From Ulota crispa (Eukaryota > Streptophyta > Bryopsida > Orthotrichales > Orthotrichaceae): a stretch of 64,000 nt of DNA. The stretch lies in the NCBI GenBank assembly GCA_963920765.1, contig OY987249.1, positions 12,152,817 to 12,216,816 of the forward strand, read 5' to 3'. This document shows positions 1 to 64,000 of this stretch, one piece after another. Positions within the stretch are counted from its first letter, which is position 1. Each line of letters starts with the position of its first letter. The notes under the pieces were generated by a model. That model saw only the letters and a list, made by a program, of their open reading frames with translations, was not told the origin of the DNA and did no database searches. The translations under genes were made by a program, and so were the position numbers.

Positions 1-153
1 TTCCAAAACAAATTGAAGTTTTTTTTTCTATCCAAAACTTGTTTGATGATTCTTTTATTATTAAAATTATTATAATTAGATTTCAAACACATGAGGTTTG
101 TTTTTTAGTTTTAAATTTTGCTAGAGATATCTTTGTCATTAGCATCCTTTCTA

Positions 154-305
154 TACTACAAGAAAACAATGTTTGAATTGACACCTCTAAATTGACTAAA
201 CATGTCCAAACTGACAAAAAAGTGTATGAACTGACATAAAATTTTCCAGATTGACACATCCGAATCTACAAAAAATGGCCAAATTGAGAGCTTTTTCTTG
301 TAGTT
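154..305. mobile_element. CACTA-type MITE, degenerate
   Basis: The left end reads TACTACAAGAAAACAATG and the right end TTTTTCTTGTAGT, so the ends are inverted repeats resembling the common plant CACTA terminus CACTACAAGAAAA with its first base changed. The interior has short degenerate repeats of the type AAATTGAC/AACTGACA. The left end is closely similar to the start of the sequence at 29125. I see no clear 3-bp target duplication, so the exact ends are uncertain. Confidence 0.5.
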
Positions 306-1320
306 AGTTCTTGAGTTAGACTTTTATTGTTTTTGCGCTTTAAATCAAAACCATAAAGTCATCAAAATATCTTACTCCAGTGCCTCTTCATTGTCATGGC
401 AATTTCATGTTGAGCTTCTAGGTAATGCTCTTGGAAGGATCAAATGAACATACAAAGCTATTTATTCACCCATATCACATTTAACTAGTTATATGACATA
501 TTCAACTGATGCTTGAATTGTCTAAAGCCCAAAAATAAAAATCCAATAAAAAAAGTACTTGATGATGTATACAAAACATACATAGATTCTCAATCAATTA
601 CCTAAACATTCAAAGACTTCCAATGATTTGGTAAATAATAAAATCCCTCAGTGTATTGAGTAATCTGGAATTGTAAAAATAGTCTAGAATTTTACTTGTA
701 ATTCAAAATTGGTTAAATTGTGCATTTATAAACTGTTTGTGTGACGTTAAACTTTCTAAGTATGTTTGAGAACATTGGAAGATCTTTTGATGTTTTACAT
801 GTAATTCTGTAGACGCTTTGGACAATTTTTGATCTAAATGTCTTTCCCAATGTCTTGAAAGTTTCTTCTAACATTTTGCTTTTCTTCCAATTTTTTGCAA
901 ACCAAAATAATTTGTAAGTCAATACTTATGGAGTTTGGATAGACTAATTTTGGTTAAATATATCAAACTTTCTTCGTGACATTGATGTGATGCCCTCAAA
1001 CAAAAAACCCTCGAGCACAAAATTCACCAAAATTGAAACGGGCTTTTACATGCAAAATGTAACCTCAAAAGAATTCGTTGTTGAGAAAGGTAGAATTACT
1101 CTTTAGTAAAGACCGGTTAATTCATTATTGTCTATAAATAGGTATAATGCTATAATAGTGAAACGCGGACTCCAATTTTTCTTTGACTTCTTTTTTCAAA
1201 CTCCATGTTCCATGAAACAAACCCCCTTCTGTTTTAACTAAATAATCTGGCAATCTTGAATCATGCCAACCTTGGCTCAAAAAGGGGAGGAAAGATTTTC
1301 TTCAGCCATGTACGATGTAC
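306..1320. other. AT-rich intergenic, nothing recognised
   Basis: No open reading frame with convincing coding character and no bounded repeat was found. Short frames such as one at 713-922 on the minus strand have AT-driven composition and no motif. Confidence 0.5.
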
Positions 1321-1936
1321 CTACACTAAATAGTGTAATTAGGTTGCCTTATAAATTGGGTTGCCTTACCTTGGAAAGTTATCTCATGACTCATTATTTG
1401 ACCACTTGGATACACATGCAACTCTTTAGATAAGGTCGCAACATCCATAACCATCATTGTACCCATAACCATCACTTCTAAAAACTTGAAAAATATGTGG
1501 AAGTGATTAGATGTAATTACAAGGATGTACAACACTCACACATGAAACCTTAATGTTAATATTAGGTGCAATTGCAATTGGCTTTTAAAAATTCACAACT
1601 TATTCTCATAGCATCCAAATAATACATTTGAAAGTGCAAACTCATCATTTTTCTCTTGCTAATAAGATCTTGCAGTTTGCTAGATATTTATTAATAATCA
1701 TGTTCAAAACCCTTAATTTGATTGTTATGGGTGCTGCTACCTTACTAGGGTTTCACATGGATTACGACCTGGACGTTGCTAGTTTGTTCATGCACAATAT
1801 TGTTGTTGCTGCCACGCCCTATAAAATAAAATCATTGCATTAATTGTATGTGAGTGAAAATTACTATGGTAAGTATGTATATAGTAAAATGTCAATAATT
1901 AGTGTGGAGGCAACCTATTTATACTATTTAGTGTAG
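1321..1936. mobile_element. CTACACTAAATAG terminal-inverted-repeat element
   Basis: The ends are inverted copies of CTACACTAAATAGT, followed inside by an inverted GGTTGCC/GGCAACC pair. Part of the interior (around 1346-1400) matches, on the opposite strand, the right part of the smaller element at 5522-5829, so both belong to one family. There is no coding capacity for a transposase. The target duplication is not clear. Confidence 0.65.
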
Positions 1937-2045
1937 GAGAACTTCATCGGCATCACTACATCTAAGCTGAATGACTAATATTTTTGAAAACCTTCATTTT
2001 AACACTTTGAATTTCGCTTGAAATCCTTTTATTTTCCTTTCTTAA

Positions 2046-2974
2046 CCCCTAAGGGACCATTGTCCCTATGGGGGACAAATGGGATTTTGGACATGTACCT
2101 ATGGCTAAACTACTTTGCGTGATTTTTTGAAAGTTTTATTGAAAATGGGGAATTCAAAAATCTGCATGGGCATCTAATTTTTCCTTCATTCCAATAATTA
2201 ATGAAGAAGTTATGCATGAATTTATGAAAACATGCAAGATTGGGCAGCCAAAACCTTTTTTTTAAATAATTTTGTTTCAAAATAAAAATCTGAAATTGGT
2301 TCTTTAGATTTATATATATGTGGGGAGCTTTGAATCATTGGATTTGGATTTATGAGTGAAAAGTTTTAGTTTGCGGGTAGGTATAGGACTCCCATAATTC
2401 CTTTCTTTTGCCTTTGGTACTTTACTTTTTTGTGCTCTTTGTGAATTTGTTTTTTGACTTCTTTTTTTTCTAAGTTGTAGTAGATTAAGATTCCTTGTTT
2501 TTTACCATTTGGATCAACGTTATTCATATTCCTCAATTTTACATAAATCCTCCAATTTTGCCTAGTGTGTTTGCAAATTTCATGGCCTTATGGCATTGTA
2601 AGATTTTACAAAGTATGACTCACACCTCCAATTCATTTGAAAATTCTTGCACACTTACCTAAATTGGTCTTCTACATGGAAAAAATAAACTTCAACTTTG
2701 CGTAGAGCAATTTTTTTGATTAGGGGCAATCAAAGGCTTCTGAAATTTTTGGGCAGTAGGGAAAAAACTTTTTTTTCACTTCAAATGTGAATATCTTACT
2801 CCTCTACATGTAGAATGAGCTGATTTTTTTCCCACAAGTACCTCCCATAGTCTAGGGCAACATCTTACGGTTGGATTTCCAAAAATAATTGTTTATCCTA
2901 CCTTTCTACTCATTTTCCCAAAAGTGGCAGTTTTCAAGAACTTTCACTGAAAAAAGGGCTTGGTCCTTTAGGGG
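2046..2974. mobile_element. TTAA-flanked (piggyBac-like) non-autonomous element, copy A
   Basis: The element starts CCCCTAAGGGACCATTGTCC directly after TTAA (2042-2045) and ends TTGGTCCTTTAGGGG directly before TTAA (2975-2978). TTAA duplication with CCC...GGG ends is the hallmark of the piggyBac superfamily (established knowledge); assignment of this family to it is inference. The interior shares blocks with the copies at 7224, 27655, 32141, 36075 and 43422, including a TGTACCTATGG-like stretch near one end and AAAAGTGGCAGTTTTCA near the other. No transposase is present. Confidence 0.75.
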
Positions 2975-2978
2975 TTAA

Positions 2979-5521
2979 ACCAAAATTTGTAGTTTTTAAC
3001 TCTTAAAGGACAGATGGATCATTGTGGTTTGCCCTGCCTGTAGCATTCTATAGTGTTTTGCACATGGGCACCAGTAGTATTACTTCAAAAAATTGGAAAA
3101 GCCAACAATGCATGGTGCCCTCATGAAATTTGCAAGAAGGGCAGCTCGGGAGCTAACACCATGTATCACAATTCGGATTACAAAATAAAATGAATGTATC
3201 TCAAGAGGAAATTTTTTGCCTTCCATGATGCACTACGCTATTATGATCACTTCTAAAAAAGACCAGATCAAAATTAGTCTTTTTGTAAGATACATAGTCT
3301 TTTTTGGAGGCAAAGGACGTTTTTTGTCCGTGCCCACATTTATTGGTTAAAATTAAATTTCAGTATTGTTTTATTGTTTTTGGCAAACATTCTGTTTGCG
3401 TATGGTATTCACTCTCCGAGGTCTAACATCAGTAGAAGCAAGGTCACGTTGATTTGTTTATTGTTTATGAGGAGGGAGGTAAGGGGGGAAGGGTATGGGC
3501 CCCACCAAAAGGACCCCATGCTCCTCGGCCACCTCTGCATGCAAATTGCACAACGTCCGATATATTCACCATGCATGCTATATATTCTACTCGACTCAGG
3601 AAATACCATGCAGCATGTTTCAACCCCCCATTTTATTCCCCTGAACTGCCGGTTACCTAATTAAATCTGCCCAAGCAGTCCCTCAGGCGGACTTTCTGAT
3701 GCAAATCTCCTTTCAGATTCTTCGACGCCAGTATCGCAGACAGCACTAATTGTTTACTCGCACTAATCACTTACCCAAGTTACCCGTACTGATACAAGCA
3801 AAACAAAAGTAGTGAAGCCCATACTCTTTTGATTTTTTTGCTAACAGTGCGGGTGCATGGGAAACAGCCTCTTAGCTGAAGAAATGTTGAAAATCGCAAC
3901 ACGACTTTGGAACTTGGGGACATGTTGTGAAGTTATGATACTTGATTTTCAACCACTCTTGATCAATTGGAGAATCTATATATATAGAATGTTCACAGCT
4001 TAGAGTTCCACTGAAGTTGCTCATTCTAAAGAGAGAGTGTTGTGGTGTTAACTTTTAGTGACTGATCAAAAGGGAAAAGGGGAGAGAGATACATATGTAA
4101 AGTGGTTTACACTAAGTATTTTTAATAGAGGATGAACATGGAAAAGAGGGGTACATACATAAAGTGATTTACATTGAGGCTTTACTTAGAATCAGGTTGT
4201 TGCCTCCGTTGGTACAGCTTGTTCATTAGAAATCAAGATTTGGGACATAGTTTATTTGAAGCTATAGATCTTGGTTTGTCCACCTCTAGATCAATCATAT
4301 TATCAAATTTGAGTACGAATTAGGATATGAGACCTCACGTATGAATCTAAAAGTTCCACTTTCCATCCCCGTGACTAATGGGATTTTGAGAATCCAAAGT
4401 GGTTGACACATAAATTGAGTGAAGCCAAAAGTCCCAATTCTCAACCTTATGACTGTTCAAAATTTGAGAAACCCACGGGAACTTGGAGCAATCTTCCTTG
4501 TTGTTCTCAAACATCAGAACGGAAAAACCACAAACAAGTTTGCAATGTGATTTTTTTTTGTTGTTTCTTGGTTTTTAGATTATGAGGTGTGCATGGAAAT
4601 TCCCTCTTGGACATAAGTTAAACACAATGCCTAGGAGGCCCCAAAAGTTTTAGAGACCGGCTTGGTGTACTGCACACAGGTGTTTGTGGGGCTAAATTGG
4701 AAAATTTCACTTTTTTTTTAACAAAAGTAAAAATAATAATCTTCCCACCTGTGTTGGTGTTTTATCCTCTTTTGAGGCCTATACTAAACTAGGTCTCTAA
4801 ATCCAAATGTGAATTCAAAATATCCAAATTCAATCTCTTAATGGTAAATATTTATGATGACAAATGTTTGAACTCTTAGGCAAGTGAAAATTAGAGCTTT
4901 TCCACCCTAATCTCACACAATGAGCGGAGAGATTTGAAAACAATAGAAAGTTAGCCAAATAAAATGTCAAATGAGTTATTTGAAAATTGAATCATATGGA
5001 TAAAATCCAAGTTTGATTTTTGGGAAATATCTAATCTATAATACTAAGTGGGAGGATTTCACTGAGTGCGCCCTTTTCCAAAACCTTCTAGAATTTTTTG
5101 TTGTAAGTGGAAGCAACAAAGGGCATGCAAGATATAGAATACCAAGTGCCCTCCAACCATGTCCTTTTCCAAAATTTCTAGAACTTTTTGGTGAAATTTG
5201 AAACAATAAAGGATGCCCCAAATATAAAACACCAACTGCTTTACAACCATGGGTTAGAAAACCAATAAAGAGCCAAGCGCCCCCTAGCAAGGTTTTAAAA
5301 GATAGCATTTTGATGAAAAAAATTGGTATTTTTGGTCTCAAAAAAATATCAAAATGATGATGCATGAGGGTTAGAATCTAGACCAATTGTGAGATATTAT
5401 TTTTTGTAAAGTACATCAAATATAGATTCTAAACCAATTAATTTGTGATATATCAACTTTTTATAAAGTAAAATGTTGCATTACCCATACATGTCCCTTG
5501 CACAAAGCATGTACATGTATA
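2979..5521. other. Intergenic with a weak GC-richer patch and degraded repeats
   Basis: Positions 3370-3660 are GC-richer and hold overlapping short frames, but none shows a motif and they contradict one another. Positions 4010-4190 resemble the leader of the tandem repeat at 13460-13800, with a shared GAGAGAGTGTTGTGGTG and an AAGTGGTTTACACT block. Positions 4670-4850 look like a decayed relative of the foldback element at 52759 (shared GGTCTCTAAATCCAAAT-type block). No gene is supported. Confidence 0.4.
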
Positions 5522-5829
5522 CTACACCAAATAGTGCATTTAGGTTGCCCCATACTAATTTCTTGACATTTCACACTATTTAAATACTTACTGTTGTTGC
5601 AAAAAAATTCAACAATAATTACTGCAATAAGCAACTTTTAAAGGCCTTGACAACAACAACATAGTTGTAGGATGAAAAATTAGTGATGTCCATATGATAA
5701 ATCATATGAAATCCTAATATCTAAAGAGTTACATGCACCTCCAAGTGGCCAAGCCATGAGTCACTAAGTAACTTTCCATGATAAGGCAACCTAATTGTTA
5801 AGGCAACCTAAATGCACTATTTGGTGTAG
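5522..5829. mobile_element. CTACACC MITE with 28-bp perfect terminal inverted repeats
   Basis: The first 28 bases (start CTACACCAAATAGTGC) are perfectly repeated in inverted orientation at the right end (GCACTATTTGGTGTAG). Perfect arms suggest recent activity. It is a shorter relative of the element at 1321-1936. AT-rich flanks prevent a firm call on target duplication. Confidence 0.75.
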
Positions 5830-6790
5830 TTATAATATTAGTCTATAGGCAATATCTAGTGCATACACACCAAAAAACCAGTTGAAAACGAATATTGTAG
5901 GATTTTACCGAGGAAGTTCAAAATTTCCGCAGACAGTGACCTCACAAACACGTATGTTCAGTAAACCGAGCCCCAAAGGACCCAAAGTTACTAGACCTTT
6001 GAGGGGTTCCCAAATGATGCCATTTGGGCCACCCCTAGTCCAACAAAATATTCTGCCTATCCATTGCACCCTTGTCACCACCACTACACCAGTAGCACAT
6101 GGAATCTGACCCACCAATGGGTCAGAGGGACCATACTTCTGTTCCACAAATTTGGTGAACCCTACTCATGGAGAGCATGGCTGCCTTGATATGGGCCTCA
6201 ACCATACCTGCTGGGGCCCCTTCTGAGAATTTTGTTCCACAAACTAGGCAAATCCACACACTCTTTGTAAATACCACCGTGCTACATTCACTTTTCAAAC
6301 CACTGTCATCACCCTACAATTGCGCCACCTGGCTGTTGGGTCACCATGAGTCCATGACTCACCCCCTCTTCAAAGGATGTGCTCTTGGATATTTGAAACC
6401 TCTGCCACTGGCATTTGCCCATTCTGAACCAAGCGATTTTAATTTCTTTTCTTCTCATTACAATGAGCAGCAGTAGAGGAAGGATGCAACTTTACTTCAT
6501 AGTTTTGTCTTGACACGGTGGCATGTAATGTAGCCATAACGGAATGATCACGAGGCTTTCTTTTGTTTTTGAAAGTTGTGGCTAACGTGATGATGATGAT
6601 GATATGTGGGAAAATTCTTGAAAATATATTTGTGGAATGACTAGGAAACAGATAGCCAAAACCTGTTAGAAGAAACCTTGCTTGTAGAACCTTGTGTTTG
6701 ACGTAAATCTTCCATTTTGGATACAGTAGTCGACACCGTGGGATGGATGGAAAATCTCAATAGTTCTACTGCTTGGCGAATTTGCATTAA
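5830..6790. other. Unassigned GC-richer stretch
   Basis: Between about 5880 and 6480 base composition rises and open frames of 75-102 codons occur on both strands (for example 6168-6476 on plus, 5905-6147 on minus). I recognise no domain, and no start, splice or UTR context favours either strand. It could be a decayed gene or transposon fragment. Confidence 0.3.
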
Positions 6791-7031
6791 CCCCTGAGCG
6801 CCCCAGGAGCCCAAATGTGGTCGCTCAGTTTTTAAAAATGTGCATGTTTGACTCTTATCCTCTTTTTAATGGTAAAGTCAAAGGACTTGTATTTTTTCAT
6901 GTACCTCCAGGCACGTGTTTACTATCACTCAAAAAAAATTCAAATTATTTGGCTCTACTTAGGTAATACTTTTATTGGACTAAGTACACAAGGGTATGGA
7001 TTTGAGTGAATATGGCCTAGGCGCTCAGGGG
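6791..7031. mobile_element. Short TTAA-flanked element with CCCCTGAGCGCC ends
   Basis: TTAA (6787-6790) is followed by CCCCTGAGCGCC and the right end is the exact inverted copy GGCGCTCAGGGG followed by TTAA (7032-7035). At 241 bp it is a separate subfamily from the 0.9-kb copies but has the same TTAA/CCCC architecture. Confidence 0.75.
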
Positions 7032-7223
7032 TTAAGAGTCAATGTCAAGAGAACTTGAGGTCATTTCAACCAAAATTTTGAATCCAAATGACCTCAAGAA
7101 AAGTCTTTAGCACTTGTTTTCAATAGGAGTCATGGTGGCCATTTCTATTGTGTATGAAGGTCTTGAGGCCAATACTTGAAGGCCGTTGAAGCAAATTTGA
7201 AAGTTTGAGAGAAAGGGGATTAA

Positions 7224-8155
7224 CTCCTAAAGGACTGTTGTCACTTTAGGGACCGTTTGGATTTTGGTCATGTACCTATGAGTAAACTATTTTATGTAAT
7301 TTTCTGAAACTTTTATGAGAGATGGGGAATTCAAAGATCTACATGGGCATCTAATTTTTGTTTCATTTTGACATTTATTGAAGAAGTTATGCATGTTTTT
7401 CTGAAATTTTGGAGAGGGCTGCCCATCCAGGCAGCCCAAAAACTTCTTTAAAAATTATGTATTTTTAAAATAAAATTTTGAAATTGGTTCTTTAGATTTT
7501 TTCATATATGAGAAGTTATGAATCATTCAATTTCAATCAAAGACATGAAAGTTATAAGGAGTTTTTGTTTGTGGGCAGTTATGAATTCTCTACTCTAAAA
7601 TAAACTTTGAAGTCCTTTATTTTATTCAATTTTCAATATTTTGGAAAAAAGAACTAAACCAAAGGAAGTAGATTGTTTATTACAACATTATCACCGTTGG
7701 GATTTGCATTTTTCATTTTAATAATTAAATTCTTAACAATTTAGTGTTTTGACCCATTCTCTATTTCTTTTTACTTATTGATTTTTCCCATGTGCTGTAT
7801 AGTTCCAATTGATTTGAAAATTCTCCCTCGCATACCTAACTTAGTTTTCTACATGGGAAAAATAAACCTCAACTTTGTGTAGAGCAAATTTTTTGATATA
7901 GGAGTGGTGAATGGCATTTAAAATTTTTAAGCAGTATGAAATAAAACATTTCTCTTCACTTCATTTGTAAAAACCTCAGTCCTTGTCATTTGGAATAAGC
8001 TCAATTTTTTTTCCCAAGTACGTCATGCTGTCTAGAGCAAAATCCTACAGTTGGATTTCAAAAAAAAATTTAAAAAAATACCATTCCTCTCATTCCTCCA
8101 AAAGTGGCAGTTTTCAGTCTTTTTCACTGAAAAATTGGCTTGGGCCTTTAGGGAT
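7224..8155. mobile_element. TTAA-flanked (piggyBac-like) element, copy B
   Basis: It lies between TTAA at 7220-7223 and TTAA at 8156-8159, in the same orientation as copies A and D. The ends are slightly decayed (CTCCTAAAGGACTG at the left, GGGCCTTTAGGGA at the right), so this is an older copy. The interior keeps the AAAAGTGGCAGTTTTCA block near the right end. No coding capacity. Confidence 0.7.
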
Positions 8156-8159
8156 TTAA

Positions 8160-11100
8160 AAAGAGACCCAGGAGAGCTGTTAATATTTTTGTTCTATCTT
8201 ACAATGTCTGACTGTCTCCAAGAACATTTTTTAATTCAAAGATTCATACTTCAATAAAATCCAACGTTGTTTCTAAGGCCAAGAATTGGCTACCCATTTT
8301 TGAAACTTTGTCCATGTAAGCTTTGTCGTTTGGGTGTTAGATTTTGTTTTCAATATATGGCATGGGCTCTTACTGCAAGGGGCTTTGGGGTAATTTTCAA
8401 AGTATTAATAAAAAAGAAGCCAACACTGGAAGTGGCGGAGGCTCCAAAATATCCTCTAATTGTAATGTATCGTAGCCTCCTTCCTTCCTTCTCTATTAGG
8501 ATTTCAATGTCTTACACTAACGGCCTTGACCTTTTAGACTCAAGGTATTTTGACAGAAGAAAAGTGGCTCCATTTTACTCTTGTTATGATGAATGATTGT
8601 ATGCCATTCTTGTGGCCATTTAGAATACGATGGCCCCAAATTGTAGGGTCTAGCAACCCTAATCCTTGAAACGTGGAGGTTTAAAAAATACACACAATGT
8701 AGGCCATTGGGGTAGATCTCACATTTAAGAACTAATGAAGCATGAATGAATAAAATAATAAAATAGACATCTTGTAGTTTTACAAATCTTGGTTGTTTAA
8801 TTACATTCACAATAGACTTGTTGTCTATGGTTGCAATAAATCCATGACTACCAAAAAATAGAATATTCTTCATAAAACAGAGTCAAATTGCATGTTTTAA
8901 GGAAAGAGGAGTTCTTCATGTGTATATATTACATTTTATTCCTCTTTATATTGGTGTTTGTGATTACATTGTAATGCAATTCTATACAAGATAGGCTCTC
9001 TTATCCTCCAAAGAACAATTCAAAACTTTGCTTTTCATGGAATAGTTTTTGTTTTCAAATTCTCATTAGTAACTTATTAAAGTGGGAGGAATATTGGTAC
9101 AAAGTGTGAAATGTGGTCTAAAATATTAAGCATTGTTATACTAGGTTATTAGATACAAAACTTGAGAATGTGATATAACAAGTGAGTGGTGGTTGTGTAG
9201 TCTCAACTTATTGAACCATCTGAAGACCCTAGTTGCTACAATAAAAACAAAAGAATTTAATTTTCTACATAAATTCTCCTCTTTGAAGTAAGTTTGATTT
9301 TCAATAGAATGAATTTCACCACTTAGAGTATTTAAGTCCTTAAGAATCTAGTTTTTGAAAGTCAATTTAAGGGTGATTGCAAGAATGACCTGCACTACAT
9401 TCTGTCCCCCTCACCTTTTGGGGTTTGTTTTTCACTTGTAACTTTTGCAAAAGAAGTCATATTGACTTATCCTTTTAGGATAACGTGAATATGCAAGTTA
9501 TTGACGTTCAATGATTTTTTGGTGTTTTTTAAAATTCTTTTGCTATTTTTAAGCAGCCCCCAAATAGGTGTCTACCTTGGCCTTTTTGGGGGCTTTTAGT
9601 ACTATTTTGGGTCCAAAAAAGCTTTTCTAGGGCTATTGATCACATATGTTGTTTATGGAGCATACTTACATGCATTTGTAGAAGGGTTTTTGCAAAATTA
9701 TAAATTCCATGTCATCTACATTATCTCAAAGTGGGCATCCTATCTCCCTTCATTGGCAAAATGCAAAGAAATTCCTTAGCAAAACAATTGTACCATGTGA
9801 ATGTGTTTAATGGGTTCTCAAATGGCCATTTTTTATTTTATTTTATTTTCTTGAATTATTTACTATTTTCTAAAAAGCAAGAAAGAAATTGAGTTTTTGT
9901 TGGTGATTTTGTTTTGAGCATAACTTTTAGAATAAAAAATTTCTAGGTATGAATTTTCACGAGTATGCTATTTTAAGTGCTTTGCAAATATTCCATATTT
10001 TATTTTATTTAAAAAAAAATCCAAAGGCTCATAATACTACATAATACTACAAATTTTAAGGGTGTTTGAGACAAAATCGGCACGTCATTCTTGCAACTAT
10101 CCTTAAGCAATTGAGGTAGAGCCAAAGCAATCCAAAGGTCGAAAGTTGATCATATACTCATGCAACTTTTTAAATTGATTAAGGAGCAAATTAAAAATAC
10201 CTTACTGAAATGATTGCAAATTTACGTAACTTATACAAATTGAATCATTTGACTTTGAACCTTTCCTATAACTTTTCGATTTTTCTTCGTTCATCGATCT
10301 TGCAATCAGAAGATGAATATTGAATATCAAAATACAAGACTCAAAATTCAAACAAAGTGAAGCCAATTGAGTCTCATGTTCTATTTTGTTTACTCAATGG
10401 ATGTATTAAAAAACCGCTCCAAGAACTTTGAAGGGGTTTGAATTTGAACATATAAATGGATGTTTAAGGTTGTAATATAGAGTAAGATGTATTTCACTTG
10501 TTTCTCGAAGAACTTTAAAACTTGGGTAAATTCACAATGAACCTCTAACTTTTTTATCATACTTTTTCATTTCATAGTCTGTGCTTGCAATATTCATATA
10601 GTTTTTAATAATAAATTTGTAAAAATTCGTGTTAGTTTATGATGTAGGATGCATTGCAGTTGTCTATCATCTTCACATACTTATAAGAGGTTAATTCATT
10701 AAATTAACATAGCAAAAAAAGAAATGTACTTCATTGATATTCTTATTACCAATAATGTGTCTTGGTAAATTTTATGAACTCAACTGCATACAACCTACTT
10801 CAACCAAAGGACATACAATTTTGTATAACTATTGTTGAATTTTAGGATAGAGTGTGGGACTTCAAAGTATTTTTTTAATTATGTTAATTTTATACAATGA
10901 TGTTTGGATAAGGTCAATGCCTTGGATGAGAAAAAACCGTTGACCATATCCAATCATTGATTGTATACAAACACTCCATTTAACTAGGACCAAAAATAAA
11001 ATAAAATAAAATGGAACCTTGATAGTGTCCAAATGCTTCTCTTACAAAGGTTGACCTTATCCAAACATCACTCTACATCACTTGCAATGGTATGTGATTA

Positions 11101-12344
11101 TTAACATAAATCTTTAAAGGAACAAACTCTTAACCATCAAATATTCAAATGTCATTTTTAACTAAATTTGAAATTTTTATTGTAATTCTATACTTTATTC
11201 GTAAACAAAAAGGGAAGATCTCCTAATGTTGGAGAACATTGATCTTTACATGTTTTGCATGAATCTTCCAATATGCAAATATCAGGAGCACGTGGATAAT
11301 TTCTTCTAAACATTGCTTGATCCGTGATCAGTTGGATACATTATTGAAAATTTTGCCGTGCTTTGAGAGTATGTTTTAATTAATAAAAAAACCAAAGATT
11401 GTTACACATTTCAAAACAGAATCTTAATTGTAACCACAACAAAATATGATCTTAATTGTAACCACAACAAAATATAATCTTAATTGTAACCACAAAGCCT
11501 TCAACTCAAAGTGTAATAATTCACAGCGAAAAAAGAATATAATCCTGAAATGTGATCTTTCAATACTATCTTGAATCTACACTAAAAAAATTCAAATGAA
11601 ATCGCATAGTGGCTTTTTTCCTAGATCCCGTATATTCAAGGCACATTTCTAAAAGCTTAGAAAACTAGAAAATCAAGATTTAAAATGACATGGGAAAACA
11701 AATACAAAACACGCATTTTTCTTTCAAGGTTGTTTTCTTATGCAAAAAGTAAAACCTAAGCAATTATTTACATTGACAAAAATAAATAAAAATAAAAATA
11801 AAATAATCACCAAAATGGCAGCTTGGATGGATTGTCATTAATTTCGGACCTTTGCTAACAAAAAAACACAATGCCTTGGAACTATAGGAATTCATATATT
11901 TACTCAAAATCAAAGTCGAAGTTCTTTTTGGTTAGTTTTCCACATGTTGTATAACTTTAATTGATCAATATAATCTCAAGCTTGCACCATTGTATCTTGA
12001 GGGCAAGATGTTCAATTGACTTTTTTTGGGTTTTTTCATCGGTCAACTGATACGGATCCAAGAATGTGCAAGCATAAGAAAAAATGGATAGACCATCCAT
12101 ACATGCATGCTTATTCATAAAACTTGTCAATATGAGTAGATTTCATCCAAAAATTTGCGCATTTAATGTTTTAAAGATGGTTTGGCATTTTCATCCATTT
12201 TTCCTTATTATATTTGGTTATAACATAGCCGGTGTCAAAATGTGGATAAGGATTTCCTTGAGCTACTCCCATTTGATAGCTAGGGTTGAAAATATTGTAA
12301 AATTTGCTTCAAAGGCATAAGGTTTGTTGTCAAAATTTGTACTA
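8160..12344. other. AT-rich intergenic, nothing recognised
   Basis: No supported gene or bounded repeat. A tandem triplet of CTTAATTGTAACCACAA-type units occurs around 11420-11495. Open frames near 8267-8873 exist on both strands and conflict with each other; they carry no motif. Confidence 0.5.
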
Positions 12345-12744
12345 AGGTAGGAGGCTCATATTGTGTGCGGTCATTTTGAACCACCCATGTAGACTTCATC
12401 AAAATGGAAATGAGGTGGTTTTAAAATCATCCACTTACAGTCATTGAATGTATGGGAGAAAAGTTGTAAGAGCCAATCATCCCTTCTTGATTTCTCAAAT
12501 TTTTTCACAACTTGCAAGTGAACGGTTTTTGAAAGGTCTAGGTTCATAAATAGAGACCTATGACACATGCCCTTTAAAATTCATAAGTAGCTCAAAAATG
12601 CTTCAAAATATATGAAACGATTTGTGTTACATTCCGCATTTCTTTCTCTTTGTTTGAAAAATGATCTTAAAATCCTCCCATTCATGGAAGACCCTGAAAA
12701 AGAGGGATGAGCCCTTAGATGGTCAATTTACGGCCCTCCTACCT
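12345..12744. mobile_element. TA-flanked AGGTA-end MITE, copy 1
   Basis: The element reads TA|AGGTAGGAGGCTCAT at the left (TA at 12343-12344) and CCCTCCTACCT|TA at the right (TA at 12745-12746), giving inverted ends with a TA duplication. The ends match the copy at 24956-25282. It is 400 bp with no coding capacity. Confidence 0.75.
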
Positions 12745-12841
12745 TAGTGTTCATAGCTCAAACTCTATTGCTTAGTTTAATGAGAGGAATGCAAACTCTC
12801 ATTATTGGTGGGTGTTGTCTTCAAAAGAAATGCTAGGTTGT

Positions 12842-13390
12842 ATTAGGGCCGCTTCACACTATATTTGACCATGTCAAGAGGTTGAGGAATTGAGTAGTCA
12901 AATTTTGTTGAAAAACTAAAAAGTGAGTTCAATATAGGCAATAAAATGTTCTTTTTGAAATCTTTACCTAACCTTAGTGTGAAGTTTCCAAAGGCCAAGT
13001 TCAAAATCCAAACTCTTGACAATGAACTTCCAATGCCTTCAAACTTAGTCAGCCATAGTGTGAAGCACCCAAAGGCCAAGCCCAAAGTCCAAATCCATAA
13101 CATTTATTAGGCCTTCCAATCCAATGGCCAAGATCTAGTCAAATTTTGATTATAACATGAAAAAATATGACCTCTTCTTTATCATAGTTTGGATCTCCAT
13201 TTTTGCTCAACACAAACTTTTTTTGAGAAGTCGTTGCTTTGGCTAAGAAAATGATGCCATGTAGGCAAGTTGAAGGCAATTAATTTTGAATTTTAGCCTC
13301 TAGTGTGAAAAGTTGAGAAGCCAAAGTTTTGGTTTCTTAAAATTTGATTGGTGGAAATTGACGGCGTCTCACCCTTGGTCCAATTCTTGG
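12842..13390. mobile_element. Decayed non-autonomous element (GGGCCGCTTCACACTA family)
   Basis: It begins AGGGCCGCTTCACACTAT; an identical GGGCCGCTTCACACTA occurs at about 31690. The sequence at 31725-31800 also matches, in reverse orientation, this element's right part (a CCACCAATCAAATT block and the phrase CACACTAGAG). The exact ends and target duplication are not resolved. Confidence 0.45.
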
Positions 13391-13494
13391 GTGTGGCCAC
13401 CAATCATATGTTTAAAATAAAAATAAATAAATAAAAAGCACAAATCCATACATATAAAAGAATCCGTCCGGTGTAGGGTTCCGGTGAAGCTAAA

Positions 13495-13735
13495 CATTCT
13501 AAAAAGAGAGTATTGTGGTGTAACTACCAGTGACCAATTATCTATATATGTCTAGTGATCTAATTGGCTAAGAGAAGGTGTTGTGGTGGGACTTCTAGTG
13601 ATCCATTTGTCCGTGATTTGATTGGCTAAAAGAATGTATCATGGTGGGACTTCTAGTGACCCATTTGTTGTGATCTAATTGGTTGAGAGAAAGTGTTGTG
13701 GTGGACTTCTAGTGACTTGTTTGTCTTTTTAGCAA
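13495..13735. repeat. Four-copy degenerate tandem repeat, about 58-65 bp unit
   Basis: Units contain GAGAGNNTGTTGTGGTGGGAC, TTCTAGTGAYCCATTTGT and TGATCTAATTGGCT in order. Four units run head to tail with a few substitutions and small length changes. A single unit with similar flanks is at about 4030-4080. Confidence 0.65.
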
Positions 13736-13799
13736 AAGATCAACAAGGGAGAGAGGGATGTATGCGTAAAGTGGTTTACACTGAGGATTTATTTTGAAT

Positions 13800-16020
13800 C
13801 AAGTTGTTTGTTAACTGGTCATTCATAGTTTAATTTATTAATTTGATTACATTTTATGATAAGATTGCTACTGCAAAATTTGCTTATTGCAGCAATATTC
13901 TTGTTGCCTCCATTAATACAATGTATACCTAAACTTGTTTGCTTACATAAAGTTCCCCCCTTGAAGGATTGTGCTCCCACAAAAGAATAGGCTTTTGAAG
14001 GTCCTTTGCTTGCATTACGGAACTCCCCACATCAGGTTCCGCAAACAGAAACCCTAATGAAATTCATTACAAGGGACTCAAGAGTCAATTCATAGCAGAC
14101 AAAGAAAACGCCTTGTCCATGTCACATTGGCATGGGCAAGCTTGTTGGCCTACCCAACTGTTCAATGCTAGCCCCTCAGATTAGGATTTAGGTTGTTCTT
14201 TAGTCTGTCCTTTTTTCTTTTTTCCCCATTATCTATGTTTGTTGATTTTTGTTAACCTAAATTCCAAAGGTACCATCATTAGCATAACTTATTTTGATTA
14301 ATATTTTCATAATGTTGTGGGACCCACATATGGTAATTTATGGGAAAATTCTACACAAATGTGCTATAAAAAATGTAATCTTATCTTTCTATTTAAAATG
14401 ATTGTAGCTAGATCAAAATATTTGTTGAAACTGATGACATAGTGAGCCCAAAAAAGAACGTATGCTTGTTTGTGTTATGGAATAAGGAAAGCAAGGACAA
14501 AATTTTGAACTAATTGGAAGACCATCTTCTTGGAAGAAATTATGTGTAGGCTTTTGCAAAGGGATTGAAATGATAAAGAAAGTAATTGAGAAAATGGTAG
14601 AATAATAATCAATTGGTTAGGATTAAACAAAAGAGGATTGAACTTGTACTTGTTTAATTCCTCATTAGTGGCGGATTTTAAAATAAACAAAAAAACAAGA
14701 TTGAATTGTCCGCTTGGGAAATAAGGGGGTTAGAGGAGGTAGCTATTTGTGGTAAAATTTGACCCTTGCACAAAATGTCCATAATTCCAAAGTTATTTGC
14801 AAGAAAATTGTCAATTTTTCTGTAAATTATTTGTTACAAAGTATTGAAAGCTTAAAACAAAAACAACAAAAAAATCCAAGAACTTGTAGCTACAATGTAG
14901 AATAGATACTGTGTTGAGCAAGAAGAGATTTAGGCCAAAATTTTGGAATAAAAAGCAAGAATTAGAACTTCCAAAGTTTGTGAATCATGTCCATTTTTAT
15001 TTGGAAGCAAATCTTAAGGTCAATTATGTCATGTGACAATCTTGGGGTGGATTAGGCGTGTAGTCTAGGACTAAAAAGATCAAACCATTTTTTTTTATTG
15101 TGTTTCTTTACTAAACCAAAGCTTCTTGTTGAAGAAATCAAACCACACAATGATAAAAGAATGCTCCTAACCCTCTCAAAAACATTATTGTCACCTCTGA
15201 CAAGCCTTCTATTTTTTAATTTTTTTTTGCTGCAAATACACATGAAAATGAATACTTTGGAGTAAACTTTCATGTTGACCTTAGAACTAGGAAATCCAAA
15301 AGCAACAAATAGGTTTATGTTGCAAACTTATTTTTGTCATTTCTAAGTTTTGCAATTTTGGGAATGCATGAAAGTTCAAGGCCAACTTCCATGAGCAATT
15401 GTAATTGAAAATGCTAGAATACAACAAAGGAATTACAAATCTCTACATGGAAGTGTGCTAAAAATAGTAAAATTGGTAAACAAAAAATGGTGTTTTGGCA
15501 AGCTTCTAGCAAGAAGCACAAGAATTTCAAGGGTCTCCGAGTTTCACAAAGTTGGAAAATGCTTAACTGTTGCCATGATCAATTCCAATTACCCATGGAA
15601 GGTAGTCCTTGATCTTGTAAGGATGTTGCTTACCAGTAGTGTTGATTGAATTTATATTAGGATCATTTAGTACTTGAAAAAATGGCTCTATAACAAATGC
15701 CAAAAATTCTCCAAAAAGTCTTAATCAACCAGTAAAATGTTTGTGACTTGACTTCAAATTTACTACTCCAATGAGATTTACATGCTACCCAAGTGGCCCA
15801 TCTATATACAATATAGGAGAGCGTATACAAAACAACAACATTCTTAAGGCGTTGATCCATAAAAATCAATGACAACAAATTGAGTCTTTTTGGACAAGGT
15901 TATGTATTTTTATGCGCATCAATTCAAATTGGGAAGTGGACAAGATTTAGGAACGTCTCATTGGCATGTGGGAGGGTTTTGTCCATTGGAGCTTTCATAG
16001 TGAAGTGAACTAGCAGTAGG
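13800..16020. other. AT-rich intergenic, nothing recognised
   Basis: Only short AT-biased frames are present, on both strands. No bounded repeat or RNA gene was seen. Confidence 0.5.
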
Positions 16021-16410
16021 TGTTAACGCCATGTCAGCACCTATTCCCACCAAAATTGAAGAGGAGTTTACAATCTACTTGTAGTGAAAAAGATTTGGGG
16101 TCACCCCCCAAGGTGACACCAAATCTAACACCCCTCTCACTCCATGTGAGGTAAAGAAAAAATCATGTCAAGGGGCAATAGAACTATAACTTCATCAGAC
16201 GTTTGGTTCCTCATGTGAAACCTTTCATCGGACAAAAAAAATGACACAAAAATTACCCACCAAATGAAGGTGGATAAGACACTAGACAAAACGTTTTGTC
16301 CATCAAGGCTCAACCAGGACGTCCACATGCATTGGACAAAATGATAAGCATCGTCATTGGTCAATCCCAAGGTTTTGTCCACAACGACATTCACACCGGA
16401 GGGACATGCA

Positions 16411-16671
16411 CTTGACTATGAGTTCATGTCATCAACCACTCCCGCCAAAATTAAAGAGGAATGCACTTGTAGTGAACAAGATTTGGGATCACCTTCACTT
16501 AACTATGAGTCCATGTCATCAACCACTCCCCCTAAAATTAAAGTGGAATGCACTTGTAGTGAATAAGATTTAGGATCATCTGCACTTAACTATGAGTCCA
16601 TATCATCAACCACTTACGCTAAAATTAAAGAGAAGTGCACTTGTGGTGAACAAGATTTAGGGTCATTATGA
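16411..16671. repeat. Three-copy 87-bp tandem repeat
   Basis: Units begin at 16411, 16498 and 16585, exactly 87 bp apart, each with CTTRACTATGAGTYCAT followed by CATCAACCACT and GCACTTGTRGTGAA. Because 87 is a multiple of three, copies 1 and 2 stay open in one frame (part of 16357-16566) with a repeated block including MSSTTP and ECTCSE. The frame stops in the last codons of copy 2, so I do not call a gene. A fourth, more diverged unit lies near 16030-16110. Confidence 0.6.
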
Positions 16672-16930
16672 GAAGTGACTCCAAATCTTGTCCACCACTG
16701 GACAAAACACTCCCTCTCAGGAATCCTCCAGAAGATAGAATGGGTCTTTTGTTCAATAACGTGACAGAAAGTGGTTCAACTAATAGAAACACGACGGTTT
16801 CATAAGAAGTGGGCTCGGGGGATGAGTTCCCAACGAACGAGAAATGGCGTCGTCCATGGTTCATCGTCACGGGAGAGCACGAGGTAGGCCCACTCAACCG
16901 CTCAAGGGCAGCACATCCGGGGATTCTTGT

Positions 16931-16939
16931 TTAGGGTTT
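16931..16939 (-). promoter_or_regulatory. Telo-box (AAACCCTAA)
   Basis: TTAGGGTTT on the plus strand, about 950 bp upstream of the At1g01500-like start codon, at the point where sequence changes from AT-rich to gene-like composition. Telo-boxes are common near plant transcription starts (established knowledge); its use here is inference. Confidence 0.35.
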
Positions 16940-16944
16940 GGTGG

Positions 16945-17888
16945 GTAAAATTGGCCATATCTTGCATCTTTTTCTCACTGGTTGGTGGCCATGGCAACGT
17001 CCAGTTGGACCGGCGTCTCTCCAGCCACTGACTTTTCTCCCACTCCCCGATCCGACGCATCCGTCACCGTCTTTTTCTCTCTCTCCACTGCTCGCTCACT
17101 TCCAGTTTTCTATTATTAGACGTACACAACCGTCCGTCTCTCGAGGACTGCGCATGAGAGGAAAATTTAAAAATAAAATGAAAACTCCATTCTGCGGTCG
17201 CAATTGATTCTCTTCGGCCAACGAGTGATGTGCAACTGTCCGTGCTCTAGCTGTCCAGTAAAAACCACACACTTTGGAGGAGAAACCGAGGAACGAGACG
17301 GACGGAATACTCGCGAACGAACGAAGAACTCATGAGGTAGCCAGGCGCTATGGAATCATCAATTTTTAGTTCCAGAGCGAAGAAGACAACGAGCAACGGT
17401 GGAAGCGCTTAGGAATTATCAACAGGTTGCAGAGCTCTAACTTAGGTGCGATACAACTTGTGAAAAAGTGAGAGATCGTTCTGATTTGGACTGGAGCATA
17501 GAGCTATTCTCTGAGAGATTTAACGCATGCAGCATTTGTTGCGATAAGGTCGCATGTTAGTCTGAGCAAGAACCGTGCGAGCTTGGAGTTTGGATAGTGA
17601 GAAGGCTGTTGAGCACATTTTGGTGTTGCGGTGACTAGAATGGAGATTGTGGTTTAAAGTTTTTTAAGACGGTGTTCTGTTGCCGTTGTGGAAGATTTTG
17701 ATATTGCAGAGAGAACTCTTGAGAGGAATAAGATTCTTGAGGGATGTCTTGGAAGGTTTTAATACTGCGAAATGAAGTGTTGAAAACGAGTGAAGGAGTA
17801 AGGTTCTCGAGAGATATTTTGAAAGATTACTTGTAGGTTGAGCAGTGTGATAGCGTTTGTGTGAGAGCCGGTCTGAGTGTTGGAGGGC
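16945..17888 (+). other. Probable promoter/5' leader of the At1g01500-like gene
   Basis: Composition is clearly richer in GC than the flanks. It holds a CT-rich run near 17070-17095 and a degenerate duplication of about 65 bp at 17697-17830, with a repeated ATAAGATTCTTGAG / GTAAGGTTCTCGAG core. No TATA box was identified and no transcription start can be fixed. Confidence 0.45.
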
Positions 17889-19368
17889 ATGTGTAAGGGA
17901 ATGGTCGGGTTCGAGAGTGAGACAAGTTTGCCGACACTCGGACAGGGCAAGTGTGACGAGAAAGAGCCGTCTCGATGTCTATCTCCCAGTACTCCGTTAA
18001 CCATTGACACCGAGTGGGGCGAAATGGAGGATTATGACGACGTTGCGGGCGGGCCTCTTTGTTACGCGGGAAATTATGGCTACTCGTCGCCTACGGTGTC
18101 GTCACAATCATGGTTCGACATTAGAGTGACTTATGTGCGAGTAGCAGGGTGCGGTTTGGAGGACACGCCCGAGTCTCTTACGATGCGGTTCCCGTCCAGG
18201 AGTATAGGCATAGCCTTGGAGGTGAACGGCGGTTGGATCTCTCCGTCTGAGGAAGCTTGTGTGGTGCTGAGGAGGGACAGAGTAGACGCCGAGACTGCTG
18301 AAGCGACGTATGTTAGCACCGATAACCTGCGCATGAGCGGGACAATCTGTTACGAAGTGTTCAATAAGGAGGAAGCCCTTGTTAGCGGAACCTTGGAGCA
18401 CTCAGATAGCACCGACTCTGCTGCCAAAATCTGGTCTATGGAGTGCCGTTGTGTGGTCGGGAAATCGGGATGTGCTTTTTTGAAGAGCAGACACGACTTC
18501 TCCTCGGCGTCGCTTGTGTCACCTCCAGCGATGGAGGTGTCGATGGTGGGACGTCACCTGGATACTCCGGTTTTTCTTACGCAAACTGTGCATCTGATTG
18601 CGCGACGGAAAATGAGCAGGGTTTTGACACTTGACGTCATTCCCGAGACTGAGGAGTTGGGGAAATCGCCGAATGGCATGATTCCGGTTGGCTCGCCGCA
18701 GCTGGTGAGCTGTCATCCTTCTTTGCTTTGTGTTGTCGTTGCATTGCTTTTAGTGTTTTCTTTTGGTAAGAGTTTCATCCTTATCTCGTTCATTGCTCAC
18801 CTCCGTCGTCTCCATCGTCACCTTGTGTGTTAAAGCGTTTCCCGTTCTTGTAATGCAATCGATCTGGGATGTACATAGTTCATTTGGCCTTCCAAGTCCT
18901 TGTATATCTCGTTCTTGATAAAGCACTTATTTCCTTCCTGTACCATGGTGTTGTCCTTTATTTGTTGCTCCTTTCCACGATTCAAGTAACTTATGAGCTG
19001 AAGCTTGCTTGCTCTTTTGATGTTATCGGTCTGGGACGTACATAAGTCAACTGTTTTCCACGATTTGATTACTTCTTTCCTGACAGAAATGCTCTTTGCA
19101 GATTAGGGATCGAGACTCATACACGGAGTTTGACAATAGCAACTCCTTCATGGACCTCGGAGATAAACTAGCAGCTGGTCTGGGCCACGGGTTAGATGGC
19201 AGTATATACGGCATTGAAGGCGAAGACGGACAGATGACATGGTTTAACGCCGGAGTGAGGGTCGGCGTGGGAATTGGTTTAGGCATGTGTCTGGGCGCTG
19301 GAATCGGAATTGGCCTGATGGTTCGAACATACCAGGCTACCACCAGGACGTTAAGGAGAGTCATATAA
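17889..19368 (+). CDS. At1g01500-like plant protein with C-terminal membrane anchor
   Basis: Two coding exons, 17889-18704 and 19102-19368, give 360 residues; the intron starts CTG|GTGAGC, ends TTTGCAG|ATT and is phase 0. The first ATG of the open frame (17889) is used; a GTG four codons upstream is not a likely start in a plant. The conserved region begins near residue 75 with WFDIRVTYVRV, followed by the motifs ALEVNGGWISPSEE, LRRDRVD and TYVSTDNL. The second exon carries MTWFNAGVRVGVGIGLG, a glycine-rich hydrophobic helix (about residues 323-345) and the tail VRTYQATTR. This architecture matches the plant family typified by Arabidopsis At1g01500, often labelled 'erythronate-4-phosphate dehydrogenase family'. 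I see no dehydrogenase motif, so that label should not be taken as function. The biochemical role is unknown. The C-terminal helix suggests membrane attachment. Confidence 0.85.
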
Positions 19369-20215
19369 GAGTTGTGTATATTCATATTTTGGTTTATGAG
19401 CCAGCACGTATCTTCTTCGAATGTAAGATCGTGTTGCTTGAGGTGAACGCATCCTGACGATGATGCGATTCACCCAACATGCAAGGCTGGACACATGCAT
19501 GCATGTCTCTTGCGAAGCTCGATGGAGTTTACAGGATCAGCACGAGAGGACTTCTGAGGTTAATCCCAGCAGTCCTAGCACTTGCAGCAGAAGGTGGGGG
19601 GCATTACAATTTTGTAATTAGCAAGAGCGGAGTGTGTCAAGGGAGCCAGCTACGGTGTGCCAAATACAAGAGCGACAGCATGAATCGAGTTCTTCAGTCC
19701 CCAGACAGGGACAGTGTTCAAACTCAGTTTTCAGCCTATTGAAGCGTTTCCGCAGATCTGTTGGCAGAGGAGGTGTCGGTGTATGTGTTTTAGGGTATAT
19801 TAACGTTCATCGTTGTTGCTGTTTTATGCGGGCTCTTCCGACATGTGAAATCATACCTCACGGATGTGGCTTTCAGTATATGTTGAATACCGCTTTGTGG
19901 TTGCTTCGCCAAAATAGGTTAATAGGTTTGAACATCATTTTTGAGACAAACCAGCTACGCTGTACATATGTTGTAGGCGCATCTGTTGAGTGTATAACTA
20001 CGGAGACATCTTTAACTGTGACTCTGGAATCCGCGGAGAGTGAAGCTTTCTGTTCCCGATGTACTGTACAAATTCACGCCTTTCTGTTGAGATTGCTCAT
20101 GTAATAACATGCGTTGTCTAGATCTAAAGCCAAGAATTTGTTTACTTGTTTGCAAAATCCTCAAGGTTCAGATTCTGCAATCTGAGAATTATTATTGCTG
20201 AAATAAGTTCCATAA
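19369..20215 (+). other. Probable 3' UTR of the At1g01500-like gene
   Basis: Gene-like composition continues for about 750 bp after the stop codon. Open frames at 19479-19742 and 19634-20104 overlap each other and have no motif, so I read this as untranslated sequence. A stem-loop at about 19443-19472 pairs GTGAACGCATC with GATGCGATTCAC. An AATAAG near 20199 is a possible poly(A) signal. Confidence 0.4.
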
Positions 20216-20482
20216 ACTATGGGAAAAAGTCTACCTTTCTACATTCTTCTCATTCTTTAGCACATGGAGTCACATGTTTGAGAATATCGAGTAACGTACA
20301 ATGTTTAAATTTTTAGATGCAAGTGTTTTGAAGAAAAGGAATCTTATGAGGAACATCTTCTTCCATTACATCTGTGAAACAATACTGTTGGTGCCCACGG
20401 CTGCCACACACTGTAGCAGGTTTGTCCGGATGTCTTTATCCCTTCACCTATAAGGGACATAGCTCATAAACCGACTACCTAA

Positions 20483-20695
20483 GGGCTGAAACTGAATTTT
20501 GGGGAGGTGAAACTTCTTGAAATATTTTTCAGTAAGTTTTCCTTGAAAGATAAGAGGAATTGGTATCTCACTCAAGTTATTTTGTATATTTTAGAGCAAT
20601 GTGGAATTAGTTATGAAATTTTGAAGTAGAAAGGTCATAGGGCTCTAAAATCGCCCACCTCCTCAAATGTATATCTACTGTACATTTCTGAAAGG
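20483..20695. repeat. Fragment related to the AGGTA-end MITE at 24956
   Basis: The block from CTAAGGGCTGAAACTGA through ATTTTTCAGTAA and GGGCTCTAAAAT matches 24980-25160 closely. Only one partial end (GACTACCT) is seen, so it is a truncated copy. Confidence 0.55.
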
Positions 20696-21362
20696 TTATG
20701 AATAAGACATGTATTGGCGGAGTTCATTTGAAAAGGTGAGTGGTTTTAGTGCCCTAACAGAGTTTGAGCCTCCCATCTTAATTGTTTTGTGGAAACTCAG
20801 AATTAATCCTTCATATGCAATTAATTTTCAGATATCAGTGTCGCGTTGTTTTGAGAATTTTTCAGCCTTTGGATTTGGGGGGTTTTGCACCAAGAGAGTA
20901 TAAGAAAATTGCGAATAGCTTTAGGGAAATTAGTGAGACCTAGAGCTTACATTGACGTGCCCTAGGTATGATTTTATATACATTGGTGCCTATAATACTA
21001 GATAATAGATAAAGGGATTAAAATGAATTAGAATGTGATTGTAAATATCACATTCTAGACCAAGTTAGGGCAAATTCTCTTCTTGCCTTATAATCAAAGA
21101 ATATAGAAATAACAAACAAGTTTGTTGTGTAATATTGTTTGTCATTTTAGCATTTTTTAAGTCTAGGACTACCATGGAAGTGCACCTTTAGTCTACACAT
21201 AAAGCCTTCGCAAACAATTTTCTTCTTTCATTGAGGAGCGGAATGTTGGAAAATTTACTTTGGAAATAAAGGATTAATTAGCTAAGAAAGAGTGGAACAA
21301 ATAAGAATAAATAAACTATCAGTGTAGGCAAAAGTGTGTATGTGCAAGTAAGATTCTTTTAA

Positions 21363-21448
21363 CCCTTAAAGGCTAGGGGGGCCACTGTGTATACACGGCC
21401 CCCTGTGTATTAGCGAGGACGAAAATTGTCCCTGTGGTCTTTTAGGGG
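21363..21448. mobile_element. 86-bp TTAA-flanked mini-element
   Basis: It reads TTAA|CCCTTAAAGGCTAGG on the left and GGTCTTTTAGGGG|TTAA on the right (TTAA at 21359-21362 and 21449-21452). It is the shortest member of the TTAA/CCCC group here. Its core contains an inverted GGGGGCC...GGCCCCC that can form a hairpin. Confidence 0.6.
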
Positions 21449-21452
21449 TTAA

Positions 21453-24290
21453 AGGATGAATTGGATTATAACCCTAAAATCTAATAACGTTTTAGGAGTC
21501 CCATGGGGAACAAAATCCCCTATTGAAACCTGTTAAGCCCAAATTTTGGAGTGGACTTCCTTGCCCATGTGAGCAACTTACCGTGTGAGCAATAAGGTCT
21601 AACATTGGAGTTTTAAGAAAAACTACATCATGTTTACATTGAACAATGCTAAACTAGTTATATTGAGGTTTGTTTAATTCAAGAACCTTTGTGAGTGTTT
21701 GATATTGCACATTTAGCAAATGCTCTCTTCAATCACACTAGGGCTAAGAAAATTTGAATTTCATTCAACAAAGATGATTGGAAAAGCACATGGACAAATG
21801 GAAGAGCGCGAGGTCAAGGTGATGTAGCAACCATTGCAAACATGTCTTTGAAATCATTATATTTCGTAAATTGCAAAAACTCCACAATATATGGATGTGA
21901 TATGAATTACATGACAACTCTAAGATAAGTTATTACAATAGATCTTTTGATAACCACCAAACCTTGCCACGTAGGTTCAGGCTTGGTCTAGCAACTATCA
22001 CCAATTCATGTGTGAGGGGCGAGTTTGCAAATGCCATTTTCTCTGTTCCTATAGTCGTTGTACACGCTTTTTTAAATTGGCAAATTTTTGAATTTTGAGT
22101 TTAAGAAATAGATCTAAAGTTTCATGGTAATTAGGTTTTTACTTTACAATTTCTGAGCTTTGTATGTAGTTAGAATGTACCAAACAAATGATTAAACTAA
22201 AAATTTCATTTTTTTTTGAGATTGTGCATTTTAGAAAAAGCCCATTCAATCTACCTCATGGCAAGATTTTAAGATGTGTTTTTCTATTGACCTATGATCA
22301 AATGGATGTATTTAAACCTTAAACAAAAAAACATCCCACAACTTTAGATTGATTGAGCCTCTACAAACTCATTTCTTCAATCAATTCCAACATTAAAAGT
22401 ATGAATTGAGAGTTGTATAGGCTAGATGTTGGTAATAGGTTGATTCCACATTTGAAGTTATATAGAAAACAAAGTCAAATAAATCATAATGAAGCAATTA
22501 CAATCTTGAACTTTGAAGTGTTCATTCAATTTTAGGCTTTAGAAGTTCAATGAACTCAACATCAACTTCCAATCTCCAAATTTTTTATTCCCACTTCCAA
22601 GGTCTAAATTGATGTGAGTTTTGAGGGGTTATTAGGATAAAGAGTTAGAATATACTTTAATTGAATAACAATCATATTTACTAAAGGGGAACAAAACCAT
22701 AACACAAAAACTAAAAATGGATAAGAGATGCAAGATGAATAAGATAGATATCTCTATTTCATTTTTGATATTGGTGTAAGATTCAAAATATGATTATGAT
22801 GTTTGTATACTCAAATGTCAGTCAAAGGCCAAGAAGATAAAGGATACTAAAATTTTCGGAACCTACTATATCAACCTTAGTTTACCAACAATATCTCTAT
22901 TCAAACACCTAACACAGGTTGACAAGTGCACTAAGTGTGGTCTAGCTGCATGTCAATGATTATTGTGTTTTACAACCTTCTAGTTTACTTGTAGAATGGC
23001 TTCCTACATTATGATGAGAATTTGATTTCAAGAGAGTTTCACTCTCTCATGCTCAAAATGATCACTTAACATCTCTACAATCTAGATTATTACAACAAAA
23101 TCCCACTCATGGATATAGTTGATCTTGTACAAACCAAACATTCAATTTTGAGTGATGAACAAACATAAACAAATATCATTCATATTTAAGCACATTTCAT
23201 CCATGCATGTGTTATTAAATCTTGTGTTTGTGTTGTAACATTTTTGGTATACAAGACTTTCCTCTTATAAAACTTCTATAACTTCTATGATTGTTTTATA
23301 AATTGAAGGGTACAAGTATGTTTCACCTCAAAATCTAGCTCTTCAACTTCAGTTTTTTTTCTTCAAATAGCAAGTATATGGAAAAAGACTTCAAAAATCA
23401 TTACAACCAAAAATCAACATTCTAAATCTTAAAGATTTTTCCTTGACAAATTATAGCCAATTTAGAAAGAAGATTAAATTACTAATATCACATCAATTGA
23501 TAAATGTAATGGTAGATCTAACCTTACAGATGAAATCTATGGATTACAATATCACACTGGATTACAATATCACACTCCAAAAAAATTGTTTGAAAATCAG
23601 CAATTAATTAATTTTCTAAATTACTTATGATAACAAAGCTTTCACATTTTTAAAATCTTGAGTAAACAAATTGCCAAGTACACTACCAGTGCTACAAGCC
23701 TACAATTGATAACCTCGATTGCCAAGGTCCTTGAATTCACGATGCATAGAAAAGCCTCAGTTAGATTTCCCCAATAGCCAACTAAAAGACGTAACACATG
23801 AAATTCTTTCTTGTTAGGCTCTTGACAAATTCCTAAAGATAATACTGAAAGTTATTTGCAGAAGTCCTCACAAAGAAATAGTTAATCTACACATTTACCA
23901 GTAAAGAGTGGAAATACCATGGCAGGGTAAACTTCAATCATTCAATCCAACACACACAGTAACACTATCCCCAACAAAAAACAAAGATCTGAAAACAGCT
24001 TCTACATCACATCTTCAAGATGAATTCGCATGCTTCCAACCCCAAGAATCGGAAGGACTTTACATGTTAATGGGAATAGTAACAATGTTTCATAACATTC
24101 TTGAGTAGTGTTGTTGGCAGTAACTACAGCTGCCTATATAATAGTAGCTAAACTACCAATGCTTTCATCCTAGAACTCAAAATGTGACAAATTCTTACAA
24201 AAAAGATGTCGCACGTTGAATATCCTGATGCTTCGCTGTTTACAACTTCTATCAAGAATGCTTGGTTCTGGTTACATTGACGTATAGAAC
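21453..24290. other. AT-rich intergenic, nothing recognised
   Basis: No supported gene. An 18-bp unit (GGATTACAATATCACACT) is duplicated in tandem near 23540-23577. The last few hundred bases may include the 3' UTR of the minus-strand gene that ends at 24400. Confidence 0.45.
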
Positions 24291-24399
24291 TATTTCTGGT
24301 GTATGGTACAACCGGGGTTCCCCCAAAAATTTCTAGTATTACTAGTATAGATAAACATACAAAGCTAAGAAACAGGCATCCGTCCAGAAAAGGAAAGAA

Positions 24400-26755
24400 T
24401 CATATGAGCCAAGCGTTCTCAAGCTGCTCAACGTATGAAGGGCCAAAGCAGGTCGCCCTGGTTAAACAATACCTGGTGAAGGTCCCAGCAGAGGACGATA
24501 CTTGAGTGGTTTTCAACAGATAACAAGCGTTGGTTGTATGCGAACCACGACGTCCTTGCACAAGCACTCCCCACACACTGGTTTCTGCTCCCTCTGCTGA
24601 AAGTGGGCAAACCATTGCCTCTGCATCACCACCCATGGCCGCTGCAAGACAGCAAGTGGCTCCACATTCAGGTTCCAGCTTCTGGACAAAGATCACCCCG
24701 TCTGGATCCGCCTCGGACAAGGACTCCCGCACAGAAGGCCAATAGTTCTCTTGCGTTATCTTCTGTCGCTGTGATCTGCCAAACCTGCTCTTGGAGTCAA
24801 ACACATACTGCAAAAATGGCGCCTCTTGGATGTTCTTTACAATCTGCACGGTAAACAACTCAGAGTTTAGCAGGAGTGATGAAGAAAATTGCCCCAAGGA
24901 TCATACCATGCTCCCAGTTTAGCTGCCAGAATGTGAGAAGACCAGACAGCAACTAAGGTAGGAGGCTCATGAATGGAGCATCTAAGGGCTGAAACTGAGT
25001 TTTGGGGAGGTGAAACTCCTTGAAATATTTTTCAGTAAATTTTCCTTCAAAGGCAAGAGGAATTGGCATCTGACCCCAAGTTGTTTCATATTTTTTGGAG
25101 CTTTGTGCAATTAGTTGTGAAATTTTCAAGTTGAAATGGCATAGGGCTCTAAAATGGTTCACCTCCTCAAATGTACATTGTCTATACATAGTTGAAGCCT
25201 ATGAAAAACAACATGTACAGAAATAGTACATTTGAGGAGGTGAACCATTTTAGAGCCTGAACAGAATTAGAGCCTCCTACCTTAATACCTCAACACTATC
25301 CACCTGAATATGAGAACCTAAGCTCGCTTTAGAAATACATAGTTTGTGCATACAATAGAGATATGTTCGTGTCAAAGAAATTGTGCTGGAAGATTTTTTT
25401 TAGTTTTTTTGGCCTATTTGAAAGCAGGACTGAAAAGCTCATGAGTGAAAAGGATAACTCTGACGTGCAAAAAACATATATGGATTTCTCGTTATATGGG
25501 CAACAAGACCTGAAGATAGGAGGAACCATGCACGTCTGCTTATTTGGACATTTTGACATAGAGAGGAAGATGATGTGGAAATGAGTGAATTGAGATAGGG
25601 CGTACCTCATGTACAGATTCTTCGACCCAACGTTCCACGTTACAAGTAGCATCAGTATTTACAGGGAAATTCGTTGCCAGGCTCATTGGATAGGACTGGT
25701 GGAAGCGTGCATTTGAATGTCTGCCATTCAAATTAATAGAAGCCTCCGAGGAACTGCTCATTGCTGCGCTGGTTACACATGACCTCCTTACTGTTGATGC
25801 TACTTTGTTCAAGCTTACATCACCCTTCCTTGAAAAAAAGTCGTGCCGGAGAACGTCGTTTGTCCTGCCATAACAAGCACATTCCAATAAGAACTCAACT
25901 CAAAAGCAAATGCGTCTAATCTAGCTCCAAAGTAAGCCGTTCTAAATTAAAGGGACACCATCTGAAATCCAACACCTAGATTTACACATACAAGAGAAAA
26001 AACACCAAAACTGTCACAAGCTTTAAAGGTACATTAAAGTAACGCATGGAAGCTAAAAGGTACATAACGGCAGTAACTTGAAGCATTTTGTGCTTCATGG
26101 ATGTCCAATCATCAAATAATCTAGTGTAAACATTTAATTCCCTTCAAAAATCTGTTCAAGATTACATTAATTTGGGAAAGCACAAAAAACGACTTGCATT
26201 ACTATTGCTATTGCGATGATCTAAGCTTTCAATGCACTTTATGTAGGATCAGCCAAAGGGTTGCTTTTGGTATTAGTTGACTCACATTCTGCAGTTCTAC
26301 TTTAATTTTAAACCCTCGGCTTAATTCACAAACACAAACAGAACTCAAAGTCACAACAGCCTCAAAGAGTAGCAAACCCTAGACAATAGCTGTACGGTAG
26401 AGGTACCTAAACGAAACACATAAAAAAACTCATCGGTTTTAGATCATCAATCAACAAAACTTATCTAAATAATGCTTGAAATTCTCTTCGAATGGCAACC
26501 AAGAACATGAAAAAACCCGACCATTCTAAATAACGGTCAATGCTTTCAAGTGATGTAGCTACAGTAAAACGACCAATACGGATTCCGAGGCCACTAAACA
26601 CGGAATTTTCAAATCTCCGGATCGATCAAACTATCGATTTAAACTCCAGAGCATATTCAATTGAAAAGCAACAAAGGAGAGCAGAAGAGGAGGGAGACGT
26701 ACCAAATACGTGATCCGGCAGTGCAGCCAGAGCTGCAGACCGCAGCACACGCCAT
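24400..26755 (-). CDS. DUF7804-type (At1g27385-like) protein, probably plastid-targeted
   Basis: Three minus-strand exons: 26755-26703 (start ATG), 25864-25606 and 24843-24400 (stop TGA), giving 251 residues. Junctions are ATTTG|GTACGT ... GGCAG|GACAAAC (phase 2) and CATGAG|GTACGC ... GTGCAG|ATTGTA (phase 0); the frame is continuous across both. The conserved domain spans the second junction: RWVEESVHE from exon 2 joins IVKNIQEAPFLQYVF from exon 3. It is followed by YWPSVRESL, DPDGVIFVQ, SVWGVLVQG, CYLLKTTQV, YCLTRATCFG and a C-terminal ENAWLI. I recognise this motif order as the plant family now called DUF7804 (Arabidopsis At1g27385 type); the function is unknown to me. About 90 Ser/Arg/Asn-rich residues precede the domain, fitting a plastid transit peptide (inference). 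Intron 2 contains the MITE at 24956-25282. Confidence 0.75.
24956..25282. mobile_element. TA-flanked AGGTA-end MITE, copy 2, in an intron
   Basis: It reads TA|AGGTAGGAGGCTC on the left (TA at 24954-24955) and GAGCCTCCTACCT|TA on the right (TA at 25283-25284): 13-bp perfect inverted ends with a TA duplication. It sits inside intron 2 of the DUF7804-type gene, in antisense coordinates 112 bp upstream of the exon 3 acceptor. Confidence 0.8.
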
Positions 26756-27120
26756 AGTGGTCGATTTGAACGATTCCGACACGGGAAAGAGGAGCTCGAT
26801 TGAGATGATGTGAAGAGGAATTGTGGAAATGATGGAAAATGGGAGTGAGAGCAACTGAAGGAGATATGTGGAGAGAAGCTCTGGAATGAAGATTGCTGAT
26901 GGCGCCTGTTGCACGTTGGCGCCCTCGGCAAGACTGCTGCGTTCCGGAGCACTGGAAAGTGTGGAACTTGTGTGCGGGGCGGAGGTGATTCTGGGTGCTG
27001 ATTGGCTCCCGCGGTTGATGATCTGACGTGGCGGCCACGTCGGTCGACGCGGTCTGTAACCGTACTTGCATGAGTTGGTCCAAGTGCTGGGCTGGCTCCG
27101 GCTGGGGGTCAGCACAAGTG
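26756..27120 (-). promoter_or_regulatory. Probable promoter/5' leader of the DUF7804-type gene
   Basis: GC-richer sequence extends about 360 bp upstream of the start codon on the minus strand. Overlapping open frames of 108-152 codons here are on the same strand but lack motifs and are in mutually exclusive frames. No TATA box could be assigned. Confidence 0.35.
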
Positions 27121-27251
27121 GGCTCTGAAATCTGAATTTCTAAGATTCTCGTATGGATTCAATGGATACTCCGATTGAGTATTTTTTTCTTTCTCGGGGG
27201 TGGGTTACAAATAAGGGCAGGAAATCACAATTTAGTCTAGAAATAAGGATA

Positions 27252-27651
27252 AGGTAGGTAGCTCTAGAAGGAACACTTTAGGGGCTGATCTGCTTTTTCG
27301 TGGGTTTTTTTGAGACAAAAAGATTTTTGTCTAATTTTCAGACAAAGAGAAATGGATGTCAAGTGTCATACAATTTTTTTCATATTTTTTGAAGCATTAT
27401 TGAATTGTTGAAGAATTTTCAAATTTTTCTATGTTAGGCACCTATTTGTGATTCTAAGTTTCCCATAAAATGTTCCCTTGTATCTTGTATAGAGATGAGG
27501 TGAAATTAAGGAATATGATTGGCTTTTGCAATAGAATACACCTTTTTTTCTGTGACTAAAGAAGGTCCATTCAAGGACCACCTCATATCCATTCTTGAGC
27601 TACCTATGGGACTCTTTACAAGAAAGGGGTTGCAATTTGAGCTACCTACCT
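27252..27651. mobile_element. TA-flanked AGGTA-end MITE, copy 3
   Basis: The left end is TA|AGGTAGGTAGCTC and the right end GAGCTACCTACCT|CA, 13-bp inverted repeats with the right TA mutated to CA. The interior (TTTTTCGTGGG near the left, TTTTTTGAAGCATT) is shared with the copy at 35426-35834. The right end abuts the TTAA-type element that starts at 27655. Confidence 0.75.
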
Positions 27652-27654
27652 CAA

Positions 27655-28607
27655 CCCCTAAAGGACCAAGCCCTTTTTTGGTGAATATCATTGAAAACTT
27701 CCACTTTTGGGGGAATGAGTAGAATGGTAGGAAATAAAACATTTATTGGAAATCTAACCATAAGATCTTGCCCTAGACTATGAAAGGTGCTTGTGGGAAA
27801 AAATTCAGCTCATTCTAGATGTACACCAGTGAGATATTGACCTTTGAAGTGAAAAAAAAAAGGTTTTTTTCCCTGTTGCCCAAAAATTTCAGAAGCCTTT
27901 GACCATTCCAACATCAAAAAAATTGCTCTACGCAAGACTGAGGTTTATTTTTCCATTTAGAAAACCAAGTTAGGTAAGTGTGGGAGAATTGTCAAATGGA
28001 TTGGAGGTGTGAATCATACTTTGTAAAATCTTGCAATGCCATAAGGCCATGAAATTTGCATATACACTAGGTAAAATTGGAGGATTTATGCAAAATTGAG
28101 AAATCTGAGTTACTTTGATCCATATGGTGAGAACCAAGGAGTCTTAGTCTACTACAACTTGGAAAAAAAGAAGTTGAAAAACAAATACACAAAGAGCTCA
28201 AAAAAGTAAAGCACCAAATTTTACAAGGGGCAAAAGGGATGGAGGTTTGGGAGTCCCAAACACCTACCCACAAACTAAAACTTCTCATAATTTTCACCTC
28301 ATCAATAAAAATTGAATGATTTAAAGCTTTCCACATATACATAAATCTAAAGAACCAATTTTATATCTTTATTTATTTTAAATGCAATTTTTTAAATTTG
28401 GGCCGCTCAATTTTCCCTTGTTTTTCAGAGATGTATGCATAAACTCTTCAATAAATGTCGGAATGAAGAAAAAAATTTGATGCCCACATAGATATTTGAA
28501 TTCCCCATCTTTGATAAAAGTTTCAGTAACTCACTCGATGTAGTTTAACCATAGGTACATGACCAAAATCCCATTTGTTTGTTGAAGGGACAATGGTCCT
28601 TTAGGGG
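27655..28607. mobile_element. TTAA-flanked (piggyBac-like) element, copy C, inverted
   Basis: Left flank TCAA (27651-27654, one base off TTAA) then CCCCTAAAGGACCAAGCCC; right end GGTCCTTTAGGGG then TTAA (28608-28611). Its orientation is opposite to copies A, B and D. Positions 27979-28525 differ from copy E by one base only, while its flanking parts are clearly diverged. Confidence 0.78.
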
Positions 28608-28706
28608 TTAATTATTAACCCCTTAAAAGTGGTAATCTATAAATATTTACCACTTTTACCACTTTTAAGCTTGGTGGTATACCACTTTTAAGTCTATGAA
28701 TGATAA

Positions 28707-28961
28707 TGGGGAATGCTAAATCATGAGCGGGAATACATGAGTTGTGAGCCACGAGTTTAGATTTATAACCAAAATATTAAATATCACCTATAAACATGTA
28801 CATAGGTCATTGTAATTGTGCATTATAAACATCCTTCTCTTGAAAAACTTACTATTTTAAAGTTTTTGCATTAATTTTGAGCTCACAATTGGTGTTAGCT
28901 CACAAAATTATGGCTCACCGCTGACGGGCTCATTGTTTTACGCTCATAAAATAGTCTTGTT
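28707..28961. mobile_element. hAT-like MITE, sister of the element in the CorA-like gene
   Basis: It starts TGGGGAATGCTAAATCATGAG and ends near ACGCTCATAAAATAGTCTTGT. It aligns along its whole length with 39107-39362, sharing GTACATAGG, AATTGTG, TCTCTTGAAAAA and TAGCTCACAAAAT in order. No clean 8-bp duplication is visible, so this copy is older or was rearranged. Confidence 0.65.
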
Positions 28962-29124
28962 TGGATGGATACACCACTTGTGTATGGGGTTCACCACTTC
29001 TTTGTGAATAATTTCCATTCCACCATTCCCTACTTCTTTGCCAACTTCTTTAAGTCCAAGATGACATTTGCCAAACAGCCTTGTGTCAGATTTTGCCTAG
29101 CCATGCTCTCTAGCTTGCGTGGAT

Positions 29125-29240
29125 CACTACAAGAAAACAATGTTTGAATTAACACATTCAAATTGACTAAATGTGTTAGAAGTGATATTAAAATGTCCAA
29201 AGTGACACAAAGATGTCCAAGATGACAACTTTCCTTCCTA
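29125..29240. mobile_element. CACTA-type end (CACTACAAGAAAA)
   Basis: CACTACAAGAAAACAATG is the canonical plant CACTA terminus and continues with the same sequence as 154-230. A matching right end was not found, so it is a fragment or its partner is decayed. Confidence 0.5.
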
Positions 29241-29664
29241 GTGTCAAGTTTAGATGGACCACAAAGTCACACACACACCATACTTGAAGGGCAATGGTTT
29301 TGCTATTGTGTTTAACAATTACAACCACAAGACTACATTTGAGGCTAGTTGGAAGCTTGTCAATTAGCAATTTGAATCCTGCTTGATTGGAAGGGAGGTA
29401 TTGCCACACTATTCTCAAATATTGCATATGTGGAGTTTGATTTTTCCATTTTTGGATAGGAGAAAGACAAATATCTCAAGTCCATCACTGATTTGTTTTT
29501 GAAAGGTCATTTACAATCTAAAATATTTGCACTTTTGAATCAAATAAGCTTGTGGGCACCAAAACAAATGATTAAATAATTAAAAGTGGTTATAAACACT
29601 TTTAACTCTTACCAATTACCACTTTTAGGCTATTTGTGGATAAAAGTAGATTTACCACTTTTAA

Positions 29665-30067
29665 CCCTTTAAGGACTGGTCGACCTATTTGTGGTCAATT
29701 TTGACTCTTTTCAATTTGTAGAAAGAGCATGTCAAGGAATTTGATGACGTGGCAAAGGGGACGGATTTGGGGAATTGGAAAGTGAAGAGTTTAGGACAAT
29801 AATTAGGCCAATCTGAGGTGGCATGTGGCTAGAGGGTTGAAAAAACTAAAAGAGTACCGGCTGAAAATACTACAATAAATGCAAAAAGATGATCATAACA
29901 ACTAAAGAGTGAGCATAATTCATGATGCATAACACTAAACTTTGCAAGATACTTCCATTTATATGGTCAAATCTGTCATAGACATCTGTATTCAAAATTT
30001 TTAAAATTTACCCCAAATGGTCATACAAAGGATTGCCCACCCCAAATCAACCACGGTCCTTAAAGGG
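29665..30067. mobile_element. 403-bp TTAA-flanked element
   Basis: TTAA (29661-29664) then CCCTTTAAGGACTGG; right end GGTCCTTAAAGGG then TTAA (30068-30071). The inverted ends match at 12 bases. It belongs to the same TTAA/CCC architecture as the 0.9-kb elements, with a different interior. Confidence 0.7.
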
Positions 30068-30071
30068 TTAA

Positions 30072-32136
30072 GGTGGGCTGGGTTAATATGTTTTGAAAAC
30101 AACTGTTGATAAAAGAAAGTGAGGCATAAAATTGTAATTGTTTTGTGCAAATGTCCCATTTGCATTGGTCAACGGATCGACGAGTTTCCGTCATTGGTAC
30201 TATTGAAAATGTTTTGTCTAAATTTTTATTAGTAACAAACATCAAAGAAATGAATGTGAATAAACAAATATGAAAGTAAACTAAAAGCACATGAAAATTT
30301 TAGAGCCCTACCACCTGTATGGCTTCGCATGCTTATTTCCATAAAGTTGCTTAGAATGAGGGAATGTATCATATGAAAGAATTCAATTGATTGATGCATT
30401 CACTCACACATTCCAGAAACGCATGGAAAGAACATTTGAATGAACTCATGTTGGAGAAGAAGAAAAAACTCCATAATGGGAACCTATCATTTCAAGGAAA
30501 ACAAATGGGCCCTTAGCATTTTGGAAAGATTTTTGAGCTTCATTTGCCATTATTTGTCATTTTCTGTATTTGATTGATTTTTCACGTGCCTACTCCATAT
30601 AATCCTTCTATATATGCTTTTGTTAGACGTGTATTTGAATAATCAATCAATTGTTTTTTAGTACTTTCAAGGGTGTACTGTTTGTTTGATTGTTTGTTTT
30701 TTTTTTGTTTTTTTTTTTGCATTTCCACTTGCTAACAATGCACTAACTAAATTCTCCTCAAACATTGTATAAACTTGTCCTTCATCACCAAAGTTTGGTA
30801 AGTTATTCCCTAGAATCCCTTATCAGCATTGCCTCTCATGCATGTGTGCTGATGTTGTATCCATTCTTGTCACTTTTATATAACACTTGGTTATCAATAA
30901 CAAACTTTCCATGGCTTTGGAGACAAATCATTTTTAATTAACTAACTTGCCAAACAAGAAGGCAACTATAATAGTGGATGTGCCATTGTTTGTAATTACT
31001 TTCAAATTCTGCTTCAATTAGCAATTCATTTATGACATTGTGCCATCATCTATAAACTCCTTGATTCTTTTTGTGTGAGCCGCAATACAAATGATTAGTA
31101 AAATGTGTCATGTTACTATCTCCTAAAGGCCCAACTTGCTTTTGGTCAAAGAATGATTTCAAACATAGTTATATTACTCACAACAAAAAGCTGTAGTGTT
31201 TTCTTTAGAACTAGTTTAACAAGGCAATAAAATGACTTGGAGAATGCATAGATATGATATTTGCCAAAATATACACACCGATAAAAAAATATTGAGATAT
31301 AAGTACATGGAAATTCTATCTATATATTTTAAACTCACGTCCGAGGAAACAACGAGCTTCAATGCTACAATAACAAAATAACACCACAATGAGATCATTT
31401 TTTTAGAATGAAATAAATTAAAATCTACAAATATTGGTTCAAATTCATCAGTACTCTGTTTTGAATTAAATGTAGAAAGAATTTTGAAATTTCAAATTTC
31501 ATGTTGATCGGGTAGGGATGTTTGCTGATAGATATATATACACAACCACACGCCGGTATAGTCCGGCCTTCAAAACCTACTGCAGTGTTGAACATTATCT
31601 CTACATGACTTAGTTCCTCCATATTCCATTTTGTAAAGATCCCTTACACTGGTATCCATTTCAAAAGCTAAGAAACTTCGTAAATGTTAGGGCCGCTTCA
31701 CACTATGGCCAAAGGGCAAGAGACTTTCGATTTCCACCAATCAAATTGCAAGAAATTAAAATTTTGGCCTCTAGATCCTTCACACTAGAGACCAAAATCT
31801 AAAACCCATGGAACATTTACGCTTGAATAACAAGTGCATTAGAAACAAATAACTTTAAATATAAAAACAAGTGTTTTGGAGTTAGATCATATCAAATATG
31901 ATAATACATGTACTAGAATTACACTGCTAACAAAAAAAAAAGATAAGTGTAGTAGAGTTGATTGTTCAAAAGATAATGATACACTTACCCAAATTGTACA
32001 ATTTTAAAGATTGAGCTGACACACTGGAGTTGAACAACTTTAGAAACAAACATAGAGCACTATTGTTAGGTAGATTTCAATATGGAAATGAAACTTTGTG
32101 GTCAAATAATTCCAAAGTAAGAATTCAATTTCTATT
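30072..32136. other. AT-rich intergenic with one MITE fragment
   Basis: Around 31688-31810 a fragment of the GGGCCGCTTCACACTA family (see 12842) is present. Homopolymer T runs occur near 30700. No gene is supported. Confidence 0.45.
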
Positions 32137-32140
32137 TTAA

Positions 32141-33045
32141 CCCCTAAAGGACCATTGTCCCTTCGGGGGACAAATGGGATTTCGGGTAGGTACCTACGGT
32201 TTCAATTTTTGTCTTAATTTTTTGAATTTTTTTTTGAAAGTAGAAAAACACATTAGCTTTTGGGGAATATAATTTTTATTCCAATTGATGTCAAGGAGCA
32301 AAAGTTATGCCCAAATAAGCACAAATATGGGGACTAGGGGCAGCAAAAAAAATTCTTATAAAAACTTGAATTTTTTTTTCTTATAGATTATATCTTTGTC
32401 TACATCTGAAGTTTTGATTCATTCCATTTGGACTAGTTATGAGAAAGTTATGAACAATCTTGTTTTTTGGGCAACTCAAGCATCTTTTTGAAAAAATAAC
32501 TTGTAAACTTTATTTCTGAATGCAAGTCTAACATTTTTTCAAAAATATTGTTGGAGAGGGTGTTTGCTTTCTAGAACAATCTCACCATTGGGATTATTGT
32601 GTTTCAATTCCATTCCAGGGTTGTTAACAATTTACGTTTTTGTTCAATCTCATAACTTCTTCTACCTAATGTTTTTTCAAAGAATGAAAATTAAGTATTT
32701 TTTTAAAAAAAAATTCTCAAGATTCCCAACTCAACTTCCCACCATGCAAAAATAGAATTCCAAACTCTATGGTGCAAAAAATTTAAGTTAAAAATATTCA
32801 AAGATAAAAAATCTAATCAAGCAAGGTGCAAAAAAAGTTCTTTTTTACACTTTAAATGCATATATCTTCCAATCTGTGTGGTTAAAGTTATTGAGTTTTG
32901 TACGACACATTCTTATAGTAGTTTAGCACAAGATCCTGTGGTCAGATATGCAAAATGCGTGATTTTCAAACTTTTTTACTCTTTGCCATAGAGGTGGCAA
33001 TTTTGAGTTTCTTTTGACAAAATAAAGGCCATGGTCCTTTAGGGG
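32141..33045. mobile_element. TTAA-flanked (piggyBac-like) element, copy D
   Basis: TTAA (32137-32140) then CCCCTAAAGGACCATTGTCC; right end CCATGGTCCTTTAGGGG then TTAA (33046-33049). The terminal inverted repeat CCCCTAAAGGACCAT is perfect for 15 bp. It is in the orientation of copy A, but its interior has diverged from the others. Confidence 0.8.
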
Positions 33046-33049
33046 TTAA

Positions 33050-34280
33050 TAGGGGTCCAAAATAAAATTTCAAATAGAATATCAAAAGTAAAAGAGAGAC
33101 TTTAGTTTGTTCTTAGAGCTGACGGGCATCTTAATGAGATGAAGCTACTACGTGAAGAGGAACAGAAATCTATAATCAGCCCTTATGTGGTCAAGAATTT
33201 GGAACTCTTTATTGTTATTCTGTTTAATTTATAGGTTTGTTGTGCTTCATTTAGTTCGAAATCTTGGAAGGTTTGTGATACACTCCATATCCCATCTACC
33301 ACCAAGTCCTTCTTTTCGGGGGAAAATAGTGTGAGATTGCATTAGTTAAACATGATTTGTTTATACATGTGCCAAAATTAAGACCATTTTATCAAACGAC
33401 CTCTTATTATCTCATTTTCAACAAAGTAATTGATGATATTACCAAATTTAGAGAAAAAGAGTATAGTGTACAAATGAACTAAAGAAGCTTATCCTACATG
33501 AATATATAAATATGTAGCATCACTATAATCTTATGTGTTTTTGCCATTCTCTCACTCTCCAATATGTGGAAAAAGAAAGAAAGGGGGCTGCTCCTCGGCA
33601 TTCACCTCAGCTCAAGAGCAAACAAAAAGGTAATGAGGTTGGTAACCGAGGTAGGGATGATTGTCGTCAGGAAAGCACTGATCCCATGTGCACCAAAATA
33701 ATAATAGTAATAATAATAATGCAGCATCCTTCTCATTTCACACCAGAGGTCCCGAATATGATTTTCATAATTAGCTCAATTTGCCAAAAGTCTCTTACTA
33801 GATAATTTCAAATTGAACTTTGTTATATCCAGGGAATTTTTTTATTGTTTCATGTACCTTAGAGTGCCTGCTGGCCAGGACCAAAAAATGGAGAAAAAAT
33901 CATCCAAATGTGCGTTTTCAGCATATAATCAGTTACAGCAAATAAGTTTCATTCAAGAATTGGCAAAGCTCATGTTTATTGAGGAGGATTTGGCTAATTC
34001 ATCTATTCTTTCATCCCATTTGAGTGTAGAGATAAATCCAGTGTAAAAATTAAGTAAGGTTCTGGCAAAAAGTCGCCCAAAACATAGCTGGGTAAGGGGG
34101 TCCCCAAGGGAAAAATGGATGCAAGCCATCCTGCTGCACTTGTTCATCCAAGAATCAGCAATTGTCTGGTAACTATTATTTGAACACAGGCAAACCTGAC
34201 GTTCCCTTGAGAGGGATTTCACAATTTCATTCATGCTGGCACCCAATATTTTTTTTGAATTAAGGCCGGTGCTAAAATAA
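33050..34280. other. Intergenic, nothing recognised
   Basis: No supported gene. The stretch 34130-34180 (CTTGTTCATCCAAGAATCAGC) recurs in diverged form at 34741-34775. Short frames at 33533-34046 have no motif. Confidence 0.4.
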
Positions 34281-34615
34281 AGGGAAAATTTTATGGATAC
34301 CCTTGAAGTTTGTCGTATTTGTGTAGATATCCTTGGTTTTTCAGAAATTGCACAAATATCATTGGACCATTATTTCAAGCATTTATTTTATTATGCATGC
34401 TAATTTCTTTTATGACCAATGTTAAAGCAAGGAGTGCAATAATATGGAAAGGGAACAACTTACACACAATGGAGAAAGAAGTGACATGCACAACAAAACA
34501 AACGCCAAAAAATAATGGTCCAAGGGTAAGTTATTTGTGCAATTTCTGAAAACCAAGGGTAGCTATGTAAATGTGGCAAACTTCAGGCGTATCCCGTATC
34601 CATAAAATTTACCCT
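34281..34615. mobile_element. MITE with AGGGRAAATTTYATGGATAC ends
   Basis: It begins AGGGAAAATTTTATGGATAC and ends with the inverted partner GTATCCATAAAATTTACCCT. The arms stay complementary for about 60 bp, including GTTTTTCAGAAATTGCACAAA on the left and TTTGTGCAATTTCTGAAAACC on the right. Relatives are at 42526-42833 and 61584-62857. Confidence 0.7.
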
Positions 34616-34837
34616 AAAATGAAACAAAATTCTAGCCAAAAATATATTATCTGGATAGAGAACAACCCCCAAAATGCATACAGGTGACAAAAAACAAGCC
34701 ATAATGAAAGAGAGGACAGAAGCATCCACGTGATCCACGTGCGCTTGTTCATCCCAAAATCAGCTATTACAAGCTGGGATTCTTTTGTTTATTTGTTGTT
34801 TCCAATTTTCCATTGATTGAGCGGTATGCACCAGGAA

Positions 34838-35097
34838 TGCACGCCATCACAGCAAAGTCTTTTAGATTCCCCTGTGTGATTTCAGGAATTCTTCACGTTT
34901 TCCCTGTAAGATGTTCAACATTTCAGTGTATTTCTTCTATGATTTTTCCCTGTCTCACTCTCACAGGGAAATGTGAGACAGGGAAAAATCATACAAGAAA
35001 TACACTGAAATGTTGAACATCTCACAGGGAAAACGTGAAGAATTCCTGAAATCACACAGGGGAATCTAAAAGACTTTGCTGTGCATGAATGCGTGCA
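34838..35097. repeat. 260-bp near-perfect hairpin
   Basis: The left arm 34838-34958 and right arm 34973-35097 are reverse complements with only two mismatches in the inner 100 bp and a small insertion near the outer end; the loop is about 14 bases. Inner arm sequence is GATTTTTCCCTGTCTCAC, outer arm sequence AGCAAAGTCTTTTAGATTCC. It is too long and too perfect for an ordinary plant miRNA precursor. It is more likely a young foldback MITE, able to make double-stranded RNA if transcribed. Confidence 0.75.
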
Positions 35098-35285
35098 GGT
35101 AAGGAAATATAGACTAAATCATCCACGTATGCAAGTTCATCTACAGAGTCTACTAGAATTAGTTATTTCCATCCAAATATAGTCAGACCTAAAGTTTGTC
35201 TCATATATATTTAGCAATTTCATCAATTTTTTATCCAATCATTTTAAAAGATAAAAGATACGGTTGCCTGTGCAAACTTGAGGTA

Positions 35286-35423
35286 AGGTAAGACCACCCA
35301 TTCTTGAGCATTTAAGAAATCTAACCCCTATGTACACAAATTGCTCATTTTAGTTCTGAAATGAGAAATTTGGGTATAGAGGGGTCAGATTTAAAACCCG
35401 CTCGGGAATGGGTGGTCTTATCT
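35286..35423. mobile_element. TA-flanked AGGTA-end MITE, copy 4
   Basis: TA|AGGTAAGACCACCCATTC on the left and GAATGGGTGGTCTTATCT|TA on the right form an 18-bp inverted repeat with one difference. It is 138 bp. Its right TA (35424-35425) is also the left TA of the next element. Confidence 0.75.
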
Positions 35424-35425
35424 TA

Positions 35426-35834
35426 AGGTAGTCGGCTTGAAAACCGACCATCTAAGGGCTCATTCCCCTTTTTAGGGTTTTTCGTGGATGGGAGGACTTT
35501 TAGTTCATTTATTAAACAAAGAGAAAGAGATGCTGAATGTAACACAAGTGATTTCATATTTTTTGAAGCATTTTTGAATTACTTATGAATTTTCAAAGTG
35601 CATGTGTTATAGGTCTCTATTTATAACCCTATACCTTCCAAGAACTGTTCACTTGTAAGTTGTGAAGAGATTTGGGACAATGAGGAGAATGATTGGCTTT
35701 TGCAATTAAAAACAATTTTCTTTTCATGCATTCAATGACTATAAGAGGATGTTTTAAGAACCACCTCATGTCCATTTCAATAGAGCCAACATGGGTAGTT
35801 CAAAATGACCAAACAGTTTTAGAATTGATTACCT
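35426..35834. mobile_element. TA-flanked AGGTA-end MITE, copy 5
   Basis: It reads TA|AGGTAGTCGGC on the left and GATTACCT|TA on the right. Beyond the first bases the inverted match is loose. The interior aligns with 27252-27651 (GTGGATGGG, GAGAAAGAGATG, TTTTTTGAAGCATT). It directly abuts copy 4. Confidence 0.65.
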
Positions 35835-36074
35835 TAAGACTTTGACAAAACTTTGCCAACAAAGAATTTTGCAGCAAGTACTATTCATCCAAATAAGAGC
35901 AAACGTGATACTTCATCAAGGGTGCATTGGGGTTTTTTAAAGCTTTTAAAAGCCAAAAAGCTATATAAAATAATCAATTCTAGCTACAAGCATATACAAA
36001 AAAAGGAAGAAGAAATAGCGTCTTGGTGCTAAGTGTTGCTCAACTTTCCAAATCTAGATGCCTATCATTATTAA

Positions 36075-37023
36075 CCCTTATAGGTCCAAGCCCTTTTTTT
36101 GGAACATCATGAAAACTGCCACTTTTGGGGGAATGAGTAGAATGGTAGGAAATAAAACGTTTTTTTTGGAAATCTAACCATAAAATTTTGCCCTAGACTA
36201 GGGGTGGTACTTGTGCAAAAAAAATCAGCTCATTCTAGATGTACACCAGTGAGGTATTGACCTCTGAAGTGAAAAAAAAGTTAATTCCTTACTGCCCAAA
36301 AATTTCAAAAGCCTTTGACCACTCCTATATCAAAGAAATTGCTTTACGCAAGACTGAGGTTTTTTTCCCATGCAAACGACCAAGTTGGGTATATGTGGGA
36401 GAATTGTCAAATGGATTGGAGGTGTGAATCATACTTTGTAAAATCTTGCAATGCCATAAGGCCATGAAATTTGCATATACACTAGGTAAAATTGGAGGAT
36501 TTATGCAAAATTGAGAAATCTGAGTTACTTTGATCCATATGGTGAGAACCAAGGAATCTTAGTCTACTACAACTTGGAAAAAAAGAAGTTGAAAAACAAA
36601 TACACAAAGAGCTCAAAAAAGTAAAGCACCAAATTTTACAAGGGGCAAAAGGGATGGAGGTTTGGGAGTCCCAAACACCTACCCACAAACTAAAACTTCT
36701 CATAATTTTCACCTCATCAATAAAAATTGAATGATTTAAAGCTTTCCACATATACATAAATCTAAAGAACCAATTTTATATCTTTATTTATTTTAAATGC
36801 AATTTTTTAAATTTGGGCCGCTCAATTTTCCCTTGTTTTTCAGAGATGTATGCATAAACTCTTCAATAAATGTCGGAATGAAGAAAAAAATTTGATGCCC
36901 ACATAGATATTTGAATTCCCCATCTTTGATAAAAGTTTCAATAAATCACACAAAGTAGTTTTGCTAGAAGTACATGCCCAAAACCCCACTTGGCCCTTGT
37001 GGAACCACTTGGGCCTGTAGGGG
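36075..37023. mobile_element. TTAA-flanked (piggyBac-like) element, copy E, inverted
   Basis: TTAA (36071-36074) then CCCTTATAGGTCCAAGCCC; right end GGGCCTGTAGGGG then TTAA (37024-37027). It has the same orientation as copy C. Positions 36394-36940 are identical to copy C except for one base. A solo right-type end, GGGTCCTTCAGGGG then TTAA, occurs at 37641-37658 without a visible partner. Confidence 0.78.
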
Positions 37024-37779
37024 TTAAAAAAAATGTGTTGTTTGTAGTCAATCAACTAGGAACTGTTGTTGAAGAACAATCGCTGTTCGGAGTCATATTA
37101 TTTGAAAATTAAGCCGCTATTAAATTTCTTCGAGATAGTGTCTCTATTGTTATAAATTTTTGGGCTTTGTAACTCACTATTCTAAAAATTTGTTCTTGCA
37201 ACACCATTTTTTTATTTTAGCAAAATTTGTTCACAATCAACAAGCTCAAAGTGTAAATACTTGTATCCTAATTTTGCAGTTAAAAAAAAATCTCTTGTGG
37301 CCATATCTGCACCACTAAAATTTACCAGATGACTTGAGAAGCTACCGGTTTAAAAACAAACAAAAAAACCTTGAGGTGCATATGGCGATGTCATCCCTTT
37401 TGCCCTCCAAAAATTAGTTTATGTTTCAAAGCAGCAAATATTATCCCTTGAACTTCACAAAAGCCCTTTACAGCCGTATGTACATACGTATTTGAGCTGC
37501 TCTTAGGGCTTTCCAATTTTTTATGCACCCACCATCATACAACCCTTCAATATGTATGATTGTAACACTTAATTTCTAGCTGATTCAAATATCTGAATAT
37601 TGGTTGTGATTGTATTTGGTACCGTAGCTCCAGAGCCCAAGGGTCCTTCAGGGGTTAAAAATGAAAGAAGATTCTGTCTAGAGAACGCCAAATAGAAACC
37701 AGGACGTAAAATCAACTGGTAAAATACTAGAATCTACTTTTACTTGAATGCTTCTAACTAAATGTTAGGCTTTTAGGGC

Positions 37780-38629
37780 TTAGGCTTTAGCTAGATCAGT
37801 GACGAACAGGGCTTCACTAGCCCGAAGTCCCGGACACGGCGGACAGGATCCTTGCAGTATCGATAATACCTGCACTCCCTCCTTTCGAGGAACTTGAGGA
37901 AAAGGAGTGCATTCGCCTAGGTGGGTACACTCGCGTACGCCTGCCAAACCTGTTGTTGCAGCAAATTCCGGCCACCTTTCTGTGCATTGCAGGTGACAGG
38001 CCACATACAGGACCAGTCCAACCACGCACCAACCGAATGCATGCGCTCAAGCCCGATCCACTTCTCTCTCTCTCTCTCTTCTAGACACTCCCACATCCAT
38101 GTTAATTTAGATTTGTATGCGATTCTCCGGCTTCGTTTGCATAGGCAAGGCCCTTATCACAACGCACTTCACCCCTGGCGCCTCCGAATTTCGCTAGCTT
38201 TCCTTGTCCTTGAAGGTAAACCCGAAGAGATTCTAGCTTGTTCGAGAACGCCATAGTCACAATGAGCTTTGTAGCTGAAGTGACAGTGAACGATTCACCA
38301 GATTCACACAACTACGTTGCCGAACTAAACAGTCATGTGATTTGAAACCCTCGCGGCATGTTTGTGGATCCGGATGCGAAGGTTGCGTTTCTGATGGCCT
38401 TTCTATTCTTTTACTTGTTTTGGTAGGAGGAGAGCTTTTCCAGCGTGAGAAGGCAGCGGCGTAATCACGATGTGCTTTGTAGTCGAAGTGGCAGTGGACG
38501 ATTCTCCGGGTTGAAGCGCAACGAACTCCGTGGACGACGTGATCTTGTTGTTTCCCTGCTCGAACAATGTAGATCGTTTATTGTGGTATTGTGCATATTC
38601 CCCAGTGTTGATAGCGAAAGACCGAATCC
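37780..38629 (+). promoter_or_regulatory. Promoter and leader of the CorA-like gene, with a possible 5' UTR intron
   Basis: Composition becomes gene-like near 37780. A CT microsatellite runs about 38065-38081. A plausible leader intron is 38216-38426: AAG|GTAAAC donor and a pyrimidine-rich TTTTGGTAG acceptor. An imperfect direct repeat of about 45 bp (38257-38302 and 38464-38509) begins each time with an ATG and starts a short open frame (MSFVAEV.. and MCFVVEV..). If the intron is real, the first copy is removed and the second remains as an upstream open reading frame. Confidence 0.4.
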
Positions 38630-41600
38630 ATGGCGTTCAGTTCGAGATCGATCTCTCGGATTGTTCCTGTTCTAACAACGCGCGGCTCAGAGTCAGAGTC
38701 CGAGATGGAGCGAAGCGTACACGGGGAGGATCAACGGCTGCACTTCCCAGGAGCAGTGCGGAAATTCGCGTACAAATTTGACGGCCATGGAAGCTTTGTG
38801 AAGAAAGGGTGGGATTTGACGGAGGACGTGGCGGAGGGGTTTTGTTGGTACCATGTCGAGCTTCCGAGGTCAAGCCAGAAGCTGTCGCTATCGGCGGAGT
38901 ACCTCATCGACGTCCTCTGCCCGCCTTTGAAGCTGCAAGAGATTCTAGCTCTGGTTTCCAGTGGTCCGTTCTGCGGCACAGTGGAAGGGGCGGTGGTGTT
39001 TAGGGTTAACTCCGCTGGGCCTTGTGCAAGCAAATTCACGCAACGAATCTCCGCCTTGGTGACGGAGAATCGAGTGATCAGCGTCTCTCTGGGTCGCGTG
39101 TCCAGGTGGGGAATGCTATTTCATGAGCAGGATTCCATGAGCTGTGAGCAATGAGCCAGGATTTTTGCATAAATAAATAATAATAAATTTTGTACATAGG
39201 ATCTTATTATAATTGTGTAGTTTAAACTATCATCTCTTGAAAAAAACTTGCTGTTTTTTTAGTTATTCCCATCGATTTTGAGTTGAGAATCCGTTCTAGC
39301 TCACAAAATCTTGAATCCCTGCTCATGGCTCACAGTTTTACGCTCACCAAATAGCGTCGTCCTGTCCAGGTTGGACTTCTCCGCCGCGTCCACGAGGTCG
39401 CTGTTGTCGGAGGTGCCTCGGATTGAACCCAGGGGGCGGAGCAGCGGCGGCGAGGGGTTGAGTCATCTGGGGATTACCAAGTATGGCGGGTTCGTCATCC
39501 AGGAGCATGTCTTGGAGTTTCTGTTGAGCAGGAACACATTTGAAGAGGCTGAGAATGCTGTGCCTCGAGGCGTGGGGAACTTGTTGGTGCACATCATTGA
39601 CACTCACGTCGACCAGTTGCACGAGATTGTGCTGCACCTGGAAACCCAACTGGACGACGTCGAGCGTGAACTCGACACAGGTGAACTGCTCCTCCTCTTT
39701 CACCCTCTTTTTTTTGAAAAATCCCACTGGAAATCATTGTAAACCCTATATACATCGTTAGTACGTCACTTACAATGCGCAGCCAGGTCCATATTATGCA
39801 TAGCCACTTACTATACACTTTTAATCTTGGCCATCAAAACAACTCACATGCAATCTCAAGAGTTTCATGTTTCTCAAACTCAATTGCAACAATGACCTAA
39901 AACGTTACAATAAATTGGTGATAAGTCACATGGCAAAACCTCATCAATTTCCTATGCTTACAAAGAAGAAGACAACATTTGTAGCTCATATAGTGAAACC
40001 TATCATGCACAGTTAGTGGATGGCATATTGATGGTCACACATAAGTGTATGTACTTGTGAATTTGATTGTAGAAAGGTTACAACTTTTCAAATAAAGTTG
40101 TCATTTCATTTTTTTCACAGTACTTTCACCTCATTTACCAATTACAATAAAAATAAAAATTAGTAAAGAAATGGTACCCACCTTGTGAAAAACCGTTTGA
40201 AACCCAAATGTGCACGGTGAGTAGCATGTCTACGATATGTCTGCTTGATGATGTTTTGTGATTCTGCAGGCATGGGTGCGACGAAGAAGCAGATGCTGGA
40301 CGACCGACGGTTTCCGAAGATGCACTTGAATTTGCAGCGGTTGTTGCAGGTGGTAGCGCATGGTGACCAGGTGTTTCCCAGAGTGAAAGATAAGTGCGCG
40401 GGGAAAGCTTGGTGCTCCTCCGAGGACCTGGCCACTTTGGAGGCGTTGGTGGGGAGACTGCGAAAGCTGAAGGAGAATGTGGGCTTCACTGTGAGCCGCA
40501 TCACGGCCATTCAAGCAGGCCTGGATAGCTGGCAAGCGGAGCAGATCAATCGCAAGCTGTATTATCTCTCCTTTCTGTCCATGATGTTTCTACCGCTCTC
40601 CATTGTCACTGGAGGTCAGTGCTGCTTTCATCCTTAACCCTTTCTTTATTGCTTGTCTCAACTTTTTGGTGCACCAGTGCAACTCCTGTCTTGCAAATCC
40701 TGTCCTGCTAGGGACCCGTTTTAGCCTAGGTCAGTAAGAATTTGATTGGAAAACTTCCAAATTTGAACTCGTGAGCACTTGTAATTGCATTTAGAAGCCC
40801 CTCTGTCCCCCCTGAAGCGATCATTGAGTTGTAGTTGACCAGGTATGTATCAAACAGTCATGCAGTTACCGAGGTACATGTCAAAACGGATACATAATTT
40901 ATCTTGCTTTATGCAAACCCAAAGACATATGCATCCTTAGAATCTGTCTGTTATTTGTGAGTATGCAACTCAACAACTTCCATATCTCAACTCATGAACA
41001 TATTTGAGAATGCGTCTAGCTCCCCACTCCCAAGGCAGACCAGTCTTATTAGAGGAAATTTAGTGTAGTTGACCATTCCTGCGTCACATAGTTGTACACT
41101 CACCAAGCTTTAGAATCTATGCCAACAAGAAAATTCACACTTTCTCGTTCATCTAACATCATGCAAAACCAAGCCCATGTTCATCCTTAAAATCTACCAT
41201 TATGCGTAAGTATTTGATTCAATAACAAACTTCCATGTTTCGTGTTGTGAACACATGTGAGTGCATAGTGAAGCCCATGAATTCCTTAAAGGCAATGTCC
41301 CGTAGTCACATAATGGGGTTAAAGGAGTAGTGAACACAATGAAGGGGACCAGCGGAATTGGGAAATGTATTCTAATGCCGTGGATGTGGGGGTGTAGCGT
41401 TTGGGATGAACGTGGGAGGAGTACCGTGGACCATGCAGACAAACCCGACGATCAGCCACGGCTTCCGGAACGTCATGCTCATCTGCGCTGCCATTGTCAT
41501 CCTCCTGCTCGTCCTCTTCGGAGCCATGCCGTTGTACAACTTTCTCTCCACTTGGAGGCGTCACAGTGTCCGCTCCAGGGGACTGCGCTCTCAAAAGTCC

Positions 41601-41651
41601 ATCCGCTACCGAGCTGGTCGCCATCGCCATCCTGCCTACCTTCCCCTTTGA
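38630..41651 (+). CDS. CorA-like magnesium transporter family protein (GMN motif)
   Basis: Four coding exons, 38630-39105, 39370-39680, 40270-40614 and 41398-41651, give 461 residues with a continuous frame. Junctions are TCCAG|GTGGGG...GTCCAG|G, ACACAG|GTGAAC...TGCAG|GC, and GGAG|GTCAGT...GTAG|CG. The C-terminal half shows the family clearly: DDRRFPKMHLNLQRLLQV, VGRLRKLKENVGF, AIQAGLDSWQ, QINRKLYYLSFLSM, then GMN at residues 380-382, in AFGMNVGGVPW. Two transmembrane helices lie at about 353-376 and 402-425. GMN between the two C-terminal helices is the CorA/MRS2 signature for Mg2+ channels. The sequence resembles the plant CorA-like group of Arabidopsis At1g29820/At2g42950 rather than MRS2 proper. 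An in-frame ATG at residue 26 (38705) could be the real start. The first intron is a transposon (39107-39362). Transport activity is inferred from family only. Confidence 0.9.
39107..39362. mobile_element. hAT-like MITE acting as intron 1 of the CorA-like gene
   Basis: The 256-bp element is flanked by a perfect 8-bp direct repeat TGTCCAGG (39099-39106 and 39363-39370). Its ends are imperfect inverted repeats: GGGGAATGCTATTTCATGAGC against GGACGACGCTATTTGGTGAGC after reversal, 15 of 21 matching. A full-length relative is at 28707-28961. Eight-bp duplication fits the hAT superfamily. The last G of the left duplication plus the element's first T make the GT donor, and AG of the right duplication is the acceptor. 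Removal of 39106-39369 restores codons GTG TCC AGG TTG GAC (VSRLD). If retained, translation ends at 39154. Confidence 0.82.
40620..41320 (+). repeat. Degenerate direct repeats within the last intron of the CorA-like gene
   Basis: Three diverged copies of a block with AACTTCCA and TGAACACATGTGAG-like sequence start near 40738, 40955 and 41206. The intron (40615-41397) therefore grew partly by tandem duplication of roughly 220-250 bp. Confidence 0.4.
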
Positions 41652-41702
41652 AATTGAATTGTTGCCGAGCCCATTCCTTTCCGTGATTCTTAACTCGTGG
41701 TA

Positions 41703-42107
41703 AGGTAACATTACCCATACCCGAGCGTGTAAGGGCTTAGGGTACTTCAAGGTCTCAGAAATTTCAGGAAAAAATCCGTAGGGTTAGCCTTTTAACAAGC
41801 TATCTTGGAATGTCATTTTTGTGGAAAAAAGTATGGTAGAATATTTTATATTAGAGGGCAAAGTTATAGCTCATTGGGTCCCTAAAAGCAACTCTAGATT
41901 AATCTTGAAATTCCTTGGATGTGTTCCTATAATGACACTTGACGGTCCCAATCTTAGCCCTCCCAAAGTATATTAGCAACTGACATGTGGCAGAATTTGC
42001 TTGTGCAAGCAGCTGAGCTGCTCCACTTTGGGTTCAGTAGTGTATTACGATACCCTCAAATCTAGGGTGCGGAATTGAGTGCCGCTCGGGATTGGGTGGG
42101 TTTACCT
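41703..42107. mobile_element. TA-flanked AGGTA-end MITE, copy 6
   Basis: TA|AGGTAACATTACCCATACC on the left, and GATTGGGTGGGTTTACCT|TA on the right with GCGCTCGGG-type sequence inside; about 20 of the outer 25 bases pair. It starts 51 bp after the CorA-like stop codon, so it is probably transcribed as part of the 3' UTR. Confidence 0.7.
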
Positions 42108-42369
42108 TAGTTCAAATTTCGTTTATGCTCTCTCTCACTCTTCGGAGTCGGATTGTCGTCACGGTTTAATGAAAGACCGACCGCAGAAGATGATTTTGCT
42201 GCGGTCGATTTGTGTGTCTACGTCTGTAAAAATTGTGATGACTTGGCATAGGTTACTCTGCTTGCCTTGCTTTGAATTGTTCCCGTGGCATTGCTTTTCG
42301 TGATTCTTTGTTCTTGTTAGATCAAATTTTGCTATGCTCTCTTTTGTCCTCTCTCTCTATATACAATAT

Positions 42370-43047
42370 TTGAAACAGGTTCAACTAATACAATCAATAC
42401 AAACGTATTTTGGTTAAGTTATGTAAACTGGCGAAATGTCACGAAAATTGATATATTGTTAAGGCTTGTCTCTGTACCGAGCTTATATTTTTGAGAGGTC
42501 TGTGAACATGAGTATCGTAAATTTAAGGGGAAATTTCATGGATACCCCTGAAGTTTGCAATCTTTACATAGATACCCCTACTTTTTCAGAAATTACACAA
42601 ATGACCTTGGACCATAATTTTTAGGCATTTATTTGTTTTGTTAGTACTTTCTTCAAGGAAATGTAATGAAATAAAAAAGAAACAACTTGTGGACAAAGGA
42701 AGAAGGAAAGTGACATGCGCAACAAAACAAAGGCCTAGAAATTTTGGTCCAAGAATATTTGTGTAATATCTGAAAAAGCAGGGGTATCTATATAAATATT
42801 GCAAACTTCCGGTGTATCCATGAAATTTTCCCTATTTGAAGCAAGTTCAACTAATATACTCAGTGTGCAAACTTCAAGGGTATCCATGAAATTTTCCCTG
42901 TTTGAAACAAGTTCAACTAATATACTCAATACTGATGTGTATTTGACAAGTTATGTAAACTGGCGAAATGTCAAGAAATTTGACATCTTGTTAAGGCTTG
43001 TCTGCATACAGAGCTTTTATTTTTGAGAGTTCTGTGAACACGAGTAT
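42370..43047. repeat. Pair of about 150-bp direct repeats around a MITE
   Basis: 42370-42520 and 42896-43047 share GTTCAACTAATA, AAGTTATGTAAACTGGCGAA, TTGTTAAGGCTTGTCT and GAGAG(G/T)TCTGTGAACA(T/C)GAGTATC. Between them lie the MITE at 42526-42833 and a duplicated right end of that MITE (about 42863-42901), so a local duplication included part of the transposon. Confidence 0.65.
42526..42833. mobile_element. MITE with AGGGGAAATTTCATGGATAC ends
   Basis: The inverted partner at the right is GTATCCATGAAATTTTCCCT. Arms extend about 60 bp with GATACCCCTACTTTTTCAGA / TCTGAAAAAGCAGGGGTATC. Same family as 34281-34615 and the outer element at 61584-62857. Confidence 0.72.
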
Positions 43048-43146
43048 CAGAGGTTTATCACTATGACACATACCAATCTAAACAAATGTGTAACTACCGA
43101 AGTTTAGATTTGATTAAATATATATATATATATATTTATCATGTTG

Positions 43147-44653
43147 TATATAGAAGGGAAAACATTAAAAGTGCCCCTCGATTATTTTGAAATATCAAGT
43201 ACATCTCCATATTATTTGGAACATCAAAAATACTCTTGGTTTTGTATAAAAATATCAATTATGCTTCTAGTTATTCTTGAGAGTATCATGAAAATGAATA
43301 TCTTTGGTTTTTTTTGTGTCTCTTTTGTGCAAAGTTTTGTAAATATTGGGATGACAATGAAAATTACAAAAACTAAAATAGGAGTTGAATGCAAGTCAAA
43401 TCTTGGAAGTATACTCTTTAACCCCTAAAGGACCAAGCCCATTTTTATGTGAAAATCATTGAAAACTGCCACTTTTGGGAGAATGAGTACAAAGGTAGGA
43501 AAAACAAAATTGAAAATTCATCCGTAAGATCTTGCCCTAGACTATGGGAGGTACTTGTAGAAAAAATCAGCTCATTCTAGATGTTGAGGAGTGAGATATT
43601 GACATCCAAAGTGCAAAAAAAGTTTTTTCCCTTGCTGCCTAAAATTTTTAGAAGCCTTTGATTGCTCCAATATCAAAAAAGTTGCTCTACACAAAGTTGA
43701 GATTTACTTTTTCCATGTTGAAGACCAAGTTAGGTATGTGTGGGAGAATTTTCAAATGAATTGAAGGTGTGGATCATACTTTTGTAAAATATTGCAATGT
43801 TATAAGGCCATGAAATTTGCATATACACTAAGCAAGATTGGAGGATTTATTTAAATTTGAGAAAGATGAATTACTTTGATCAAAATGGTCAAAACCAAGG
43901 AATTTTAGTCTACAACTTGGAAAAAGAAAAGGCAAAAAAAAAGTAAAGCACCAAATTTAACAAAGGGCTAAAGGAATGGAGGTTTGGGAGTTCCATACCT
44001 GCCTGCAAACTAAAACTTCTCACTCATTAATCACAATTGAATGATTCAAAGCTTTCCACATACATAAAAATTTAAAGAATCAATTTCAAAATTTTTTAAA
44101 AAAAATGTACTTTTTAAAGAAGTTTTTTGGGCTGCCCGGATTGCTCGCCCTCCCCATTTTTCAGAAATTCATGCATAACTTCTTTAGTAAATGCCAAAAT
44201 GAAGAAAAAATTAGATGTGCACGTACATATTTGAATTCCCCACCAACCTCAAAATTTTCAAAAATTTATAAAAACTAGTTTAGTCATAGGTACATGCCTG
44301 TCCTCCATTTATCCCTCGAGGGGACAATTGATCCTTTAGGGGTTGAGTTTTACTTAGGATTTTTGCATGTAAGTCTATTGTGGCCAAAGCCATTGCATTG
44401 ATTGCATTGAACAAGATGCTTTTCTTTGCCAATTTCTTTGGTGCAAATGCAACAATCTTTGGTGCAAACAGAATGTACCAAATTCGCAATAAAAATGTAC
44501 AGAAAAACTAGGGGTACAAATGATATTTCAGAGATGATTAGAGGTATAATTGATACATTTACACAAAATCAAGGGTTATTTTGATATTTCACATAATTCA
44601 TGTATATTTAGTATTCCAAAATAATCAAGCAACATTTTATGTTTCCCTATATA
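43147..44653. mobile_element. Inverted-repeat element interrupted by a TTAA-type element
   Basis: Left TATAGAAGGGAAAACATT and CTCGATTATTTTGAAATATC are mirrored at the right by CCAAAATAATCAAGCAACAT and ATGTTTCCCTATA. The interior arms continue with AAAATATCAATTATGCTTCTAG and its partner near 44520-44570. Copy F (43422-44342) was inserted within it, so the original element was about 0.6 kb. A related pair of arms is at about 52267-52690. Confidence 0.55.
43422..44342. mobile_element. TTAA-flanked (piggyBac-like) element, copy F, inverted, nested
   Basis: TTAA (43418-43421) then CCCCTAAAGGACCAAGCCC; right end TGATCCTTTAGGGG then TTGA (44343-44346, one base off TTAA). It lies inside the inverted-repeat element 43147-44653 and shares the interior of copies C and E at lower identity. 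Confidence 0.75.
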
Positions 44654-45012
44654 AAATGAATCTTACTTTTCCTTGCAAAAAACCTTTAAAGAGATTGATA
44701 ATAACATTTGTGAGCAACTTTGTACTCTAAAAAAAATCATTATTGGTGAATATTTAATTGGTGTGTCATGTTTTGTGACAAAAAATTCCTTATGTTCTAT
44801 GGTTGAAAATCGAATCTGGACTTAAATAGTATTACATGGTGAAAAGTATATTGTGGTGAGGGTGCATGAATTTTTTTTGAAATACTTGAATTCTACATTT
44901 AAGGTGATTGTTACAATGGTTAGCAAAGTAGAAAGCATTATAATTATATATATACATGATTGTTGATGGTACCAAGCAATGCTGAAGTTCTATCACAGCT
45001 AACAATTCTACT

Positions 45013-45413
45013 ACTGTAGGTTGAGAGCAGATTCAACATGTATGTGCCAAATCAATTATTTTTTGAGAAAAAACAGATTTGACATCCGCTTTTGTAATTA
45101 AACAAGATTGGGTACTTTCAAAAAAAGTTATTATTATTTGGTATTCAAACAAATTTTCTAGTAGAATTAAGCCTTTTTCTAAGCATCTTTCACCTTCTAA
45201 AATTAGCCATTGGTATAAAACTTGCAATAGATTGAGCCCTCTTGGAATCAACCTTAAACTTCAAGTGTTAGTTAAGCTTAATGTCTTTTATAATATTGGG
45301 CATTTCAATTTTTTGATTTGTTTGACATTGGGCATTTTTGAAAAATGATTTATGAAATAATTGGGCAAATTTTGAGGAATTATTTTATGCCAAATCTGCT
45401 CTCAACCTACAGT
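45013..45413. mobile_element. MITE with 21-bp perfect inverted ends (ACTGTAGG)
   Basis: ACTGTAGGTTGAGAGCAGAT(T) at the left is exactly reversed at the right, ending CAACCTACAGT. The 401-bp element has no coding capacity and no other copy in the window. The superfamily is undetermined. Confidence 0.65.
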
Positions 45414-47964
45414 GTAAATGAAAATATTCACATTTTTTGATGTAAATGTAAGATATTTTTCCAAGCACTATTTTTAGTGTTGTTTCAATGCTTTTCAGGC
45501 ATATTGTGCATTTATTGCAAGCTCTCAATGTATTTACTATACAATGCCTCATTTACTACTATTGATATTTACATTATACAGTCTTTTTAAGAAGAAAGAT
45601 TATTAGGTGTTTATTCTCAAAAATATATAGCTTATATAATGGATGTTAAAATGTTATTGGAGTTGAAAAGTAGAGTGCATTGTTTAAATTGTTGCATGTA
45701 GTGTTATTTTTATAATTAAAAAAATAATTTCAAAAAAAATTATACCCAACTGTAATTGTGAATTAATTGTTTGCAAAGCCTAATTTAGTTGTGTAAAAAT
45801 TCAGTTTTATAAGGATATGTAAGGTTGTCATCCTCAAGTCACTTTTGACAAGAGTGCTTCTAATGATCCCTTTTACAATTGGATACTACCTGCGATAACG
45901 GGGTAATTAAATGGGGGGTATTTAGATTCTTTCAGGTAATTTTTTCCTCCCTTTAGATAAAAAGCTACTTTATTGTATTTTAGGGTACCCTGTGCTTATT
46001 TCTAAATGGTTATATGACCTTACTTTTTAGACCCTATCTTTTTTACAAACACAAAAGTATAATAAGAAAAAATTATGTGTATACAATGGGTTTCTAGAGG
46101 ACTTGGCCCTTACAAGCGTTTGAATTACAAAAAAACATCTTTGAAAGAGAAAACGCAGCAAAGAACATGAAGCTGAAGCAAACAACCAATCAATCCCACA
46201 CCACATACAATCTTATGCAGACAACCAACTGCAGTCCCCCACCACACAAAAGCTTAAGCAAAGAACCTATCACAATTCCACATCACACACAAGTTTAAGC
46301 AAACAACCAATAAGAGTCCAACTCCAAATGTAAGTTAGAATCCCAAAAACAATAACATACATCTTATGTTTCAAAATACAACGCTGCATTTAACACAAGG
46401 ACAATACAAAAATGTGGCTGAAAGAACTGCTCCCACATTTGTCATTATGGAGCAATAGCACAAAAAATAGGAGATGAGTGAGGTTTGGGAAACTAGTATG
46501 AACTACAACTAGCTGCAACATCTCCCACAAACAAAAGACAAGTGAAGTGAAAAGAAAACAACCTTTAGCTTTGACCTATACAATCTGCAGGTGTGAACCA
46601 CAAGAATCTATAGAACTGCAAAAAGAATTGAGTTGTAACATCGACGTCAACCACCATCGTTGGCAAAAGAAGATAAGAAATCCAATTCTGAACGTGCCAA
46701 CAAAGAAAACAAATCCAACCTTGAACGCAAACTCCACTAAGGTTATACTCTCGCGCTTGCAAGTACAATGCTGTGAAGAAAATTTTGTAAGGAGGATGAG
46801 AAGCTTCAATTGCACAGCACCTTCGCTGCCACTTTCAGTATACTCAGATAATATAAGGAGAGAAAATTTGCAAACAACAAGAAAGCAATCTCAAATCTCA
46901 GAATCCTAAGTGCCAGCAAGAGCAAAGGTAAGCTTAGCATAATAGCATATAAAGAAGCTAGCGTGTAAAGAATCCAATGTGCAGCACAAACCATACTCTC
47001 AAGATTCCACAACAATGCCAGCTTTTGCCAGCACGCTTGACCCTTCTTCAATTACCCTACAACTTGTTGCTTAACCCTAAACCATTACAACCCAAAACTT
47101 GCACAGAAAAAACCATTTTTCATCCATATTGCAAATGAACTCTAAACCCTACACTCATCATACTAAACTCTTTTAGGATAATTCTATATTTCCCTTTTTT
47201 TTTTTCTACAATATTTTAAAATGGAGAATTATACACTACCCTATTTTACATATAATGAAGCAGGATATATTTTTCCAATGCTATGGTAACTCTAAAAAGA
47301 TATAAAATTTATCTCCAATGAATAAAATTAACCCTATTTTTTATCTAACGTAGTTTACTAAAAATTGGAAAGTGACCCCTTGAGATGATGCTATAAGATT
47401 CATTCACATTTTTTTTAATGGTTTCAATCTTTATTTGTGCTTAGCTTTTTTTGTTAATAATGTGGGCATGCATAAATTAATTGATATTGAAATATAAATA
47501 TACATAATTGATTATGTATTACCTAAATATAATTCATGATTTTTAGAAAGTAATATGAGATAATTGTGTGTTTAGCAACATGTGACATTGTTTGTAAAGG
47601 AATTAATACTTCCTTCAATATCTAATGTTCAAATCTAATCTCACAGATTTGCTTGTGTTAAGCAAACATAGAATCTGGTTGGGAATTTAGGGTAGAACAC
47701 TCATTGCAAGTTATGGATGCATCGGTCAAGATGAAGTTTTGTGAGAAGAATACAATTTTACTTGGGAATTCCAAGAGATACACTCTTTGAGTAGAAATGG
47801 ATTTGTAAGTGCAATAACTTGAATACTCTTTGAAACTTTCTCTTCATTAAATGCATATCAATTCCCAAAGTAGATGCATGTGCATGAGTATTTACTATTT
47901 CATAGAAAGATTTTGGATTGGCTTTTCACAAGTGCCTACGAAAAAAGACAAAACTCAAAAATTA
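45414..47964. other. AT-rich intergenic with a four-copy 41-bp repeat
   Basis: At about 46177-46337 four units of roughly 41 bp follow one another, each with AGCAAACAACCAAT-like and CCACACCACA-like parts. A frame at 46547-46909 has no motif. Nothing else is recognised. Confidence 0.4.
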
Positions 47965-49090
47965 ATTCAATAGTAAAAAATGGGAAAATACAACTGCAGT
48001 AAACGACTGCATTACAGTCATTTATGTCATGAATTCACTCATGTGCAACTAAAAGGGCTGCAATCGTAATTTAGTTAGATACAGTCGTACAGCAGTGAGT
48101 GTGGACCAGTTGCATTTTACCACAACTTTAAAACAACTGCGACATTTCATCCATTGCCCCTTCAAAAAATTGTGAGGACCTGCCCACTTTGCCTTTTTTT
48201 CTTCTTTGTTGGAAGAAATCTTTCTCACTTATCTCTTGTCTATATTAATACACATCTAACGCACAAATGATTGGGTGCCACTTGTCATATTTTTAGAGCC
48301 TTTGGTCAATTTTTAGCATATACATAAAATGAGAAATTGATATTCTATAATGCCACTTGTCCCAAGGAGTTGTGAAACAATTGTATTTTAGTTGTAAAGT
48401 AGTTGCTAAGCAATTGTTTACATAAAATTTCTATAAAAAAATCACCTATAAATATAATCACCTTTACATTAGTTGATCTTTAGTCGGTATATAGTTGATT
48501 TATAGTCAAGTTTGGGACATATGTGACTCTTCATTCTCTTTTGGTACTACAATACAACTGCAATGTATAGTAGATTGATAGTGGTAGTTGCAATTTGGTT
48601 GTATCTAAGTTGACATTACAACTTGCATGCCAACCTTGCAGTTGTACTGCAGTTGGATTTTAGCACCATGCTCTCACCTAGTAGAGATAAAGTTGTATTT
48701 TAGTCGCACTGCGGTTACAACTCAGTTGTATTTTAGTTGCAATAGAGTTGCAAGCGAGTCACAAATATAACTCATTATAGTCATGATTGGGTTGTAGTGC
48801 AGTTGCCACAAAGTTGTAATCATTGCACAATAGTGACAAACAAGCTGTACAGAAGTCGCACACTAATGATTAAATAATATATTGCAACAAGGATTTAGCT
48901 GTACATGATTAGGATAAATACTAATACAATGTCTAGTTGTATTGTACTTGCACACAAGGCTTCCCTATTGCTACATGATTATATACTAGTAAGATTTAGG
49001 ATAAAATAGAGAATGCATCTTCAAGCGCCAATCTTCAGATGCTTCACCTCCCACAAAGTGCTGGTCTTCAGCACTTCTAAACGGCTATAA

Positions 49091-49652
49091 ACACCATATA
49101 TAAACATTAAAGATCAATGGCAAGCAACCTAATTTCAATGACACAAATCAGCTCTTCTAAACTCCTTTAAACACCCTAAAATCAACACCAAAGCCTAATG
49201 GAAAGCAACTTACCTTCAATGATGCAAATCAACCCCTTCGAAACTCTTCTAAACACCCTAAAATCAACACCAAAGCTCAATGGTTAGCAATTTAACTTCA
49301 ATTATAAAAATCAGCCCTTCTAAACTCTTCTAAGTACCCTAAAATCAATACCAAAGCTCAATGCTAAGAAACCTATCTTCAATGATGCAAATCAACCCCT
49401 TCTAAACCCTCATACACACCACAAATGAACACCAAAGCTCAATGGCAAACAACTTACCTTCAATGATGCAAATCAGCCTTTTCTAAGCCTTCATATATAC
49501 CACAAGTGAACACCAAAGCTCAATGGCAAACAATCTAAGTTCAATGATGCAAATCAGTCCCTTCTAAGCACTCATACACACCACAAGTGAACACCAAAAC
49601 TCAATACTAAACAACCTAACCTCAATGATGCAATTCAACCTCACTCTAAGGG
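49091..49652. repeat. Seven-copy tandem array, about 81-bp unit
   Basis: Units contain ACCCTAAAATCAACACCAAA (or ACCACAAGTGAACACCAAA), GCTCAATGG, CTTCAATGATGCAAATCA and CCTTCTAAAC in order. Seven units run in one direction inside the CACTA element. It is not found elsewhere in the window. Confidence 0.7.
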
Positions 49653-51029
49653 ATTCCTAACACCATAACTCCTGTGGACTAGGTGCAAAGTGAGATATGG
49701 ACTGTGCTGCCTTGAAGAAGTTAGGTTGCGCCGCCTTGAAAAAGTTAGGTTTAGGGCGTTGATTAATACAACTACAAGCTAACTAAAAAACAACTAAATC
49801 ATCACTCAAGAACAACTGAAGAATGACTACGTCACTAAGATACAACTAACGCATGCCACTTAGATACAAGTCATACAACTAACTCATGCCACTAAGATAC
49901 AACTAATGCACGCCACTAAGATACAACTAACGCCGTCTAGCAATATGATAGCAATTATTGCTTAGGTATTGCATGACGGCGACAAAAAACAACTGAAATA
50001 TTACTAAAAAACAACAGGAAAACAACTATGTGACTTAGATACAACTAATGTAGTCTAGCACTATAGCATTTATTGTTTAGTTACTACATGGCAGCAACAA
50101 CTGTGACATGAACTACATTAAAAAAATGTTTACAATTCCTTACTAAATTATGTGGGGGTGTTGAAAGATGTTTTAAAGTTGGACTATGGTTATCTTAAAA
50201 TACTAGTGATTCTCTTCTGGTGTGAGTGGGTGAACACAGATGACAATAGAGGGAACACCACGTACCTCAGAGATGAGGCCATTTTCCTATTTGTAAACTG
50301 TAGTGACAAAATGCCCAAGATGTAGCTATGGAAGAACCTTTCATTTTCTTAAGCCAAACTACACATGTTTTTTTCTCTGATGTTCACAATAGACTAGGGT
50401 GGAAAATTGTCATGCAAAAACAACCACGTTCCAGGAAGAAAGTGTTGAATACCTTAGATGTTTTCATCACCACCACGGTGGACTGAGCGGGTTGGTTGCA
50501 CCTTAGCAATTTCCAAGGCAACCAAAAACACCATTGTTGGTGAACGCAGTTAAACAATCAACTGAAGATAATGTACTAGCATATGCCAAGTATTAGTTTT
50601 ATTGTTGAGAGTGTAAATCCATTTCTGAACATTCAGTACCAATGTAGTGGATTACAACTTTGAGGATGAATCTATACTTTCCAAAATTTTGAACCACAAT
50701 CAGTTTTTAACTTTTAAGTATCACCTTAGAATAATTTAAGGCATTAGACAAACCATGTATTACCCTAAGTTGTTGACAAAATTGAAGGTAATGCAATAGC
50801 AAATGAGTTGTTCCTTCAGCAAAGACAATTGTTACATGGGAATGCACTAGTAGACACTAGTAGAAAACTCCGTCCAAAACAACAGAAAACCAACAATCTC
50901 TTGTTAATTTGGGCACTTGCCCACGCTAATTGACTAATTTAACAGATATCTGTAAAAAACTAAATACGTTTTGTTGATTGGGACACCATTATCTGAATCA
51001 ACAGAAATTTTCAAATCTTTTAGACTTAT

Positions 51030-51800
51030 TTGGGAATCTTTTGGAACTTTCTGTGAATCTTTAAGAGTTATTAAGAATCTTTTGGGAATCATTGAGAATC
51101 TTTTCAAGATTTTTAAGAATATTTAAGAATCTTTTCAAGATTTTAGAATCTTTGAGAACCTTCTTAGAATCTTTGAGAATCTTTTAGGAATCTTTGAAAA
51201 TCTTTGGAAATCTTTTCAAGTTTTTATGGAATCTTTGAGAATGAGGACAATTAAGAATCTTTGAGAATCTTCTAAGAATCTTTGAGAATCTTCGAAAATC
51301 TTTGGAAATCTTTTCAAATTTTTCTAGAATCTTAGAGAATGTTTGAGGACAATTGAGAATCTTTGAGAATCTTTGAAAATCTTTGGAAATCTTTGGGAAT
51401 CTTTTCAAGTTTTTTTGGAATGTTTGAGAATGTTTGAGAATGATTGAGAATCTTTGGAAATCTTTGAGAATCTTCTTGGAATCTTTGAGAATCTTCTTGG
51501 AATCTTTTAGAATCTTCTAGGAATATTTGAGAATTCTTGAGAATCTTTGAGAATAGTTTGGAATATTTGAGAATCTTTGAAAATGTTCTAGGAATTTTGA
51601 ATTCTTTTGAGAATTTTTGAAAATCTTTAAGAATCTTCTTGGAATCTTCCTGGAAGCTTTGAGAAGTTTTGAGAATCTTTAAGAATCTTTGGAAATCTTT
51701 GGAAATCTTTTGAGAATCTTTTTGGAAATTTTAAAAATCTTTGAGAATCTTTGAAAATTTTCAAGATCCTTTTTGGAATCGTTGAGAATCTTTTTAAAAT
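51030..51800. repeat. Degenerate satellite-like array of GAATCTTTGA units
   Basis: About 770 bp consist of variants of GAATCTTTGAGAATCTTT with 8-20 bp spacing, thinning towards 52050. A minus-strand frame at 51184-51408 (KDFQRFSKIL-like repeats) is a by-product of the array. Confidence 0.75.
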
Positions 51801-52266
51801 CTTTATGAAATTTGTTAAAATACTTCAAAATATTTATAGAAATAGAATCTCTTAGACTGAATTAGAGTCTTCTAGGAATCTTTTTGTAATTCATCAAAAT
51901 ACTTTAAAATATTTTTAACAAAAAAACTATTACAATAGTTTTGTTTTGTTTTTGAAATCTTTCTAAAATCTTTTTGGACCTCATTAAAATGCTTTGAAGT
52001 TTTAAAAAATAATAGAAGTTTTCAAAAAAATTAGAATCTTTTAGAAGTTTGAGTGTACATTGACTGGTTTTATTTTCTTTACTTTTCACAATTTGGTTAG
52101 ATTTAAAATTAGCAGCCTTTAAAGTCAAGTAAAAACATGACCATAATAACAAAAAAATCAACAGTTTTTTGTTGATCTGGACACTTTTGGACACAACTTC
52201 ACTAATTCAACAAAATTTTATATAAAAAGTACAACATTTTGTTGTTTTAAATACCAAAATTTCTTT

Positions 52267-52690
52267 ACAAACAAATATAAAAGATGCTCCTCAATTCTTT
52301 GAAAAAATCATACATGTCCCTCAAAGATTAAAAGTACCAAAAATATCTTTCCTTTTTGTATAAATATCAACAATGCTTCTAATATATTGGGAAAATATTA
52401 AAAATGCTCCTCAACTATTTTAAATTATTTATATTTTTGTGTTATATGATAACCAAGTGTATAGTTTAATGCAAATTCTTACAAGAAACCAAAGGTGATT
52501 TTTACATTTCAAATAACACAAGGATATATTTAACATTTCAAAATAGAAGAGTTTTTTTTTTTTTTTTTCCAAAATAATAGGAGTATAATTGATATTCCTA
52601 CAAAAAATAAGGAATATTTTTTATGTTTCAAATGTTTTTGGCGTAAACTTGATATTTTGAAAGACTTAAAGGATATTTTTAGTATTTTTC
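52267..52690. repeat. Inverted-repeat element related to 43147-44653
   Basis: AAAGATGCTCCTCAATTCTTTG and TTTTTGTATAAATATCAACAATG on the left are mirrored by CATTTCAAAATAG/ATAATTGATATTCCTACAAA-like sequence on the right. The limits are approximate. A T-rich homopolymer at 52552-52568 lies near its centre. Confidence 0.4.
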
Positions 52691-52758
52691 CTTCTATTAC
52701 TAACCAAATGAATTAAAAAAAAAACAATCTTATAAAATATTTTTAAGCTTTAAAAGAT

Positions 52759-53171
52759 GGGAATTGATATGTGTACCACACCCTTCCAATTACTATACCA
52801 CACCATGGGGTAAATTTTAGATTTCTACCATCAAAAAGTTGAATTTGAAAATTTTGAATTCAGATTTGGACTTAGAGACCATGGTATTGTCTAGAACCAT
52901 AAAAAAAAGTTGCATTTCAACAACACCCAATGAAAAAGTTTAGTTAGGGAGAAAATTGTTACTTTTAGTTTTGTTTGTAAAAAAAGATAAGCTTTTTCAT
53001 TGAGTGTTGTTGAATTGCAAATTTTTTTATGGTCCTAGACAATATCATGGTCTCTAAGCCCAAATTTGAATTCAAATTTTTCAAACTCAAATTTTTGATG
53101 GTAGAAATCTAAAATTTACCCCGGGGGTGTAGTACAGTAGTCCAAAGGGTGTGATTCACATATTAATGCCC
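52759..53171. mobile_element. Foldback (Mutator-like) MITE, intact copy
   Basis: The ends are GGAATTGATATGTGTACCACA and TGATTCACATATTAATGCCC; nearly the whole element is one inverted repeat with arms of about 190 bp around a central A/T-rich part. The arms contain TACCATCAAAAAGTTGAA and GACTTAGAGACCATGG. It is the same family as 62043-62771 but without the inner insertion. The target duplication is not clear here. Confidence 0.68.
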
Positions 53172-53684
53172 TTATAAAATATCCAAAACTATTCAAAAGT
53201 CTATAGAATTTGGATTTTATAATTGCAAGGTTTTAATTCCGTAACTTTTCAAAATTTCATGTTATTTGAAGCTATCAAACTGTGGAGGCTATTTTAACAA
53301 AATAAGGTTCTTTTTACAAAAAAACTAGCACTAAATAATAATTATTAATGAATCCAACATTTGCTTGTAGCAATTCTTTTGAGATTTGTGAATTCCAATA
53401 AAAATTTATAAACAAAATCAAAAGGATGGAAATAAACAACTTTTTTAAAATTTTTAAACACCTTCTCTGATTTTAGCTCATAACTTTTGATAAAAAAATT
53501 GGAATCCAAAAAAAATTGTTGGAGGTGAAAGTAAAATACATTTACCAACTTTTCTTAGTTCTAAGTTTTTTGAAAAAAGTACTTTAATGGGCCGAAATAG
53601 CCTCCAAGGTCTACTGGCTTACCAAAAATATGAACATTTAATGTACAAATAGAATCACGAGTTTATTGTGCACATGTGTGAGTG

Positions 53685-53850
53685 CATGTGTGCTAGTGGT
53701 TGTGAATGATGTGGTAGTCTTGTGATTTGTGAACACGGTGGTGGAAAGTTCAAATCCCACTATCAGCAACCCTGCCTGGTGTTGCGAGCAACTGCTTGTC
53801 GTTATGGGCAGCTGTCTACTTCCCAAAAAATTTCACTTTTTTATTAAATA
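53685..53850 (+). mobile_element. Possible tRNA-derived SINE
   Basis: AGTTCAAATCC (53747-53757) resembles a pol III B box, with a weak A-box-like TAGTGGTTGTGA about 50 bp upstream. It is followed by GC-richer sequence and a T/A-rich tail. The sequence does not fold as a tRNA in my reading. This is a weak call. Confidence 0.3.
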
Positions 53851-55442
53851 AAATAAAATGTTATGAAAAAAAAATTAATTGAAAAATATAGAATTGAACA
53901 ACATAAAATACGTGAAAATTAATAGAAAATCAACAGAAAATTAACAAAAAATAGCACATAATCAACAGAAAATCAATGTACTTTTGTTGAAAAGTACCCA
54001 AATCAACTTGACCAAATCAACAAAAAAATCAATAGTTTTTGGTTGAAATTTTATTGATTTTGTGCTAAATTTTCTACTAGTGTAGAAAACTATGGTAAAG
54101 TCAACATAAACTACATGACATTTTCATGCTTCTAACGTATAAATTTGCATTAGAAGCATAAAAACATCATGTAGTTTATGTTGACTTCAACACAATTTTC
54201 TACTAGTGATGTAACTTGAAAATGACTGAAGCACTCATCCAAAACTGCAACTTAAGGTTGACAAAGGTCAAAGATGAGCAACTAACATCCAACTACAAAA
54301 CAACTGCATTAATGCAATGCATTGACAGCATGACTATGCATGATAGTAGCAACAAATCAAGGAACATGCGAGAGTAAAAGAAAGGATGCAATTGTTAGGG
54401 TCATAAAAACATAAATTGTGTGGAAAGAAAGAAATGTAGGAGTTATTTTGTAGTCGGTATGTAGTTGTAGAGTAGATGTACCAAACCAACAAGCAACTGT
54501 ACAATTGCATAACCATTAGAAAATTTAACCATATTCTCATGGACAATTGTGGAGTAATTTTTCAAACCCTATAATATCCAAGGCTAGTCCAAGATCTTGG
54601 AAAACGTGCAAAACCATGGAAATTGAAGAAAATTATTGAACAAAAATGATAGAGTCAATGGAGTTGTTTGCTAGTTGACTTGCAGTAGTTGTAAAAGTCC
54701 AAGAACAACTAGCTTGCAACTGCAATGTAACTGCAACTATAATTTGCATTCACACTAGCTCTCAAGCAAGAGTAATTGAACAAACTTAGCTGCCTGAAGT
54801 AAAGAAATGGTAGTTGAAAATGATAATGGAGCTAAAAATAAAGACCATACTTAGAATAAGTGATATAGTTGCAATTGAGTTGTTTTTTAGTATTACTGCA
54901 GTTGTAAAAATCACTAAAAAACAACTGCAAGGATACTTGAGTGAATAATAGAGCCCATATGAATGGTTAGCATCCATTACTAGATTGAAAGTTGATGATG
55001 ATAAAAATTCTCTGTCTTCAACAATTGTTTATATGGTTTTTGTAGTTGTGTGTGGAACTAGAGTACAACTTGCAGTTGTTTAGAATTAAATTGTTACTGT
55101 TGAACTATTTTTATGGATTTGGAAGTGCTTTTCTAGTTGTTATGCAGTTGTTCCACGACTAATTGTTTTTCAGTGGGGTGATTGCAGTTGTATTTTCCTA
55201 TTTTTTACTAGTGATTGTAATACATATTTCCAACTGAACCTTAAAACAATATAATTATTAACATCATAAACACATGATTACATTGAGGAAGTTTGAACAA
55301 ACATCCTTGAAGAAACAAATGAAATTGAGCCTATTTATCTTTTGCTTTTTTGATCTATACAAAACATCAAAAAAGCCAAAATAAAGTCCTCAATTAGCTA
55401 GAATATAATTCTCAAACAGGTTGCTTCCATTAAATGGAGGCA

Positions 55443-55670
55443 TTACTTCAAACGGGTTGCTTCCAATGAAGGCATTCCTTCAAATGGATTGCTTCCGTTG
55501 AATGGATTTGGTCCTCCAAATGGATTGCCTCCACCAAATGGACCTCCTCCACTAAATCCAAGTCCAATCTTTTGGTTTCCCAGCAATTCAGCACAAAAAA
55601 CACTTTGCAATACAAGTAAGAACATGAGAGCTAAGGTGCAAAACTTCATTGTAGCCATATTTCTATGCAA
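55443..55670 (-). CDS. Small predicted secreted protein with GGNPFG/GSNPFE repeats
   Basis: A minus-strand frame of up to 75 residues; ATG codons at 55670, 55658 and 55649 are all possible starts. The sequence after the third one, MKFCTLALMFLLVLQSVFCA, is a typical signal peptide (a charged residue, a hydrophobic core and small residues before cleavage). The mature part is about 45 residues, rich in Gly, Asn, Pro and Phe, with repeated NPF units (GGGNPFGG, NPFNGSNPFEG). Near the end the reading frame shifts relative to the repeat register: another GSNPFE and GSNLFE unit follow in the next frame (about 55455-55405), suggesting a 4-base loss. I do not recognise the family. It lies 230 bp outside the CACTA element. 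It may be a real short gene or a recently truncated one. Confidence 0.5.
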   Translation of the reverse strand: MHRNMATMKFCTLALMFLLVLQSVFCAELLGNQKIGLGFSGGGPFGGGNPFGGPNPFNGSNPFEGMPSLEATRLK

Positions 55671-55719
55671 CTTATATCTAACCAGATGGAAAAAAAAGTG
55701 TAAACAAATAAAGTGAAAA

Positions 55720-58700
55720 TACCTTGATTACATCAACATTCTTGATTATATAGTAAGTAAAGTTGATAGAGATGTGGACAAAAGGATCCATTCTTCACTT
55801 AAACCCTTTTCATGTAATCAATTCTTCACCAAATCTGAAACTACTTACAAAAGCCTATAAAGGGAGAAAATATGCATTAAATTTTTAAAAATAGAGTATT
55901 CTCACTCCATGCCTTTAACCCATGCCAAGTGCAATTTTGCACTATCAAATATGCTGTATTTGTCAACTTTTAGTCTTGCATCAACAATTTTTTTAGCTTT
56001 TAACTACCTTTAGAGCTTAAAATTGCCTCAGCTCAAGCGAGCCTCTTGTAGATAGAAAGAGGAGCATAATGCACTAAATTTAGACATGAATCAAATTAGG
56101 AGAAGTGTTAAAAAAAAATCATTTAGAAAACATCAAATTGTGATTAAAATGATTTCTAAAATCATTACAAGTCCACCTTTAGTCTAAAATCAATACATTC
56201 TCACCCCATTATTAGAGCTTTCAACATATGTAATTTTAAATTTTGAATTTAATGAAATATTGATTGTGTGGGAGGGGTGTGATTGGGGAATGGATCTTTG
56301 TGTCCCCATCTTTATTTTTAGTTTGTGAATATAATTAGTTGATTGACTTCAAAGCACTTATGGACTAGTATTAAACATAAACTCCCACTTGTTAGGTTAA
56401 ATTTTAGAATACTGATTCTTGGTAATCTAAAATATATTCATGGATTGTATTAACAAAAAATTTAAAATATAATGTACATCTTAGTTCCAATAATGTACTA
56501 TATGTTGTTGTAATATTACAACATCATCATTAATGATAGTTTTGTCTATTTTCAATCATTTTTTAATCTTTAAAACAGTTGTTTTGTGTTTGTTGCCTAA
56601 TTTTGAATTATGGGTTTAAATGGAAAACATATTACTCTAAGCATGCCTTTAGATATTCATAGATGTAAAAAGTAAAAGATTACATAGCTTGACCAGAAAT
56701 AGTGAAATAATTAATTTAAGTAGTGATATTTTTTTAACAATTAAATAGTTTATTGTTTTAAATATTCAAATTGGATTTAAAGTTTAAGCCAATTGCAAGC
56801 AATTCATATGTTGAAAAATATGAATGTTCACATAATATGCATAATGATTCTATTCTATAAATTCTCATTTAAAAATACAAAGACACTTTCAAGCAATAGA
56901 CAAATCACTGTTCATTGAGCTATGCTAGATAGGACAACAAACTTGTTGTAAATTAAAAAACGAGACTATGAATAATTTACTACATACTTTATCAAAGTGT
57001 TTTAACTTGCCAAAAATTATTTTCTCTTCATATTTAATTAACTATGTATATTTAGTTATTGAAAAATTTGAGTATGTCTTGTCCTTGTAGTAGAACTTAG
57101 TTGGTTTGCAATTGATGGATTAAAGATCCATTAGTTCATTCAATCACAAGACTAGAATGTTTTGGCTAAAATTTAAAAGTAATTGTGAAAACTTGCTATT
57201 GTTTTTCATAACTCTGGACTTGTCACATTGAATTTTATTGTCAACATATTGTTATTAAATGTAAAGTTTTTTTGGCAAGGCTAAAAATGTTATAGGAACC
57301 CTTAAAATTTATTTTATTACAAAATATTAGAAATCTCAAAAAAGTTTCAAAAGACAAACTATAAATTGAACTATTTTAAATCAAAATTATCTGCTAGAGA
57401 AATGGCTACCTTTTTTAACAATCATTTTTCAAATTCCATCACTTAAAAAATTCCATCACCTAAAAAAAAATCACTTATCAAATTCTTTTTATGTGTTTTA
57501 ATGTTTATAAGTTAAATTAATTAAAATATTATTTTTCGTCAACAATCTTTTTTTAAATTTTATCATATAAAAAAATCCATTCATCAAAGATACTTTTTTT
57601 GTGTTTAAATAATTATAATTTATATTTAAATTTTAAATTTTTTTAGTAGTTGTTTAAAGTTTTTAAAGGCATCAAAATATGGCATCATCTTGTAATGATC
57701 ATTGAAGTATATAAGCATTTATTTACGCTTGCCAAAATGGTAAAAGACAAAATGGACTTGAGAGCCAACAAATTTAAAATCTCAATAATATAAACTTGTT
57801 TTTTTCAATTTCAATCCTAATCTAAAAAACATGATACAAGATCATACAATAAAAAAAATTGAGACATCAAAATCAAACAAAAACTAGAGAGATGGATTAA
57901 TTATATACCTAAAAAACTTACTCAATGCATTTTTGCTTTTGTAATACAATTATTATAACCGCAATACACTATGTATAATAATTCACATTAAGCAAGATGC
58001 TCAAACCAAATATGATTAAATAATAGTTGTATTGCACAAATGTTTAATATATAACATTGTGCTTTAAAAGTTTAAAATTATAAAGCATTTTAGATGCTTG
58101 CCAATTTGCCATGCTTTAATGTTGTGGATTAATTGTACAACATGACATATGATTAACATTTTGGTAAAAAGAACTAAATAACAAAAAAATTCATTAGCCT
58201 TTAAATATGAGTTTTTATAATATATGAGTGAGTTGTGCAATCAAGATTTTTATTTGACTGTAAATCTTTCTGTTTATATACATCAATTTATGACATAGAT
58301 TGTTTTAGAATTTTTAGCAAATTCTAAATTCAACTACCTTTTAACTTTTTAGTTATTTATAAAAACTTGGCATGAGAAAATAGAATTTATGATAGAACTC
58401 ATAAATTTTCTCTAATTTATATATGGAATTTTCAATCAAAATTCTATAAAAATGTCTGAATCCACTTAACTTAATTATTTCTTATGATAATTAGGTGCTT
58501 AAAGGTGGTGGAACGTACAGATTTTTTTGTTTGAGAACATATTCTTGTAGATGAACAAAATATTCTCTTAAACTAGGCAATAGTGGCAATTAATCTTTAC
58601 TTATAAGTTAATTAACAAGGTTCAAATTTTAACCAAGTCTATTGGTATCTTACATTTTTTCATTTTAGCAAAAATCCAAGGCAATTTTGCAAATTACTTC

Positions 58701-61580
58701 ATCACAAGATGACCAAGTCAGTATAATTGTGAAGCATAATCCAAATGAATAAGGTTCAATAATTTTTTCTTACAAACACAAATATATCTCTTGCAAACAT
58801 ATTGCGTTTAGGAAGTTGGGCTTTGTTACAAGGATTGGAAATAAGAAATCTAAAAATTCATCTTGAAATGTCAATTTCATTAAATATTTGCATTTAGTTC
58901 AATCATTTTTTCATGTTTCTAAGTTGGAAAATAGGCCATTGCAAAGGGCTGAAACAATTGGGAGCATAGTGTGAATTATGCAATTGGAACATGGGGGGGC
59001 TTCGTGAATTGTGTCATTCCTTGTGATTTATGCATTGGTCTTAGAATAATTTAATTTTCATTCATCAATATTTTCATGGGTCTTCAATGTAAGCTAAACT
59101 TGAAAGGGTGTAGGTTTTCACAATTACTTTTTGTTATATTTTAAAAACTAATGGAAGGGAGTATATGCAACCAAACAGCATGATTTTTTGGTTAGCGCAA
59201 AAAACAAAGCATTACAAAACAAATTTTTGGAATATGTGTATTCATATTTAGGACCTCTAGTTACAAACATGTTGCACCATGTTTACTTGGTATTTGCCAA
59301 TTTTTGAATGAAAATAGTTTTAGCTAAGTTTTTAGATATAATCTTATTGATACTTTTTAACATTGAAATCTACAACTCTAGTTCAAAAACCCATATGAAA
59401 ATGTTCCATTCAGTTGTTCTTGATGCATTTTTATAAAACAAAAGATGAAATGGAGGCATCTAACAATTACATATACTTATTTCCTAGTTTAATGGGTGTT
59501 TTACTTACTTATTTTTCTTGTTATCTATGTAGAATTTATATTGAGACTTTGATGTTCTTGTTAATTGTTTAGAATCCATCTATTTATTCCTAAGGTTACA
59601 AACGTTCAATTTCAATGTGCTTCAAGAACACTAGAATTGTGATGATTAACGTAAGGGTTGATTGAAAATCACTCTAGGTATCTTCAATCCACCTAATACA
59701 CAAACTTGACACGTTTTAACAGATCTTTTAATAGAAAAGAATTAGAACATTAAGAAATATCATTAGGAGCCCATTAAAAAATATATAGTGAAAGCATAAA
59801 AAAAATTGGGTTTGGAAATTAATCAGTTTAAACACAATCCAAACATGACAATGGTATTGTGCTTTTAGCTAAATTTTAATTATTTTAATTTAAAAAAAGT
59901 TTCCATGTTTTAGAAGTGAGCTAACATTTAATGGAGTATGTTTAAAAAAACAAAGCTCAAATCCAAAATTTCTTGTGCTTCTACTCCATGTATTTTAATG
60001 TGCATGTAATGATATCATTTCATGTTTTCATTCCTTATTTATTCAAAGATTTGTTATGATATGTAGAAGTAGAAAACACAGTCAATTGAAGTTGTTGTTT
60101 TAGAATCAAAGCAATATGATTCATTTGCAATAATCCATGATTGAGCCATCATAAAGTTAAAATTGCACTATCTTAGACATAATTCCATACTGGATCACAA
60201 TTACATGTTTGAGTTATCTTGCCGCATCAATAATTTCTTTAATGTATTTGATATTGACATTAATTTTATCTTTGACATTCTAACCAATGTGATGTTATAT
60301 CAATACATTACATTGTAGAATGATATTGGCATTTTCTTGATTTGTTTTTTAGAAATTATTGAGAATAATGTTTTCTGTTGATCTTATTGCATTTTTTTGG
60401 AATAAATGGCATCAACACTAACATGGAACAATTTCCTAAGCATTTTGTTATCTCTAACTAGCCATATTTTTTAAAATTTCCTTAAGCAAGTACATTTGAA
60501 TACTAAAAACTTTATGTTATTAATTATTTTTGAACAATAATCATCTACATAAAATCATTAATAAGCTACGAGATTGACTTTTTGTGAAAGTTTTGTTTCT
60601 AAGTTAGTAAGGGTATATTGAGTATAACATTCAAATTCTAAAGATTGTTAATCTTACTAAATAGAAAATTGCATAAATTCTATGATGCTTTATTTGTGTA
60701 AAAAGGATTTGAGAAATAATTGATGCAAAATGAAGTTTATTTATGTTGTTAAAAACATTTGGTAGGTTGCCTACATTTTCCATTTTCATCTTTAAAAAGA
60801 GAAAACAAGCAACTTCTTGCAAGTAGATTTCTCCCATAGCTACCCTACAAGAGGCTTTTCTTCTTGATGGCATAACAAAACATTGGCTTACTTTTAGCCC
60901 TCTAAAAATGCCTAGTACAAGGGAGAATCTAATATAGGCAAAATGATAATGGGCTTGCAAAGAGTTTAAACTAAAAATTATAAATTTTCAAGTTTACATT
61001 TCCTCCAATTGCAACATGAACTCATTTAAAAGCATGTATTGTACAAAGACCACTTATTGTGTTTAGATAAGTGGTATGGATGGTTAGAATAACAAAAATA
61101 ACATCATTAAGACATTTAAATGAATGGAATTTGATCAATGTAACTAGGGAAAGAAACTTGCAAATTTGTTTGTAATCCAAATATTGAACTTTGGTCCTCT
61201 TAGAAGTTAAGCAAGAATTTACTCAAAAGTCTTCATGTTCATTTTAAGTACAACCTCCATGTAAATAACACCTCTTCTCCTGAGGTCTAGAGCCAATAAA
61301 TAATTATCATAAAGTGTCAATGCAAAAAACCATACATATATATATATATATATATATTTATTTATATATATTTGCTATTTTAACCATATAAAGAAAAAAA
61401 ACTTCTTTAATAACCCACCCTCATTTATTTACACCAGGTCAATGCTTTGAGCAAGTGGGCTTCACTCAAAACAAGGCATTGGTGGAAGTAAAGACGTCAT
61501 GAGAATGTGATTGTTTCCTATCCACGGCAAATTTGTTGACTCCCACCCCCAAAAAAACCTCGCACCACTCACAAATATAT
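55720..61580. other. Very AT-rich intergenic, nothing recognised
   Basis: No open frame above about 110 codons and none with a motif (60631-60960 on minus is AT-biased only). A TA microsatellite lies at about 61333-61358. No bounded inverted-repeat element was seen by eye, though old ones may be hidden by decay. Confidence 0.5.
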
Positions 61581-62042
61581 AAAAAGAGGAAAATCATATG
61601 GATACCCTTGAATTTTGTCATAGATAACCATGGTTTTTCAGCAAAAACTAGTGTCACCCTATTGCCTTGTGCCCCATTTGCCCAATTTTCATCCTGATTC
61701 AATCACGTGATTTAATCACATGTGTGTTTTAAAATTAAAAAATTAAAAGTAAATTTCTAAATTATTAATTCATAAAAAATTTCACCGTAGGCCCAAATGT
61801 CATGAAATCAAGCCCGTGCATTCCTTCTTCCCAAGAGTTTTCTAAAGGTACCAAACCCGTGGTGGGGGACACACAGTTCGAGAGATCTCAAAGTGACAAA
61901 CAAACAGACAAACAACCTCATTTAAAGTATTGATGATAAAGCAAGAAGTGCAATAAAACGGAAAAGGGGCAACATGTGCATAAGAGAGAAAAAAATGACA
62001 TGCACAATAGAACAAATGTCTGAAAATCGTAATCCAAAGATA

Positions 62043-62771
62043 TAGGAATTGATATGTCTACCACACCCTTTGAACTACTGTACCACACCCCCAAGGTAAA
62101 TTTTAGACTTTTACCATCAAAAAGTTGAATTTGAGAATTTGGAATTCAGATTTGGACTTAGAGACCATGATTTAAGGTATGTACACCCATAAGCGTCAAA
62201 CTAAGGGTTTTGAACATGCTGAGTATCAACAAACAACTAGCAAATTATAGGATCCTATTAGGAACAGAAAAATAATAAGTTTGCACTTTTGAATGTATTA
62301 TTTGGATACTGCGAGAATAAGTTGCAAATTTTTAAAAAGCAAACTGCCATTGCACCCATAACCACTTTTAAGATTTCATGTTCACATGTTGTACATCCTT
62401 GTCATTACATCTATTCACTTTCATAGATTTTCCAAGATTTCAGAGGTGACGATTATGGGGACATTGACGCTTATGGGTGTACATACCTTAGTCTAGAACC
62501 ACAAAAAAGTTGCAATTCAACGACACCCAATGAAAAAGTTTATCTTTTTTTACAAATAAAAGTAATAGTAACATTTTTCTCCCTAGCTAAACTTTTCCAT
62601 TGGGTGTTGTGGAGTTGCAACTATTTTTTTCATGGTTCTAGACTAAATCATGGTCTCTAAGTCCAAATCTAAATTCCAAATTCTCAAATTAGCTTTTTGA
62701 TGGTAGAAATCTAAAATTTAACCCGGAGTGTGGTACAATAGTCCAAAGGGTGTGGTGCACATATTAATTCC
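62043..62771. mobile_element. Foldback (Mutator-like) MITE, middle level of the nest
   Basis: Flanked by CCAAAGATA (62034-62042) and CCAAAGACA (62772-62780), a 9-bp duplication with one difference; 9-bp duplications with long inverted repeats fit Mutator-like elements. The arms match the copy at 52759-53171. Its left arm is interrupted by the MITE at 62175-62488. Confidence 0.72.
62175..62488. mobile_element. TA-flanked AGGTA-end MITE, innermost level
   Basis: TA|AGGTATGTACACCCATAAG on the left and the exact reverse CTTATGGGTGTACATACCT|TA on the right; the perfect inverted repeat is 25 bp. The opposite arm of the host element shows the empty site (ATGATTTAGTCTAG when reversed), proving that TA was duplicated on insertion. 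Confidence 0.85.
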
Positions 62772-62887
62772 CCAAAGACATTTGTGCAATTTCTGAAAAA
62801 CCAGGGATATCTATACAAATATGGCAAACTTCAGGGGTATCCATAAAATTTCCCTTAAGAAAACAACAATGACAGCCAAAGGAAAGA

Positions 62888-62897
62888 TATAAAAATA
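62888..62897 (+). promoter_or_regulatory. Candidate TATA box of the UXS gene
   Basis: TATAAAAATA stands in a purine-rich tract (AAAGATAAGATAAGG... to 62950), about 330 bp before the start codon and upstream of the GC-rich leader. A start of transcription about 30 bp downstream would include the upstream open frame at 63012. Confidence 0.4.
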
Positions 62898-63011
62898 AAG
62901 ATAAGATAAGGAAATGGATAAAGATAAAGAAAAGGAGAAAGAGAAAATCCGAAGATCTGTAGCTCGTACGACAGCGGAAAAGGACTAAGCTGAGTACATT
63001 TCTTTCGGGCT

Positions 63012-63107
63012 ATGGCGTCCCGGAGCTCGACAGCTTCTCTCCCGCTCTGCGGATCTGATCGCCACTTTGATTTTCTCGGTTCCGGAGCCGGAATGAAATT
63101 GAACTAG
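63012..63107 (+). CDS. Upstream open reading frame in the UXS leader
   Basis: ATG at 63012 opens a 31-codon frame ([14 protein letters not shown]..) ending TAG at 63107, 113 bases before the main start. It contains a second in-frame ATG at 63093. If it lies in the mRNA leader it could lower translation of the main frame. Its protein shows no motif. Conservation is unknown. Confidence 0.35.
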
Positions 63108-63220
63108 TTCTCGCAAGTTTGAAATCTTTCCGAGGTCAATTTGGAGGAACCGAGAGCTCGAGATTGCGCGAATTGCATTGTTTTTGCGGTGTTTTTCTTG
63201 AGGGACGTTTCGAGAGAAAG

Positions 63221-63826
63221 ATGATGAACACGAGCTTGAACCACCGGCGGGTGGAAGTGGCGCCGGAGGAGGAGAAGTACGCGCCGAAGCCGCAGAAGCA
63301 ATGGCCATTATCTCGGTCGGTGGAGTACGTTCTTCGGGAGCAGCGGTTCATGTTCGTTTTGTTAGGGATAGCGATTACGACCGTGTTCTTTGTGTTCGTG
63401 CAACCGGAGTTTCGGCACACGAATGTCATCGAGCAGGCTCCTTACGGTGTCGAAGAGATCTTCGGCACGGAGAGGGCGTTGGAGGAGGCGCCGTATAAGC
63501 GACAGCATTTGCCGGTCATTAGCCCCGGGGGCAAGATTCCGCTAGGGTTGCAGCGGAAGGCGCTGCGCATCGTGGTGACGGGCGGGGCAGGGTTTGTAGG
63601 GAGCCACTTGGTGGACAGGCTGATCGAGCGGGGCGACAGTGTGATCGTGATGGACAATTTCTTCACGGGCCGACGGGAGAACGTGCAACATCACTTCGGG
63701 AATCCTCGGTTTGAACTCATCCGGCACGACGTCGTGGAGCCTTTGTTGTTGGAAGTCGACCAGATCTACCATCTCGCTTGCCCCGCCTCGCCTGTGCATT
63801 ACAAGTTTAACCCTATCAAGACCATC
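63221..63826 (+). CDS. UXS: UDP-glucuronate decarboxylase (UDP-xylose synthase), first exon, partial
   Basis: UDP-glucuronate decarboxylase converts UDP-glucuronate to UDP-xylose with NAD+, for wall xylan, xyloglucan and glycoproteins. The first coding exon gives 202 residues. A short basic cytosolic N-terminus is followed by a membrane helix (about residues 43-60, [18 protein letters not shown]), the type II anchor of Golgi UXS isoforms. The Rossmann dinucleotide motif [14 protein letters not shown] lies at 121-134, then [23 protein letters not shown] and [20 protein letters not shown]. The catalytic YxxxK is further on, beyond the window. The start is the first ATG of the frame (63221), followed by a second ATG. 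The exon must end after NPIKTI, since the following codons no longer fit the family. No GT is present there; the sequence is ATC|ATATCCTCTC, a U12-type AT-AC donor. Confidence 0.9.
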
Positions 63827-64000
63827 ATATCCTCTCTACCAGATTGCGCATTTTTCTTACTCAACTTTTTGTTCGTTCAAATTTCCTTCGTGCGGTTCTT
63901 TGCATTTTGAGATCTATCGTCAGTCGTTTTCTCTGGAAACTTTCATCTATAGTGGCGTTGTGCGGTTTACTGCACCCTAAGCATGACCGTCAATCCTCGT
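63827..64000 (+). other. Start of UXS intron 1, candidate U12 AT-AC intron
   Basis: The intron begins ATATCCTCT against the U12-type consensus ATATCCTTT. The open frame that continues to 63910 is read-through into the intron and has no UXS similarity. The acceptor is outside the window. Confidence 0.6.

Follow-up and report, generated by a model that had tools for sequence, protein, structure and literature searches.

The origin of introns is an old open question. In maize, a DNA transposon (Ds, dSpm) reportedly creates an intron in a gene, as the titles of Giroux 1994 and Menssen 1990 put it. The locus analysed here is similar in that the predicted intron comes from a DNA transposon. By its title, dSpm is said to have the splice sites at its own termini, whereas both splice sites of the present case lie in a duplicated target sequence.

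Another route is the AGGT transposon-insertion model of intron gain, which is described in words in the available part of PMC3443670 (Biol Direct 2012). The present case follows this model as given in that part: an AGGT motif is duplicated on both sides of the element, one copy providing an AG/GT donor and the other an AG/G acceptor, and the coding sequence is unchanged. As far as the same portion goes, its Table 1 has 35 transposon-insertion events from Oryza, Drosophila, Oikopleura, and Zea, which are regarded as indirect evidence, in vivo demonstration being absent, and most gained introns were without a known mechanistic origin in 2012. Unlike the events in that portion, the present case involves a miniature element (MITE) that looks Mutator-like.

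Introners are a third point of comparison. In the accessible sections of the survey by Gozashti et al. 2022 (PMC9860276), they are reported from 175 genomes, while the land plants have none, which lends interest to a legible plant case. A family was kept there only when at least four similar introns reached the splice boundaries, and an example from Florenciella has both splice sites provided by the insertion site. Introners as described in those sections are non-autonomous DNA elements, some with terminal inverted repeats (TIRs) and duplications, that make introns, and the MITE reported here is like them in these respects. Unlike those families of at least four introns, it has a single case in coding sequence and a probable one in a leader among the 73 copies examined, which are the smaller part of a family with 1739 first-look candidates. 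The terms "intron gain", "new intron", "introner", and "intronization" are absent from the available text of a plant MITE review (PMC12595863). No report of such a MITE-born intron in a moss or bryophyte was found in the searched literature, which was largely free of subscription papers. The route to new introns is already known, and legible land-plant cases are few.

The 275-Mb genome gives six matches to the LEAFY domain PF01698 (best 1.2e-27), and 14 prokaryote controls give none. LEAFY occurs in land plants and their algal relatives, and the DNA is most likely from a land plant. As listed in Table 1, exon 1 of a CorA-type transporter gene in the window (the whole stretch of 64,000 nucleotides of moss DNA that was analysed) is broken by a MITE with a perfect 9-bp direct repeat, TGTCCAGGT, on either side. 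The initial annotation had placed the element in the coding sequence of a CorA-like gene between perfect 8-bp repeats; the coding context and the perfection of the repeat hold, while the length is 9 bp. The difference is a single T. It follows the left copy and the right copy alike, and therefore it belongs to the duplication and not to the element, whose first bases are GGGGAATGC. The donor CAG/GT had been thought to need the first base of the element, but the GT is inside the duplication. Since this T is duplicated host sequence, the donor GT and the acceptor AG both come from the host. The proto-splice site AG/GT lies entirely within the 9-bp duplication and the MITE contributes neither dinucleotide; the right repeat supplies the CAG acceptor, as annotated.

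Table 1. Features of the CorA-type locus and of other copies of the MITE family (slashes mark predicted splice junctions; positions are those of the window unless a contig is given).
Feature	Position	Strand	Remarks
CorA-type gene	38630-41651	+	four exons, 461 residues
Exon 1	38630..39105	+	of the CorA-type gene
Target-site duplication (9 bp), left copy, TGTCCAGGT	39099..39107	+	TGTCCAG ends exon 1; GT at 39106-39107 is the predicted donor
Predicted intron	39106..39369	+	264 nt, phase 2, CAG/GTGGGG ... TGTCCAG/GT, 36% GC
MITE, non-autonomous, 255 bp	39108..39362	+	Mutator-like by duplication length
Left terminal inverted repeat GGGGAATGCTATTTCATGAGC	39108..39128	+	identical at 15/21 positions to the right end in reverse complement
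Right terminal inverted repeat	39342..39362	+	contains branch-point-like CTCAC, A at 39346
Right copy of the 9-bp duplication TGTCCAGGT	39363..39371	+	predicted acceptor AG at 39368-39369; final GT begins exon 2
Exon 2	39370..39680	+	presumably continuous with exon 1 before the insertion
Exon 3	40270..40614	+	
Exon 4	41398..41651	+	GMN motif and stop
Diverged sister MITE copy	28708..28962	+	same window; 25% from the consensus of sampled copies
MITE copy L006 (= L034/L072)	G000:C10, about 7576950-7577270		right end repeated (60 bp)
MITE copy L070	G000:C5:12582827-12583081		splits a protein-kinase exon
MITE copy L003	G000:C6:12346607-12346864		duplication CTGTTTGCA

The predicted intron equals the MITE plus one copy of the duplication, with zero extra bases. 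Its removal gives ...GRVSRLDFS..., and the codons return in phase, as had been claimed: a frame of 461 codons is open across the four exons up to the stop, and both later introns are intact. An early stop in the unspliced reading, also foreseen, is real. It is met at 39152 (codon 175), which is 18 codons from the start of the duplication at codon 157 and not within 17. The protein matches the Pfam family CorA (PF01544, 9.6e-29) and has the GMN motif. Because of this match, the motif, and the open frame, the gene looks intact. In a genome search, the N-terminal half of the protein matched its own two exons alone, with no N-terminal paralogue, and the CorA domain was found at three further places. 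Among solved structures, ZntB and CmaX match the C-terminal half only and are uninformative on the intron site.

The GC content of the predicted intron is intron-like, beside 35% and 41% in the other introns of the gene and about 54-58% in the exon stretches next to it. Pyrimidines make up 60% of the 20 bases preceding the acceptor AG, and the A of the branch-point-like CTCAC lies 24 nt upstream of the intron end, inside the right inverted repeat. The usual bases at donor positions +3 to +6 are AAGT or GAGT; those of the predicted intron are GGGG. Folded alone, the predicted intron forms a long hairpin (-73.3 kcal/mol, z -4.8), which is expected of any such element because the ends of a MITE are inverted. 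The first two and the last seven intron bases are unpaired, leaving both splice dinucleotides at the open base. That the hairpin assists splicing is speculation.

It is highly probable that this intron was born from a Mutator-like MITE in exon 1 of the CorA-type gene, through a duplicated proto-splice site. The element would have inserted into a presumably intronless part of the exon, at a target containing CAG/GT, and filling-in of the staggered cut would have left the 9-bp duplication on both sides. The left copy would then act as the 5′ splice site CAG/GT and the right copy as the 3′ splice site TGTCCAG/G, and the spliceosome would excise the MITE with exactly one copy of the duplication, giving back the original codons. 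AGGT is present in both copies and removal restores the frame, as in an intron gained by insertion into AGGT. Intron birth by this route had been proposed in the initial annotation. It is the best fit to the anatomy and is cleaner with 9 bp, while the hAT label attached to it falls away (see below). The case is unusually legible, since the element, its target duplication, and the splice signals can all still be read.

The copy in the CorA-type gene (hereafter the index copy) differs by 13.7% from the consensus built on the copies sampled. As these make up a small part of the family, its divergence since insertion is at most this large. The index copy ranks 44th by divergence among 62 rows, some of which repeat one place, and its terminal branch is about 0.10 in an analysis of 73 rows. 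The earlier remark that no mutation was needed for splicing is plausible, but the copy is not demonstrably recent. The sister copy, which had been reported at 28707 as a sign of mobility, is real; it is well diverged and has no recognisable duplication.

Could the element simply disrupt the gene? If it were unspliced or poorly spliced, the gene of the sequenced individual would be broken or hypomorphic. The suboptimal donor suits such an allele, and so does a copy of the same family that splits a kinase frame in an apparently dead gene. On the other hand, the full 461-codon frame is open, the two later introns and both splice signals are intact, and the divergence and branch length given above suggest, rather than prove, that a dead gene would have had time to decay. 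I consider a disrupting allele rather improbable. An older intron at this codon, in which the MITE landed or whose interior it replaced, is extremely unlikely, since both copies of the duplication read as coding on their outer sides and no older intronic sequence flanks the element; there is no intronic base beyond the MITE and one duplication copy. A MITE hosted by an old intron was therefore rejected in favour of an intron born from the insertion itself.

The family is large. The first DNA search with the MITE gave 1739 candidates, 40 of which were scored (41 matches), and its right-end pattern is matched exactly at 130 places in the genome. The loci collected were those nearest to the index copy, hits of the AGGT patterns, the first 30 right ends, and 20 further right ends. 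After 10 of the 96 loci were dropped as repeats of one place or as hits of the CorA gene, 86 remained; 73 have a pair of ends, with flanks that are all different, and 13 have no pair. The family has the features of a MITE, namely 21-bp TIRs, a length of 255 bp, many copies, and no coding capacity seen.

Elements of the hAT superfamily make duplications of 8 bp, and Mutator-like elements make duplications of about 9-11 bp. The duplication is 9 bp at the index copy and best at 10 bp in the family. With the ends held fixed in 31 copies (30 loci including the index copy, plus the sister copy), 10 bp is the best length, with a mean match of 0.63, 5 perfect duplications, and 13 with at most one mismatch. 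The mean match is 0.21-0.30 at lengths of 6-9, 11, and 12 bp; the index copy has the sole perfect 9-mer, and none of the 31 copies has a perfect 8-bp duplication. When a slip of at most 2 bases is allowed at the ends, the best duplication is perfect in 17 of 73 copies. Four of these are 8 bp, four 9 bp, five 10 bp, and four 11 bp long, 11 bp being the longest length tried, so that 13/17 fall at 9-11 bp. By duplication length, then, the family looks Mutator-like and not hAT. A hAT element with an 8-bp duplication, as originally annotated, would touch the superfamily only and leave the creation of the intron as it is. The 4/17 perfect duplications best at 8 bp would suit it, and no transposase was linked to the MITE family, but the 9-bp perfect repeat at the index copy and both length analyses make it very unlikely, and the hAT assignment was dropped. 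The MULE transposase domain PF10551 has 54 matches in the genome. For 53 PF10551 places and 100 of the 130 right ends, the smallest distance is 11 kb, and no link by distance was found.

Does the family prefer proto-splice sites? AGGT lies within the next nine bases at 4 of the 130 right ends (3.1%), the index copy included. It is found in 2.0% of the 9-mers of the window (+ strand) and at 36 of 1378 positions (2.6%) of the CorA coding sequence. Comparison of the right ends with the window gave no clear sign of a preference. The right-end pattern in the other orientation gave 2 matches with AGGT, the total for this pattern being uncounted, and the left-end patterns gave 4 and 4, several of which are the same places, with totals again uncounted.

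The other copies were assessed for exon-like flanks, defined as a GC content of 50% or more in each 200-bp flank, a cut set after the table had been seen. With the window at 35% GC, only 2 of the 73 copies have such flanks on both sides, namely the index copy and L006. Both have a sense AGGT in the two copies of the duplication, as against 1 of the 71 others (hypergeometric 0.001, or 0.028 when the index copy is left out). With such tiny counts and a cut made after the fact, the association is suggestive only. Some AT-rich loci were fetched for carrying AGGT, which biases the comparison against the association. At one of them, L076, AGGT stands in each copy of the duplication; the flanks are AT-rich, with no open frame across.

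The L006 duplication reads GTGGAAGGTT on the left and GTGTAAGGTT in the outer right flank, with 9 of 10 positions alike; the outer flank is the relevant one because of the 60-bp repeat of the right end. Scans that use the inner end flag AGGT on the left side only, and the two-sided call comes from reading the flanks. About 1.2 kb downstream of L006 is an open frame with PPR repeats, and the AGGT of L006 is on the PPR strand. The repeats appear once the locus is extended by 1.5 kb, and the nearer ORFs have no Pfam match. From the position and strand of the PPR frame, L006 is likely a putative 320-nt leader intron of the PPR gene, with AAG/GT at either predicted junction, which would be the second intron for the family.

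Two further copies are counter-cases. Removal of L070 together with 10 bp restores the frame of the protein kinase (...KAPEQFDPEACLLQDKVDVCDFGM...). Its duplication has decayed, the kinase strand lacks AGGT, and there is another repeat nearby, so that the gene is probably dead. L070 was rejected as a second coding intron for want of a sense AGGT on that strand. L003 lies where a 318-codon open frame ends, with an AP5B1-like exon (PF21588) adjacent, and its duplication lacks AGGT. Since a coding insertion such as L070 has no sense AGGT, the family does not generally act as introns. In view of both counter-cases, it is not a dedicated intron maker, and the target decides the outcome. Among the other places with AGGT, L031, L032, L035, L039/L069, L073, and L075 have no matching duplication, L036 and L074 have no second end nearby, and the AGGT place at L070 was set aside for its decayed duplication.

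These observations lead to a tentative idea, which I hold to be somewhat doubtful. Ordinary, abundant land-plant MITEs with 9-10 bp duplications may go on producing introns at a low rate that depends solely on the frequency of AG/GT in the target. Each family would yield one or a few introns, fewer than the four demanded in the survey, and the reported absence of Introners from land plants would be partly a detection limit; the present family would have made at least two, in the CorA coding sequence and in the PPR leader. This rate argument is testable: exonic MITE insertions with AG/GT in the duplication should survive, and the rest should be purged.

Six right ends without a nearby left end (L045, L056, L080, L088, L074, and L094) have only the last ~40-65 bp in common with the MITE consensus and are candidates for the parent element. 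Three interior ORFs of the longer relatives were scanned against Pfam, and no family matched. A similar interior open frame is common to L045, L056, L080, and L088.
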